A stretch of 64,000 bases of DNA from Azoarcus olearius (GTDB lineage Bacteria > Pseudomonadota > Gammaproteobacteria > Burkholderiales > Rhodocyclaceae), in the NCBI RefSeq assembly GCF_001682385.1, contig NZ_CP016210.1, positions 2,418,001-2,482,000 of the forward strand. The letters run 5' to 3'. The notes beneath the pieces are model-generated. The model was not told the origin of the DNA. It saw only the letters and a program-made list of their open reading frames with translations, and searched no databases. This document shows positions 1 to 64,000 of this stretch, piece after piece; the first letter of the stretch is position 1; each line of letters opens with the position of its first letter. The translations under genes were made by a program, and so were the position numbers.

Positions 1-402
1 AAGGGACAGAAGATTCTGACCGCCGACGAACACATGACAGTACTGGAGGCCTCGCGCAGGATGACCGACCTGCACGTGGGGTCGATCATGATCGTCCATG
101 ACGGTCACCTGAGCGGCATCTTTACCGAACGCGACGCGCTCGTCCGCGTCATCGCCGCCGGCCGCGATCCTGCGCGGACACGTTTGAGCGAAGTCATGAC
201 CCGCGATCCGCAGTCGATATCGTCCGACAGGCCGCTCGGGCACGCGATGCACCTGATGTACGAGGGCGGCTTCCGGCACGTTCCGGTCACCGACTGCGGG
301 CGGCCGATCGGGATGATTTCCGCGCGCGACGCGCTCGGTCTCGAAATGGTGGCTTTTGAAGAGGAACTGGAGCAGCGGGAACTGATCACCGAACTGCTCT
401 AG
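1..402 (+). CDS. CBS-domain protein (5' end missing)
   Basis: The reading frame is open from the first base of the window, so the gene starts upstream; an ATG at 34 is internal to the first CBS domain and is not the likely start. About 133 residues are visible, forming a tandem CBS pair (residues roughly 5-60 and 68-120, numbered from base 1) with the usual GIFTERDAL and GMISARDAL ends. CBS pairs bind adenine nucleotides and act as sensor modules. As no other domain follows, this is probably one of the stand-alone CBS proteins of about 140 residues, missing only a few N-terminal residues. It converges on ftsB. The ligand cannot be told from sequence. Confidence 0.9.
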   Translation, partial: KGQKILTADEHMTVLEASRRMTDLHVGSIMIVHDGHLSGIFTERDALVRVIAAGRDPARTRLSEVMTRDPQSISSDRPLGHAMHLMYEGGFRHVPVTDCGRPIGMISARDALGLEMVAFEEELEQRELITELL

Positions 403-424
403 ACCGCGTCCGACGAACGCGTTT

Positions 425-466
425 GAAGCATGGAACTGAGCCGGCCTTGAGCCGGTTCAGTGCTTC
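425..466. terminator. Imperfect inverted repeat between CBS gene and ftsB
   Basis: The arms ACTGAGCCGGC (435-445) and GCCGGTTCAGT (451-461) pair with one G:T wobble around a 5-base loop, and GAAGC (425-429) and GCTTC (462-466) extend the stem past a bulge. It lies between two converging genes and overlaps the ftsB stop codon. There is no T-run on either side, so it may only be an mRNA 3'-end stabiliser. Termination is inferred. Confidence 0.35.
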
Positions 467-732
467 TGGGGTACCTGAACGAAGATTTCGTTGGGCTTGG
501 TCAGGCCGAGTTCGAGCCGTGCCCGTTCTTCGATCGCCTCGTTGCCGGACTTGAGGTCGCGGACTTCGGCGTCGAGCCCCGCGTTGCGCTCTTCCAGCCG
601 CGTGTTCTCCTCACGCTGCTCGTGCAACTTGCGATCCACCTCCCACACGCGCAGCCATCCGCCCTTGCCTAGCCACAGTGGGTACTGCAGCACGACGACG
701 AGGACGGCAAGAATGATCACGGGCCAACGCAT
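457..732 (-). CDS. ftsB: Cell division protein FtsB
   Basis: Septum formation initiator protein of 91 residues. In the family, FtsB forms a complex with FtsL and FtsQ that links early and late divisome proteins and activates septal peptidoglycan synthesis. It has one N-terminal membrane segment (about residues 4-20), then a charged coiled coil (about 30-70) with the typical LEERNAGLDAEVRDLK spacing and the conserved ARLELGLTKPNEIF end. The length is normal for the family. It is the last gene of pyrG-kdsA-eno-ftsB on this strand, a standard betaproteobacterial arrangement, with about 90 bases after eno. Confidence 0.95.
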   Translation of the reverse strand: MRWPVIILAVLVVVLQYPLWLGKGGWLRVWEVDRKLHEQREENTRLEERNAGLDAEVRDLKSGNEAIEERARLELGLTKPNEIFVQVPQKH

Positions 733-822
733 GGAACAGTTCGACGGCTAGGGAAAGAAAGACGCAATCGACTGCCGCGGCGGATGTCGCGGCAGTCGAA
801 GCGGAAAGCGAACCGGCGTCGC

Positions 823-2130
<1,308 letters not shown>

Positions 2131-2196
2131 TTACGGATTAGGAATTGGAAGAAAAAATCAGGGTGCGCCTGCACATGGGGCGGCACGCGAAGCGGA

Positions 2197-3036
2197 TCAG
2201 GCCTCGGTTTCCAGCAGCCCGCGCGACTTGACCAGTTCGTCGATCGCCTTCAGCGTGCTGAGCAACGCCTTCATGCGCGGCAAGGGCCAGGCATTGGGGC
2301 CATCGGAAAGCGCCTGCGCGGGATTCGGGTGAGTTTCCATGAAAAGACCAGCCACGCCGACCGCGACAGCCGCCCTGGCGAGGACGGGTACGAATTCGCG
2401 CTGACCACCCGATGCCGTGCCCTGCCCGCCCGGAAGTTGCACCGAGTGGGTGGCGTCGAACACCACCGGGCAGCCGGTCTCGCGCATGATGGCGAGGGAG
2501 CGCATGTCGGACACCAGGTTGTTGTAGCCGAAGGACGCGCCGCGCTCGCACACCATGATGTTGTCAGCGCCGCCGTTGGCTTCCCGGGCCTTGTCGACCA
2601 CGTTCTTCATGTCGCCGGGCGCGAGAAACTGGCCTTTCTTGATATTCACCGGGCGGCCGCAGGACGCCACCGCGTGGATGAAGTCGGTTTGGCGACACAG
2701 AAAGGCGGGGGTCTGCAGCACATCGACCACCGCCGCGACGGCCGGGATCTCCTCGACCGAATGCACGTCGGTCAGCACCGGCACGCCGAGCTGCTTCTTG
2801 ACGTCCGCGAGGATGTCCAGTCCCTTCTCCATGCCCATGCCGCGATAGGACTTGCCCGAGCTGCGGTTGGCCTTGTCGTAGGACGACTTGTAGATGAAGG
2901 GAATGCCGACTTCAGCGCAGATGTCCTTGAGCGCGCCGGCGGTTTCGAACGCCATCTCGCGCGACTCGATCACGCACGGGCCGGCAATCAGGAAAACCGG
3001 CTTGTCGAGGCCGACCTCGAATCCACACAGATTCAT
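2197..3036 (-). CDS. kdsA: 2-dehydro-3-deoxyphosphooctonate aldolase (KDO-8-P synthase)
   Basis: Condenses phosphoenolpyruvate with arabinose 5-phosphate to give KDO-8-phosphate, the precursor of the inner-core sugar of lipopolysaccharide. The 279-residue length is normal. Class-defining segments include [11 protein letters not shown] near residue 17, the [11 protein letters not shown] loop and [12 protein letters not shown]. The gene follows pyrG by only 11 bases, so the two are almost certainly co-transcribed. This pair is useful for LPS because CTP from PyrG is used to activate KDO. Confidence 0.97.
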
Positions 3037-3047
3037 GCGTTGCTCCT

Positions 3048-5549
<2,502 letters not shown>

Positions 5550-5553
<4 letters not shown>

Positions 5554-6863
5554 CGCGCGGCTGTCACCCGCCAGACCACGTTGCCGACGTCGTCGGCGAC
5601 CAGCAGCGCCCCCGCCTTATCCACCGCCACGCCGACCGGCCGGCCCAGAGCCTCGTCCCTGTCATTCACGAATCCGGTAAGGACGTCCTCGGGCAACCCG
5701 GACGGCTGGCCGTCGGCAAAGGGCACAAAGACGACCTTGTAACCGCTGCGCGGCTTGCGGTTCCAGGAGCCATGCTGGCCGACGAAAGCCCCGCCGGCGT
5801 AGCGCGCGGGAAGCGCCTCGCCCTGATAGAAGGTCAAACCCAGCGAGGCGGTGTGAGCGCCGAGCGCGTAGTCGGGCACGCGCGCCCTCGCGACGAGATC
5901 CGGGCGCGGCGGCTTCACCCGGGTGTCGACATGTTGGCCGTAATAGCTGTAAGGCCAGCCGTAGAAGGCGCCGTCGGTCACGGAGGTCATGTAATCGGGT
6001 ACGAGGTCGCTGCCCAGCTCGTCGCGCTCATTCACCGCCACCCACAGCGCGCCGCTGCGGGGCTCCCAGGCCAGCCCGTTGGGGTTGCGCAGTCCGGACG
6101 CGAACAGCCGCATGGTTCGGGCTTCGGGGTCGATCTCGTGGACCGCGGCGCGGCCCTCCTCCATCTCCATGCCGTGCTCGGCGACATTGCTGTTGGAGCC
6201 GACGGTGGCGTACAGCAACCGGCCGTCGGGGCTCGCGATCAGGTCCTTGGTCCAGTGGTGGTTCAGTTCGCCAGCGGGGAGATCGACAATCTTCTCCCCA
6301 GCTGTTTCGATCTTCGTGTCACCCGTCTTGTACGGAAAGCGCACCACCGCGTCGGTGTTGGCGACGTAGAGCGACCCGCCTACCAGCGCCATGCCGAACG
6401 GCGAGTTCAACCCCTCAAGCAGCGGGGAGCGAAGGTCCGCCTTGCCGTCGCCGTCGGTATCGCGCAGCAGGGTGATGCGATTGGCGCTGGGAACGCCGGC
6501 CCCGGCACGCTTCATCACCTGCTTCATCACCCACTTGCGGACGCCGCCAGCGCCGCCCTTTTTCTCGGGTGCATTGGTTTCGGCCACCAGCACGTCGCCG
6601 TTGGGCAGCACGTGGAGCCAGCGCGGGTGATCGAGGCCGTCGGCGAAGGCTGCAACGCTCAAGCCGGGCGCGGGTTGGGGCATGGTTCCGGTCGGCCAGC
6701 CCTTGGCTTCCGCCACATTGACGGTAGGCAGCAGCGTCTTGCGTGGCTCCACCAGCTTGGGCGTTGCGCCCATGCCCGCCTCCACCGGCTGGGTCTCCAT
6801 CTCGCCGCACGCGTTGAGCAGCGCCGCCCCGCCGGCAAGCAGCACACACAGTTTCGTTTGCAT
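5550..6863 (-). CDS. Lipoprotein of the PQQ-dependent sugar (sorbosone) dehydrogenase family
   Basis: A 437-residue beta-propeller protein. The start at 6863 gives a lipoprotein signal peptide with the lipobox LNAC, predicting anchoring in the envelope; an ATG 30 bases upstream would only add a poor leader. Family hallmarks are [21 protein letters not shown] near the N-terminus, [12 protein letters not shown] and YGWPYSYYG in the middle, and the late [15 protein letters not shown]. Relatives include L-sorbosone and soluble aldose dehydrogenases, but substrate and even PQQ use are uncertain for lipoprotein members. It stands alone, converging on the PEP-CTERM-like gene. Confidence 0.85.
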
Positions 6864-6965
6864 CACACACCCCGTCGGGCCGCCGCAATGCAAGGTACGA
6901 CTGTGATCCCCCGCGCGGGTTCGCGCGATGCAGGCGGAAACGGACTTCCGCCTTGTGCGGACCGA

Positions 6966-8951
6966 CTAACCGGCCAGTTCGTCGCGGTCGCGGAAGTGCG
7001 CGAGCGCTTCGGGGTTGGCCAGCGCCTCCTGGTTCTTCACCGGCCGGCCATGCACCACGTTACGCACCGCCAGTTCCACGATCTTGCCGCTCTTGGTACG
7101 TGGAATATCGGCCACCTGGAGCACCTTGGCCGGCACGTGGCGCGGGGTGGTGTTGTCGCGGATGGTGCGCTTGATGCGGTCCGCCAGCGTGTCGTCGAGC
7201 GTCATGCCATCGCGCAGCTTGACGAACAGCACCACGCGCACGTCGTTGGGGTTCTGCGGCGGCCAGTCCTGCCCGATCACGATGGATTCGACCACTTCAT
7301 GCAACTTCTCGACCTGCCGGTAGATCTCGGCAGTGCCGATGCGAACGCCGCCCGGGTTGAGGGTGGCATCGGAGCGACCGTAGATGATGAGACCGCCATG
7401 CGCGGTGATCTCGCAGAAATCGCCGTGGCACCAGACGTTGTCGAAGCGTTCGAAATAGGCCGCGCGATACTTGCTGCCGTCTTCGTCGCGCCAGAATCCG
7501 ACCGGCATCGCCGGAAACGGCCGCGCGCACACCAGTTCGCCCTTCTCGCCCCGCACCGGCCGGCCTTCGTCGTCCCATACATCCACTGCAAGTCCGAGGC
7601 CGCGGCACTGGATTTCGCCACGCCACACCGGCAGCACCGGATTGCCGAGTACGAAGCACGACAGGATGTCGGTTCCGCCCGAAATCGACGAGAGCTGGAG
7701 ATCGGCCTTGATGTCGCGATAGACGTAGTCGAAACCCTCCGGCACCAGCGGACTGCCGGTGCTCATCATTGCCCGCACCGTCGCCAGGCTATGGGTTTCG
7801 CGCGGTTTCAGCCCGAACTTGGCGGCTGCGTCGATGAACTTGGCCGACGTGCCGAAGTGGGTCATCCGTTCCGCGTCGGCGTAATCGAACAGGATGCGGT
7901 TGTCGGCCGCGAACGGCGAACCGTCGTACAGCAGGATGGTCGCCCCCGCGGCCAGCCCCGACACCAGCCAGTTCCACATCATCCAGCCGCACGTGGTGAA
8001 GTAGAACACGCGGTCGCCAGGCTTCACATCGCAGTGCAGGCGGTGCTCTTTCAAATGCTGCAGCAGGGCACCGCCTGCGCTATGAACGATGCACTTCGGA
8101 ACCCCGGTCGTGCCTGAGGAGTACATCACGTAAAGCGGATGGGAGAACGGCAGCGCTTCGAACTCGATCTCGGTCGCGGCGTGGTGCGGGGCGACGAAAT
8201 CGGCATACATCCGGGCATGCGGGATGCCCCCGAGCGCGTGGTCGCGGTGCACATAAGGCACGATCACCACCCGCTCCACCGAAGGCAATTGCGGCACGAT
8301 CTCGCCCAGCTTGGCGAGGCAATCGACCGTCTTGCCGTTGTAGTAATAGCCGTCGCAGGCGAGCAACACCTTGGGCTCGGTCTGGCCGAAGCGGTCGAGC
8401 ACGCCCTGCACGCCGAAGTCGGGCGAAGCGGACGTAAAGATGGCGCCGATGCTCGCCGCGGACAGCATCGCGATCAGCGTCTCCGGCATGTTGGGCATGT
8501 AGGCCGCCACACGGTCGCCCTTCCCCACGCCCTGTTCGCGCAGTGCAGCCGAGAACTGCGCCACGCGCCGGTAGAGTTCGCCGTGGGTGAGGCGGTCGCG
8601 CACCTTGTCCTCGCCCCAGAACACCACCGCATCGTCACCGTCACGACGGCGCAGCAGGTTCTGCGCAAAGTTGAGCCGCGCGTCGGGGAACCACTGCGCG
8701 CCCGGCATGCGGTCGCCATCCACCAGCACGCGCACGCCGCGCTTGCCCACCACGTCGCCGTCCTCCCATACGCTGACCCAGAACTGTTCGGGATGGTCGA
8801 CCGACCACGCATGCAACGCGGCGTAATCCGGCAACTCGATGTTCCAGCGCCGCTCCGCGGTATGGCGGAACGCCGTCATGTTGGCGGCTGCGATCCGTTC
8901 CGCGGACGGCGTCCAAAGCGGGGCGTCGGGTTGGCTGGTGGTGGTGTTCAT
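6966..8951 (-). CDS. Acetoacetyl-CoA synthetase (acetoacetate-CoA ligase)
   Basis: ANL-superfamily adenylating enzyme of 661 residues that activates acetoacetate with ATP and CoA, feeding ketone bodies into polyhydroxybutyrate or acetyl-CoA metabolism. The N-terminal ACS-type linker ([10 protein letters not shown]), the P-loop [11 protein letters not shown], the A8 motif [16 protein letters not shown] and the C-terminal catalytic TKSGK lysine are all visible. Length and the [10 protein letters not shown] segment fit acetoacetyl-CoA rather than acetyl-CoA synthetase. It follows the thioesterase gene by 35 AT-rich bases, with an AGGAGA ribosome-binding site. Confidence 0.92.
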
Positions 8952-8986
8952 GCCTGTCTCCTCTTGTTTAATTTATTTGTTAATAC

Positions 8987-9394
8987 CTAACTTACGGATG
9001 CCCGCAGTGTATCCGGCAAGGGTACGGACTTGCCAGTCGCGGTGTCCATCCACACCACCTTCGAAGAACCATCCGCATAGAGGCGGTCCTCGCCCTCGAC
9101 GTAAAGCTCGTAATACGTCATCACGCTGCTGCGCCCCGGGTCGCGGCCATACATGCGCACGACCACCGTCGCCGGGTAGTTGACCGGCGCATAGAAAGTG
9201 CAATCCGCGTTGATGATCACCGCGCCGGTCGGGACGTCCGGCCCGACGCGAAAGCCCTGCTGCTCGATCCATTCGACGCGGGCCTGCTCGAAATAGCGGA
9301 AATAGACCGTGTTGTTCACGTGACCGTAGAAGTCCATGTCGCCCCACCGCACCGGAATGCGGGTTTCGTGCAGGAACTTGCCCTTCGCTTCCAT
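8987..9394 (-). CDS. Acyl-CoA thioesterase, 4HBT/YbgC family
   Basis: Hot-dog fold thioesterase of 135 residues. The start at 9394 was chosen because AGAGGAGA precedes it and the conserved RWGDMDFYGHVNNTVYFRYFE block then falls at the usual place; this block carries the catalytic Asp and the HVNN turn. Members hydrolyse short-chain or aromatic acyl-CoA esters. The gene precedes acetoacetyl-CoA synthetase on the same strand and probably shares its transcript, which suggests an acyl-CoA substrate in the same pathway. It is divergent from the ETF-ubiquinone oxidoreductase gene across 160 bases. Confidence 0.88.
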   Translation of the reverse strand: MEAKGKFLHETRIPVRWGDMDFYGHVNNTVYFRYFEQARVEWIEQQGFRVGPDVPTGAVIINADCTFYAPVNYPATVVVRMYGRDPGRSSVMTYYELYVEGEDRLYADGSSKVVWMDTATGKSVPLPDTLRASVS

Positions 9395-9554
9395 GCGTGT
9401 CTCCTCTGTTGGTAGTCGGGTGGCGGCTAAGGTAACATACGGCACCGTATGTTCGGCGTCGCTGCTGGGCCCGCGGAGAATCGCCAGCCCGCTGTATTAC
9501 ACTGTCGCCCGCCAAACAAAGACGATACAAGCAAGCGAGTACGAGGAGAATTGG

Positions 9555-11198
9555 ATGGAACGTGAGTCGATGGAATTCGACGTACTGATCGTCGGCGGCG
9601 GCCCTGCGGGGCTGGCTGCGGCGATCCGTCTGAAGCAACTGGCCGAAGCGAAGGGTCAGGACATCTCGGTGTGCCTGATCGAGAAAGGCGCCGAGATCGG
9701 CGCCCACATCCTGTCCGGCGCGGTGATGGACCCCAGGGCACTGACCGAACTCTTTCCCGACTGGAAAGAGCGCGGCGCGCCGCTGAAGACGGCGGTCACC
9801 GAGGACAAGGTGATCTTCCTCAACGAAACCGGCGGCCACACGGTCCCCAACAACCTGTTGCCCGACTGTTTCATCAACCACGGCAACTACATCGTCCGCC
9901 TCGGCAACGTTGCCAAGTGGCTCGGCGAGCAGGCCGAAGCGATGGGTGTCGAGGTCTACCCCGGCTTTGCGGGCGCCGAAGTGCTGTACGACGAGGCCGG
10001 CGCGGTCAAGGGCGTCGCCACCGGCGACATGGGCCTCAACCGCGACGGCACCCCCGGCCCCAACCACCAGTTGGGCATGGAGCTGCACGCGAAGTACACG
10101 CTGTTCGCGGAAGGGTGCCGCGGCCATCTCGGCAAGCAGCTCGAGGCCAGATACCAATTGCGCGACGGCGTCGATCCGCAAACCTACGGCATCGGCATCA
10201 AGGAGCTGTGGGAAGTGCCGGTGCAGAACCACCGCCCCGGCCTGGTGGTGCACACCGCGGGCTGGCCGCTGCCCGCCGACACCTACGGCGGCGGCTTCGT
10301 CTATCACCTCGAGGACAACCTGGTCGCGGTCGGCTACGTGGTCGGCCTCAACTACAGCAATCCGCACCTGTCGCCGTTCGAGGAGATGCAGCGCTACAAG
10401 ACGCATCCGGAAATCCGCAAATACCTGGAAGGCGGCAAGCGCCTGGCCTATGGCGCCCGCGCGATCGCCGCCGGCGGCCTGCAGAGCCAGCCGCGCCTGG
10501 TGTTCCCGGGCGGTGCGCTGATCGGCGACGACGCCGGCTTCCTCAACGCGGCCCGCATCAAGGGCAGCCATGCGGCGATCAAGAGCGGCATGCTCGCCGC
10601 CGAAGCGGCCTTCGAGGCCGTGGGCGCCAACCGCCAGCGCGACGCGCTGACCGCCTACCCGTCCGCCTTCCAGGACTCCTGGCTGCACGCCGAACTCTAC
10701 AAGACGCGCAACTTCAAGCCCTACATGAAAAAAGGCTTGTGGCTGGGCTCGCTGCTGTTCGGCATCGACCAGAAGCTCTTCGGCGGCAAGGTGCCCTGGA
10801 CGCTGCACAACACGGCCGACCACACGGCCTTGCGCCCGGCCGCGGAGTGCCCGCGGATCGACTACCCGAAGCCGGACGGCAAGCTCAGCTTCGATCGTCT
10901 GTCCTCGGTGTTCCTGTCCAACACCAACCACGAAGAAGAGCAGCCCTGCCACCTGCAGCTGAAGGACCCGGGCGTTCCGATCGCGATCAACCTGGCGAAG
11001 TACGACGCCCCTGAGCAGCGCTACTGCCCCGCGGGGGTGTACGAAATCGTCCGCGACGGCGACAACAACGCGCCGCGGCTGCAGATCAACGCGCAGAACT
11101 GCGTGCACTGCAAGACGTGCGACATCAAGGACCCCACGCAGAACATCAACTGGGTGGTGCCACAGGGCGGCGAAGGGCCGATCTACCAGGGGATGTAA
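9555..11198 (+). CDS. Electron transfer flavoprotein-ubiquinone oxidoreductase
   Basis: Carries electrons from ETF, reduced by acyl-CoA dehydrogenases, into the ubiquinone pool at the cytoplasmic membrane; 547 residues, a normal length. The start at 9555 has AGGAGAA directly upstream; the longer open frame is spurious. The N-terminal FAD-binding fold shows DVLIVGGGPAGLAAAIRL. The C-terminal ferredoxin-like domain binds one 4Fe-4S cluster through RYCPAGVYE and CVHCKTC. ETF itself is not in the window. The neighbouring acyl-CoA genes are consistent with fatty-acid or aromatic-acid oxidation. Confidence 0.96.
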   Translation: MERESMEFDVLIVGGGPAGLAAAIRLKQLAEAKGQDISVCLIEKGAEIGAHILSGAVMDPRALTELFPDWKERGAPLKTAVTEDKVIFLNETGGHTVPNNLLPDCFINHGNYIVRLGNVAKWLGEQAEAMGVEVYPGFAGAEVLYDEAGAVKGVATGDMGLNRDGTPGPNHQLGMELHAKYTLFAEGCRGHLGKQLEARYQLRDGVDPQTYGIGIKELWEVPVQNHRPGLVVHTAGWPLPADTYGGGFVYHLEDNLVAVGYVVGLNYSNPHLSPFEEMQRYKTHPEIRKYLEGGKRLAYGARAIAAGGLQSQPRLVFPGGALIGDDAGFLNAARIKGSHAAIKSGMLAAEAAFEAVGANRQRDALTAYPSAFQDSWLHAELYKTRNFKPYMKKGLWLGSLLFGIDQKLFGGKVPWTLHNTADHTALRPAAECPRIDYPKPDGKLSFDRLSSVFLSNTNHEEEQPCHLQLKDPGVPIAINLAKYDAPEQRYCPAGVYEIVRDGDNNAPRLQINAQNCVHCKTCDIKDPTQNINWVVPQGGEGPIYQGM

Positions 11199-11224
11199 TC
11201 ACCCCTCCCGGTCTGCAAGACGGC

Positions 11225-11252
11225 GCCGCGAACTCCGCGGCCCGTTTTTTTT
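11225..11252 (+). terminator. Intrinsic terminator after the ETF-QO gene
   Basis: GCCGCG (11225-11230), a 5-base loop AACTC, and CGCGGC (11236-11241) form a perfect stem, followed within 3 bases by a T-run (11245-11252). It lies 27 bases after the ETF-QO stop codon. Confidence 0.85.
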
Positions 11253-11276
11253 GGCCTGCGCGCCAGACAGCCGCAC

Positions 11277-12314
11277 TCACCACTCGTATCCCAGACCGAA
11301 CTGCAGGCTGATGTCGGTGGTCTTGCGCCCATTGAGCGGCTGGCCGTCCCACTGCACGATGCCCTGGACCTGGGCTGTCAGACGATCGACGATCGGAAGG
11401 CGCAGCCCGGTGCGTGACCGCCACGTGATATCGCGCGCGTCCTCGATGTTCACGTAACCGTCCTGCTCGTGGAACACCTCGGCCTTGCGCCCGATCAGCC
11501 AGTGCCGGAACACCACGCCCCAGCCGAGCGCGGGAAACGTGACGTCCTTGTTCTCGATGCGGTGTTCTCGCACCAGATCCAGCCCGCCCTTCAGCGACAG
11601 GCCGGTGCTGTCGTTTTCGATCAGTTGCACGCCATAACCACCGCCCACCGCCGCGCGCAGCGACAGGTCGCGGAACGGATCGCGCTCGGCGAACGTGCGC
11701 GCATAGACGAAGCGCTTCTCGCGCGCGTCGGTAAACCAGTTCCGTTCGGCCGTGCCCAGCCAGTTGGACGCCGACAGATCGCCGTCGCGGGTACGGTGTT
11801 CGCCCCGAAAACGCAGGGCGAACCGGGCGCCCTTCTCCGCGCCGCGCAACTCCGCTTCGCCGACGATGTGCGTGGTGTTGCTGTTGCCGCTGTTGGAGCC
11901 GCCGCTCAGCGTGACGCGCCCGGCGTACTCCACCCCTGCGCCGGACTGGCTGGCCGTGGGATTGAGGTAGGCGATCCGCTCCAGCTTCACGGCGGGCACC
12001 TCGGGCACGGCGGCCAGCCGCGTCGCGCCGATCTCGGTGGCGCTGAGCAGCCGGCTCTCCAGTTGCCCCTCGTCGTTGCGCAGCAGCACGCGCACCGGCT
12101 TCTCGGTGTTCAACGTCTCCACCATGCGCCAGTCGATCTTGATCTTGCCCGCGTACTTGGTGTCCAGCACCAGCCCTTCGGGCGTTTTGTTGACGACGGT
12201 GCCGGTCAGACGGTCACCGTTCGTCAGCAGCACTTCGTCGGCAAGCGCACAGGTTGCCAGTGGCAGCGCCGCGGCCAGGAACGTGCAAGTGCGATGGACG
12301 GTTAAAGAGTTCAT
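11277..12314 (-). CDS. DUF481 outer-membrane beta-barrel protein (YdiY-like)
   Basis: Predicted product of 345 residues. A signal peptide ends at about residue 25 (TCALA). The segment at about 26-85 (LLTNGDRLTGTV and following) resembles the small SH3/Sm-like N-terminal module often seen in this family. The rest (about 125-345) is rich in alternating beta-strand patterns (RVTLSGGSNSGNSNTTH, FALRFRGEHRTRDGD) and ends in an aromatic residue (LGYEW), the outer-membrane barrel sorting signal. Function is unknown for the family. It lies 123 bases downstream of the copper operon on the same strand, so read-through is possible, but the spacing suggests its own promoter. Confidence 0.85.
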   Translation of the reverse strand: MNSLTVHRTCTFLAAALPLATCALADEVLLTNGDRLTGTVVNKTPEGLVLDTKYAGKIKIDWRMVETLNTEKPVRVLLRNDEGQLESRLLSATEIGATRLAAVPEVPAVKLERIAYLNPTASQSGAGVEYAGRVTLSGGSNSGNSNTTHIVGEAELRGAEKGARFALRFRGEHRTRDGDLSASNWLGTAERNWFTDAREKRFVYARTFAERDPFRDLSLRAAVGGGYGVQLIENDSTGLSLKGGLDLVREHRIENKDVTFPALGWGVVFRHWLIGRKAEVFHEQDGYVNIEDARDITWRSRTGLRLPIVDRLTAQVQGIVQWDGQPLNGRKTTDISLQFGLGYEW

Positions 12315-12437
12315 CGGCAGGTCGCTTCCTCGGGTTGCGCCGGCTCAGACTAAGCCGGGCAACCCCACGCTGCAACGCAACAGACATCTTTTTACCCATG
12401 CAATCGCTGCGCCCGGCGCTGCGGCCGGGCTGCCGCT

Positions 12438-12914
12438 TCAGCGCTTATGCTCGTGCATCGGTGCCACACCCGGGCTGTTGAGCGGGCGCACCGCCGCCTT
12501 CACTTCCACGCTTTCGCGCTTGCCGTCCTTCGCTTCGATCACCAGCGTCAGCGGCACGCTGTCGCCTTCGCGGATCTGCGCGGGCAGATCGATCAGCATC
12601 ACGTGATAGCCCCCCGGCTTCAGCTCGACCGGCTTGCCCGCCGGCAGGGCCAGCGCGGGAATGGCGCGCATCTTCATGATGTCGCCTTCCATCGCCATCT
12701 CGTGTACCTCCACCACTTTCGCCACGGGCGAGCGCACCTCGACAAGGCGCGCATCCTGCACGGAAGTGAGCTGCATGAAGGCACCGGTGCTCTTCTGGGC
12801 GGGCACGGTGGCGCGCACCCAAGGGTCCTTGACTGCGACCTGGGCCGCGGCGGTGGCGGAAACAAAGGCGGTGAGCAGGCCGATGGCGAGGGCGGGAATG
12901 AGGCGTGGGGTCAT
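12438..12914 (-). CDS. PCu(A)C-type periplasmic copper chaperone
   Basis: A 158-residue product with a signal peptide (cleavage after ATAAA at about 24). The family copper site H-x10-M-x21-H-x-M is intact: H71, M82, H104 and M106. PCu(A)C proteins carry Cu(I) in the periplasm and deliver it to the CuA centre of cytochrome c oxidase, working with thioredoxin-like proteins. The C-terminus adds a His-rich MHEHKR end. It is the last gene of the five-gene copper operon, 47 bases after the TlpA-like gene. The upstream extension of the open frame is a shadow of that gene. Confidence 0.95.
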   Translation of the reverse strand: MTPRLIPALAIGLLTAFVSATAAAQVAVKDPWVRATVPAQKSTGAFMQLTSVQDARLVEVRSPVAKVVEVHEMAMEGDIMKMRAIPALALPAGKPVELKPGGYHVMLIDLPAQIREGDSVPLTLVIEAKDGKRESVEVKAAVRPLNSPGVAPMHEHKR

Positions 12915-12961
12915 GAATTGGACTCCTGAACGTTGAAAGGGGAAGAGTGCGAAGGCCGCAG

Positions 12962-13432
12962 CTATCGAACACTGCGGCCAAGGGCAGCCAGCACGCGCTC
13001 GCGGTCGAGCACGCCGGTGAGCGCAACACGGCCGCCACGGCCGTCGAACAGCAGCGTCCGTGGCAGCTCGCCGCGCCAGGCGGGATCGAGCGCATAGGCC
13101 AGTGCCTCCGGCGCGTCGCTGCCGTAGGCGAAGCGTTTGCCGGGCACTGCCAGGCGGTCGAGCGGCACGGCAAGGTCGGCCGCCAGCGGCTGCGCCGCCA
13201 CCGTGACCACGCGCAGGCCGCGGTCTGCCGCCGCCAGTTCGGAGAACAGCTTGAGGTTCTTCTTGCAATGCACGCAGTCGGTGGACCACAGCGCGACTAT
13301 GGTCGGCCCGCCTTGGGCGGCGGCGTCGGTGAGACGTGCGGCACCTGCACGATCCAGCGGTTGCACGGCGTCTGCCGCGTGGACGGCGCCGATGCTGAGC
13401 ATCAGGCAGATGCCCGCGATCCAGGTTTTCAT
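12962..13432 (-). CDS. TlpA/ResA-like periplasmic thioredoxin
   Basis: A 156-residue product with a signal peptide (cleavage after VHA near residue 19) and one thioredoxin-like domain. The active site is WSTDCVHCKK, C53 and C56; the intervening VH instead of the usual PP/GP/EP suggests a specialised redox or copper-binding partner. In the family such proteins reduce the CuA cysteines or receive copper from PCu(A)C. Its ATG overlaps the stop of the upstream propeller gene (ATGA, 13429-13432), so translation is probably coupled. Confidence 0.88.
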   Translation of the reverse strand: MKTWIAGICLMLSIGAVHAADAVQPLDRAGAARLTDAAAQGGPTIVALWSTDCVHCKKNLKLFSELAAADRGLRVVTVAAQPLAADLAVPLDRLAVPGKRFAYGSDAPEALAYALDPAWRGELPRTLLFDGRGGRVALTGVLDRERVLAALGRSVR

Positions 13433-14646
13433 GGCAGTGCGTACCCCCTCATGCCTTCGCGTTCGGTTCGCCAGAAGGCGAGCAGACGATCGCCGCTACG
13501 AACCAGCCGCGGCTGGTCCGAAGCGCCTTCGGTGGCGGCCAGCGTCCGTGCTTCGCCGAATTGGCGGCCGCCATCGGTGGACAGTTCGGCACGCAACTGG
13601 GTGCGCGTGCCGTCGAACTCCTTCCACACGACGGCCACGACATCCCGCCCGGCGACAGCGATGTCGGCGTGCGCCGCGCGTTCGCCGCCGACGCTGCGCT
13701 GGCCTTCCACGGCGTCGCCGGTGAGCCGGCCGTAGAACACCCGGGGCTCGCCCTCCCTGGCGTTGAACCACACCGCATGGCGGGTGCCGTCCGCAGCGAT
13801 CGCCAGCGACGGGCCGTGATGCGGGCAGGCGTCGATGTGCCAGCGGTCGAAGGTGGCGCGCACCACGGCTCCCGGCTTGCCCGCGGCATCGAACCGGGTC
13901 AGCGCGTGATCGCGCTCGTTGGTACCGAAGACATGGCGCCACAGCACCACCGGCACACCGTCGACATCGTTGGCGATGGCGATGCGGCAGCACTCGCAGG
14001 AATGATCGGCGAGCTTCACCTCCGGGCGGAAGCTGCGCCCGCCGTCGGTGGAGACCGCGGCATACACCGCCGCGCCACGGTAGTCGGCCTTGGTGCCCTG
14101 CTTGCGGCGGGCAGCCTCGAGGTCGCGCTTGTCGATCCAGGTCACCAGTACCTGGCCGCTGCCGCTGACCGCGAGCGAGTCGAAACGATGGGTGATCTCG
14201 TCGCGGTTGCGGTGCACGGTGATCGGCGCGTCGAAGTGTTCGCCGTCAGCGGCGCGGGCGAAGCGGATCTCGCCGCTGTAGGGCTTGGCGAGCGGTTTGG
14301 TCCAGGAGACCAGCGCGGCGCCATCGGGCATGAAGGCGAGCTTGGGGCGGTTCTCGCCGTCGGCGGAAATCCGCTCCGGCTCACGGTTCACCACGCCCCG
14401 CGTCTGCCAGTGCACACCGCCGTCGTCGCTCCGGTAGAGCAACACGTGGCCACCTTCCACGCCGACCGCATGCAGCGAGCCGTCGGGCGCGAAAGCAACG
14501 CTGGTGCCGAGTTCCGGCCGGGCCGCAGCGGGGGTCGCCGCGGGTGCGGCGCCGTGGTCGCCGTGCGCCTGCGCCGCGGGCGCCGCCAGCGCGGCAAGCG
14601 CCAGCGCAGCCGCTGCCAGCAGCCGGCGTCTGGGGGAGATATCCAT
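13429..14646 (-). CDS. BNR/sialidase-fold beta-propeller with CECC and HxxxCxHH motifs
   Basis: A 405-residue product; the start at 14646 follows the TonB-receptor stop by one base. A signal peptide (cleavage near AQA, residue 27) exposes a mature N-terminus starting HGDHG. Three Asp-box repeats are visible (SDDGGVHW at 73, STDGGRSF at 199, STDGGRQF at 356), the hallmark of sialidase-like propellers, but I see no sialidase catalytic context. Unusual for this fold are a CECC cluster (C217, C219, C220 after H215) and H270-x3-C274-x-H276-H277. These, together with the copper genes on both sides, point to metal binding. The annotation 'sialidase' would be misleading. Function is inferred. Confidence 0.8.
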   Translation of the reverse strand: MDISPRRRLLAAAALALAALAAPAAQAHGDHGAAPAATPAAARPELGTSVAFAPDGSLHAVGVEGGHVLLYRSDDGGVHWQTRGVVNREPERISADGENRPKLAFMPDGAALVSWTKPLAKPYSGEIRFARAADGEHFDAPITVHRNRDEITHRFDSLAVSGSGQVLVTWIDKRDLEAARRKQGTKADYRGAAVYAAVSTDGGRSFRPEVKLADHSCECCRIAIANDVDGVPVVLWRHVFGTNERDHALTRFDAAGKPGAVVRATFDRWHIDACPHHGPSLAIAADGTRHAVWFNAREGEPRVFYGRLTGDAVEGQRSVGGERAAHADIAVAGRDVVAVVWKEFDGTRTQLRAELSTDGGRQFGEARTLAATEGASDQPRLVRSGDRLLAFWRTEREGMRGYALP

Positions 14647-14647
14647 C

Positions 14648-16939
14648 TCAGTAGCTGATTGCAAGTTCGGCATAGGCGGTGCGTCCCGGATAAGGGTGAT
14701 AGACGTAATAGCGCTCATCGGTGAGGTTGTCGACGCCGACGGCGAGGCGGGCCTGGCGGCTGAAGCGGTAGACGAAGCGCGCATCGGCAACGGTGAAGCT
14801 CGACACCGCGCCGAAGGTGTCACTGTTGCGGTCGCTGTTGTCGAGTTCGTTGTATTGCTTGCCAGAATGGCGCACGCCGAGCGAGGCGGTCCACGGCCCC
14901 TGCGTGTAGCTGCCGAAGACGCTGGCGCGGATGCGCGGGATGCGCGGGAAGTTCTTGCCTTCGGACGCCGGCACCGCCGGATTGGACAGGGTGAGCGCGC
15001 GGTTGAACGCAAGGCTCGCCTGCACGTCCAGCCCATCGACGAAGAGATCACTCCCCTGCCAGGCGAACTCGATGCCGCGGGTGCGCACCCGGTCGACGTT
15101 CTGCACCGTATTCACGGTGACGCCACCGACATCCTGGCGCTGCTGGAAGATCGCGTCGCGGATGTTGTCCTGGAAGACCGACACCCGCAGGCTGCCCGCG
15201 CCGGTGTCGCGGATCGCGGTCAGTTCGATCGCATCGCTCTTCTCCGGCTTCAGGTCGGGATCGTTGTTGTAGATGGTGTTGTTCGACACCGTACCCTGGA
15301 ACAGCTCGGAAACCGTCGGAAAGCGCACGCCGCGGCCGTAGGAGGCCCGCAGCAGCCAGTAGTCGTCGACGACGTAGGCCAGCGACAGCTTGGGGCTGGC
15401 GGCGGAGGCCTTGCGGTCCTCGTGCCCGACCCGGGTGCCGGCGGCGAACTGTTCGCCGTCATAGGCGCGGAAACGCTCCAGGCGCAGCCCGGCGGTGGCG
15501 ACCCAGTCGGGGTGGAAGCGCCAGGCGTCCTGCGCGTAGAGCGCCTGCACCTCGGTCTTGCCGAGGTAGTTCTGGGTCTCGCCGGTACGGCTGGAACTGC
15601 TGTGCCAGTCGCTCAGTGCATAGACGCGGTTTTCCAGTTCGTAGACGTTGCGGTGATAGCCGAAGGTGAGTGCGTGGCCCAGTCGGCTCTCCGGCGTCCA
15701 TGTCGTCTGCGCCTCGAAAGTCGTCCAGCCGGTGCCGTCCCGGCGGGTGTCGGTGCCTGCCACCGCGCCCCTGGCGTAGGGATCCGAGACATTGGCCTGA
15801 CGCAGGCTGTCGGTCTGCAACTGGTAGCTCGACAACTGAATCGAGTGGTTCCAGCCGTGCTCGCGCAGCGTGCGCAGGCGCGCGCCGAGTTGCAGATGCT
15901 CGTCCTCGCCGCGCTGCGGCTGCATCGCCGGCAGGTTGTAGCGCAGGCCGTCGATATTGACCGCGCTCGATCCGCTCGCCGGCCGCCAGTACGGATTGCC
16001 GGCAGCATCGCGCAGCAGCGTCTCGTTGCTGACGCGGTAGTCGTTGCGCCAGTGCGCCACCAGCATGTCGGCCTGCAATTCCGGCGTGATGTCGTAAGCC
16101 AGCCGCAGCTTGGCCTGTTGCTGCACGCCCTCCTGGATGCCGGTCGCGCCGAGAATCGTGCGTGCCCTGCCGGACGGATCCCGGTCGTGCACCGCACCGC
16201 TCACCGCCGGCAGGCCGGCGACGTTGGCATTCACCGGGTTCGCACTGGCGTAAGCCATCGGCTGCGATTCGTAGGCCAGGCGGTTGACCGACAGCGATAG
16301 CGAGAGGTCGCCCCAGCGGCGGCCTGCATAGGCGCTCTCCTCGTCGCCGCCGTAGTCGCGGCTGAGACCGTAGTCCTTGTGGCGCTGGCGGTAGGCAAGC
16401 ACCCGCGCCGACGCTTCCGGCTCGGTCGGCATGCGAGTGGTGATCGCCACCGTGGTGCCGATCGAGTTGCCCGGATAGAGCGCCGAGAACGGTCCGTAGA
16501 GCACGTCGGTGCGGGCCACTTCCTCCGGCGCGACGATGTTCCAGCGCGGCGCATCGAAGCGGCCGAGGAAGTTCGAGATCAGGTAGCCATCGACATAGGC
16601 CAGCCCGCGGGCCGGCTGCAGCGTGCCGAACGAGCGCCCGGCGAGGTTGGCGTTGCGGTCGCCGATGAAGCGCTTGCGCACTGCGGTGTTGGGCGCGTAG
16701 GTGAGCGCGTCCTCGGTATTGATGAAGCTCTGGTTCTCCAGCTCCTTGCGGGTGGTCGAATGGCTCGACGACGGCAGGGTTGGATCCAGCGACTCGCGGG
16801 CGCCGTCGGTGGCGACCACGACGGCGTTCAGTTCGCGCTCGGTGGCGACGCCCTGTGCGAGCGCGGCGGGCGCAACGAGGGCCGCGAAAGCGGCGCCCAG
16901 CGCGACCACCAGCGGCTTGATGTGCGGCTGACGATACAT
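14648..16939 (-). CDS. TonB-dependent outer-membrane receptor, probably for copper
   Basis: A 763-residue receptor. The signal peptide ends at ALA (about 28), a TonB box ELNAVVV follows at 36-42, then the plug domain (about 60-170, with RTDVLYGPFSALYPGNSIG) and a C-terminal barrel ending LAISY. It imports a scarce metal or metal complex using proton-motive force through TonB. The copper assignment is by context: a DUF2946 upstream ORF before it and a PCu(A)C chaperone after it. I could not identify a specific substrate-binding motif. The start is preceded by GAAGGAACG and by a possible hairpin. Confidence 0.92.
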   Translation of the reverse strand: MYRQPHIKPLVVALGAAFAALVAPAALAQGVATERELNAVVVATDGARESLDPTLPSSSHSTTRKELENQSFINTEDALTYAPNTAVRKRFIGDRNANLAGRSFGTLQPARGLAYVDGYLISNFLGRFDAPRWNIVAPEEVARTDVLYGPFSALYPGNSIGTTVAITTRMPTEPEASARVLAYRQRHKDYGLSRDYGGDEESAYAGRRWGDLSLSLSVNRLAYESQPMAYASANPVNANVAGLPAVSGAVHDRDPSGRARTILGATGIQEGVQQQAKLRLAYDITPELQADMLVAHWRNDYRVSNETLLRDAAGNPYWRPASGSSAVNIDGLRYNLPAMQPQRGEDEHLQLGARLRTLREHGWNHSIQLSSYQLQTDSLRQANVSDPYARGAVAGTDTRRDGTGWTTFEAQTTWTPESRLGHALTFGYHRNVYELENRVYALSDWHSSSSRTGETQNYLGKTEVQALYAQDAWRFHPDWVATAGLRLERFRAYDGEQFAAGTRVGHEDRKASAASPKLSLAYVVDDYWLLRASYGRGVRFPTVSELFQGTVSNNTIYNNDPDLKPEKSDAIELTAIRDTGAGSLRVSVFQDNIRDAIFQQRQDVGGVTVNTVQNVDRVRTRGIEFAWQGSDLFVDGLDVQASLAFNRALTLSNPAVPASEGKNFPRIPRIRASVFGSYTQGPWTASLGVRHSGKQYNELDNSDRNSDTFGAVSSFTVADARFVYRFSRQARLAVGVDNLTDERYYVYHPYPGRTAYAELAISY

Positions 16940-16955
16940 GTGAAACCCGTTCCTT

Positions 16956-16994
16956 CGTCTCGGCCGAGGTCCACCCGGGACATCGCCGAAGACG
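16956..16994 (-). promoter_or_regulatory. Possible leader hairpin beside the TonB-receptor ribosome-binding site
   Basis: On the minus strand CGTCTTCGGC (16994-16985) can pair with GCCGAGACG (16964-16956), with one bulged base; the intervening loop itself contains TCCCGGG. The 3' arm runs directly into the GAAGGA ribosome-binding site of the receptor gene. It lies in the 253-base leader between the DUF2946 stop and the receptor start, where post-transcriptional control would act. Seen by eye only; folding energy was not computed. Confidence 0.35.
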
Positions 16995-17192
16995 CATGCA
17001 TGTGGCTAGACGACTCGTGGCCGTTACCGCACCAACGGGCGGTGGCCAGGCGAAAGCAAGGCGGCGACCGGCCTCGTGCAGCAGTGGCGCAGGCGACGCA
17101 TCAAGCCTTTTGGACGAATCGATTCAGACAGCAGCGGCCGGGGGCGTACTCGCGTGTTTCCCCGCAGGGAGAACCCGAGCAGTCCGGCAGGA

Positions 17193-17585
17193 TCAGGCGG
17201 AAAGCGGTGGTGCGCGCGGTTGCGCAGCCGCCCAGGCGAAGAGCGGGCGCGGCGCGGCGTAGTAGAGCGGCGGCAGGACGTCGGCCCCGCCGGCAACGGC
17301 GAAGACCGGGACATCCGCCGGCGGCAGACCGAAGCTGCCGGCGTGGGTAAAGCAGTAAGGACAATGCTCGCCCATGGCCTGGGCAGGCTTGCCGCCGCCG
17401 TCCCCATGGTCGCCCGCCACGGCAACCCGTTCGGTACCGGCGACCGTACAGATCTCCAGCCACCGCGCCTCGTCCCCCGCCCGGGCAGCCATCAACTGGC
17501 TGACCACCGGCGCCAACGCAGCCAGCAGGATTGCGAAGCTCGCGATCCAGGCAGTGCAGCGTTGGCGGGAACGAAGTCGGAACAT
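17193..17585 (-). CDS. DUF2946 small protein, CruR-like copper-responsive upstream ORF
   Basis: Predicted product of 130 residues. It has a hydrophobic N-terminal segment (about 12-32, signal-like), C46, and a conserved H74-C75-P-Y-C78-x2-H81 cluster typical of DUF2946, followed by a proline-rich tail. In Bordetella pertussis a DUF2946 upstream ORF (CruR) with a CxxC motif represses the downstream TonB receptor gene when copper is plentiful; translation of the ORF itself is the sensor. Position and motif match: it precedes the TonB receptor by a 253-base leader. The regulatory role here is inferred from that precedent. It may alternatively act as a small periplasmic metal-binding protein. Confidence 0.8.
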   Translation of the reverse strand: MFRLRSRQRCTAWIASFAILLAALAPVVSQLMAARAGDEARWLEICTVAGTERVAVAGDHGDGGGKPAQAMGEHCPYCFTHAGSFGLPPADVPVFAVAGGADVLPPLYYAAPRPLFAWAAAQPRAPPLSA

Positions 17586-17615
17586 GCGTGGGCGGTTGCG
17601 GTATGTCAGGGCGCG

Positions 17616-17621
17616 ATTCTA
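17616..17621 (-). promoter_or_regulatory. Candidate -10 element for the copper operon
   Basis: TAGAAT on the minus strand, about 31 bases upstream of the DUF2946 start and in the 77-base gap after purL. No good -35 hexamer is seen at the standard spacing, and no obvious MerR-type dyad. A constitutive promoter would fit an operon controlled after transcription. Weak evidence. Confidence 0.3.
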
Positions 17622-17662
17622 GCGGCGCGCGTGGGCGCCGCCTTGATCGCGATCAGTTACGC

Positions 17663-21604
<3,942 letters not shown>

Positions 21605-21773
21605 TGCGTGCGGTCGGGAGCGGGTGACGGATATCGCGCACCGCCAGGCTGGCGGCGAAGCCCGCGATTATACCCGAGACCCCGCTGCTTGCCGGCAGGG
21701 AAACCCCGCCCCGACCTCGACGCCGCCCGCGCACGCCCCGATTGAAGCCGAAAGACCGTGGCATTCGGCTAAA

Positions 21774-22616
21774 ATGCTGCGTTTTTTCCCGCCCCGCCCG
21801 ATGCCCTTGCCTCCGGATCACGCTCCGCGCCCCGCCAACAGCCACGCCATCCTGGCCTCCTGGATTGCCGGGCCCGCGCTCGTCCTCGCCTCGCTCGCGC
21901 TCTTCATCGCGCTGGACGACCGCAACGTGGCGCTGTTCCGGGTATGGAACGAAGCCGCGGCCGGCTGGCTGCCGCCCGCACTGTGGGCAGGCATCACCAA
22001 CCTCGGCGCCACCCTGGGCGCGTTCTGCCTGATCGCGCCGGCGCTGGCGTGGCGCCCGCAATGGGTGGCGGCGACGCTGCTCGCGGCGCCGTTCGCGGCG
22101 ACCTTCGCCCAAGGCCTCAAATACGCCTACGCCGAGCCGCGCCCGGCGGCCGTGCTGCCGCTCGACAGCTTCAACGTGATCGGTCTGCCGCTGCGTACCG
22201 ACTCTTTTCCCTCCGGCCACTCCACGACAGCCTTCGTAGTTGCCGGCGTACTTGCGCTGTGCACCCTCCGCGAGTGGCGGCGCGCCCCGGCACTGCTCGC
22301 GCTTGCGCTGGCCTGCCTGGTCGCCTACTCCCGCGTCGCCGTCGGCGCACACTGGCCGCTCGACATCTTCACCGGTGCGGCCGGCGGCTGGCTGGCCGCC
22401 GCGATCGGCGTGGGACTCTCCGACCGCCTGCGCTTCTGGGAGCAACCCCGCGGCGTGCGGGCAATGGCCGGCCTGCTGGCAGTGCTGGCGATCGCGTTCG
22501 CGATCGAGGATGTCGGCTATCCGGAAGGGGTGTGGTCGCAATACCTGCTCGTCGCGTGGGCACTCGGCGGGATCGCCTTCGTGCTGCTGCGCCCCGCACC
22601 GCGGAGCCTTGCATGA
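21774..22616 (+). CDS. PAP2-family membrane phosphatase
   Basis: Integral membrane phosphatase of 280 residues with the three PAP2 motifs in order: KYAYAEPRP, SFPSGHST and SRVAVGAHWPLDI. Such enzymes remove phosphate from lipid pyrophosphates such as undecaprenyl-PP or from lipid A on the periplasmic side. The start is uncertain: ATG 21774 lies within AAAATG, which itself resembles a -10 box, and an in-frame ATG at 21801 (271 residues) is an alternative; neither has a clear ribosome-binding site. It is the first gene of a five-gene operon; its stop overlaps the next ATG (ATGA). Confidence 0.88.
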   Translation: MLRFFPPRPMPLPPDHAPRPANSHAILASWIAGPALVLASLALFIALDDRNVALFRVWNEAAAGWLPPALWAGITNLGATLGAFCLIAPALAWRPQWVAATLLAAPFAATFAQGLKYAYAEPRPAAVLPLDSFNVIGLPLRTDSFPSGHSTTAFVVAGVLALCTLREWRRAPALLALALACLVAYSRVAVGAHWPLDIFTGAAGGWLAAAIGVGLSDRLRFWEQPRGVRAMAGLLAVLAIAFAIEDVGYPEGVWSQYLLVAWALGGIAFVLLRPAPRSLA

Positions 22617-23527
22617 AGCGCCTCGTCGCGGTCGCGCTGAGCCTCGCGCTGCTCGGCTGGCTGGCCAGCGGCGGCCGCTGGCGCGAGCTTGCGGAAACGG
22701 TGGCCCGGCTGGACGCTGCCACCGCGGGGGTGGCGGCAGCGGGCTTTGCTGCCAGCTATATGCTCCGTGCCCTGCGGGTCTACGACGAATTCCGCGCCCA
22801 TGCCCGCGGCCGCTTCGGTGCCTGCCTGCGCATCGTGCTGATGCACAACGCGATGGTTAACGTGGTGCCGTTCCGGGGTGGCGAAGCGGCTTTCCCGCTG
22901 TTGCTCGGCCGCAGCTTCGGCACCCCGCTCGCCCGCGCCGTCGCATCGCTGCTGTGGTTCCGGCTGCAGGATGCTTTCGTCGTCGCAATTGTCGCCGCGC
23001 TCGTTTGGCCGGGCGCCCCGCTGGCCTTGCGCCTTGCCGGTGCACTCGCCCTGGTGACCGCAGCGGTGCTGCTGCCGCGCTGGGCGCGGCGTCCGCACGG
23101 ATGGATGGAGCGCGGCCCGCTGGCAGCCAAGCTCGGCCGGCTTCGCAACGCGTTTGCCGAATCCACCACGCATGCGCGCTACGGCTGGCTGTGGACCATT
23201 GCCAACTGGAGCGTGAAGCTCGCCGCCCAAGCCTGGCTGCTGGCCGCGCTGCTCGGGGCACCGATGGTCACCGGCGCGGCCGGCGCCCTGGGCGCGGAAC
23301 TTGCAGCGATTCTGCCCATCCAGGGGATCGCCGGGTTCGGCACCTACGAGGCCGGTGCTGCGGCAGCCCTGGTGCCCGCGGGCATCGGTTTTGAAGCGGG
23401 CCTGCGCGCCGCGCTCGCACTGCATGTCTTCGTGATTGCCTGCGCAGTCACGGCCGGCGCCATCGCCGCCCTGTTCCCCAATGGGGGGCCGGCCGGAAGT
23501 GCACACCAACCAAATACAACCGTCTGA
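22613..23527 (+). CDS. Flippase-like membrane protein (lysylphosphatidylglycerol synthase TM / UPF0104 family)
   Basis: A 304-residue product with about seven to eight membrane helices and no soluble domain. It has the family's LRALRVYDEFRAHARG cytoplasmic loop and the PFRGGEAAFPLLL and IQGIAGFGTYEAGAAAAL segments, which hold the conserved G/E motifs. This is the membrane half of MprF-type proteins; stand-alone members are usually called flippase-like and sit in lipid-glycan operons. Its place between a lipid phosphatase and two lipid-linked glycosyltransferases suggests that it moves an undecaprenyl-phosphate sugar across the membrane. That role is inferred. Confidence 0.82.
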   Translation: MKRLVAVALSLALLGWLASGGRWRELAETVARLDAATAGVAAAGFAASYMLRALRVYDEFRAHARGRFGACLRIVLMHNAMVNVVPFRGGEAAFPLLLGRSFGTPLARAVASLLWFRLQDAFVVAIVAALVWPGAPLALRLAGALALVTAAVLLPRWARRPHGWMERGPLAAKLGRLRNAFAESTTHARYGWLWTIANWSVKLAAQAWLLAALLGAPMVTGAAGALGAELAAILPIQGIAGFGTYEAGAAAALVPAGIGFEAGLRAALALHVFVIACAVTAGAIAALFPNGGPAGSAHQPNTTV

Positions 23528-23544
23528 AAAGAGCCGTCCCACCG

Positions 23545-24591
23545 ATGACCAAATCGCCCCTGCCCGCCGCCGTGCCGCAAATCCCCGAGGGTCTGCCCGA
23601 GCACACCCTGTCGGTCGTCGTGCCGATGTACAACGAGGCGGAGAACGTCGAACCCTTGCTCGAACGCATTCATCTCGCGCTCGGCCCCTATCCCTGGCCG
23701 TGGGAAGTCGTGCTGGTCGATGACGGCAGCTCGGACGCCACGCCCGCCGAGCTGGCGCGCTGCGTCAAGGTCTTCGGCCCGCACGTCCGGGTGGTGGAGC
23801 TGGTGCGCAACTTCAAGCAGACGGCGGCGATGCAGGCCGGCCTGGATGCAGCCCGCGGCAGCGTGATCGTCACCATGGACGGCGACCTGCAGAACGACCC
23901 CATCGACATCCCGCGCATGGTCAACCGGCTGCTCACCGAAGACCTCGACCTCGTCGCCGGCTGGCGCAAGAACCGCCAGGACGGCCTGCTGCTGCGCAAG
24001 ATTCCGTCCCGCATCGCCAACCGGCTGATCGCCCGCATGACCGGCGTGCGCCTGCGCGATTACGGCTGCAGCCTCAAGGTCTTCCGTGCCACTGCGATCA
24101 AGAGCGTGCGCCTGTACGGTGAAATGCACCGCTTCATCCCCGCCTGGCTTGCCACGGTGACGACGCCGCGTCGTATCGCGCAGGAAGTGGTCACCCACCA
24201 CGCCCGTGTTTTCGGCCAATCGAAATACGGTATCTCACGCACCTTCCGGGTCGTGCTGGACCTGATCTTCGTCTACTTCTTCATGCGCTACCGTACCCGC
24301 CCCGGCCACTTCTTCGGCGGCATCGGCATCGGCCTGGGTTCGATCGGCACGCTCATCCTCGCCTACCTCGCGGCGGTCAAGGTCTTCTTCGGCGAATCCA
24401 TCGGCACCCGCCCGCTGCTGTTCGGCGGCTTCTTCCTGGTGATTGCGGGCGTGCAGATGGTGACCTCCGGCGTGCTGGCCGAACTGCTCGCCCGGGTTTA
24501 CTACGAATCGGGCAGTACCCGGGCCTATCTTGCCCGTCCGGCGGAAGAGCTGGCGGCCGACCAGGGCTGGCATCGCACCGAGCGCGCATGA
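23545..24591 (+). CDS. Polyisoprenyl-phosphate glycosyltransferase, family 2 (ArnC/GtrB-like)
   Basis: A 348-residue product with an N-terminal GT-A domain: SVVVPMYNEAENV, the VLVDDGSSDAT motif and the MDGDLQ metal-binding DxD-like site. After about residue 235 come two membrane hairpins (FVYFFMRY region and LLFGGFFLVIAG region), the arrangement of ArnC, GtrB and dolichol-phosphate mannose synthases. These transfer a sugar from a nucleotide donor to undecaprenyl phosphate on the cytoplasmic side. Sugar identity cannot be read from sequence. It is third in the operon, 17 bases after the flippase-like gene; its stop overlaps the next start. Confidence 0.9.
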   Translation: MTKSPLPAAVPQIPEGLPEHTLSVVVPMYNEAENVEPLLERIHLALGPYPWPWEVVLVDDGSSDATPAELARCVKVFGPHVRVVELVRNFKQTAAMQAGLDAARGSVIVTMDGDLQNDPIDIPRMVNRLLTEDLDLVAGWRKNRQDGLLLRKIPSRIANRLIARMTGVRLRDYGCSLKVFRATAIKSVRLYGEMHRFIPAWLATVTTPRRIAQEVVTHHARVFGQSKYGISRTFRVVLDLIFVYFFMRYRTRPGHFFGGIGIGLGSIGTLILAYLAAVKVFFGESIGTRPLLFGGFFLVIAGVQMVTSGVLAELLARVYYESGSTRAYLARPAEELAADQGWHRTERA

Positions 24592-26216
24592 GTCCGTCGA
24601 ACCCCCGCGAGCGCGCCATTGGTGCGCTCAGCCTGCTGCTGCCACTGCTCAGCTTCTTCCTCTGCCTCGGCGCGTTCCCGCTGTTCGATGTCGACGAGGG
24701 CGCCTTCTCGGAAGCCACCCGCGAGATGTTCGAGCGCGGCGACTTCCTGTCGACCTACCTCAACGGCGAGCACCGGTTCGACAAGCCCATCCTGATCTAC
24801 TGGCTGCAGGCGCTCGGTTTCCTGCTGTTCGGCGCCAGCGAATGGGCGTTCAGGCTGCCGTCTGCGGTGGCCGCGGTGTGCTGGAGCTACGCCACCTGGC
24901 AGTTCGTGCGTGAGCGTTTCGGCAGCGACACGGCGCTTGCCGCGCTCACAGTCGCCGCCACCGCACTCGGCCCGTTCGCGATCGGCCGTGCAGCCACGGC
25001 GGACGCCCTGCTTAACCTGCTGCTCGCGCTGGCCTTGTTCGACGCCTGGCGCCATCTGGAAAGCGGCCGGCGCGCGCCGCTGCTGCGCAGCTATGTCTGG
25101 ATCGGCCTCGGAGTGCTCACGAAAGGCCCGATTGCGCTGATCGTGCCGGGCGCGGTCACCTTCCTGTACTGCGCCAGCCGGCTGGAGTGGCAACGCTGGC
25201 TGAAGTCGGTGTTCGATCCGCTCGGCTGGGCGATTCTCGCCGTGCTGACGGTGCCCTGGTACGCCGCCGCGCTCGCCATCCACGGCCAGGCCTTCATCGA
25301 CGGGTTCATCCTCAAGCACAACGTCGAACGCTTCACCGGCACGCTCGAAGGACACGCCGGCAGCCTGTTCTACTACGTGTTCGCGGTGCCCTTGCTGATG
25401 TTGCCTTGGACCGGACCGCTTCTCGCGTCGCTGCGCAAGATCCGCAGCGACACGGGTACCGGTGTGCGCCGCTTCCTGTGGATCTGGGCGCTGTTCGTGA
25501 TCGGCTTCTTTTCGGTTTCCGGCACCAAGCTTCCCCATTACGTGCTGTACGGCTCCACCCCGCTCTTCGTACTGATCGCCTGCCATCGCGACCTGTTGCG
25601 CGGCCGCTGGGCTCACCTTGCCGCCCCCACGCTGCTGCTCGCGGCGCTGGCTGCCTTGCCCCTGGTGTTCCAGGCGCTCTCGCAGAGCGAAGCGGGCAAC
25701 GCCTACTATCGCGCCCAGTTGGCTCGCTCCCTCGAGTTGGCCGGCCCTGCCTACTACGGCGTTACGCTGCTTGCGCTCGCAGCGTGGCTGGTGGTCGCAC
25801 TTCGGCCCGCAATCCCGCTGTGGCGAAGCCTGTCGGTGGCGGCGGTGCTGCAGGTGCTGGTGCTGACCACCACCGTGGTGCCTTGGGCCGGCGCGGTGCT
25901 GCAAGGGCCGGTGAAAGCAGCGGCGGCCGAAGCGCGTCGGCTCGGCGGCCCCGTCGTGGCGTGGCGTCTCGACACGCCCAGCTTCAGTGTCTATCGCGAA
26001 GCGGTCACGCCCTCGCGCGAGCCCCTACCGGGCGAAATCGCCCTGACCCGCCTCGACCGGCTGCCGGCCAGCGGCTATGAGTTGCTGTTCCGCCAGGGCG
26101 GCGTGGTACTGGTCCGGCGCCAGCAGCAGGCCGAGACGCCCTCCGCCCCCGCCGACACCAGCGCGCTTCCCGCCGCGGACGCCCCGGCGCCCGAAGACCG
26201 GAATCCCAGCCAATGA
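24588..26216 (+). CDS. ArnT-like membrane glycosyltransferase (family 39/83, GT-C fold)
   Basis: A 542-residue product with multiple membrane helices and a C-terminal periplasmic region. The first periplasmic loop holds the catalytic FDVDEGAFSEATREM acidic residues and the HRFDKPILIYWLQ motif characteristic of ArnT. ArnT enzymes transfer a sugar from undecaprenyl phosphate to lipid A phosphates; relatives act on other envelope acceptors. Paired with the ArnC-like gene upstream, it forms a make-and-transfer couple. Its start overlaps the preceding gene and its stop overlaps the next (ATGA at both junctions). The C-terminal tail is Ala/Pro-rich and low-complexity. Confidence 0.9.
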   Translation: MSPSNPRERAIGALSLLLPLLSFFLCLGAFPLFDVDEGAFSEATREMFERGDFLSTYLNGEHRFDKPILIYWLQALGFLLFGASEWAFRLPSAVAAVCWSYATWQFVRERFGSDTALAALTVAATALGPFAIGRAATADALLNLLLALALFDAWRHLESGRRAPLLRSYVWIGLGVLTKGPIALIVPGAVTFLYCASRLEWQRWLKSVFDPLGWAILAVLTVPWYAAALAIHGQAFIDGFILKHNVERFTGTLEGHAGSLFYYVFAVPLLMLPWTGPLLASLRKIRSDTGTGVRRFLWIWALFVIGFFSVSGTKLPHYVLYGSTPLFVLIACHRDLLRGRWAHLAAPTLLLAALAALPLVFQALSQSEAGNAYYRAQLARSLELAGPAYYGVTLLALAAWLVVALRPAIPLWRSLSVAAVLQVLVLTTTVVPWAGAVLQGPVKAAAAEARRLGGPVVAWRLDTPSFSVYREAVTPSREPLPGEIALTRLDRLPASGYELLFRQGGVVLVRRQQQAETPSAPADTSALPAADAPAPEDRNPSQ

Positions 26217-26965
26217 GCGCACCGTCCTGTCCGGGCTCCGCGCCCTCGCCCGCCAGCACACGCCCCGTCGAACCGCTGACGCTGATCATCATGGCAACGC
26301 TGTTGCTGTGCGCGGGGGTGTTCTCGCTCTGGCCTCAGATCGACATCGCGGTGAGCAGGCTCTTCTACGATCCCGTCCGCGGCTTCGCCGGCAACCACAA
26401 CGTGGCCGCGCTCGCGCTTTATCGCGGCATCCCGATGGCCTCCAAGGCAATCATCGTGGGCCTTTTCCTGGCCTTGCTGGTACTTGCCTTCCTGCGCAGC
26501 CCCGCCGCCCGCCGCCGCCGCATCCAGGTGGGCTACCTGCTGGTGGCGATGGCGCTCGGACCGGGATTGTTCGTGGATGTCGGGCTGAAGGACTACTGGG
26601 GTCGCGCGCGCCCGGCGAAAGTGGAAGCTTTTGGCGGCGCCAGCACCTTCTCGCCGGCGCTGGTGCCGTCCAACCAATGCGACGGCAATTGCTCGTTCGT
26701 CAGCGGGCACGCCTCTGCCGGCTTCTATCTGGTCAGCCTCGGCTTCCTGGGCGGCGCCGCCGCGAGAAGGCGGTGGGTGCTGGTCGGCCTCGCGGCCGGC
26801 GCCGTATTCGGGCTCGGCCGCATCTCCCAGGGCGGGCACTTCCTGACCGACATCGTCTTCAGCTTCTACGCCACCTGGCTGGGTGCGTGGATTGCGTGGT
26901 TGTTGTTCGTACGGCTCGGCTGGCTATCGACCGAAGGCGTGAGGACGCCGCCCCCGCCGCAATAA
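26213..26965 (+). CDS. PAP2-family phosphatase, LpxE/LpxF-like
   Basis: A 250-residue membrane protein with about six helices and intact PAP2 motifs KDYWGRARP, SFVSGHASAG and RISQGGHFLTD. The wording of these motifs, and a pair of cysteines in SNQCDGNCSF before the second motif, set it apart from the PAP2 protein at the start of the operon. Lipid A 1- or 4'-phosphatases belong to this class, and a second lipid phosphatase in a glycosyltransferase operon could either prepare lipid A or recycle the carrier. It is the last gene of the operon, ending 3 bases from the convergent bactofilin gene. Confidence 0.87.
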   Translation: MSAPSCPGSAPSPASTRPVEPLTLIIMATLLLCAGVFSLWPQIDIAVSRLFYDPVRGFAGNHNVAALALYRGIPMASKAIIVGLFLALLVLAFLRSPAARRRRIQVGYLLVAMALGPGLFVDVGLKDYWGRARPAKVEAFGGASTFSPALVPSNQCDGNCSFVSGHASAGFYLVSLGFLGGAAARRRWVLVGLAAGAVFGLGRISQGGHFLTDIVFSFYATWLGAWIAWLLFVRLGWLSTEGVRTPPPPQ

Positions 26966-26968
26966 CGC

Positions 26969-27394
26969 TTAACGCCCGCCTGCGTGCTGCTGCGCGGGCA
27001 GTTCCACCACCTTCGCGTCATGGGCGGCGTCGTCCAGCCGTCGCAGTTCGCCTTCCAGCGTGGCGCCGCACTCCATCTGCAACTGGCGGTAGCTGATGAC
27101 CCCGGACAAGCGGGCCTTGGACTGCAACTCAAGAAAATGATGCACCGTCAGCTCGCCGGCAATCGCGCCATTGACCACCGCATCGTGGCTGACGACCCGT
27201 CCCTTGATGCTGCCCTTCTCGCTGACCACCAGCAGCCCCGGGCTGCCATCCTTGTTGATGACGTTGCCTTCGATGTGACCGTCGACACGCAAACCACCGG
27301 AAAACACGACATCACCGACGATGTGCACGTTATCCGCGATCAGGCTCGACAGCTTGGTGATCTCGATCGCCTTTCCGGGCTTCTTGCGAAACAT
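26969..27394 (-). CDS. Bactofilin
   Basis: A 141-residue polymer-forming cytoskeletal protein. The central right-handed beta-helix (about 20-115) shows the short Gly/Val repeats IVGDVVFSGGLRVDGHIEGN and SIKGRVVSHDAVVNGAIAGE. The termini are disordered, and the N-terminus is basic (FRKKPGK), which could mediate membrane attachment. The start at 27394 was chosen over an upstream GC-rich extension because the family begins at MF-basic. Bactofilins form filaments that position cell-wall enzymes; an M23 endopeptidase gene lies two genes upstream in the same direction. Confidence 0.95.
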   Translation of the reverse strand: MFRKKPGKAIEITKLSSLIADNVHIVGDVVFSGGLRVDGHIEGNVINKDGSPGLLVVSEKGSIKGRVVSHDAVVNGAIAGELTVHHFLELQSKARLSGVISYRQLQMECGATLEGELRRLDDAAHDAKVVELPAQQHAGGR

Positions 27395-27441
27395 CGACGA
27401 TTCTCCTTGTACTCCGGCCCGCACGACGGCGGGCGGGATGA

Positions 27442-27801
27442 TCAGGGCCGCGCGGGGCCCTGCGATTTGTAGAACACGAGTTCGGCCTGCAGCCGCTTGA
27501 GCTCGTCGTTGACCTCGCCGAGTTGCTTCTCCAACTCGGCGCGGGTGGCCTTCTCCATTTCCAGCGCCAGGCGGTCGCGTTCGCCCTGCTCGCGCAGCGT
27601 TGCGTTCTCGCGCTCGAGTTGATCCACTCGCCGTGCCGGCGAAAAATGGTTTTCAAAGTAATTGAGCGCGAGCACGGCGAGCGTGACAAGGACGACGGCG
27701 CCAAGCACCAGGAACAGCTGCCGCAGGCGCTGACGGCCCGCGGCGAGTTCAAGGCGCGCGCCGGTGAGGCGCCGCGTCGGCGAACGACGGAAGAACGGCA
27801 T
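27442..27801 (-). CDS. Short membrane-anchored coiled-coil protein, DUF6776-like
   Basis: A 119-residue product; the start at 27801 (MPFFRRSP) removes an unlikely 56-residue N-terminal extension. It has a basic cytoplasmic stretch, one membrane helix (about 28-46), then a coiled coil (about 55-110) ending LVFYKS, after which the protein stops. Betaproteobacterial DUF6776 proteins, as I recall them, share this front half but continue with a further C-terminal domain, so this is either a short form or a truncated one. It sits between an M23 peptidase and bactofilin, suggesting a linker or scaffold role. Confidence 0.7.
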   Translation of the reverse strand: MPFFRRSPTRRLTGARLELAAGRQRLRQLFLVLGAVVLVTLAVLALNYFENHFSPARRVDQLERENATLREQGERDRLALEMEKATRAELEKQLGEVNDELKRLQAELVFYKSQGPARP

Positions 27802-27809
27802 GCGGCCTT

Positions 27810-28754
27810 TCAGTTGCTCGCCAGGTACAGCGCCGGATCGGAGTAGCGGCCGTCCTTCAGCACCTCGAAATGCAGGTGCGGCCCGGTAGAACGCCCGGTG
27901 GAACCGACCGCAGCAATCCGCCGCCCCGGCGTGACCACTTCGCCGACCTTGACCCACAGCCGCGAACAATGGGCGTACCGCGTAACGAGACCGTTGCCGT
28001 GGTCGATCTCCACGGTGTAGCCGTACTCGGGCCGGATGCCTGCATACACGACGCGCCCGCCCGCAGCCGCCACGATGGGCGTGCCGGTCGGCGCGGGGAA
28101 GTCGAGACCGCTGTGAAATGCGGCCCCGCGGTTGAACGGATCCTCGCGATTGCCAAAGCCGGAGTTGCGTGCGACACCGGGCACCGGGCTGCGACTGGGG
28201 TAGGTCATGAACTCGAGGTTGCGCTCGTCCGTCGCCTTTTCGATCGCGAGCAGCGTGGCATCCAGGCGCTGAAGCTCGCGCTCCAGGGCGGCCAATCCCG
28301 TGCCGTGGTCGTCCAGGTCGGCGACCGCCAGATCCGGATTCGGCACCGTCAGCGGCGCCAGCATCGGCCCGCCAGCAGGCGTGGCAGGCCGCGCACCTTC
28401 AAAGACGCTGGGCGCGGCATTGCGTGCGGGCAGCGCGTTCTGCCGCGCTTCGAACTCCTTCAGCAAGCCGATCCGCTGCGCGAGCGTGGAAGCGTCGCTT
28501 TCGAGGCGGACGAGGCGGCCGGATATTTCGCCGACGCGGTCGATCAGCGCCCGCCCCTCCGGCTGGTCGAACTGGACCCGCGGACCTTCGGCGACGGGTT
28601 CCACAGCACTGCGGCCTACGCCGAGGCCGATCGCAAATGCGGCTGAAGCGACAATCAGGAGAACAACCGAGGCGATTCCCAGCGAGGTGCGCAGGCTCAG
28701 CGTGCGTACCCGGGATTGCGTCATCGCCCCGGCGGAAAGAATGACCAGCGCCAT
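27810..28754 (-). CDS. M23-family (LytM) peptidoglycan endopeptidase
   Basis: A 314-residue product; the start at 28754 has GGAGGAA upstream. It has a cytoplasmic N-terminus, one membrane helix (about 23-45), a coiled-coil-like spacer (about 65-175), then the M23 domain. Zinc ligands appear intact: HSGLDF (H and D) and the GPHLHFEV HxH pair, with RYAHCSRL between. It should be a periplasmic DD-endopeptidase. It is first of a three-gene group with the coiled-coil protein and bactofilin, separated from the next gene by 8 bases. M23-bactofilin pairing is known in several cell-shape systems. Confidence 0.93.
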   Translation of the reverse strand: MALVILSAGAMTQSRVRTLSLRTSLGIASVVLLIVASAAFAIGLGVGRSAVEPVAEGPRVQFDQPEGRALIDRVGEISGRLVRLESDASTLAQRIGLLKEFEARQNALPARNAAPSVFEGARPATPAGGPMLAPLTVPNPDLAVADLDDHGTGLAALERELQRLDATLLAIEKATDERNLEFMTYPSRSPVPGVARNSGFGNREDPFNRGAAFHSGLDFPAPTGTPIVAAAGGRVVYAGIRPEYGYTVEIDHGNGLVTRYAHCSRLWVKVGEVVTPGRRIAAVGSTGRSTGPHLHFEVLKDGRYSDPALYLASN

Positions 28755-28932
28755 CCTGTTCCTCCGGTTGGGTCGGCGGCGCCGGAACAAGCACGGCGCC
28801 GTCGATGGAGATCGGAATGTCGACCGCCGAAACCACACACGCGGTTTCATTTGGTCAAACACAAAAGCCGCCGGAGTTTAACACCATAGTGGTAGCGCGG
28901 AGCAAGTGCGGATTTGTACGACCGCCCCGGCC

Positions 28933-28960
28933 GAAAAAAAACGGCGGCCCGCAGGCCGCC
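28933..28960 (-). terminator. Intrinsic terminator after ppsA
   Basis: Perfect 7-base stem GGCGGCC/GGCCGCC (28943-28949 and 28954-28960) with a 4-base loop. Read on the minus strand it is followed by a run of eight T (28941-28934). It lies 22 bases past the ppsA stop. Confidence 0.9.
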
Positions 28961-28982
28961 GCTTCCTGGACGTTGCGACTGC

Positions 28983-31349
<2,367 letters not shown>

Positions 31350-31508
31350 GGATGGCCTTCCGGAATGAACAAAGAAAAAGCAAAATGCGATTTTAACGAG
31401 AATCGGTGCTGCACCGCACGGCAGGGTTTGCCCCAATACCCGCCTTGAGGGTGCGCCGGACGGATCCCCAGACCCTCCCCCCTGACCGTCCAGCCCCGGA
31501 AAGCGACG

Positions 31509-32342
31509 ATGAGCACACTTCCAATCCGCACTGTTTTCTTCATCTCGGACGGCACCGGCATTACCGCCGAAACGCTCGGGCACAGTCTTCTGGCGCAGTT
31601 CCCCGAGGCCCGTATCCGCCAGGTGCGCGCGCCCTTCATCGACGATCTCGACAAGGCCATCGACTGCGCCAACCAGATCCGCGAAGCAGCCCGCAACGAC
31701 GGCGTCCGCCCCATCGTGTTCAGCACCCTGGTCAGCCCGGAAACCGTCGAAGCCCTGCACAAGGCAGACGCCCTGTTCCTCGATCTGTTCGATCGCTTCA
31801 TCGGGCCGCTTGAAACCGAACTCGGCCAGCGCTCTACCCATACCGTCGGGCGCTTCCATGGCATCGCCGACAGCCTCGACTACAAGAATCGCATCGAGGC
31901 GATCAACTTTGCGATGGCGCACGACGACGGCGTCTCCTCGGACGGCGAACTCGCCGAGGCCGACGTGATCCTGGTCGGGGTCTCGCGCTCCGGCAAGACC
32001 CCGACGAGCCTCTATCTGGCGATGCAGTTCGGCGTAAAGGCGGCCAACTATCCTCTGATCCCCGAAGACTTCGAGCGCAACAAGCTGCCGGGGGAACTCC
32101 ACAACTACCGCGGCAAGCTGTTCGGCCTCACGATCGCACCCGAACGCCTGTCGCAGATCCGTCAGGAACGACGCCCCAACAGCCGCTACGCCTCGCTCGA
32201 CAACTGCAAGTACGAGATCGACGCCGCGCAGAAACTGATGCGGCGCGAGAACATCCGCTGGCTGGACTCCACGACCAAGTCCATCGAGGAAATCTCCGCC
32301 ACCATCCTGCAGTCGGTGCGGCTCAATCGGCCCGGCTACTGA
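31509..32342 (+). CDS. ppsR: PEP synthase regulatory protein (bifunctional kinase/pyrophosphorylase)
   Basis: A 277-residue DUF299-family enzyme that inactivates PEP synthase by ADP-dependent phosphorylation of the threonine next to the catalytic histidine, and reactivates it by phosphorolysis. The N-terminal [19 protein letters not shown] and the P-loop [15 protein letters not shown] (about residues 157-171) are diagnostic. Its target ppsA is divergent and adjacent. In the target the residue next to His416 is Cys-flanked (RTCH) and includes the expected threonine, so the regulatory pair is intact. Confidence 0.97.
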
Positions 32343-32411
32343 GCGGACTAGAATGAATCACCCCCGCTGCCGGGGGCGCCGGATGCACGGCGACACAACG
32401 GAATGAATTCG

Positions 32412-33581
32412 ATGAAACGTACGCGCCTCAAGCGCCGCGGCGGCCTCGGCCGCGCGGCGGAAAACCTCGCGTGGCTCGCGACCGGCCTGTCGCAATCCGG
32501 CTCCCGTGCCGAGGACCAGTTCTGGGAACGTGAACTCACCGGCCTGATCGACGTGCAGCTTCAGCAGCACGACGAAGAGGTGCTCAACGCCGCGCTCGAC
32601 CACCTGTTCAGCGGCGACACCGGCGGATACGACGAACTCGCCGACTTCATCGAGTCGCGCGCCGAATCGGCCTCCCGCCTTTCCGACAAGCACGACGTGC
32701 TGTTGATCGCCGCGCCTATCCTCGCCTGGTCGCGCTACCGCATCCCCACCGTGGCACTGCCCGCCGCGGTGCTTGCCAACCTGCGCGTTCACCTGCAGGC
32801 CCACGTGCTCGCCGGCAACGCCCGGCTGGCTCTCGCCGACTTCCTCTTCAGCCCCGACCAGTTGCCGCAGGGCTACTGCGCCACCGCCGAATTCGCCGCC
32901 CAGCTCGGCGCCGCCGCGCTCGAGAACCACGATCTTCATATCGAAACCGAAGGCATGCCCGAAACCGCGCAGTTCCTGTCGGATACGCGCTATCTCCTCG
33001 CTGCTGTCGCTGTGCCACGGGGCGAACCGATCTTCCGTTGGCAGGAGCGCGACAGCAGCCGCGACCAGGCGCTGACGCAGTGGCGCCTGCAAGGCGGCGC
33101 CTGCCTGGCTCCGCTGCTGCCGGGTTGCGCGGTGGACGTCGTGCTCCCGGAAGCCTATTTCGCTGCCAGCCGTGCCGCCGATACCGCCAGCCGCCCCTAC
33201 TCCGTAAGAGCCTCGGTGGCTTTCCTGGGCACGGCGCTCGACACCCCCGCCACCAACCTGCGGGCGGTGATCGCGCCGTTCTGGGAAAGCCAGCTGGAGG
33301 AGTACCGCATCGGTTTCACGTTGCGCGAGCGCGACGACGTGATTCACGGTGTAGTGTGGCCGCTGCTCGGGGCCGAGGACGACCAGACCGACGTGATCTC
33401 GCAGATCGACGCCGTCCTGCGCGAATGCGGGGTCACCGACATCCGCGTGCTGGACCATCGTTTTCCGCTTGAGTACTGCGACGATTGCGGCGCGCCGCTC
33501 TACCCGGCACCGGACGGCGAAGTCGCCCACGCCGAGATGCCGGAAGAGCACGCCGAGCAGATGCCGCGTCACCTTCACTGA
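32412..33581 (+). CDS. DUF2863 family protein
   Basis: Predicted cytosolic protein of 389 residues; function unknown. The start at 32412 was preferred to an ATG at 32403 because the only plausible ribosome-binding site (ACGGA) abuts the earlier ATG but is correctly spaced for the later one. DUF2863 is, as far as I know, a betaproteobacterial family. Visible features are a basic N-terminus ([10 protein letters not shown]), no signal or membrane segment, and a C-terminal C-x2-C ([11 protein letters not shown]) like a zinc knuckle, followed by a His/Glu-rich tail. It precedes msrB by 26 bases and is probably co-transcribed. Confidence 0.8.
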
Positions 33582-33607
33582 CGACGACGCCGGACAGGAG
33601 AACCGCC

Positions 33608-34024
33608 ATGAAGCGCAAGATCGAAAAGCCCGATGCCGAGTGGCGCCAGGCACTGACGCCCGAGCAGTACCACGTCACCCGCGAAAAGGGCACCGAGCGC
33701 GCGTTCACCGGCAAGTACTGGAACACCTGGACCAAAGGCGCCTACAACTGCGCGTGCTGCGGCGCTCCGCTGTTCGACGCAGCGCACAAGTTCGACGCCG
33801 GCTGCGGATGGCCGAGCTTCTGGACCGCGGCCGAACCGGAAAACGTTGAAACCGCTGAGGATTTCAGCCACTTCATGCACCGCACCGAGGTGCTGTGCCA
33901 CCAATGCGGTGCACATCTCGGTCATGTGTTCGAAGACGGTCCCCAACCCACCGGACTGCGCTACTGCATCAACTCCGCCTCGATCGAACACGTCCCCGAA
34001 ACGGACAGCGACACCGGGGCCTGA
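33608..34024 (+). CDS. msrB: Peptide-methionine (R)-S-oxide reductase MsrB
   Basis: Repairs the R-epimer of methionine sulfoxide; 138 residues, cytosolic. The zinc ligands C48, C51, C97 and C100 and the catalytic cysteine in RYCINSASI (C120) are present; GCGWPSFW is the substrate-binding loop. The start at 33608 follows AGGAGAACCGCC. It lies directly downstream of the DUF2863 gene. MsrA is not in the window. Confidence 0.97.
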
Positions 34025-34030
34025 TTGTCC

Positions 34031-34057
34031 TCAAGCTGACCGCCCGCCTGCCGTTAC
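34031..34057 (+). promoter_or_regulatory. Sigma-28 (FliA)-type promoter for the chemoreceptor gene
   Basis: TCAAG (34031-34035), 14 bases, then GCCGTTAC (34050-34057). This matches the flagellar class III pattern (TAAAG or TCAAG, about 14 bases, GCCGATAA with one or two changes) and lies 73 bases upstream of the chemoreceptor ATG, directly after msrB. Sigma-28 control is usual for chemoreceptor genes. Confidence 0.5.
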
Positions 34058-34129
34058 ATCACGCAATGCAGTGCCCGCCGAGGCTGGCAAGACGGCGCAG
34101 CATTCCACAATCACAACGCGGAGACAGGC

Positions 34130-35758
34130 ATGCAGTGGCTGGACAACCTGAGCCTACAAGCGAAACTCATCGTCAATTTCGCCGTTTCCGGCGGCGTCTT
34201 CGTCGTCGCCATCGTGGTCTGTCTGTGGCAGATCGACCGCATGAGCGCCGATACCGAGCACATCACGCGCAACTGGCTCCCGTCCATCGTCCAGGTGGAA
34301 AAGATGAGCCGGGAGCGTTTGCGCTATCGCGTGCGCAGCCTCGAATACCTGCTGCCCGGCACAGCGGAGGACCGGACAAAACTCGGCGCGTCGCTCGGAT
34401 CGCTGGAGTCGAGCGTGACGCAGTCGATCGCCGACTACCGCCCCCTGGTCGCCTCGCCGGAAGAGCAGAAGTTGCTCGACGACGTGGCCCGCTTTGCCGA
34501 GCAGTACCGCCAGTCGGTGGCTAAGGCGGTGGCGTTGGTACAGGCGGGTGACGAAGAAGGTGCGCAAAACCTGCGACGGACTGAATGGGTGAAGGAAGCG
34601 GACCAGTTGCGCGACGCGCTTGCGGCCCTGACCAAGCTCAATGTGGAGGGCGCCGCCGCGGACGGCGCAAACGCGCAGGCAACCACCCGCGCCGCGAAAA
34701 CCTACGGCATCGCAGCGCTCATCATCGGCGTCGTCGTCGCGGCCCTCACCTCGTGGCTGATGGCCCGGCGCATGGGGCTTCAACTGCGCTCGGTGGTGGA
34801 TGCGGCGGGCAGGATTGCCAAGGGCGACCTGCGGACGCCCCTCCCCGCCGCGAGCCGCGACGAGGTCGGACAACTCGTGCGCGCAATGGCCAACATGCAG
34901 GACGCACTGCATTCCACCCTGAAACAGACCAGCGAGAACGCCAGCGAACTCTCGGCGACAGCGCGCGAACTCGGTGACGGCGTCGCCAGCATGCAGCGCA
35001 ACGTCGCCCTGCAGGGCTCAGCCTCATCGTCGATCGCCGCCACGGTGGAAGAACTCACGGTGTCGATCAAGCATGTTTCCGAAAACACCGGTGACGCCAG
35101 CCGACTGGCCCAGGACTCCGACCGCCAGGCGCGTGAGGGACGTTCCACGGTGGACAAGCTGATCGAGGAGATCAACCGCGTCTCCGAAGTGGTCACCGTG
35201 GCATCACAACGAATCGGCGGACTGGAAAGCGCGTCGCAGAAGATTTCCAACATCGTCCAGGTCATCAAGGAGATTGCCGAGCAGACCAATCTGCTCGCCC
35301 TCAACGCCGCGATCGAGGCCGCCCGCGCAGGCGAGCACGGACGCGGCTTCGCCGTCGTCGCAGACGAGGTCCGCAAGCTGTCGGAGCGGACCTCTCACTC
35401 CACGGGCGAGATCACCGGCATGGTCAACGAAATCCAGGACTCGACCCGCCAGGCCGTTGCCGGCATCGACGAAGGGGTTGCGGCCGTGACGAACAGCGTG
35501 GGCCATGCGCGCCTCGCCGGCGAAACCATAGGCGCGCTGCAGGACATCGCACGGCGCGTCGCGGACCTGGTCGGCGAGGTCGACAACGCCCTGCGCGAGC
35601 AAGCCACCGCGTCGGCGGAGGTCGCCAAGCAGGTGGAGGAGATCAGCAGCCATGCGGCGGAGACCGAGTCCGCAACCGCGCAGGCGCTTCACTCCGCGCA
35701 AACGCTCAACAGTGTGGCAGGCAACATGGTCGAAACGGTCCGGCGTTTCCACCTGTAG
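34130..35758 (+). CDS. Methyl-accepting chemotaxis protein
   Basis: A 542-residue transmembrane chemoreceptor. The N-terminal membrane helix (about 12-34) is followed by a periplasmic four-helix-bundle (4HB_MCP-like) sensor domain (about 35-188), a second helix (about 191-212), a HAMP domain (about 213-265) and the cytoplasmic signalling domain. The signalling tip is the strictly conserved [20 protein letters not shown], and the methylation helices have the usual Glu/Gln pairs. No CheB/CheR-binding pentapeptide is seen at the C-terminus (RRFHL). The ligand is unknown. A sigma-28-like promoter precedes it and a bidirectional terminator follows. Confidence 0.96.
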
Positions 35759-35794
35759 CGCTCGGATACGCGCGGCTTACGTCCGCGAGTGGAC

Positions 35795-35823
35795 AAAAAA
35801 AGGCCCGCTTTCGCGGGCCTTTT
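35795..35823. terminator. Bidirectional intrinsic terminator between chemoreceptor and thiolase genes
   Basis: The perfect stem AGGCCCGC/GCGGGCCT (35801-35808 and 35813-35820) has a TTTC loop, with an A-run before and a T-run after, so it works for both converging genes. Confidence 0.9.
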
Positions 35824-35845
35824 GCTTACGACGCTGATGCAGCGA

Positions 35846-37027
35846 TCAGATGCGTTCCCAGATCGTGGTGATGCCCTGGCCACCGCCAATACACATCGTC
35901 GCCATGCCGTAACGGCCGCCCGTGCGCTGCAGTTCGTGCAGCAGCTTGGTGATGATGACCGCGCCGGTCGCGCCAACCGGGTGGCCGAGCGCGATGGCGC
36001 CGCCATTGGGGTTGGTCTTTGCCGGGTCGAGTTCCAGCCCCTTCGCCACGGTCAGGGACTGCGCGGCAAACGCCTCGTTGGATTCGATCAGGTCGATCTT
36101 GTCCAGCGTCAGGCCCGCGCGCTGCAGGGCCAGCTTGGACGACGGGATCGGGCCTTCGCCCATCAGGTCGTTGGGAACACCGGCGATTGCATAGGACACC
36201 AGGCGCGCCATCGGCTTGTGGCCAGCGGCGGAAGCCTTCGCGGCGTCGGCCAGCACCAGGAAAGCGGCCGCATCGTTGATGCCCGAGGCGTTGCCCGCGG
36301 TGACGCTGCCATCCTTCTTGAACGCCGGCTTCATCTTCGCGAGCGCTTCCATCGTGGTCGCGCGCGGATGCTCGTCGGTATCGAACACCACGGGCCCCTT
36401 GCGGGTTTCGAAGGTGATCGGAACGATCTGGCCCTTGAAGCGGCCGTCGGCGATGGCCTCGGCGGCGCGGCGCTGCGACTCGAGCGCGAAAGCGTCCTGC
36501 TCTTCGCGGCTGATGCCCCACTTGGCAGCCAGATTTTCAGCGGTAATGCCCATGTGGCCAACACCGAACGGATCGGTCAGCACCGCCACCATGGCGTCGA
36601 TGGCCTTGGTGTCGCCCATGCGGGCGCCGTTGCGCAGCGCCGGCATCAGGTACGCACCGCGGGACATGACTTCGACCCCGCCGCCCACAGCGTAATCGGC
36701 GTCGCCGAGCAGAATGGCCTGGGCGGAGTTGACGATGGCCTGCTGCGCCGAGCCACACAGCCGGTTGACCGCGAAAGCGACCGACTCCATCGACATGCCG
36801 CCCTGGATGGTGGCGACACGCGCCACGTACGGATAGCGGGACTCCGTCGGGATGCAGTTACCCACGGTAGCGAACGTGACCTGCTTCGGATCGACGCCGG
36901 CGCGCGAGATCGCTTCCTTGACCACGACGCCGCCGAGTTCGGCCGGCTCCATGTCCTTGAGCGAACCGCCAAAGCCGCCAACAGCCGAGCGCACCGCGCT
37001 CAAAACCACAACTTCACGACTTGCCAT
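35846..37027 (-). CDS. Beta-ketothiolase (acetyl-CoA acetyltransferase, BktB/PhaA type)
   Basis: A 393-residue biosynthetic-type thiolase joining two acyl-CoA units to acetoacetyl-CoA or longer 3-ketoacyl-CoA. The start at 37027 (GGAGGGAG upstream) was chosen; the frame extends further without support. The nucleophile C91 (NRLCGS), H349 (GHPVGATG) and the second catalytic C379 (CIGGGQG) are intact. The overall wording is closer to BktB than to classical PhaA, suggesting a role in polyhydroxyalkanoate or in degradation of longer substrates, but family members are hard to separate. It follows the CobD-like gene by 20 bases. Confidence 0.93.
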   Translation of the reverse strand: MASREVVVLSAVRSAVGGFGGSLKDMEPAELGGVVVKEAISRAGVDPKQVTFATVGNCIPTESRYPYVARVATIQGGMSMESVAFAVNRLCGSAQQAIVNSAQAILLGDADYAVGGGVEVMSRGAYLMPALRNGARMGDTKAIDAMVAVLTDPFGVGHMGITAENLAAKWGISREEQDAFALESQRRAAEAIADGRFKGQIVPITFETRKGPVVFDTDEHPRATTMEALAKMKPAFKKDGSVTAGNASGINDAAAFLVLADAAKASAAGHKPMARLVSYAIAGVPNDLMGEGPIPSSKLALQRAGLTLDKIDLIESNEAFAAQSLTVAKGLELDPAKTNPNGGAIALGHPVGATGAVIITKLLHELQRTGGRYGMATMCIGGGQGITTIWERI

Positions 37028-37047
37028 CTGCACTCCCTCCTTGAGAA

Positions 37048-37974
37048 TCAACGGCCTACCCAGCCGGCAACGCCGAGCAGGGCAAGCATCAGCAGACACA
37101 CCACGAGGGCCCGCCAAACGAGCCCGACAGTGCTTTGCATGTAGTCGGCATCGGCCTCATCCCCGATGCCCATTTCGGGCCGTTCTACGATCTCGCCCGA
37201 TTCGTGGACCGGCATGCCGAGCTTGACGCCCAGCGCCCCGGCACCACTTGCAATGAGTATAGCCGACGCCTTGTCGGGCCAAAGCATGGCCTGGGTGCGC
37301 CAGCAATACACTGCATCCTCGAAGTCGCCGACGACAGAAAATGAAGCAGCCGTCAGGCGGGCCGGCAGCCAGTCGATGACCTCGAAGGCCCGGCTGGCAA
37401 AGCGGCCGAAATCCCCGAACTCGATGTCCGCGCGTTGCCCCCACTCGTCGGCAAAGAACCGCGCCAACCGGTACATGACCGCGCCGCTCGGCCCCGGCAG
37501 CACGATGAACCAGAACGCGACCCCGAAGACATTGCGATGCGCGGCGACGAGTGCCTGTTCGATCGCGAGCCGCGCGACTTCACTGGAGCTCGCCTCGTGA
37601 TACTGCCCGCCGCGCCACTCCGCCAGCAGCGCGCGCGCGCGGTCGAGTTCGCCCATCCTCAGCGCGAGGTGGATATCGGTAAAGAAATGGCTTTCCTGCC
37701 GGAACCCCAGCGTGAGGTACAGCACCGCGACGTTGAATGCGAAGGCGAGCAGCGGATGCAGATGCCACAACAGGAAATAAGCCACCGCGCTGCCCAGCGA
37801 GGCGAGCAGCACGATAAGCCACCACACTGCCTTGCCGTGACGGGCCTGACCGTCGTTGAAGCGCTCGATAAGCAGTGCCGAAAGGCGGCGCAAGGGCAAC
37901 TGGACCACCTGCTGGACCGGAAGCGGGCGGACCTGCTCGATGAGCAGTGCAAAGATCAGCGAAAAGAGGGTCAT
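37048..37974 (-). CDS. CobD/CbiB (AmpE-like) family membrane protein
   Basis: A 308-residue product with membrane helices near the N-terminus (about 3-20 and 50-90), in the middle (about 150-175) and at the C-terminus (about 285-305). It has family signatures FALLIEQVRPLP at the start and EFGDFGRFASRAFEVIDWLPARLTA in the second half. True CobD/CbiB makes adenosylcobinamide phosphate; betaproteobacteria carry this stand-alone paralogue outside cobalamin operons, where its role is unclear. No cobalamin genes are nearby. The start at 37974 removes an unsupported 24-residue extension. Confidence 0.82.
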   Translation of the reverse strand: MTLFSLIFALLIEQVRPLPVQQVVQLPLRRLSALLIERFNDGQARHGKAVWWLIVLLASLGSAVAYFLLWHLHPLLAFAFNVAVLYLTLGFRQESHFFTDIHLALRMGELDRARALLAEWRGGQYHEASSSEVARLAIEQALVAAHRNVFGVAFWFIVLPGPSGAVMYRLARFFADEWGQRADIEFGDFGRFASRAFEVIDWLPARLTAASFSVVGDFEDAVYCWRTQAMLWPDKASAILIASGAGALGVKLGMPVHESGEIVERPEMGIGDEADADYMQSTVGLVWRALVVCLLMLALLGVAGWVGR

Positions 37975-38078
37975 TCGGAACGAAGGCGAGGAGGCGCAGA
38001 TGACGATTCGGTGCTGCCCGGCAGCATTGCCCCGAAGATACCACAAAGGTGCCGACGCCCGAGCGGGCGCCGCTATGC

Positions 38079-38738
38079 TCAGAGATCCTGCAACAGTTCG
38101 TACAGCGAGCGCAGCATTCCGGCGGTCGCGCCCCAGATGTAGTAGTCGCCGTAGGGCATGGCATAGAAGCGCCGGGTTCGCCCTTCGACCTCCATGCTGT
38201 GACGCTGGTGGTTGAGCGGATCGAGGAAGTGCGCCAGCGGGACCTCGAACACCTCGGCCACCTCGAAGGCGTCGAGCGTCAGTTCGAACGGCGGACGGAC
38301 CAGTCCCACCATGGGAGTCACCCGAAATCCGGTGCCGGTGTAGTAGTCGGGCAAGCTGCCAAGCAATTCGACATGCCGCCTGTCGAGGCCGATTTCCTCC
38401 TCGGTTTCACGCAAGGCGGTGTCCTGCGGCCCGGCATCACCGGCCTCCACCCGTCCGCCAGGAAAGCTGATCTGCCCCGGGTGATGATGCAGGTGGTCGG
38501 TACGGCGGGTCAGCAGAACGGACAGCACGTCCTCGCGCTCGACCAGCGGCACCAACACCGCCGCGGGTCGCGGCGGACGGCCGGCGACGGACTGCGCGGC
38601 AAGCTCGGGCCAATCTCCACCGGACGAGCCGTGCGTGTGTTCCCGCTGCCTGGCGAGGCGTTGTCTCAACTGTTCCGCAAACCCGACATCTGGCTTGATC
38701 ACGGTCGTTTCCGGCTCTCTCGATGAATCGGAGGTCAA
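38079..38738 (-). CDS. NUDIX CoA pyrophosphatase (NudL-type)
   Basis: A 219-residue hydrolase that cleaves CoA and its derivatives to phosphopantetheine and ADP. It has both the UPF0035 signature of CoA pyrophosphatases (VLLTRRTDH...GQISFPGG) and the NUDIX helix (ALRETEEEIGL). Length and layout match NudL. It lies 84 bases downstream of pilY1 on the same strand, but a functional link is unlikely. The neighbouring thiolase is a CoA enzyme, which may be coincidence. Confidence 0.92.
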   Translation of the reverse strand: MTSDSSREPETTVIKPDVGFAEQLRQRLARQREHTHGSSGGDWPELAAQSVAGRPPRPAAVLVPLVEREDVLSVLLTRRTDHLHHHPGQISFPGGRVEAGDAGPQDTALRETEEEIGLDRRHVELLGSLPDYYTGTGFRVTPMVGLVRPPFELTLDAFEVAEVFEVPLAHFLDPLNHQRHSMEVEGRTRRFYAMPYGDYYIWGATAGMLRSLYELLQDL

Positions 38739-38822
38739 AGCGATGCGGCCCTGCCCGGATACAGGACAGAGCCGCCGTGAAGAAGGTCGTGCGGCCGGCT
38801 GGCCGCGCCTTCAGCTACTGAT

Positions 38823-41800
38823 TCAGTCGACCACCTTGTAGCGGTAGACCTTCTTGCGGTCCTTCTTGATCGGGATCTTCGGCTTGGAGCCTTCGAGCGG
38901 CGAACCGCCGGCGCTGTCGGGCTTTCCGCCAATGATAAACGGCACAGCCTTGCCATCCACTTCCACGATGCCGGTAACCGGGCTGGGCGGGATGCCGCCG
39001 CCGACGAATTCCGATGAACGATTCACCACGGTTTCGTCAGGGTCGCAGGTCGCCCCGCCATGCAGGAAGCACGCTGCGTAGCCTCGCGCCGTTCCCATGT
39101 TCGAGCACGCTTCTTCGCTCGCCTTCGTCGCCTGGAAGGTGGAGAAGTTGACCAGGCCGCCCACCGTAGCGGGGGTGGTCACCACCTGTTCGTTGGGCCC
39201 CGCAGTCGTCCGTGCATCGAGGTCGATGACCCAGCCGCGCGGGCGCAGCAGAGGATCGTTGAAGAGCGTGGCGTATTCGCTCGTCAAGCTCGTGTTGGTG
39301 GTGTCGAGCAGATGACAACCGGTCGCAACCGTCGCATCGTCCGGCGTATCGCAAGGAGTGCGGTCATCGATGGTGGTCCATGCATTCCCGGTCAGCGCGA
39401 AGTTGTCCCACAAGCCGTAGAACCGGTTGCGCAAGGTCGCGGTGCCGGACGTGCGCAGCGGCTTTTCGCGGTCACCCGACCCGATCAGCACGATGTTGTA
39501 GTTGCCGAACTGGACTACGTCAGGCGCGTACATGAACTTGCGGTTGTTGGAAGACTTGGAACTCCAGTCCCCGAGTTGGGCGAGATGGGTGACCGACCAC
39601 GAGGCAGCGGCAAGACCGGTGTTGTAAGCGCCGGGGGACGACGTGTTGATCCGCCAGACGTTGCCCGAGGTATCGGCGGCGTAGATCACGTCGGTAAAGC
39701 CGTCGCGATTGACGTCAACCGGAACGAGGTCGGCCACCACGCGGCCCGCGCTGGTGCCCAGGTCGATGTAGCGGACCAGCGCCCCGGTCGTGGCATTGAC
39801 GACGAAGATGCCGCGCCCCTTCGACGTGGTGGTGCAATTGCGAAGCGCCGTGGTGGTCTCAGAGTCTTCGCAGGTGTCGTAGCCGCCCCCGAAGATGGTG
39901 AACAGATCGGTCTGGCCCCGCACCCGGATCACCCGCGGCGCGGACCAGGTCTGGCCAAGCTGATCCGAACTGGTGCCCACGCAGGCCGGGCTGGCGGCGT
40001 TGGTGTAGTCGCAGCCGAAACGCCACATCGGTGTCGGTGCGGACGTCCCCGGGTAGGTCGTGGCGTTGAACGCGTAGATCATGTTGCCGCCGCGACGCAT
40101 GGACGGGTACAGGTAAGTCACGGTGCTTCCTGTGCCGTCGCCACTGGATGGACCAACGTAGGCACCGATCGCGCCATCGAAGAAATAGTCCTTGGGTGTG
40201 GCGGTACTCAAAAGGTTGCCGGCGTATTTTACTGGCGGGTCATTTGCCCTCAGACGCGTGAGCTTGCTCTCGAACTCCGGCGCCATGAACGCCCACAGCT
40301 CGCTGCCACCGCCGGTCTTGTTACCGTTGATGGCACGGAACAGGCCGTCGTTTGCGCCGTAGAAGACCACGACGTTCTCACCGCCGTTTCCGTCGGAATA
40401 GCTGAGGGCGAGCGGGCGCGAATGCACAACGTCACCATGCACCGTCGGCCGCACTACGCTCGCACCCTTGCCGTAGTCCGTCAGTTCCAGCACCTCATCA
40501 CCGAGCACGTACTCACCGACGTTGTCGCCGCGGATCCACTTCTTCTGATCGCTTGTCCCGACCGAGAACGCTGTGGCGCTCGTGCAGTTAGCAGGGGCTG
40601 CAGCGCAGGTGGCAATCGCCCTGTTCGAGACAGAGGCAATGGAACGGATGCGTTGCGCCACCCCACCCTTCTCGACGATCTTTCCATCCGGCCTGTCCGA
40701 ATAGATCGAATAATTGTTTGCAGTTGTCGTACAGGCACTGGCGGGGGTGTTCGTTACCGATTGCCAATAGGTGCCGGAATCGGTGGTCCAGAAGCTTCGG
40801 GCGCAATCGAGCAGGAAGCCGGTTTCGGCGTTGTCGATCGCAGGCTCACCATCTGCGTCCGCCATGTACAGGGTTTGCGCCGATCCGGAGCCGCTCAACG
40901 CAAACTGATACTGCTTGAGATTGCCCGCCCAGCGGGGCAGCGAATTGCCGTCCGGGCGGAACATCCCGATGTAGATCTGGTTGAGGTAGGTGCCCTGCGA
41001 ATTCACCGAGATCGGCAGCGAGGCGGATGCAAAGGCGCTATTGACCGCGGCGATCTGTGTGAAGATGCGTTTGAACGCTTCGACCAGGGCTTTGAGGTCG
41101 CCACCCACAGTGAAAGCGCCATTGCGGCCCGTCCCACCGTTCCGCGCAATGCTGTCGAGCAGAGCTGCCTGTGCAGCATCCGGTTGCGAGTTGTAGACGT
41201 TGATCGCGAAGGTATTGACCGGCTGGAATCCGGAAACTGAACTGACATCGGTACGTGCAAGGAAAGCCGCCCATTCGTCTGCCATGCGGATGCTTGACTT
41301 CTGCGCGACCGAATAAAGCTGGCTCGGAGCAAGACCGATATAGCTCATCACCGTATTGGTGGCAGGGTTTGCATTCTGGTCCGTCCCCCATTCCTGGTTG
41401 GGAAACTTGTTCCCCACCATCACCAGATAATTGCGGCCACACTGTCCCTCGGCGATAGGACTCTTGTAAGTCGTTTTCGACGCTGTCGTAAACGCGTTGA
41501 CGTCCTCGTAGCTAATGGGCTTGGAGTATCGGATCGGACCAAAACCCTTCGCCTTTGGATCCGCCCCCCCAACGGTCGCTTCGATACCGTTCGTGTTCGC
41601 GTAACCGCCAAAGTACTTGAACACCTCGAACAGCGCAGCGCCGTACTCCAGCGACGACGCAGCCTTGAACGCGGGATTGGTGATGTCGTTGTAGATGGTG
41701 TCAAGGTCGGCGATGAAATCCGCACAAGTCGATGTCGTCGCGGGGGGCACCGCGGTCATCGAAAGCGGACGCACCGCGCGGCGGATATAGCCCGTGACCA

Positions 41801-42197
41801 CCGAATTGCTGTCTACGGTGCCCGCGTCGTTAGCGACCATCAAGCCCAGATTGACGTTCTGGAGCGCCGGATTGCTCGTGCAGATCAGCTCCTGCAACAC
41901 GAGCTTCAGCGCCCTCGCCTCCACCTGACCTTGTTTGAGACTGCTGTTGGTGGAGAAAACGGTGTTGACGTAGCCCTGGCAGACGGTGTCCGTGCCGCAT
42001 TTGGCGAGCACGGTCGCCTTGTCCCAGGCCTGATTGTTCGCCGCCCAGTTGGACGAGTTATCCAGATAAAGCAATACGTTCGGCGCCGAGCTGCTCGTGC
42101 TGCCGGTGGTGTAGATGTCGATATCCTCGGCCCGGCCAAGTGGCGGGAGTGCAAGCAGCATGGCCATCCAGAGGAGGCGCTTGTTGACGTTTTTCAT
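38823..42197 (-). CDS. pilY1: Type IV pilus tip/biogenesis protein PilY1
   Basis: A 1124-residue secreted protein. The signal peptide ends at GRA (about 24 after the start at 42197). The N-terminal part has a von Willebrand A-like start (NVLLYLDNSSNW; D in a MIDAS-like position). The C-terminal PilY1 beta-propeller (about 560-1000) includes the calcium loop D828-V-N-R-D-G-F-T-D836 with SGNVWRIN after it. PilY1 caps the pilus, primes assembly and mediates adhesion and surface sensing. It is the last gene of pilE-fimT-pilV-pilW-pilX-pilY1, starting 11 bases after pilX. Confidence 0.95.
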   Translation of the reverse strand: MKNVNKRLLWMAMLLALPPLGRAEDIDIYTTGSTSSSAPNVLLYLDNSSNWAANNQAWDKATVLAKCGTDTVCQGYVNTVFSTNSSLKQGQVEARALKLVLQELICTSNPALQNVNLGLMVANDAGTVDSNSVVTGYIRRAVRPLSMTAVPPATTSTCADFIADLDTIYNDITNPAFKAASSLEYGAALFEVFKYFGGYANTNGIEATVGGADPKAKGFGPIRYSKPISYEDVNAFTTASKTTYKSPIAEGQCGRNYLVMVGNKFPNQEWGTDQNANPATNTVMSYIGLAPSQLYSVAQKSSIRMADEWAAFLARTDVSSVSGFQPVNTFAINVYNSQPDAAQAALLDSIARNGGTGRNGAFTVGGDLKALVEAFKRIFTQIAAVNSAFASASLPISVNSQGTYLNQIYIGMFRPDGNSLPRWAGNLKQYQFALSGSGSAQTLYMADADGEPAIDNAETGFLLDCARSFWTTDSGTYWQSVTNTPASACTTTANNYSIYSDRPDGKIVEKGGVAQRIRSIASVSNRAIATCAAAPANCTSATAFSVGTSDQKKWIRGDNVGEYVLGDEVLELTDYGKGASVVRPTVHGDVVHSRPLALSYSDGNGGENVVVFYGANDGLFRAINGNKTGGGSELWAFMAPEFESKLTRLRANDPPVKYAGNLLSTATPKDYFFDGAIGAYVGPSSGDGTGSTVTYLYPSMRRGGNMIYAFNATTYPGTSAPTPMWRFGCDYTNAASPACVGTSSDQLGQTWSAPRVIRVRGQTDLFTIFGGGYDTCEDSETTTALRNCTTTSKGRGIFVVNATTGALVRYIDLGTSAGRVVADLVPVDVNRDGFTDVIYAADTSGNVWRINTSSPGAYNTGLAAASWSVTHLAQLGDWSSKSSNNRKFMYAPDVVQFGNYNIVLIGSGDREKPLRTSGTATLRNRFYGLWDNFALTGNAWTTIDDRTPCDTPDDATVATGCHLLDTTNTSLTSEYATLFNDPLLRPRGWVIDLDARTTAGPNEQVVTTPATVGGLVNFSTFQATKASEEACSNMGTARGYAACFLHGGATCDPDETVVNRSSEFVGGGIPPSPVTGIVEVDGKAVPFIIGGKPDSAGGSPLEGSKPKIPIKKDRKKVYRYKVVD

Positions 42198-42208
42198 GCT
42201 TTCCTCGC

Positions 42209-42802
42209 TCAGTCTTCGTCGCATGCGTCTTCGGCTTCAGCGAAGTCGATCTTCACTTCGATGCCCTGGTTTATCGTTGTTCTGACACCGCTGTCGCCAG
42301 CGCTGGCAGTAGCGCCCATTTCCCACAATGAGGTCGCGCACAGCGAGTTGTCATTCATTGCGGCAGCCGAAACGATCGTCACACCCGAGCCGGACCCACC
42401 GCCAAAGCACGCCAGATTTTCCGTACTCACGGCGTTGGTCGTCGGATTGACGAGCTCGCTTTTTTTCAGATAGCGATAGCGGATGCAACGAGGGGCCGTC
42501 AGCGCCACTGAATAATTTGCCGTACTCGTGCCACCTACCACCGTGGTCGAGGGCGCCGCCATGGTGACGGTCGACGCGGTTGCTCCAATGAACTCAGCGC
42601 TATTGAGTTCCACGTCGAGCTGGTAATTGGCAACCGATTCGGCTTCCGTCACTGCCTGCTCATTAGTGGCGATCCGAAGGTTGGTGGACACCAGCCTGGC
42701 CGCAGCAAGCGCGAGCAACGTAATAAGGACCAGCATCACCAGGCCGACCAGCAGTACTGCGCCGCCTTGGTTGCGAATATGAAGGGGACGTTTATCCATC
42801 AC
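42209..42802 (-). CDS. pilX: Type IV minor pilin PilX
   Basis: A 197-residue product with the PilX N-terminal domain: QGGAVLLVGLVMLVLITLLAL, in which the usual prepilin glutamate at +5 is absent, as is common for PilX/GspK-like subunits. Its start overlaps the pilW stop (ATGATGG at 42802-42796), showing coupled translation. It has three cysteines in the C-terminal half. PilX is part of the tip complex with PilV, PilW, FimT/PilU-like pilins and PilY1. Confidence 0.9.
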   Translation of the reverse strand: MMDKRPLHIRNQGGAVLLVGLVMLVLITLLALAAARLVSTNLRIATNEQAVTEAESVANYQLDVELNSAEFIGATASTVTMAAPSTTVVGGTSTANYSVALTAPRCIRYRYLKKSELVNPTTNAVSTENLACFGGGSGSGVTIVSAAAMNDNSLCATSLWEMGATASAGDSGVRTTINQGIEVKIDFAEAEDACDED

Positions 42803-43827
42803 GCACCCCTCCGGCCCGCGGGCGTGGTGAATTCGACGTAAGTGGAGAACACGTGGCGCTTGTATTCGTCGTTGAAAGGCCCGGACGTTTTGGCACCGAG
42901 GGTGTAGGTCTTCTCATCCTTGTAGCCACGCGTGGTTTCGGGCGCGCGGGCCAGTATCCAAACCTTCACCCCCATGACATCCGCCCATTCCGCGGCCGAA
43001 GACGGCGCATCGCGGAACTCGTCGGGTGCCCCGTCGCCATTGGTATCCACGCCGAATTCGAACTGGATGTCCTCGATACCTTCCACCAGCACTTCCACGT
43101 TGTCGGCAGACGGCTCGACCCCAGGCTGGACGGTGAGGACGTTCAGCGTTGCGTTCTCACTGACGTAAAAAATCTTTCTGAGGAAGGGGCGAATCGGCCC
43201 TCGGTCCGAGGTGTCGCAGTTCTTCGCCTGACGCAGGAAGGGCCCCGGGTTGGCCCCCGTTCCACGCTGGGCGAGAACGAAGTAGTTTCCGCCGTCGAGA
43301 TCTTCCTGACAAAGTGCCGTCTGAAAGTACGCCAGGTTGGCCGCGAAGTTGGCGACTGCCGTATTGCAGGGGCCGTCGATGGTGCAACAGGTGGTGCACT
43401 GCGTCGAGGCGCGCTGAACGAATATGGCACCCGTTGCCCCTTCGCTATTGACGCCCGTCCCCAGACTCGTGAGGCAAGAGAACGCGGCCGCTGCTGCAGC
43501 GTTATTGCTGCCAGTCACGGCCAACTCGAGAGCGTCGTCCCAATTAGCCAAGGTTTCATCGCAGGGCGAAAGGTCGGCGATCCCGGACGGCGAGGTGAAT
43601 TCTCCCAGGAACCCGGCGACCTGGAGTTCGTCCCGCAGCAGTCGAATCGCGTACCGGCCATTTTCGAGTTGCTGCACGACATTGTCGATTTCCCGTCGCG
43701 TCTGGGTATTGGTGATGAACAGGGTGGACATCGCGCCCAGCACGATGAGCCCCAGGACCATCGCAATCAGAAGTTCGACCAGCGTGATACCGGCCTGAAG
43801 GGACCGGACGGATCGGGCGTTATTCAT
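42799..43827 (-). CDS. pilW: Type IV minor pilin PilW
   Basis: A 342-residue prepilin. The start at 43827 puts the cleavage site at LQAG|ITLVELLIAMV, with the +5 glutamate. A long C-terminal globular part contains many cysteines, including a CTTCC cluster. The acidic segment DTNGDGAPDEF looks like a calcium-binding loop, an unusual feature for a minor pilin. It is the fourth gene in the operon, following pilV by 7 bases. Confidence 0.93.
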   Translation of the reverse strand: MNNARSVRSLQAGITLVELLIAMVLGLIVLGAMSTLFITNTQTRREIDNVVQQLENGRYAIRLLRDELQVAGFLGEFTSPSGIADLSPCDETLANWDDALELAVTGSNNAAAAAAFSCLTSLGTGVNSEGATGAIFVQRASTQCTTCCTIDGPCNTAVANFAANLAYFQTALCQEDLDGGNYFVLAQRGTGANPGPFLRQAKNCDTSDRGPIRPFLRKIFYVSENATLNVLTVQPGVEPSADNVEVLVEGIEDIQFEFGVDTNGDGAPDEFRDAPSSAAEWADVMGVKVWILARAPETTRGYKDEKTYTLGAKTSGPFNDEYKRHVFSTYVEFTTPAGRRGA

Positions 43828-43834
43828 CGCGCAC

Positions 43835-44437
43835 TCATCCCGTAATGTCGGGCACAAGAATACGGGTAGCGAAACTGCGCCGGAGACCTGCACCGAACTC
43901 CACATCGCTGGCGCACAAGGCTCCAGGCGTGTCATCGGGCGGATCGGCCGTCGGCGTCAGCCCCTGCCATACGCCGACAACGAAAAACTCCTGCAACGCG
44001 CCGGGCACCTCCGCATCGACAGCGAGAATGCAGCCTCGCATACCAATCGGCGCCGCAATGGAAACCCCGGCGTCGGTCGTTTCCGCCCCCCCGCGCATTG
44101 CCTCGCTCCATTCACAGATTTCAAGCAAGGCGCCGGTTGCGTCGTCGCAATCCGTTGCATCGCCCGTGCCATATACCGTGGGGGCGCTGGAAGCGCCGGC
44201 ATAGGTTACGTAGTCGGCCATGTGGCCGCGGCCGGCTGCGATGCGGGAGGTCATGTCCTGCACAAAGGCCACAGCCATGGCTCGCTGATAAGCCTCCATC
44301 TCGGCCGACTGTGACTTCATCTGCAAGCCCGCAACACCCAGCAGACCCACGACGAGAATCACGATCGTCACCATGACTTCGATCATGCCGACGCCGGCCT
44401 GCCCTCGGCCACGCCGGTGGAAACAGCTGCCGGTCAT
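43835..44437 (-). CDS. pilV: Type IV minor pilin PilV
   Basis: A 200-residue prepilin; the start at 44437 overlaps the fimT stop (ATGA). The cleavage motif is QAG|VGMIEVMVTIVILVVGLLG, then AGLQMKSQSAEMEAYQRA, typical of PilV. It helps form the tip complex that primes pilus assembly. An in-frame extension of 73 codons into fimT has no start support. Confidence 0.93.
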   Translation of the reverse strand: MTGSCFHRRGRGQAGVGMIEVMVTIVILVVGLLGVAGLQMKSQSAEMEAYQRAMAVAFVQDMTSRIAAGRGHMADYVTYAGASSAPTVYGTGDATDCDDATGALLEICEWSEAMRGGAETTDAGVSIAAPIGMRGCILAVDAEVPGALQEFFVVGVWQGLTPTADPPDDTPGALCASDVEFGAGLRRSFATRILVPDITG

Positions 44438-44937
44438 GGGCACGCTCCATTGATCACTTTCGGCTTCCCGGAAGCCTCGATCTGAATGCAACGCGTGTTG
44501 CCACTGTCCGTGCGCGAAATTTCGATCTCGACCGCACTCGCGAGACGCCCCAGTCGATTGAAGGAGATGTCCGCATCGGACGGCGAAAAGCTGACGTTGT
44601 CGAAGGCGGCCTGCTCTCGCAATGTGGTGCCGGAGCTGGTCACCTCGATGGTCCATCCACTCGCGAAGCCAATGGTATTGAACGCCACGCTTTCGCCGCG
44701 CTTGATGGCCTCGCTACGGGCGAAGATGAGCGACTCGTACAGCTCGCTGGCGGCATTCTTGACGCGCTGCCCCGCCATCATGGTTTGAACTGCGGGAACA
44801 GCGAAACCGAGGATGATGCCGACGAGGGCCACCACCACCACCATTTCGACTAAGGAAAAACCGCCGACTTTCCGCAACGGGAACCGGGCATAGCGGGCTG
44901 TCCCCGGCGGACGGCGCGGCATGCGGGCGGCGGCCAT
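44434..44937 (-). CDS. fimT: Type IV minor pilin FimT (GspH family)
   Basis: A 167-residue prepilin with GG|FSLVEMVVVVALVGIILG near residue 26, then the GspH/FimT domain with FARSEAIKRGESVAFN and a terminal CIQIEASGKPK. FimT proteins are minor pilins; some bind DNA in natural transformation, but the basic residues needed cannot be judged here. Start at 44937, 2 bases after the pilE stop; a GTG 9 bases upstream is an alternative. Confidence 0.92.
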   Translation of the reverse strand: MAAARMPRRPPGTARYARFPLRKVGGFSLVEMVVVVALVGIILGFAVPAVQTMMAGQRVKNAASELYESLIFARSEAIKRGESVAFNTIGFASGWTIEVTSSGTTLREQAAFDNVSFSPSDADISFNRLGRLASAVEIEISRTDSGNTRCIQIEASGKPKVINGACP

Positions 44938-44939
44938 GC

Positions 44940-45353
44940 TTACCACCGCCCCGTGGTTGCACCGGTTGTGCTGATGGACAGGTCGCCGTCCACGGCCTGA
45001 CTTCCGATAGCGACCGCGGTAACCGTCACTGCGGGGGGGGAGGCATCCACGTCGAACGGATCAGTGATCGTGTAGTTCTTACTGACATCGTCCGGCACGG
45101 TCATTCCCAGCGTACTCAGGTCATCAGCATAGCCCCGGGTGTCGAGCAAATACTGCTGCTGCCGCTGCATGACCTCGGTGAGAAAGGACTTCGCCGCCGC
45201 ACGGTTGGTCTTGCGGATGTATTCCTGATAGTTCGGCCACGCAATACTCGCCAGGAGGCCGATGATCGCAACAACGATCATCAGTTCGATCAACGAAAAA
45301 CCGCCCCGGCGACGGGCGAGCGCGTGCGGACGCGGTACGAAGGACATGGTCAT
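44940..45353 (-). CDS. pilE: Type IV pilin PilE (minor-pilin operon member)
   Basis: A 137-residue prepilin with [24 protein letters not shown] and the PilE-type follow-on [22 protein letters not shown]. The start at 45353 has AGGA at good spacing (in-frame codons 21 bases up and 6 bases down are alternatives). As the first gene of a minor-pilin operon it is likely the PilE of the tip complex rather than the major pilin. Two C-terminal disulfide cysteines, usual in major pilins, are missing, which supports that. Confidence 0.9.
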
Positions 45354-45460
45354 GACGAAATCCTGTCTGGTCACGATGAATGATTGCTAAGCGCCACGGA
45401 GGCCGCCAGCCAGGCGGGACGAACGGCACAGGGCGCGGGACCGAAGGAGGCGAACGGGAA

Positions 45461-46111
45461 CTAGAAGGTCTTGCGCAGAAGCAAGGTATTGCCTTCCCGC
45501 CGCATCTCGGTGCGATTGAGAAAGCTCATGCCGAGCAGGACGACCGGAAGCGACGAGTCCAGCACGACCGCATCGACGCCGTGAAGGACGAGATCGCCCA
45601 CCTGTACGGTATCCAGGCGGACGTTCCAGACCCGAACCTGACCATTGGCCGTTGTCGTGACGCCTGGAGCCCCGGCGCGATAGTTGATACCGGCCCGCTT
45701 GGCGGCGTCGGTACTGAGGGAAACGTAGGTGGCCCCGGTATCGACGATCGCCGTGTGGCGGCTGCCGTTGATCAGCGTGGAGGCCCCGAAGTGTCCGCGC
45801 GTATCGGCGGACAGACGAACCTCCGACCCGCTCCCACCGCCGGCCCCACCGATCGACACGGGTTGCTCACCCAGACGCAGCCGGGTGCGCCGCCCTTCCA
45901 CATCCACCGTGGCCTCGTCGCCCGTGACCGACAACAGCTTGACGCCCTCACGGGTTGTCGCGCCGGCGGATATAGTTTGCGGCCCGCCGCCGTTCACGAT
46001 GAGAACCGCACGATTGCCGATAACGCCGCCAAGCTGCACTTCGGTGGCTTGCGCGGGTAGCACCAAGTTTGCGAGCAGCAGGAATGCCGGAAGACGGGCG
46101 AGGTTGCGCAT
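45461..46111 (-). CDS. Retropepsin-like aspartic protease (TIGR02281 type), secreted
   Basis: A 216-residue product with a signal peptide (cleavage after AQA at about 22) and a C-terminal single-lobe aspartic protease domain. The catalytic motif is IVDTGATYVSL and the conserved end VVLLGMSFLNR. Such bacterial proteins must dimerise to be active, and their substrates are unknown. It lies 107 bases upstream of pilE on the same strand, so it may be co-expressed with the pilin operon; no link is known to me. Confidence 0.88.
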   Translation of the reverse strand: MRNLARLPAFLLLANLVLPAQATEVQLGGVIGNRAVLIVNGGGPQTISAGATTREGVKLLSVTGDEATVDVEGRRTRLRLGEQPVSIGGAGGGSGSEVRLSADTRGHFGASTLINGSRHTAIVDTGATYVSLSTDAAKRAGINYRAGAPGVTTTANGQVRVWNVRLDTVQVGDLVLHGVDAVVLDSSLPVVLLGMSFLNRTEMRREGNTLLLRKTF

Positions 46112-46227
46112 CGGGATTCCAGATCAAGCGCCTGGCGGGCGATGGTTTGTTGTCGTCGGAACAAGATCAAGCCGGCGCCACCCCGGTCCGGGGCGGGAAT
46201 GCCGTGCTTGATGGACTGGGAATCAGG

Positions 46228-46422
46228 TCAGGCGTAGGTGTCGATCACCCCGCCCACCGAGCCCACCGGAGACGGCGCCGGCGCCGGAAGCGCCTCAAGA
46301 AGCTGCAGGGCGCTCTGTTCCTGCAGATCGAGCGCCTGCTTCAGCACCACAAGGGAGACCTGCTGCTGAACGCGCGCCATGGAGTTGGCGCTGGCCGCCG
46401 CGGCAATCGAAGAAACGTCCAT
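46228..46422 (-). CDS. YjfB-family small protein (putative motility protein)
   Basis: A 64-residue protein starting MDVSSIAAAASA with VQQQVSLVVLKQALDLQEQSA, the pattern of the YjfB family (annotated 'putative motility protein'). It is helical with a Pro/Ala C-terminal region and has no signal peptide. A strong GAGGGAGG ribosome-binding site precedes it. It is 20 bases downstream of yajQ. Motility association is by family name only. Confidence 0.85.
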   Translation of the reverse strand: MDVSSIAAAASANSMARVQQQVSLVVLKQALDLQEQSALQLLEALPAPAPSPVGSVGGVIDTYA

Positions 46423-46442
46423 GCGCCTCCCTCTGTGATCCG

Positions 46443-46928
46443 TCAGTCCCTAAAGTTACCGAACTGTAGCGGAAAGTCTGTGATCTGCTTCTTCACCAGT
46501 GCGATCGCTTCCTGCAACACGTCACGCTTTGCGCCGGAAACACGAACAGCGTCGCCCTGGATTGCCGCCTGGACCTTGAGCTTGCTGTCCTTGAGCAGCT
46601 TGACGATTTTCTTCGCAAGATCCTGATCGACACCCACACGGACCTTTACTTCCTGCTTCACCTTGTTGCCGCTGACCTTCTGGACGTCGCCGTATTCCAG
46701 GCAGCGGACGTCGACCTTCTTCTTGGTCATTTCGGGCAGGAGGATCGCCTTCATCTGGTCGAGCTGGAAATCGCTGTCGCCATACAGCGTCATCAGCTTT
46801 TCCTTCAGCTCCACATTTGCGCTCGTGCCCTTGAAGTCGTGACGCCCGGCGATCTTGCTGTTGGCGACATCAACCGAGTTGCGCAGCGAGGGCTCATCGA
46901 CTTCCGAGGTGATATCGAACGAGGGCAT
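46443..46928 (-). CDS. yajQ: YajQ-family nucleotide-binding protein
   Basis: A 161-residue protein with two ferredoxin-like folds; conserved starts MPSFDITSEVD and NSKIAGRHDFKGT are exact family markers. Xanthomonas and Pseudomonas members bind cyclic di-GMP and act on a transcription factor; E. coli YajQ binds nucleotides or RNA. Placed beside pilus and YjfB genes, c-di-GMP signalling is plausible but not shown. It follows ppnP by 18 bases. Confidence 0.96.
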   Translation of the reverse strand: MPSFDITSEVDEPSLRNSVDVANSKIAGRHDFKGTSANVELKEKLMTLYGDSDFQLDQMKAILLPEMTKKKVDVRCLEYGDVQKVSGNKVKQEVKVRVGVDQDLAKKIVKLLKDSKLKVQAAIQGDAVRVSGAKRDVLQEAIALVKKQITDFPLQFGNFRD

Positions 46929-46946
46929 GGTATGACGTCCGGTCGT

Positions 46947-47270
46947 TCAGCCGAAGTGGCAGATGTAGTGATAGGGCTCGCCGACGACTTCAATGTCGAA
47001 GCTCGAGTTGCCCGGCACCTGATAGGACTCGCCGGCCCCATAGGTGTTCCACGTGGTCTCGCCTTTCAGGCGGACGCGGCAGGATCCGGCCACACCCTCC
47101 ATCACTTCCGGCGCGCCGGTATTGAAGGTCAGGGTGGACGGCAGGATCACGCCGACGGACTTGCCCGTACCGTCGGCGAAACGGACGGAGTGGCTGACGC
47201 ACTTGCCATCGAAATAGACGTTGGCCTTGGTGGTGACGGCAACGCCGTCGAGCTTTTCGGTAATACCCAT
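46947..47270 (-). CDS. ppnP: Pyrimidine/purine nucleoside phosphorylase PpnP
   Basis: A 107-residue cupin of the former DUF1255 family that phosphorolyses several nucleosides. The family blocks [30 protein letters not shown] and [16 protein letters not shown] are all present at the normal length. It lies between the DUF2788 gene and yajQ on the same strand, with short gaps of 15 and 18 bases, so the group is probably one transcript. Confidence 0.95.
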
Positions 47271-47285
47271 GGAGCTGTGCTTTCC

Positions 47286-47513
47286 TTATTCGATACCCAT
47301 GAACTTCTGGATGAATCCCTTGGCCACGAAGCCGACAAAACCCAGTCCGAGTGCGATGAACATCCACACCGTACCGTATCTGCCGGCCTTGGATTCCTTG
47401 GCCAGGTTGCCAATGATGAACAGCATGTACAGGATCAGCGCCGTGAAGCAGACCTTGAGCGAGATATCCTCGAACTCGGCAATCGTCAGCCCGAAGATCA
47501 GCGGGTCTTCCAT
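47286..47513 (-). CDS. DUF2788 small membrane protein
   Basis: A 75-residue product with two membrane helices (about 20-37 and 48-66) separated by AKESKAGRYGT, the conserved loop of DUF2788. Function unknown. It lies directly after argG (12 bases) and before ppnP, so it may be read from the argG transcript. Confidence 0.88.
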   Translation of the reverse strand: MEDPLIFGLTIAEFEDISLKVCFTALILYMLFIIGNLAKESKAGRYGTVWMFIALGLGFVGFVAKGFIQKFMGIE

Positions 47514-47525
47514 GTCGGCGGCTCC

Positions 47526-48755
47526 TTAACCCCGCTTGGTCTTCGCGTTGGCAGCAATGCGCATGCGCAGCGCGTTGAGGCGGATGAAACCGTGCGCGTC
47601 CTTCTGGTTGTAGGCGCCCTGATCGTCCTCGAAGGTGGCAATCGTCGGATCGAACAGCGAATCGGTCTTGGAGTCGCGCGCAACGACGATGACGTTGCCC
47701 TTGTAGAGCTTGATGCGCACCCAGCCGTTAACCGTCTGCTGCGTGTGATCGACCAGCGCCTGCAGTGCCTGGCGCTCCGGGCTCCACCAGTAGCCGTTGT
47801 AGATCATGCTGGCGTAGCGCGGCATGAGGTCGTCCTTGAGGTGGGCAACCTCGCGGTCCAGCGTGATCGATTCGATGGCGCGGTGGGCGCGCAGCAGGAT
47901 CGTGCCTCCCGGCGTTTCGTAGCAACCGCGCGACTTCATGCCGACGTAGCGGTTTTCCACCAGATCCAGGCGACCGATACCGTGCTTGCCACCCAGCTCG
48001 TTGAGCTTGGCGAGGAGTTCATGCGCCTTCAGGCGCTGACCGTTGATGGCGACCAGATCGCCCTTCTCGAACTCGAGATCGACGTACTCCGCCGCATCGG
48101 GCGCTGCTTCCGGCGACACAGTCCAGCGCCACATCGACTCTTCGGCTTCCGCCGCCGGGTTTTCGAGATGGCGACCTTCGAAGGAGATGTGCAGCAGGTT
48201 GGCGTCCATCGAATACGGCGAACCGCCCTGCTTGTGCTTCATCTCGATGGGAATGCCGTGCTTCTCGGCGTACGCCAGCAGTTTCTCGCGCGACAGCAGG
48301 TCCCACTCGCGCCACGGCGCGATCACCTTGACGCCGGGCATCAGCGCGTAATAGCCGAGTTCGAAGCGGACCTGGTCATTGCCCTTGCCGGTGGCACCGT
48401 GCGACACGGCGTCGGCGCCGGTGGCGCGCGCGATCTCGATCTGACGCTTGGCGATCAGCGGACGGGCGATCGAGGTGCCAAGGAGGTACTCGCCCTCGTA
48501 GATCGTGTTGGCGCGGAACATCGGGAACACGAAATCGCGGACGAATTCCTCGCGCAGGTCGTCGATGAAGATGTTCTCCGGCTTGATGCCGAACTTGAGT
48601 GCCTTCTGGCGCGCCGGCTCGAGTTCCTCGCCCTGGCCGAGGTCGGCCGTAAAGGTCACCACTTCACACTGATAGGTATCCTGCAGCCACTTCAGGATCA
48701 CCGAGGTATCGAGGCCGCCCGAGTAGGCCAACACTACTTTCTTCACGTCGCTCAT
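47526..48755 (-). CDS. argG: Argininosuccinate synthase
   Basis: Joins citrulline and aspartate with ATP in arginine synthesis; 409 residues. The N-terminal [14 protein letters not shown] pyrophosphatase loop, [13 protein letters not shown] and EGRHLENP are present. The start at 48755 (MSDVKK) places GGA 7 bases upstream; an ATG 6 bases earlier is possible. It follows argF by 62 bases and argD further up, forming argD-argF-argG. Confidence 0.97.
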
Positions 48756-48817
48756 CGTCATGTCCAGTCTGATTGCGGGCGAAACTGCAGCTCGCCCGCG
48801 GTTAGCAGCAATTCGCG

Positions 48818-49753
48818 TTAGTTCGACTCTTCGTCCCCGACGCGACCGAGAACGAGATATTCCATCAGGGCCTTCTGCACGTGCAGGCGGTTTTCGGCCT
48901 CATCCCATACCACCGACTGCGGACCGTCGATCACTTCCGCGGTGACTTCCTCGCCGCGGTGAGCCGGCAGGCAGTGCATGAACAGCGCGTCCGGCGCGGC
49001 GACCGACATCATTTCAGCGTCGACGCACCAGTCGGCGAAAGCCTTCATCCGCGCCTCGTTCTCCGCCTCGAAACCCATCGAGGTCCAGACGTCGGTGGTG
49101 ACGAGATCGGCGCCGCGGCAGGCTTCGAGCGGATCGGAGAATTGGGCGAAGTGAGCGGTGCCGCGCAGACCTGCGTCGGTCGGTTCGACCTCGTATCCCG
49201 GCGGCGTCGACACCCGCACCTTGAAATCCAGCACCTCGGCCGCCTGCAGCCAGGTGTTGCACATGTTGTTCGAATCCCCCACCCAGGCCACCGTCTTGCC
49301 CTTGATGCTGCCGCGGTGCTCGATGAAGGTGTAGATATCCGCGAGGATCTGGCAGGGATGGTATTCGTTGGTGAGGCCGTTGATCACCGGCACCCGGGAA
49401 TAGGCCGCGAACCGTTCGATGATGTCCTGCTCGAAAGTGCGGATCATCACCAGGTCGCTCATGCGGGAGATCACCTGGGCGGCGTCCTCCACCGGCTCGC
49501 CGCGCCCCAGCTGGGAGTCGCGCGTATTCAGATAGATTGCGGAGCCGCCCAGTTGCTGCATGCCGGCTTCGAACGAGAGGCGGGTACGAGTACTCGCCTT
49601 CTCGAAGATCATGACGAGCGTGCGGTCGAACAGGGGGTGATACGGCTCATACTGCTTGAACTTTTCCTTGATCCAGCGCGTCCGCTGGAACACGTGGTCG
49701 TACTCCGCAGCGGTGAAATCGCTGAACTGAAGATAGTGTCTGGGCGAACTCAT
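48818..49753 (-). CDS. argF: Ornithine carbamoyltransferase
   Basis: Makes citrulline from ornithine and carbamoyl phosphate; 311 residues. The carbamoyl phosphate motif [13 protein letters not shown], the second-substrate region [14 protein letters not shown], and [12 protein letters not shown] are all seen. The start at 49753 overlaps the argD stop by one base (TGATG), indicating translational coupling. The longer open frame is an argD shadow. Confidence 0.97.
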
Positions 49754-50943
49754 CACGCAGTACCTTTTCCTTGCTGCGACAGGAAGTCGCGGATGAGCGG
49801 CGCCAGCGCGCCGACGAGGGCTTGGGCGTCGGCCGCGGTGAAGACGAGCGCGGGCAACAGGCGCACCACCCGCTCGGCCGTGACATTGATCAGAAGACCG
49901 TTCTCGAGCGCCTTCGTGACCAGCGCTCCGCACGGGCGGTCGAGTTCCACACCGATCATCAAGCCGCGGCCACGTATCTCCACAACGCCTTCGCACCCCG
50001 CAAGCGCCTCGCGCAACCCTGAGCAGATGGTTTCACCCACGGCCTCGGCCTGGGCCATCAGACCGGACTCCTCGATGACTTCGAGCGTGGTCAGCGCGGC
50101 AGCGCAAGCGAGCGGATTTCCGCCGAACGTGGAACCGTGATTACCCGGACCGAACAGCCCGGCGGCAGCCCCACTCGTCAGGCAGGCGCCAATCGGAACC
50201 CCTGAGCCCAGCCCCTTGGCAAGCGTCACGACGTCAGGGCGGACATCGGCATGCTGCCAGCCGAACCACTTCCCTGTACGCCCCACTCCGCACTGGACCT
50301 CATCGCAAATCAACAGCCATCCGCGCGCGTCGCACAACTCGCGCAGTTCGCGCTGGAACCCGGCCTCGGCCAGATTGATGCCGCCCTCGCCCTGGATCAT
50401 CTCCAGCATGACCGCAACCACGTCCTGGTTGTGCTCCGCCACCTGACGAATCGCCTGGATGTCGCGATAAGGCACGCGGATGAAGCCCGACACCAGCGGT
50501 TCGAAACCGGCCTGCGCCTTGCGATTGCCCGTGGCCGACAGCGTCGCCAGCGTACGGCCGTGAAAGGCGTTCTCCATCACGATGATGGTGGGCTGCGCGA
50601 CGCCGCGTTTGTGCCCGTAGAAACGGGCGAGCTTGATCGCGGCTTCGTTGGCCTCGCAACCGGAGTTGCAGAAGAAAACCTCGTCCATGCCGGAGATCGC
50701 ACCCAGGCGGTCCGCCAGCTTTTCCTGCAAAGGAATGCGGTACAGATTGGAGGTATGCAGCACCGCGGCTGCCTGCTCGGCAATCGCCCGGACGAGCCGC
50801 GGGTGGTTGTGACCGAGCGTGGATACCGCAATGCCGGAAAGTGCGTCGAGGTACCGCTTACCGGCATCGTCGTACAGCCAGACCCCTTCGCCGCGCTCGA
50901 ATGCGACGGGAAGCCGGGCGTAGGTGTTCATGACGTGGGACAT
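49753..50943 (-). CDS. argD: Acetylornithine aminotransferase
   Basis: PLP-dependent class III aminotransferase of 396 residues, making N-acetylornithine; many members also act in lysine synthesis. The PLP lysine is in VVTLAKGLGSGVPIGA, preceded by the ICDEVQCGVGRTGKW aspartate motif. First of argD-argF-argG. The start at 50943 has GGGG at proper spacing; an in-frame ATG 12 bases later (MNTYARLPVAFERG) matches the family N-terminus and is an alternative. Confidence 0.95.
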   Translation of the reverse strand: MSHVMNTYARLPVAFERGEGVWLYDDAGKRYLDALSGIAVSTLGHNHPRLVRAIAEQAAAVLHTSNLYRIPLQEKLADRLGAISGMDEVFFCNSGCEANEAAIKLARFYGHKRGVAQPTIIVMENAFHGRTLATLSATGNRKAQAGFEPLVSGFIRVPYRDIQAIRQVAEHNQDVVAVMLEMIQGEGGINLAEAGFQRELRELCDARGWLLICDEVQCGVGRTGKWFGWQHADVRPDVVTLAKGLGSGVPIGACLTSGAAAGLFGPGNHGSTFGGNPLACAAALTTLEVIEESGLMAQAEAVGETICSGLREALAGCEGVVEIRGRGLMIGVELDRPCGALVTKALENGLLINVTAERVVRLLPALVFTAADAQALVGALAPLIRDFLSQQGKGTA

Positions 50944-51102
50944 GGGAAACCCCGATCAGGTGAACCAGAAATGCGCACGGCGGCACGCGCCGCCGTGAAA
51001 AATAAAGCGGGAATGTTAAGCGAAAGGGGGAGAACTGTATAGCCGCGCCCCTGCGGCACCCGGAGAAACCGAGCTAGCAACTGCAAGGGAGTCAGGGTTT
51101 CT

Positions 51103-51110
51103 GATAGAAT
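51103..51110 (+). promoter_or_regulatory. Extended -10 promoter for the DUF3579 gene
   Basis: TGATAGAAT (51102-51110) is a good extended -10 element with a TG one base before the TAGAAT hexamer; the -35 region is weak. It lies 72 bases upstream of the DUF3579 ATG within the 239-base divergent gap to argD. Confidence 0.45.
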
Positions 51111-51182
51111 GCCCGCCGTTTTGCGCGGCGTTTGCGATACCCAAGAACGACTCGCGCCCCTGTAGCCGTCATGGCGTGACAC

Positions 51183-51467
51183 ATGAACCAAAAGATCGAG
51201 AGCTTCGTCATCATCGGGGTCACCACAAGCGGAAAGAAATTCCGCCCCAGCGATTGGGCCGATCGGCTGTGCGGCGTGATGTCGGCATTCGGATCCGACC
51301 ACCGGATGACCTACTCGCCCTATGTGCGACCCGGATGCACATTGAAGGGCGATAAAACCGTCGTGGTCAATGCCCGCCTCTACGACATCGAACCCCTCGC
51401 CTACAAGTTTCTGATCAACTTCGCCAACGACAACGAACTGCAGATGGAGCCCATTCAGGACGACTGA
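51183..51467 (+). CDS. DUF3579 family protein
   Basis: A 94-residue cytosolic protein of unknown function from a betaproteobacterial family. The conserved stretch GKKFRPSDWADRLCGVMSAF and the YVRPG and ARLYDIEPLAYKFLI segments identify it. There is no signal or membrane segment. It is divergent from argD, with its own promoter and a following terminator, so it is probably a single-gene unit. Confidence 0.87.
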   Translation: MNQKIESFVIIGVTTSGKKFRPSDWADRLCGVMSAFGSDHRMTYSPYVRPGCTLKGDKTVVVNARLYDIEPLAYKFLINFANDNELQMEPIQDD

Positions 51468-51535
51468 AGCGGCGACCCGCGGCTCAGCAAGCAAACCGCG
51501 CCTCCTCCACGAGGCCCGCACACCCCAAGACGAGC

Positions 51536-51569
51536 AAAAAAAACGGCGACCTGCAGTCGCCGTTTTTTT
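51536..51569. terminator. Bidirectional intrinsic terminator between DUF3579 and rpsT
   Basis: A-run, CGGCGAC (51544-51550), loop CTGCA, GTCGCCG (51556-51562), T-run of seven. Perfectly symmetric, so it serves the two converging genes. Confidence 0.93.
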
Positions 51570-51597
51570 GCCAACCCCCGAAGGGGTTGAACCGCAA

Positions 51598-51864
51598 TCA
51601 GGCCGCCATGGCCTTCACTGCAGCCGACAGGCGGCTCTTGTGACGAGCAGCCTTGTTCTTGTGAATGATCTTCTTGTCGGCGACGCTGTCGATGGTGCTC
51701 ATGGAGGTACGGAAGACAGCTTGCGCAGCCGCCTTGTCGCCACCAACGATAGCCTTGCGCACAGCTTTGATCGCAGTACGCAGACGCGAACGAAGGCTGG
51801 CGTTGTGAGCGCGGGCCTTGGTCGCCTGACGTGCGCGCTTGCGAGCTTGTGCCGAATTGGCCAT
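51598..51864 (-). CDS. rpsT: Ribosomal protein S20
   Basis: An 88-residue basic protein of the small subunit that binds 16S rRNA. The sequence [27 protein letters not shown] and the C-terminal [13 protein letters not shown] are standard. It is divergent from murJ over 153 bases, which is the common order in proteobacteria. Confidence 0.98.
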
Positions 51865-52017
51865 ATCTTTGCTTCCCGTAGAGGTGGTTCTGTAAAGCTC
51901 GCGAGTATAGCGAGCCAGGGCGCGGATGGCAACAAGCTTATGCCGCGATGATCCAACCCGCGTTTCGGCGCGCGGCTCACGCCGCTATCATTCGCGGTCC
52001 TCGTTAGAACCGCGACC

Positions 52018-53556
52018 ATGAACCTGCTCCGCGCCCTCGCCACCGTCAGCGGCATGACGCTGCTCTCCCGCATCCTCGGCTTCGTGCGCGACTTCGTCGT
52101 GGCACGCGCCTTCGGCGCCGGGCTTGCCACCGACGCGTTCTTCGTCGCGTTCAGGCTCCCCAACCTCCTGCGCCGGATGTTCGCCGAAGGCGCGTTTTCA
52201 CAAGCCTTCGTACCCATCCTGGCCGAATACCGTAATAAACAGGGGCCGGAAGAAACCCGCCGTCTGATCGACAAGGTCGCCACCCTGCTCGGGCTTGTCG
52301 TCGCCTTCGTCGCCCTGCTCGGCATCGTCGGCGCGCCGCTGATCATCCAGATATCCGCCCCCGGCTTCATCGACGAGCCGGAGAAATTCGCCCTCACGGT
52401 AGAACTGACGCGGATTACCTTTCCCTACATCCTCTTCATGTCGCTCGTCGCGCTCGCCGGGGGCATCCTCAACACGTGGAGCCGGTTCGCCATCCCCGCA
52501 TTCACGCCGGTATTGTTGAACCTCTCCTTCATCGGCATGGCGCTGTTCGCTGCACCCTATTTCGACCCGCCGGTGCTTGTCCTCGCGTGGGCGGTGTTCA
52601 TCGGAGGCATACTCCAGCTTGCGCTCCAGGTTCGCCCGCTGGCCCGGATCGGCATGCTTCCCCGGTTCGATTTCGACCCCTCCAACCCGGGCGTGCGGCG
52701 CATCCTGAAGCTGATGGGGCCAGCCATCCTAGGGGTATCGGTCAGCCAGCTTTCGCTTCTGATCAACACCATCTTTGCATCCTTCCTGCAAAGCGGCAGC
52801 GTCTCCTGGCTCTATTACGCGGACCGGCTGATGGAGTTTCCGTCAGGACTACTTGGCGTGGCGCTGGGCACCATTCTGCTGCCCAGCCTGGCCAAGCTTC
52901 ACGCCGACGGGCGGGGCGAGGAGTTCTCTTCGTTGCTAGACTGGGGCCTGCGCCTGACGCTGCTGCTGACCCTGCCGGCCGCCCTCGGCCTTGCGCTGCT
53001 TGCCGTTCCGCTGGTCACCACGCTGTTTCACTACGGTGCGTTCAGCGCCACCGACGCGCTCCACACGCGGGACGCGCTGGTGGCATACAGCGTGGGGCTG
53101 ACCGGGCTCATTCTCGTGAAGGTGCTGGCGCCTGGCTTTTATGCGCGGCAGGACATCCGCACGCCGGTGAAGATCGCGCTGATCACGCTGGCCTCGACCC
53201 AGGCGATGAATCTCGCTTTCATCCAGCCGCTCCAGCACGCCGGCCTGGCGCTCGCGATCGGGCTCGCGTCGTGCATCAACGCCGCGCTGCTATACCGGGG
53301 CTTGCGCCGGCGCGCTATCTACCAGCCGCAACCTGGGTGGCGCATCTTCGCGCTCAAAGTCCTCGCCGCGCTCACGATCATGGGCACCGTCCTGTGGTTC
53401 GCGGCAGGTCCGGACACCTGGTGGCTGTCCGGACACGGCCTCGAACGCGTCGTACGTCTTTCGATCGTCGTCGGTGTCGGCATGGCGGCCTACTTCGGCG
53501 CCCTCTTCGCGCTCGGCTTTCGCATGCGCGACTTCCGGCGCCGCGGCGCCGCCTAG
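52018..53556 (+). CDS. murJ: Lipid II flippase MurJ
   Basis: A 512-residue MOP-superfamily transporter with about 14 membrane helices that moves lipid II to the periplasm. The N-terminal [34 protein letters not shown] and later [18 protein letters not shown] are diagnostic. There is no visible ribosome-binding site: the ATG follows a small hairpin (CGCGGT/ACCGCG, 51993-52014), and a -10-like TATCAT (51986-51991) suggests a very short leader. Confidence 0.96.
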
Positions 53557-53569
53557 GCTTGGCCCGATC

Positions 53570-53893
53570 TCAACGCGGACGGTGAGCGCACTGCGCGAGT
53601 CGACGCTGCTTGTCCAGGCAGAAGCAGTTGCCGTTTCCGCAACTGGTTGATTCCGGCACGGCGCGGCCCGGCTCGAACTCGCCGACGCCTGCGGTCTTGA
53701 GAAAATGGAGCGCAGTCCCGATGCCGTGGAACAGGGTCAACTCCCCGGCTCCGGTGTGAAGCCAGCGGTTATTGACGCTGAGTGCGTAGCAGCTGCCCCG
53801 GCCCGGCCGGTCGATGTTGTGAATGCGCACCCTGTAATCAGCAGGGCGAGCAGAAGCGATGGCCAGATCCAGCCACGTGGCGATGTTTCCCAT
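53570..53893 (-). CDS. Hypothetical protein with a C-terminal Cys cluster
   Basis: A 107-residue product with an excellent ribosome-binding site (AAGGAGGAGG) 8 bases before the ATG at 53893. I do not recognise the family. The first 70 residues look globular (DYRVRIHNIDRPGRGSCYAL, then NNRWLHTG and ALHFLKTAGVGEF). The C-terminal part has a cysteine group C-x4-C-x-C with a later C (SCGNGNCFCLDKQRRLAQC), which could bind a metal or form disulfides. No signal peptide. It converges on murJ and is divergent from metY over a 277-base gap that includes an AT-rich segment. Confidence 0.65.
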   Translation of the reverse strand: MGNIATWLDLAIASARPADYRVRIHNIDRPGRGSCYALSVNNRWLHTGAGELTLFHGIGTALHFLKTAGVGEFEPGRAVPESTSCGNGNCFCLDKQRRLAQCAHRPR

Positions 53894-54130
53894 TGATTTC
53901 CCTCCTCCTTGCTTGCCGCACCGTCCCAAGTCTGTGGTGCCCGGGTCCGGTTTTTGCGGCAAGGCCGCCATTATGCTGCGCCGAGCGCTTACGTCAAGGC
54001 GCCAGAATCAACTTTCGTGCGCTAACAAACTGAAATAAAAAGACAAACTTATCTCTAAAGGCATACCTGAGAAAGCCCCACCGAAATTCAAATCGAAACT
54101 ACTTATTTCGCCCGGAATGAAACAGGTGGC

Positions 54131-54136
54131 TATACT
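54131..54136 (+). promoter_or_regulatory. Candidate -10 box of metY
   Basis: TATACT, 35 bases upstream of the metY ATG, at the end of an AT-rich stretch (about 54010-54110) that is unusual in this GC-rich window. The -35 region is poor. No SAM riboswitch core was recognised in the leader, which is too short to hold one. Confidence 0.4.
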
Positions 54137-54170
54137 CGCCCCCCTTTTCCATGACAAGGGAGGATGTGGA

Positions 54171-55442
54171 ATGAAACTGGAGACGATTGCGGTACACGGC
54201 GGTTATTCCCCGGATCCCACCACGAAAGCGGTAGCGGTCCCGATTTACCAGACCACCTCGTACGCCTTCGATGACACCCAGCATGGCGCCGACCTGTTCG
54301 ACCTGAAGGTCCCGGGCAACATCTACACCCGCATCATGAACCCGACGACGGCGGTGCTGGAGCAGCGCGTTGCGGCGCTGGAAGGCGGCATCGGCGCGCT
54401 CGCGGTCGCCTCAGGCATGGCTGCGATCACCTACGCCATTCAGACGATTGCCGAAGCGGGCGACAACATTGTCTCGGCATCCACGCTTTACGGCGGCACC
54501 TACAACCTGTTTGCCCACACGCTGCCGCAACTCGGCGTGGAAGTGCGCTTTGCCGACCAGCGCGATCCGGCAAGTTTCGGCCGCTTGATCGACGAGCGCA
54601 CCAAGGCCATCTTCTGCGAGTCGGTCGGCAACCCGCTCGGCAACATCACGGACTTCGCCGCGCTGGCCGCGGTAGCCCACGCGAACGGCATTCCGTTGAT
54701 CGTCGACAACACCGTCCCCACGCCCTACCTCTGCCGGCCGTTCGAGCACGGCGCGGACATCGTGGTGCATTCGCTGACGAAGTATCTGGGCGGCCACGGC
54801 AACTCGATCGGCGGCATCATCGTGGACTCGGGCAAATTCCCCTGGCGCCAGCACAAGGAGCGCTTCCGCAGGCTCAACGAGCCTGACGTCTCGTACCACG
54901 GCGTGGTCTACACCGAAGCGCTGGGCGAGGCGGCCTACATCGGGCGCGCACGGGTGGTTCCGCTGCGCAACACCGGGGCCGCGCTCAGCCCCTTCAATGC
55001 CTTCCTGATCCTGCAGGGCGTCGAAACGCTGGCCCTGCGCATGGACCGCATCTGCGCGAATACCCTGGAGGTGGCGCGTTTCCTCAAGCAGCACGGGAAG
55101 GTGGAGTGGGTGAATTACGCCGGTCTGCCCGACCACGCCGACCATGGCCTGGTACAGAAGTATCTGGGCGGCCACGCCTCCGGCATCCTCTCCTTCGGCG
55201 TAAAGGGCGGCTACGCCGCGGGCGGACGCTTCCAGGACGCGCTGAAGCTCGTCACCCGCCTGGTGAACATCGGCGATGCAAAATCGCTCGCGTGCCATCC
55301 GGCCTCGACCACGCACCGCCAGCTTGCACCGGCGGAACTGGCCAAGGCCGGCGTGTCGCCTGACATGGTCCGCCTGTCGATCGGCATCGAGCACATCGAC
55401 GATCTGCTTGCCGACATCGGTCAGGCGCTCGACGCGGCCTGA
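54171..55442 (+). CDS. metY: O-acetylhomoserine sulfhydrylase
   Basis: PLP enzyme of the Cys/Met metabolism family, 423 residues, making homocysteine from O-acetylhomoserine and sulfide. The start at 54171 follows GGGAGGATGTGGA and gives the family N-terminus. The PLP lysine lies in VHSLTKYLGGHGNSIGG. The length and the extended KEFxRLNEPDVSYHG-type central region separate MetY from the shorter MetB/MetC. It appears to be a single-gene unit with a hairpin after it. Confidence 0.95.
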   Translation: MKLETIAVHGGYSPDPTTKAVAVPIYQTTSYAFDDTQHGADLFDLKVPGNIYTRIMNPTTAVLEQRVAALEGGIGALAVASGMAAITYAIQTIAEAGDNIVSASTLYGGTYNLFAHTLPQLGVEVRFADQRDPASFGRLIDERTKAIFCESVGNPLGNITDFAALAAVAHANGIPLIVDNTVPTPYLCRPFEHGADIVVHSLTKYLGGHGNSIGGIIVDSGKFPWRQHKERFRRLNEPDVSYHGVVYTEALGEAAYIGRARVVPLRNTGAALSPFNAFLILQGVETLALRMDRICANTLEVARFLKQHGKVEWVNYAGLPDHADHGLVQKYLGGHASGILSFGVKGGYAAGGRFQDALKLVTRLVNIGDAKSLACHPASTTHRQLAPAELAKAGVSPDMVRLSIGIEHIDDLLADIGQALDAA

Positions 55443-55451
55443 TGAGGTAAG

Positions 55452-55475
55452 GCGGGCAGCCCCGGCTGCCCGCCG
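55452..55475. terminator. GC-rich hairpin between metY and the DUF748 gene
   Basis: An 11-base perfect inverted repeat GGCGGGCAGCC/GGCTGCCCGCC (55452-55462 and 55465-55475) lies between two converging genes. Only a short T stretch (CCTTTA) follows on the plus side, so termination may be partial. Confidence 0.6.
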
Positions 55476-55478
55476 CCT

Positions 55479-58400
55479 TTAACGGAGCGCGAACTCCACG
55501 CGACCCGCCGTTTCCGCACCCGCACCGCCGACACGAGGCGCAAGCAGGAACACCCGCTCCGGCGAAACGCCACCGGAGCCCAGCAGCCAGTTCTTGACCG
55601 TCTGCCCGCGCTGCACCGCCAGGGCGCGCAATTCGTCTTCACCGACCTTGGTATTGGCGAAGATCAGGGCTTCCATTTCCGCCACAGGGACGTCCTTCAC
55701 CAGCCCGATCACGTTGCGGGGCTTCTTGAAATCGCCATCCCGGTACACCTGGCGCAACAGCGCGGGATACTCCTCGGCACCCACCTGAACCTCTTCCACC
55801 GACGGGGCGGCCTGGCCCTTGGCGACCAGGGCGCGCAGCTTGAGCGCCGCCACCTGGCGGTCCAGCATCGTCCGCTTGAGGCCTTCCACATCCGTGGCCG
55901 GGTCCGCAAACGGCGTGATGTCGAGCCGCAGTGCCGGACGATCGTTCAGCGCCTTTGCCAGCGCCGCCAGCTTGTCCAGCGCCTCGCCCTCCGGGCGGGC
56001 CACGCCGGCAGAGAAATCCACCCGCGACATCTCCTCGCCACCGAAGGCGCCGCCCAACAACGCGAAGGGCGCAGTGACGGCCTTGCCCACAAGGTTGACC
56101 AGCGCACGCACGACCAGTCCGAAGACACTGAACTGGGGATCATCGAGCGTGCCGCTGACGGGCAGGCTGAGGTCGATTTCACCGCGACCATTCTTCAGTA
56201 GCGACACCGCCAGTTGCACCGGCAGATCGGTTGCGCTCGGGCTGTCCACCCTGTCACCGAAGGTGAGCTGGTCGATGAACACCCGGTTGGTCGCGGTGAG
56301 CTGGCGATCGCGGATCTTGTAGCTCAGATCGGCGGACAGCTTGCCTTTCTGGATGCCATAGCCCACGTACTTGCCGGCATAGCTGGAAACGCCCGTCAGT
56401 TCGAAATCGCGCACTGACGCGGCGATATCGAGATAGCGGTCCTGGCGGAAGGGATTGAGTTCGCCCTGCACCTGCACCGGCGCCGCGTTATCCACCTTGC
56501 CGGCAAGGTTCAGCTTGGCGACTGTGGAAGGATCGGACGACAGCCCGCTGAGCGTGCCGGCAAGACCGGTCAGGTTGGCGTCGTAATTCGGGCGCACGAA
56601 GCGGTCGCTGAAGGCGATGTTGCCGCCCTTCAGTTCCACCCGCCCGACCCTGATTGGCGGTGAGGGACGCGGCGGCGAAACGATCGCGGTCGTCTCGTTG
56701 CCCTGCTGCTGGACGTTTGCCTGCGCCGCGGCCTCCTCGGCCGCTCCGCCGCGGATTTCCCGCAGGTTGAGCCGGCCCTGCTGGTCGAGGATCAGGCGGC
56801 TGAAGAAGTCGCTGAGCGCGACCCTGCCGATGCTGAGCGCGAAAGGATCGAAATCGACATCGATGTCGCTGACCTGCAGAGCGCGCCAGCGGGCGAGGTC
56901 CGCGGCGTTGAGCTTGTCGACCGCTGCGAAGTCACCCACGCCGACATCGCCCTTGAAGCCGCCCGCGATACCGCCGGTGCGGCGCTGCTCGAAGGCCACG
57001 GTGCCGTGGCCGCTGAGCGTGCCCCGGGTGATCGCGATCTTGGTCTCTTCCAGCGCGTAGGGCTGCAAGGGCAACAGGTCGATGTCGCGCAGGTCGAGCT
57101 CCAGATTGCCCTTCAAGGGTTCCAGCGCCAGGCTGCCCTCAATCCCGAGCCGCCCCGCGCGATTGATCCGCGCGCCGACACTGAGGCGGGCATTCGCACC
57201 CTTCGCGGTGGAGAGATTGTCGGCCTTGACGCTCAGACCATCGACCGCCAGCGTCACCGGCTTGGCCTGCATCCTGTCTTCCAGCCGCAGCGACGCGTCG
57301 GACAGCGCCAGCTTCTGGACGCCGACCGACCACGCCGGCGAAGTCATCTTGCGCGCCGGCTCTCCACTTGCGACAAGGGTCTGCAGGTCGAGGCTACCGT
57401 CACGCAAGCGGGTTGCGGCAAGCGCAGCCCGGTTGATCGTCACCTCACCGATGTCGACGCGTTGCTCCTTCAGTCGCATCACGCCCTGGCTCACCAGCAG
57501 CTCCGGCACCTTCAGGGCTGTCTCCTTGCGCCCCTTCAGCGCCAGCACGAAGTCGCGCAGGCTGAGGTTCTCGGCGGTGACTTCCGCATCGAATGCATCC
57601 CCGGCCCCGCTTACGTGATAGCGCACCCCACCGTCCAGCCGTCCGTCGCGGACCTCGCCGCCCGGAAGCGCCTGGGCGAGATACGCCGAATAGCGCGCCG
57701 GCTGAAACTGCTCGATCACCACCCCGCCGTCGAGTTCGAAGGGCTTCAGCCGCAGATTGTCCTGATGGCTGAACTTCTCACCGCCGTCGGTCACGTAGTC
57801 CAGGCGGATCTCGGCCGGCATGTCTCCGCTGGTCGCCAGATCGCGCATATCGAGGTTCACCGCCTCCACCCGGGCCTTGAACGGCACACCCAGGCTGCGA
57901 TCCTCGAAGCGCACGATGCCGTCGCGCACGCGCGCGGAAGCGAGCAGGAAATCAACTTCCGACCCTGCGGTGGAACCCTCGGCAGCGGCAGGACGCGCGC
58001 CCTTCTTCGCCGTCTTGTCGGCCGGCGCACTCGCGGCGCTCTCCGGCAGCAGGGCCGTCACGTTGAGGCCGCCGGTGGTCAGCCGCACCAGATCCACTTC
58101 GGGCTTGATGACGCGCAGGCGCGAGAAATGCCACTTTCCGGCCAGCGGCTGAACGTCGCCGAGTTCCAGTCCCAGTTCCTCGACGGCGAACACCGGCTGG
58201 CCGCCGACTTCCTGCACGGCGAGGCCGGCGACGTCGATCTGCCCCTGCAGGGCGATCAAGGGCTGCTGCCCCTCCGGCTGGGAAAACGACAGCTGCAGGC
58301 TGGTGCTCAGCGTGCCGGAAGGCACCGTGAACTTCGGCTTGAATGGCAGATAGGCCAGCCAGGGCGACAGTTCGAAGTTCTTCAGCGTCAGCTCGGCGAC

Positions 58401-59078
58401 GGTCTCACGGTCGTCGCTGAAAGGCTTCGTGCGTCCCGACAGGGCGAGCGGGTCGCCATTCACGCGGCCCGACAGCGTGGGCTCGACGAAGACGTCGACC
58501 TTCACCGGCAGATTGGAAACGAAGGGCACGCCGAGCCGCAGTTCGGTGATGTCGTGGCGCAGACCGCGCGCGGTATCCTCGACGACGATGCGCCCGTCGC
58601 TGAGGCTGATGTTGCCGAGCGAGAACCGGGCCGGCTCCTCGCTGGGCGGCTCGGCCGCCAGGCGTTCGACCACGTCCGACCAGTTGCTGCCGCCGTCGGC
58701 GCGACGAACGAACTGCACGCGTGGTGCGACCACGGCAAGCTCATGGAGCACCGGCGCACGACGCACCACGGATTCAAGCTCGAGGTTGGCGCGCACGAGG
58801 TCGGCCGCCAGCGCCTCGGCGCTGCCGTCCGCTTCCATGATGCGCACTCCGCGCAACTCGGCGGTCAGTGTGAATGGATTGAAGCGCGCGCCTTCCACTG
58901 CGACTTCGCGCCCGAGCTTGTCGTGCAGGATTTGCACCGTGTAGTGCCGCAGCACCGGCGGCACGGCGCCAAAACCCAGTACCGCAACCGCAGCCAGCGC
59001 GCCCGCTCCCCACATGGCGGGCCGCGCGTACCGGCGCAGGCGGTGGGCCGCCGTTGCGCCGGGGGTGGAATCAGTCAT
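55479..59078 (-). CDS. Large DUF748 / AsmA-like envelope protein
   Basis: An 1199-residue product; the start at 59078 (MTDSTPG) was chosen over a long GC-rich extension. It has a short cytoplasmic N-terminus, one membrane helix (about 25-45), then more than 1000 residues of repeating beta-rich AsmA/DUF748 pattern (NFELSPWLAYLPF is a DUF748 marker; QGRLNLREI and VGRVELKGGNIAFSDRFVRPNY mark the second half). The C-terminal region ends in an OmpA-like-looking segment with ALAVQRGQTVKNWLL. AsmA-like proteins form periplasm-spanning grooves for phospholipid transport; whether DUF748 members do so is inference. It is divergent from the YhiN-type gene. Confidence 0.87.
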   Translation of the reverse strand: MTDSTPGATAAHRLRRYARPAMWGAGALAAVAVLGFGAVPPVLRHYTVQILHDKLGREVAVEGARFNPFTLTAELRGVRIMEADGSAEALAADLVRANLELESVVRRAPVLHELAVVAPRVQFVRRADGGSNWSDVVERLAAEPPSEEPARFSLGNISLSDGRIVVEDTARGLRHDITELRLGVPFVSNLPVKVDVFVEPTLSGRVNGDPLALSGRTKPFSDDRETVAELTLKNFELSPWLAYLPFKPKFTVPSGTLSTSLQLSFSQPEGQQPLIALQGQIDVAGLAVQEVGGQPVFAVEELGLELGDVQPLAGKWHFSRLRVIKPEVDLVRLTTGGLNVTALLPESAASAPADKTAKKGARPAAAEGSTAGSEVDFLLASARVRDGIVRFEDRSLGVPFKARVEAVNLDMRDLATSGDMPAEIRLDYVTDGGEKFSHQDNLRLKPFELDGGVVIEQFQPARYSAYLAQALPGGEVRDGRLDGGVRYHVSGAGDAFDAEVTAENLSLRDFVLALKGRKETALKVPELLVSQGVMRLKEQRVDIGEVTINRAALAATRLRDGSLDLQTLVASGEPARKMTSPAWSVGVQKLALSDASLRLEDRMQAKPVTLAVDGLSVKADNLSTAKGANARLSVGARINRAGRLGIEGSLALEPLKGNLELDLRDIDLLPLQPYALEETKIAITRGTLSGHGTVAFEQRRTGGIAGGFKGDVGVGDFAAVDKLNAADLARWRALQVSDIDVDFDPFALSIGRVALSDFFSRLILDQQGRLNLREIRGGAAEEAAAQANVQQQGNETTAIVSPPRPSPPIRVGRVELKGGNIAFSDRFVRPNYDANLTGLAGTLSGLSSDPSTVAKLNLAGKVDNAAPVQVQGELNPFRQDRYLDIAASVRDFELTGVSSYAGKYVGYGIQKGKLSADLSYKIRDRQLTATNRVFIDQLTFGDRVDSPSATDLPVQLAVSLLKNGRGEIDLSLPVSGTLDDPQFSVFGLVVRALVNLVGKAVTAPFALLGGAFGGEEMSRVDFSAGVARPEGEALDKLAALAKALNDRPALRLDITPFADPATDVEGLKRTMLDRQVAALKLRALVAKGQAAPSVEEVQVGAEEYPALLRQVYRDGDFKKPRNVIGLVKDVPVAEMEALIFANTKVGEDELRALAVQRGQTVKNWLLGSGGVSPERVFLLAPRVGGAGAETAGRVEFALR

Positions 59079-59220
59079 CAAAACGCTCCATCTCTCTTGC
59101 TTGTTCGTTGTCGCAGCGTTGTCGGTCAGTGTCCGTGACGCTCGCGGGGCAAGGCGTCCTCGGGTTGCTGCTGCCCGAACCGGCGCGTATTCTGCGCCGC
59201 TTTCTTCGCGAGCGCGGACC

Positions 59221-60429
59221 GTGGCAGAGCAGACCTTCGACGTGGTGGTGATCGGCGCCGGAGCCGCGGGCATGATGTGCGCCGCAACCGCAGGCCAACG
59301 AGGCCGGCGCGTGCTGCTCGTCGACCATGCCGAACACCTCGCGGAGAAGATCCGCATCTCCGGCGGCGGCCGGTGCAACTTCACCAACCTGAAGGTCGGC
59401 GCAGACAACTACCTGTGCCGCAATCCGCATTTTGTCCGTTCCGCACTGTCGCGCTATACGGCGCGCGATTTTATCGGTCTTGTGGAGCGTCATGGCATCC
59501 GTTACCACGAAAGATCGTGGGGCCAGCTGTTTTGCGATGATTCCGCGCAACAGATCATCGACATGCTTCGACGCGAATGCGACGACGGCAAGGTTCAATG
59601 GGCGATGCCGGCCCGGGTGGACGGCATCGAACCCGCCGACGGCACCTCAGAACGCTACATGGTCCGCACCAGCCGTGGCCGCTTCGCTTGCCACAGCCTC
59701 GTCATCGCCACCGGCGGCCTTTCCATTCCCAAGATCGGCGCATCGCCCTTCGGCTACCGCGTCGCCGAGCAGTTCGGCTTGCCGGTCGTGGCACCTCAAC
59801 CCGCCCTCGTTCCGCTCACGCTCCCGCCCGAAACGCTTGCGCGCCTCGCGCCACTTGCCGGCGCCTCGCTCGAGGTGGAAGCCGGCTGCAACGACGCGCG
59901 CTTTCGCGAGGCGGCGCTGATCACCCATCGGGGACTCTCCGGCCCCGCCATCCTGCAGGTTTCCAGCTACTGGCAGGCGCAGGGCTACGACGGTGGCACA
60001 CGCGAACCGGTGCATCTCAACCTGCTACCCGACCACGATGCAGAGCAATGGTTGCAGGCACGTGCGTCGCAGCGCGCCCTGCTGGCCAACCTGCTGGCCG
60101 AACACCTCCCGCGCCGGTTCGCGCACGCGTGGTGCGAACTGCACGGCTGGACCGGGCCGCTCAACCAGTATTCCCGCGCCGTCCTGCGCGACATTGCACG
60201 CAACCTCGCTGCCTGGGAACTGCACCCCTCGGGCACCCAGGGCTACGCCAAGGCCGAGGTTACGCTGGGCGGCGTGGACACCCGCGCGCTGTCGTCCAAG
60301 ACGATGGAGGCGCGCGATCATCCCGGCCTCTTCTTTGCGGGCGAGGTGATGGACGTCACCGGCCACCTCGGCGGCTACAACTTCCAGTGGGCCTGGTCTT
60401 CAGGCCACGCCGCGGGCGGACACGCCTGA
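59221..60429 (+). CDS. YhiN/HI0933-type flavoprotein
   Basis: NAD(P)/FAD-dependent oxidoreductase of 402 residues. It probably begins at GTG 59221, directly before the FAD fold (DVVVIGAGAAGMMCA); the open frame continues upstream without a better start. The family motif KIRISGGGRCNFTN follows, and LFFAGEVMDVTGHLGGYNFQWAWSSG closes the FAD site. Biochemical function in bacteria is not established. It lies 75 bases before the LpxH-like gene on the same strand. Confidence 0.9.
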   Translation: MAEQTFDVVVIGAGAAGMMCAATAGQRGRRVLLVDHAEHLAEKIRISGGGRCNFTNLKVGADNYLCRNPHFVRSALSRYTARDFIGLVERHGIRYHERSWGQLFCDDSAQQIIDMLRRECDDGKVQWAMPARVDGIEPADGTSERYMVRTSRGRFACHSLVIATGGLSIPKIGASPFGYRVAEQFGLPVVAPQPALVPLTLPPETLARLAPLAGASLEVEAGCNDARFREAALITHRGLSGPAILQVSSYWQAQGYDGGTREPVHLNLLPDHDAEQWLQARASQRALLANLLAEHLPRRFAHAWCELHGWTGPLNQYSRAVLRDIARNLAAWELHPSGTQGYAKAEVTLGGVDTRALSSKTMEARDHPGLFFAGEVMDVTGHLGGYNFQWAWSSGHAAGGHA

Positions 60430-60504
60430 GAGCCGCGCCGTCGTTCATCACGTTGTCACGAAAGCTGCGCAGGCTGGCGCTTCCACATCGCCCGCCCGCG
60501 CTTC

Positions 60505-61314
60505 ATGCAAGAACAGCAGGTCCGTGCCATTTTCCTGTCCGACATCCACCTCGGCACCCGGGGCTGCCAGGCTGAGCGGCTGCTCGAATTCCTGCGCCAC
60601 TACGATTCGGCCTATCTGTACCTCGTCGGCGACATCATCGACTTCTGGTCGATGAGCCGGAGCATCCACTGGACCTCGGTGCAGAACACCGTGGTGCAGA
60701 AGGTACTGCGGCGCGCGCGCAAGGGCACCCGCGTGATCCTGGTGCCGGGCAACCACGACGAAGCGCTGCGCGAGTACGTCGGCATCACCTTCGGAGACAT
60801 CCGCCTGGAGCACGAGTGGGTGCACGAGACGGCCGACGGGCGCCGCTTCCTGCTGCTGCACGGCGACGAATACGACCAGGTGACGCGACATCACCGTTGG
60901 GTCGCGGTGTTGGGAGACGTGGCCTACAACGCGCTGGTCCGGCTTAACGGCTGGCTGTCGTGGATACGGCGACGGCTGGGCATTTCGGGCTACTGGTCGC
61001 TCGCAGGCTATGCGAAGCGCAAGGTCAAAACCGCAGTCAACTTCATTTTCGATTTCGAAGACTCGGTGATGCACGGGGCGCGTGAGCGTGGTGTCGACGG
61101 GGTCATCTGCGGCCACATCCACTGGGCAGCAATCCGCGAGGTCGACGGGCTGACCTACATCAACTGCGGCGACTGGGTGGATAGCTGCACCGCGATTGTC
61201 GAACACCTGGACGGCCGCCTCGAACTCGTCGAGTGGCGCTCGGCCCCGGCCTCGCAGCCGATTCCCTTGCCCAGCGCCGACGACGCCCCGGACCGGGTAG
61301 CCCTGCCCTCCTGA
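60505..61314 (+). CDS. UDP-2,3-diacylglucosamine diphosphatase, LpxH2-like metallophosphoesterase
   Basis: A 269-residue calcineurin-like phosphoesterase. Metal ligands are in the order D13/H15 (SDIHLG), D43 (GDIIDFW), N83/H84 (PGNHDE), H119 (LHGDEYD) and CGHIHWA. The insert FYFDFEDSV-like region with YAKRKVKTAVNF fits the LpxH-related family that hydrolyses UDP-diacylglucosamine to lipid X in lipid A synthesis. LpxH2 paralogues are often not the essential enzyme, and another phospholipid or nucleotide substrate is possible. Confidence 0.82.
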   Translation: MQEQQVRAIFLSDIHLGTRGCQAERLLEFLRHYDSAYLYLVGDIIDFWSMSRSIHWTSVQNTVVQKVLRRARKGTRVILVPGNHDEALREYVGITFGDIRLEHEWVHETADGRRFLLLHGDEYDQVTRHHRWVAVLGDVAYNALVRLNGWLSWIRRRLGISGYWSLAGYAKRKVKTAVNFIFDFEDSVMHGARERGVDGVICGHIHWAAIREVDGLTYINCGDWVDSCTAIVEHLDGRLELVEWRSAPASQPIPLPSADDAPDRVALPS

Positions 61315-61465
61315 ACCGCTTGCACGCCAACCACTTAGCCGTTTCATCGCGGACCGGCGACGCGGAGCGCGGCCTCGCCGCACCCGCCCCGCATGGCGAC
61401 GCGCCATTGTCAGGGCACCCGGCACTCCTTTACGCTGCGCCAAACAGCAGCCCACAGGAGCCTTC

Positions 61466-61921
61466 ATGACGACGAGCAGCACGCCCGACTTCACCCTCCC
61501 AGCCACCGGCGGCCAGACCGTTTCGCTCTCCGCGCTCGCGGGCCAGAAGGTGGTGCTGTACTTCTATCCGAAAGACAACACGCCCGGCTGCACCAACGAA
61601 ACCCGCGATTTCGGTGCCCTGCACGCCGACTTCGCTGCCGCCGGATGCAAGGTCTTCGGTATCTCCCGCGACAGCCTGAAGTCGCACGAGAACTTCAAGG
61701 CCAAGCTCGAACTGCCCTTCGACCTGATCTCCGACCCCGATGAGACGGCCTGCAACGCGTTCGGCGTCATCAAGATGAAGAACATGTACGGCAAGCAGGT
61801 GCGCGGCATCGAACGCAGCACCTTCGTCCTTGCCGCAGACGGACAACTGGCACGCGAATGGCGCGGCGTGAAGGTTCCGGGCCACGCCCAGGAAGTGCTT
61901 GGCTTCGTGCAATCCCTCTGA
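61466..61921 (+). CDS. bcp: Thioredoxin-dependent peroxiredoxin Bcp
   Basis: A 151-residue peroxiredoxin that reduces hydroperoxides. The peroxidatic cysteine is C42 (NTPGCTNETRDF). There is no cysteine at the usual nearby position 47, but C61 (AAGCKVFG) could act as resolving cysteine. The start at 61466 has AGGAG upstream. It lies 23 bases before the PIN-PhoH gene and may be co-transcribed with it. Confidence 0.95.
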   Translation: MTTSSTPDFTLPATGGQTVSLSALAGQKVVLYFYPKDNTPGCTNETRDFGALHADFAAAGCKVFGISRDSLKSHENFKAKLELPFDLISDPDETACNAFGVIKMKNMYGKQVRGIERSTFVLAADGQLAREWRGVKVPGHAQEVLGFVQSL

Positions 61922-61944
61922 CAACCTCAAAAGGCGGACCGAAC

Positions 61945-63402
61945 ATGCCTGCAGTTTCCAAGAAGACCGCCGCCGCCAAACCGGCTGCCCCACGCGCCAA
62001 GCGCGCCCCGCGCGCAAAGCCGGCGACCAAGCTCTTCGTGCTCGACACCAATGTGCTGATGCACGATCCCACCAGCCTGTATCGCTTCGAAGAGCACGAC
62101 ATCTACGTGCCGATCATGACGCTGGAGGAACTCGACAACAACAAGAAGGGCATGAGCGAAGTCGCGCGCAACGCCCGACAGGCAAGCCGCATGATGGACG
62201 AGATCGTTTCGTCCGCACCCGACGCAATCGACAGCGGCATCCCGCTCGAACAGCCCTCGCAGCGGCTCGCGACCGGCAAGCTCTTCCTGCAGACGGAAGC
62301 GATCAACGTCACGCTTCCTGCCGCCCTGCCCACTGCGAAGGGCGACAACCAGATTCTCGCGGTGGTGATGTTCCTCGCCGAACGCCACCCGGACCGTCCG
62401 GTCATCCTGGTGTCGAAAGACATCAACATGCGCATCAAGGCGCGCGCGCTGGGACTCGCCGCGCAGGACTATTTCAACGACAAGGTTCTAGAGGACACCG
62501 ACCTTCTCTACACCGGTACGCGCGAACTGCCCGCCACGTTCTGGGACGCGAACGGCAAGGGCATGGAGTCGTGGAAGAACGAGGGCCGCACCTACTACCG
62601 CCTGGCCGGCCCCGACACCGCCAATCTGCTGGTCAACGAATTCCTCTATCAGGACGGCGCCCGCCCGCTCGAAGCCTGGGTCAAGGAGAAAGCCGGCCGC
62701 AGCGTGGTTCTGGAAACGCTGATCGACTACGGCCACCAGAAGAACAACGTGTGGGGCATCACCGCGCGCAATCGCGAACAGAATTTTGCGCTGAACCTGC
62801 TGATGAACCCGGAGATCGACTTCGTCACCCTGCTCGGCCAGGCCGGCACCGGCAAGACGCTCCTCACGCTCGCCGCGGGGCTCACCCAGGTGCTGGAAAC
62901 CAAGCGCTATTCCGAAATCATCATGACCCGCGTCACGGTACCGGTCGGCGAGGACATCGGCTTTCTGCCGGGTACCGAGGAGGAAAAGATGGCGCCGTGG
63001 ATGGGCGCGCTGGAAGACAACCTGGACGTGCTGAACGGGACCACCGGCGAAGGCGGCGACTGGGGACGCGCCGCGACGCGCGACCTCATCCGCAGCCGCA
63101 TCAAGATCAAGAGCCTCAACTTCATGCGGGGCCGCACCTTCATCAACAAGTTCCTGATCATTGATGAAGCGCAAAACCTGACGCCGAAACAAATGAAAAC
63201 CCTGATCACGCGCGCAGGCCCGGGGACCAAAGTGGTCTGCCTCGGCAATATCGCGCAGATCGACACGCCCTATCTCACGGAAGGCTCGTCGGGCCTCACT
63301 TTCGCGGTCGACCGATTCAAGGGATGGCCCCATTCTGGGCATATCACCTTGCAGCGCGGGGAACGTTCCCGCCTCGCCGACTACGCCGCAGAAGTGCTGT
63401 AA
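61945..63402 (+). CDS. PIN-PhoH fusion protein (PhoH-family ATPase/ribonuclease)
   Basis: A 485-residue product with an N-terminal Lys/Ala-rich leader (about 1-28), a PIN domain starting KLFVLDTNVLMHDP (catalytic D34), and a C-terminal PhoH ATPase domain. Walker A is GQAGTGKTLL near residue 300 and Walker B FLIIDEAQNL near 402, followed by LGNIAQIDTPY. Mycobacterial PhoH2 of the same layout unwinds and cleaves RNA. The start at 61945 was chosen because the upstream extension runs into bcp. A strong terminator follows. Confidence 0.94.
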   Translation: MPAVSKKTAAAKPAAPRAKRAPRAKPATKLFVLDTNVLMHDPTSLYRFEEHDIYVPIMTLEELDNNKKGMSEVARNARQASRMMDEIVSSAPDAIDSGIPLEQPSQRLATGKLFLQTEAINVTLPAALPTAKGDNQILAVVMFLAERHPDRPVILVSKDINMRIKARALGLAAQDYFNDKVLEDTDLLYTGTRELPATFWDANGKGMESWKNEGRTYYRLAGPDTANLLVNEFLYQDGARPLEAWVKEKAGRSVVLETLIDYGHQKNNVWGITARNREQNFALNLLMNPEIDFVTLLGQAGTGKTLLTLAAGLTQVLETKRYSEIIMTRVTVPVGEDIGFLPGTEEEKMAPWMGALEDNLDVLNGTTGEGGDWGRAATRDLIRSRIKIKSLNFMRGRTFINKFLIIDEAQNLTPKQMKTLITRAGPGTKVVCLGNIAQIDTPYLTEGSSGLTFAVDRFKGWPHSGHITLQRGERSRLADYAAEVL

Positions 63403-63423
63403 ATCACTGCGCTGAATAAAAAA

Positions 63424-63449
63424 AGCCCGGCCGCTGCCGGGCTTTTTTT
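63424..63449 (+). terminator. Intrinsic terminator after the PIN-PhoH gene
   Basis: AGCCCGGC (63424-63431), loop CGCT, GCCGGGCT (63436-63443), then a T-run to 63449. It lies 21 bases past the stop codon. Confidence 0.93.
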
Positions 63450-63680
63450 GTTTACCACTTTCACGATATGCCGACAGATTTAACGGAATCTTGACGCCTT
63501 TCGCATTTTTCCTTAACGGCAAACGCGAATAATTTCTCAGTATTAATACTTTCGTTCAATTCCGCCGTACTTCTACCATGACGTAATATTTCGCGCCTTC
63601 AGCAGCCGTACCGCGAAGACGCCGCGCTTGCCCCGCCCTTCCACGCGAAGGCGCCCTACCCCACGAGATTGACGCTTCAC

Positions 63681-64000
63681 ATGGACTTGCGCGCACAGAA
63701 CCGCCCCTCGCCCCACACCCCTTCGCCGTCCAACTCCCCGCGAGAACGCTTCATGGAGCCGGGCCGCCCGATTGTCACCAAGACCGATCTGGCAGGACGG
63801 ATCACCTACGCCAACCCGGCCTTCGTCGCCATCAGCGGATTCAGCCGCGACGAACTGATCGGTCAAAACCACAACATCGTGCGTCACCCCGACATGCCGG
63901 CGGAGGCTTTCGCCGACTTATGGCGGACGATACAGGCGGGCCGCCCCTGGCGCGGCATCGTCAAGAACCGCGCGAAGAATGGCGATTTCTACTGGGTTGA
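63681..64000 (+). CDS. PAS-domain aerotaxis receptor-like protein (3' end missing)
   Basis: Open from ATG 63681 to the window end (106 codons seen). After a Pro/Ser-rich N-terminus of about 24 residues comes a PAS domain of the Aer type: VTKTDLAGRITYANPAF, SGFSRDELIGQNHNIVRHPD and AGRPWRGIVKNRAKNGDFYWV. In Aer, this domain binds FAD and signals through HAMP and chemoreceptor domains that should follow. The 237 bases upstream are AT-rich and hold no sigma-28 site that I can see. The gene may instead be another PAS-linked chemoreceptor. Confidence 0.85.
   Translation, partial: MDLRAQNRPSPHTPSPSNSPRERFMEPGRPIVTKTDLAGRITYANPAFVAISGFSRDELIGQNHNIVRHPDMPAEAFADLWRTIQAGRPWRGIVKNRAKNGDFYWV

Follow-up and report, generated by a model that had tools for sequence, protein, structure and literature searches.

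Little is known about the route by which copper traverses the Gram-negative periplasm, between an outer-membrane receptor and the chaperones that supply respiratory enzymes with it. The window that we analyzed, a 64,000-nucleotide stretch of the Azoarcus olearius genome, holds one unit that combines a sensor, a receptor, a candidate carrier, a candidate reductant and a chaperone, and it raises the question of whether these genes could together serve that crossing. Through this locus, the missing periplasmic step becomes directly testable. The less expected part of the operon is its middle, where we found a propeller family that recurs beside copper-linked receptors.

Operon layout and the upstream ORF cruR

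Five ORFs were found on the minus strand between positions 12438 and 17585, as the original prediction had it, and they encode a DUF2946 protein, a TonB receptor, a propeller protein, a thioredoxin-like protein and a PCu(A)C chaperone (all coordinates below are for the minus strand). The close junctions described for the three middle genes were also recovered: a single base separates the receptor gene from the propeller gene, which overlaps the thioredoxin gene by ATGA. The PCu(A)C gene follows after 47 bases. The DUF2946 ORF heads this run of copper-related genes, which includes PCu(A)C, and lies 253 bases from the receptor gene. Scanning 11200-17900 gave no promoter-like site (0.4 expected) and two terminator-like sites, both on the opposite strand (2.9 expected).

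The first ORF, cruR (17193..17585), encodes a predicted copper-sensing arrest peptide of 130 aa that matches PF11162 with 94.4 bits (cut-off 23.7), and no other DUF2946 match in the genome, a single contig of 4.45 Mb, reaches E <= 0.001. A hydrophobic stretch is visible at the N-terminus of its product. A CPYC motif (aa 75-78; 17352..17363), also present in a same-genus relative at 57% identity, is predicted to sense copper in the nascent chain. Exactly 45 residues separate CPYC from RAPP (aa 124-127; 17205..17216), the predicted ribosome arrest site, which ends three residues (LSA) before the C-terminus. Both this spacing and the distance from RAPP to the C-terminus are identical in CruR of Bordetella pertussis, for which arrest at RAPP is reported to have been demonstrated in vitro in the available part of PMC12992588. 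The arrest motif had been overlooked in the original prediction. Downstream of cruR, the 253-bp intergenic region (16940..17192) is a predicted zone of Rho-dependent termination. The C>G "bubble" begins within cruR at about 17361 and runs to about 17016, and the C/G ratio, a measure of composition only, peaks at 1.77 around 17241. The 5' end of cruR is likewise richer in C than in G, and the skew therefore reaches beyond the 3' part.

These features recur in other genomes. Of 47 unique CruR-like ORFs that precede propeller genes, 40 have a CxxC and R[AG]PP pair and seven lack it; the spacing in the 40 was 45 residues in 27, 46 in eight, 44 in two, 42 in two and 47 in one. The C-G skew around the stop codon was positive in 47/47 unique cruR ORFs, a count uncorrected for relatedness. 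The proposal that the DUF2946 ORF is CruR is well supported at the sequence level by CxxC, RAPP, the 45-residue spacing and the long C-rich intergenic region, and we expect that it would respond to copper as CruR does. The upstream ORF could instead act like CutF, with copper promoting downstream expression. According to the available part of PMC9973294, CruR and CutF share one list of CutF-like proteins, in separate similarity clusters, and copper raises CutO production via CutF, whose mechanism is described as an mRNA stem-loop covering the ribosome-binding site of the next gene. Because the ORF has the exact hallmarks of CruR, CxxC-45-RAPP and a long C-rich intergenic region, and the genes downstream are acquisition genes, we consider CutF-like action very unlikely.

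The receptor and the recurrence of the gene block

The receptor gene (14648..16939) encodes a TonB-dependent outer-membrane receptor of 763 aa with barrel (192.5 bits) and plug (47.5 bits) matches above cut-off. We call it "class A", our own label for receptors that reach a BLAST cut of 200 bits to the window receptor. Propeller-linked receptors divide into 54 class A and 45 others (n = 99, duplicates included); three of the others score 152-195, and 15 of the 45 have no match at all. Two histidines, H422 and H429 in the numbering of the window receptor, are invariant in class A. OprC, also a TonB receptor with a copper role, was rejected as an identity: the window receptor scored 46.3 bits, far below the TIGR01778 equivalog cut-off of 472.45, and another receptor beside several relatives reached 112 against a cut-off of 472. 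The top profiles for the window receptor are those of heme and siderophore receptors, all below cut-off. Among solved sequences, the heme receptor PhuR is nearest to it and OprC comes after; its ligand could be something other than copper.

The CrtA receptor gene is followed by a PepSY_TM gene in more than 75% of published loci, whereas the window receptor gene is followed by the propeller gene. A CrtA residue-spacing pattern, built from published residue numbers and run with no positive control, occurred in 0/54 class A, 6/45 other and 0/13 CruR-linked receptors. Comparison of the window receptor with those of three CruR-receptor-PepSY_TM loci yielded a weak local match for L194 (E 1.7e-6), a chance-level match for L187 (E 0.41) and none for L199. 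Class A receptors also follow CruR where there is no propeller, in 4 of the 20 CruR regions fetched.

For the gene neighbourhood, wide loci were taken from 40 of 44 genomes besides the window; the weak G002, G005 and G073 and second matches in G063, G107 and G274 were omitted. Neighbours were counted by domain after removal of five duplicate records, with HMMs built from the same loci. A TonB receptor gene lies within 1 kb upstream of the propeller gene at 102 of 113 non-redundant loci with sufficient flank, and a CxxC thioredoxin gene lies within 0.7 kb downstream at 102 of 112. At the ten loci with no thioredoxin directly downstream, three have it upstream instead, and all ten propellers retain their four cysteines. 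CruR is upstream of the block in 45/97 loci with sufficient flank and was not detected there in the other 52, so the receptor-propeller-thioredoxin block is not dependent on CruR. PCu(A)C is present at 17 of 116 non-redundant propeller loci, window included. The identical five-gene order was found at 10 of 132 loci tallied, a set that includes the window and the five duplicate records, or at 11 if L225, with its CruR recognized by pattern only, is included; it also occurs in six genomes of another Pseudomonadota class. We conclude that the recurrence of the five-gene order is more than chance.

The same recurrence bears on whether the block might import another metal or cofactor (iron, heme or zinc), with CruR merely adding copper crosstalk. 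Such a block would fit the difference between class A and other propeller-linked receptors, and it would fit the best-scoring profiles and closest solved sequence of the window receptor. However, distant genomes again have CruR or PCu(A)C as a neighbour, and at L192 and L204 class A receptors stand with CruR and PCu(A)C, and no propeller, the L204 receptor being split into two ORFs. We therefore regard import of another ligand as highly improbable.

The propeller family and its neighbouring thioredoxin

The propeller gene (13429..14646) encodes a protein of 405 aa whose N-terminus is signal-like and followed by HGDHG. The protein had no Pfam or NCBIfam profile above cut-off; BNR_2 reached 22.6 against a cut-off of 31.4 for the window protein and matched 38 of 38 family members at E <= 0.001. 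The propeller fold was modelled confidently (pLDDT 92), with lectins, sialidases and lyases as structural neighbours, and the best solved sequence matches of the family profile are sialidases. A CECC motif (aa 217-220; 13987..13998) precedes the inner strand of a blade, and CPHH (aa 274-277; 13816..13827) occupies the same register in the next blade. All four cysteines, the three of CxCC and that of CP, are present in 116/116 non-redundant sequences aligned. These cysteines could simply form disulfides. The pattern [AG]CPHHG[PG]x[LI][ASV] served to find 80 of the loci, so their CPHH conservation is partly by construction; in the set selected independently of it, C274 was conserved in 41/41, H276 in 39/41 and H277 in 38/41. 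Histidine is also common near the N-terminus, at position 28 (20/41) and position 31 (27/41). Two aligned roseobacter relatives have replaced the HH of CPHH as well as H290.

Distant relatives are found on plasmids. We hand-picked eight plasmid regions from 25 of 60 records, seven of the eight from Roseobacteraceae, and in seven, genes for copper oxidase, multicopper oxidase, CopC/CopD or copper-binding proteins lie within ~5 kb. CxCC and CP are kept in all three relatives that were translated; in the regions of these three, genes for copper oxidase, multicopper oxidase or CopC lie within ~5 kb, and the incomplete gene tables list no TonB receptor. One of the three has a protein-disulfide isomerase gene. 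The propeller family is widespread and apparently unstudied: members carry the annotation "sialidase family protein" in the cases checked, and a search by titles and opening lines found no paper on a copper role. The locus suggests that this large family may consist of copper proteins.

The thioredoxin gene (12962..13432) encodes a thioredoxin-fold thiol-disulfide oxidoreductase of 156 aa, assigned as ResA/CcmG/TlpA-like by model match, with no Pfam or NCBIfam profile above cut-off. Its model matches ResA, CcmG, DsbE and TlpA, and the best Foldseek matches are ResA, CcmG and DsbE. The active site is CVHC (aa 53-56; 13265..13276), and both CxxC cysteines are present in 106/106 propeller-neighbouring thioredoxins. 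In a scan of 30 proteins with PF00578 (AhpC/TSA), 14 had a match at E <= 0.001, and the window thioredoxin had none. The propeller-linked thioredoxin may be the AhpC/TSA "peroxide-detoxifying" protein counted in an earlier CruR survey.

We see an even chance that the propeller is a seven-bladed, new kind of periplasmic copper carrier, which would hold Cu(I) at the CxCC and CPHH loops of two adjacent blades at the channel mouth, have a dedicated thioredoxin as reductant, and form the link between outer-membrane copper receptors from diverse lineages and the delivery chaperones further inside. It is also conceivable, though rather unlikely, that the upstream ORF is CruR and the operon copper-regulated, with a propeller that is structural or ligand-binding, for example for an organic copper chelate or in receptor docking. 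The four cysteines would then form two disulfides, which the thioredoxin would isomerise or reduce only during folding. The lectin, sialidase and lyase fold neighbours and the sialidases among solved sequences favour such a protein, as do the potential of periplasmic cysteines to pair and the retention of all four where no thioredoxin is a neighbour. Arguing against it are the persistence of CxCC and CP in the three distant relatives near copper genes, even given the incomplete gene tables and the one isomerase gene, and the frequency of the two N-terminal histidines.

A proposed copper route and its known relatives

The last gene (12438..12914) encodes a PCu(A)C copper chaperone of 158 aa, which matches PF04314 with 126.8 bits (cut-off 29.4), the genome's only match to this profile at E <= 0.001. 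It contains the exact copper site H-X10-M-X21-H-X-M (aa 71-106; 12597..12704), the motif defined in the available part of PMC6696091. The genome encodes this one PCu(A)C, one Sco and three COX2-domain proteins, of which one resembles nitrous-oxide reductase. The CuA site of cytochrome oxidase, named in the original prediction as the place of delivery, may be a target and need not be the sole one, since there are three COX2-domain proteins. With a nitrous-oxide-reductase-like protein in the same genome, the locus may connect copper supply to N2O reduction.

Gene content and order, the CruR sequence hallmarks, conservation of the block, the conserved cysteines and the predicted folds are established here. 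We infer that the locus responds to copper and that its propeller binds the metal and pairs with the thioredoxin, as well as the targets of delivery, and consider it likely that CruR controls an operon for copper import and delivery here. Under copper scarcity, ribosomes would stall at RAPP, close to the cruR stop codon, and mask the C-rich RNA from Rho, allowing read-through into the four structural genes. With copper in good supply, CPYC in the emerging peptide would bind it and relieve stalling, and Rho would terminate transcription within the 253-bp intergenic region. The receptor would carry copper across the outer membrane, and the propeller would receive it in the periplasm at its Cys/His site at the mouth of the central channel. 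The partner thioredoxin would maintain the propeller cysteines reduced, as TlpA does for ScoI. The propeller would then hand copper on to PCu(A)C, which would load the CuA-type sites of respiratory enzymes with Cu(I).

An import-and-delivery route under CruR remains the best reading of the locus; its presentation as a new extension of CruR control does not stand, because Roy 2022 (PMC9426467) already lists CruR operons with receptor, Sco and PCu(A)C genes, as well as a CruR-headed, copper-starvation-induced oxidase-biogenesis operon in Bradyrhizobium. The closest described relative, the CruR-BfrG(CrtA)-CrpH operon of B. pertussis (PMC9426467; Hachmi 2026, PMC12914433 and PMC13038864), likewise begins with a DUF2946 upstream ORF with CxxC-45-RAPP, followed by a long C-rich intergenic region and a TonB receptor. 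Its third gene, however, encodes a PepSY_TM protein, whereas the window has the propeller, thioredoxin and PCu(A)C genes. We take the copper-starvation operon of Bradyrhizobium japonicum to be pcuABCDE. In the available descriptions, the PcuC operon of this species resembles the window in its CruR homolog at the head (PMC9426467), receptor, PCu(A)C-type proteins and part in oxidase biogenesis, and differs in that no propeller or thioredoxin is named in the available part of PMC6696091. TlpA with ScoI and CoxB, a CxxC thioredoxin-fold protein that reduces copper-site cysteines, is the model for the thioredoxin-propeller pair, but the partner here would be a propeller, and TlpA is described as membrane-anchored in that part of PMC6696091. 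Compared with sialidase-like (BNR) propellers and the PLL lectins of Photorhabdus, the window propeller shows ~13% identity in the alignment, and CxCC and CPHH mark its family.

A probable CruR-headed operon

The original prediction placed five genes on one strand, encoding a DUF2946 protein, a TonB receptor, a propeller, a thioredoxin and PCu(A)C, and we found this run on the minus strand at 17585-12438, exactly as predicted. A long same-strand ORF 5' of cruR, which we take to be purL, ends at 17663, leaving a gap of 77 bp to cruR, and a DUF481 gene (11277-12314, minus strand) lies 123 bp 3' of the PCu(A)C gene. Because a consensus scan of the operon region detected no sigma-70-like promoter and no minus-strand intrinsic terminator, the unit was called from spacing and conservation, not from transcripts, and on these grounds we read the five genes as one putative unit.

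The DUF2946 protein, CruR, is 130 aa long and scored 94.4 bits against PF11162 in a profile search. At E ≤ 0.001 the genome, one contig of 4.45 Mb, has no other DUF2946 match, and this one is the strongest among those of the 108 of 300 genomes of the order that have a match at this threshold. Of its motifs, the original prediction had named only CPYC; that motif is present, and a RAPP motif 45 residues further on, followed by three more residues, had been overlooked. B. pertussis CruR has the same spacing of 45 residues and likewise carries RAPP three residues from its end. In B. pertussis, mutations in RAPP abolished downstream expression, mutations in CxxC strongly impaired copper control, and regulation involved Rho-dependent termination, with a C>G bubble that reaches from gene to intergenic region (Roy 2022, PMC9426467); arrest at RAPP was later demonstrated in vitro for this same protein (PMC12992588). 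In the window, C>G extends from about 17361 through to about 17016, and is also seen at the 5' end of cruR. Since RAPP is present, an arrest mechanism is likely, and we consider it highly probable that CruR controls the operon.

Across 47 unique CruR-like ORFs that precede propellers, C-G skew in the interval from 120 nt before the stop to 60 nt after it was positive in every case and exceeded that of an earlier 180-nt stretch in 45. Forty carried a CxxC and R[AG]PP pair, which seven did not show; the spacing was 45 residues in 27, 46 in eight, 44 in two, 42 in two and 47 in one. In four loci (L081, L112, L124 and L138) a single propeller operon is associated with two surrounding CruR-like uORFs, one of those in L138 being a pattern match only, which suggests more than one arrest-peptide checkpoint.

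Conservation of the receptor-propeller-thioredoxin block

The propeller (13429-14646), a sialidase-like protein with four cysteines, was detected in 44 of 300 genomes of the order (E ≤ 1e-10) and 17 of 398 genomes of the phylum (E ≤ 1e-20), its own genome included in both, and in at least 559 stretches of the named genome collection. We analysed 121 loci, namely the window, 40 from the order survey and the best 80 of the at least 559 stretches, or 116 without five duplicates. In loci with long enough flanks, 102 of 113 propellers had the end of a TonB receptor no more than 1 kb upstream, 102 of 112 had a thioredoxin-like gene beginning no more than 0.7 kb downstream, and 45 of 97 had a same-strand CruR within 6 kb upstream. 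If a 4-Mb genome holds roughly half a DUF2946 gene on average, we calculate that chance alone would place one there in well under one of the 97. The receptor was downstream instead in 3 of the 11 loci lacking an upstream one, and the thioredoxin upstream instead in 3 of the 10 lacking a downstream one. Same-strand PCu(A)C genes occurred in 17 of 116 propeller loci.

Gene order was tallied over 132 loci, the 121 plus 11 more, duplicates included. Receptor-propeller-thioredoxin accounted for 54, the same order preceded by CruR for 25, CruR-receptor-propeller-thioredoxin-PCu(A)C for 10 (L225 is one more, its CruR by pattern only), and CruR-PCu(A)C-receptor-propeller-thioredoxin for 7; the remainder had other arrangements. 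The exact five-gene order was found in six genomes outside the window's taxonomic class, five sharing one genus (genomes of 6.7-8.8 Mb); in one of the six, L227, CruR is an HMM match that did not show the CxxC-RAPP pattern.

Several loci showed further variation. A same-genus genome has two separate CruR-receptor-propeller-thioredoxin blocks (L253 and L254), each with its own CruR; after the first block come PCu(A)C, another CruR and another receptor. Around L051-L056 we observed, in varying sets, a second receptor, a DsbD-like membrane protein, TonB-ExbB-ExbD genes, an approximately 300-aa protein without assignment, and a 4Fe-4S membrane protein with NapH similarity below the cut-off. Distant propeller relatives lie on Roseobacter-family and Methylomagnum plasmids (L235-L242); in seven of the eight, a copper oxidase or CopC gene is no more than about 5 kb away from the relative, and three of the plasmids are typed as conjugative. 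One genome with an intact propeller, G107, has a second copy broken in two pieces (G107:C1:600048-601140), one with two in-frame TGA stops.

Proposed copper assignment of the operon

Receptors resembling the window's at more than 200 bits, here called class A, made up 54 of 99 full propeller-adjoining receptors, duplicates included; the other 45 scored at or under 200 bits, 15 of them without any match. This mixture indicates that the propeller-thioredoxin pair is more constant and that receptors are exchanged. Among solved sequences, PhuR, a heme receptor, is nearest to the window receptor (E 7e-23) and outranks OprC (2e-7), and this ranking counts against a copper role; identity with OprC itself was ruled out by score. 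Independent support for a copper role comes from class A receptors that follow CruR without a propeller, found in 4 of 20 CruR regions (L186, L202, L192 and L204). PCu(A)C lies between CruR and receptor in L192 and L204, and the L204 receptor is split in two ORFs. In two further regions, L188 and L190, MbnP is the next gene after the CruR-receptor pair.

The window PCu(A)C has a complete copper motif. The genome encodes one Sco match, one PCu(A)C match and three COX2-domain proteins: one whose tail is cytochrome c-like, another COX2, and a third that we take to be nitrous-oxide-reductase-like. All three contain C-x3-C-x3-H-x2-M, presumably the CuA signature. Thus, for several copper enzymes the genome offers a single detected PCu(A)C, and it is the one in this operon.

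Both active-site cysteines were present in all 106 propeller-neighbouring thioredoxin-like proteins. The window thioredoxin model best matched ResA, CcmG and DsbE, with TlpA also among the matches, and 14 of 30 such proteins scanned matched Pfam AhpC-TSA. AhpC_TSA genes in CruR operons have been interpreted as serving peroxide detoxification (Roy 2022, PMC9426467). If those genes are these thioredoxins, a role as thiol reductase acting on the cysteines of copper sites would suit them better. Taken together, we conclude that the operon very likely serves copper import; that the propeller handles copper is plausible, the balance tipping slightly in its favour.

Relation to known CruR systems

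CruR regulation, receptor-bearing CruR operons, the presence of PCu(A)C and Sco within them, and a Bradyrhizobium oxidase-biogenesis operon with CruR at its head are in print (Roy 2022, PMC9426467), as are CrtA, a few of whose operons include PCu(A)C and Sco (PMC12914433), CrpH (PMC13038864), CutF-like proteins neighboured by TonB-like proteins and PCu(A)C (PMC9973294), and classes of RAPP-type uORF that precede genes for thioredoxin-domain proteins, TonB receptors and PCu(A)C (PMC12992588). None of the main texts of Roy 2022, the CutF paper and the CrtA paper contains "propeller", "sialidase" or "thioredoxin", and the first two terms are likewise missing from PMC12992588. We found no mention of a propeller in CruR-type operons in the open-access papers searched, where absence is not proof. 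We conclude that the window operon is of the known CruR-headed kind, joined to an uncharacterised and strongly conserved core.
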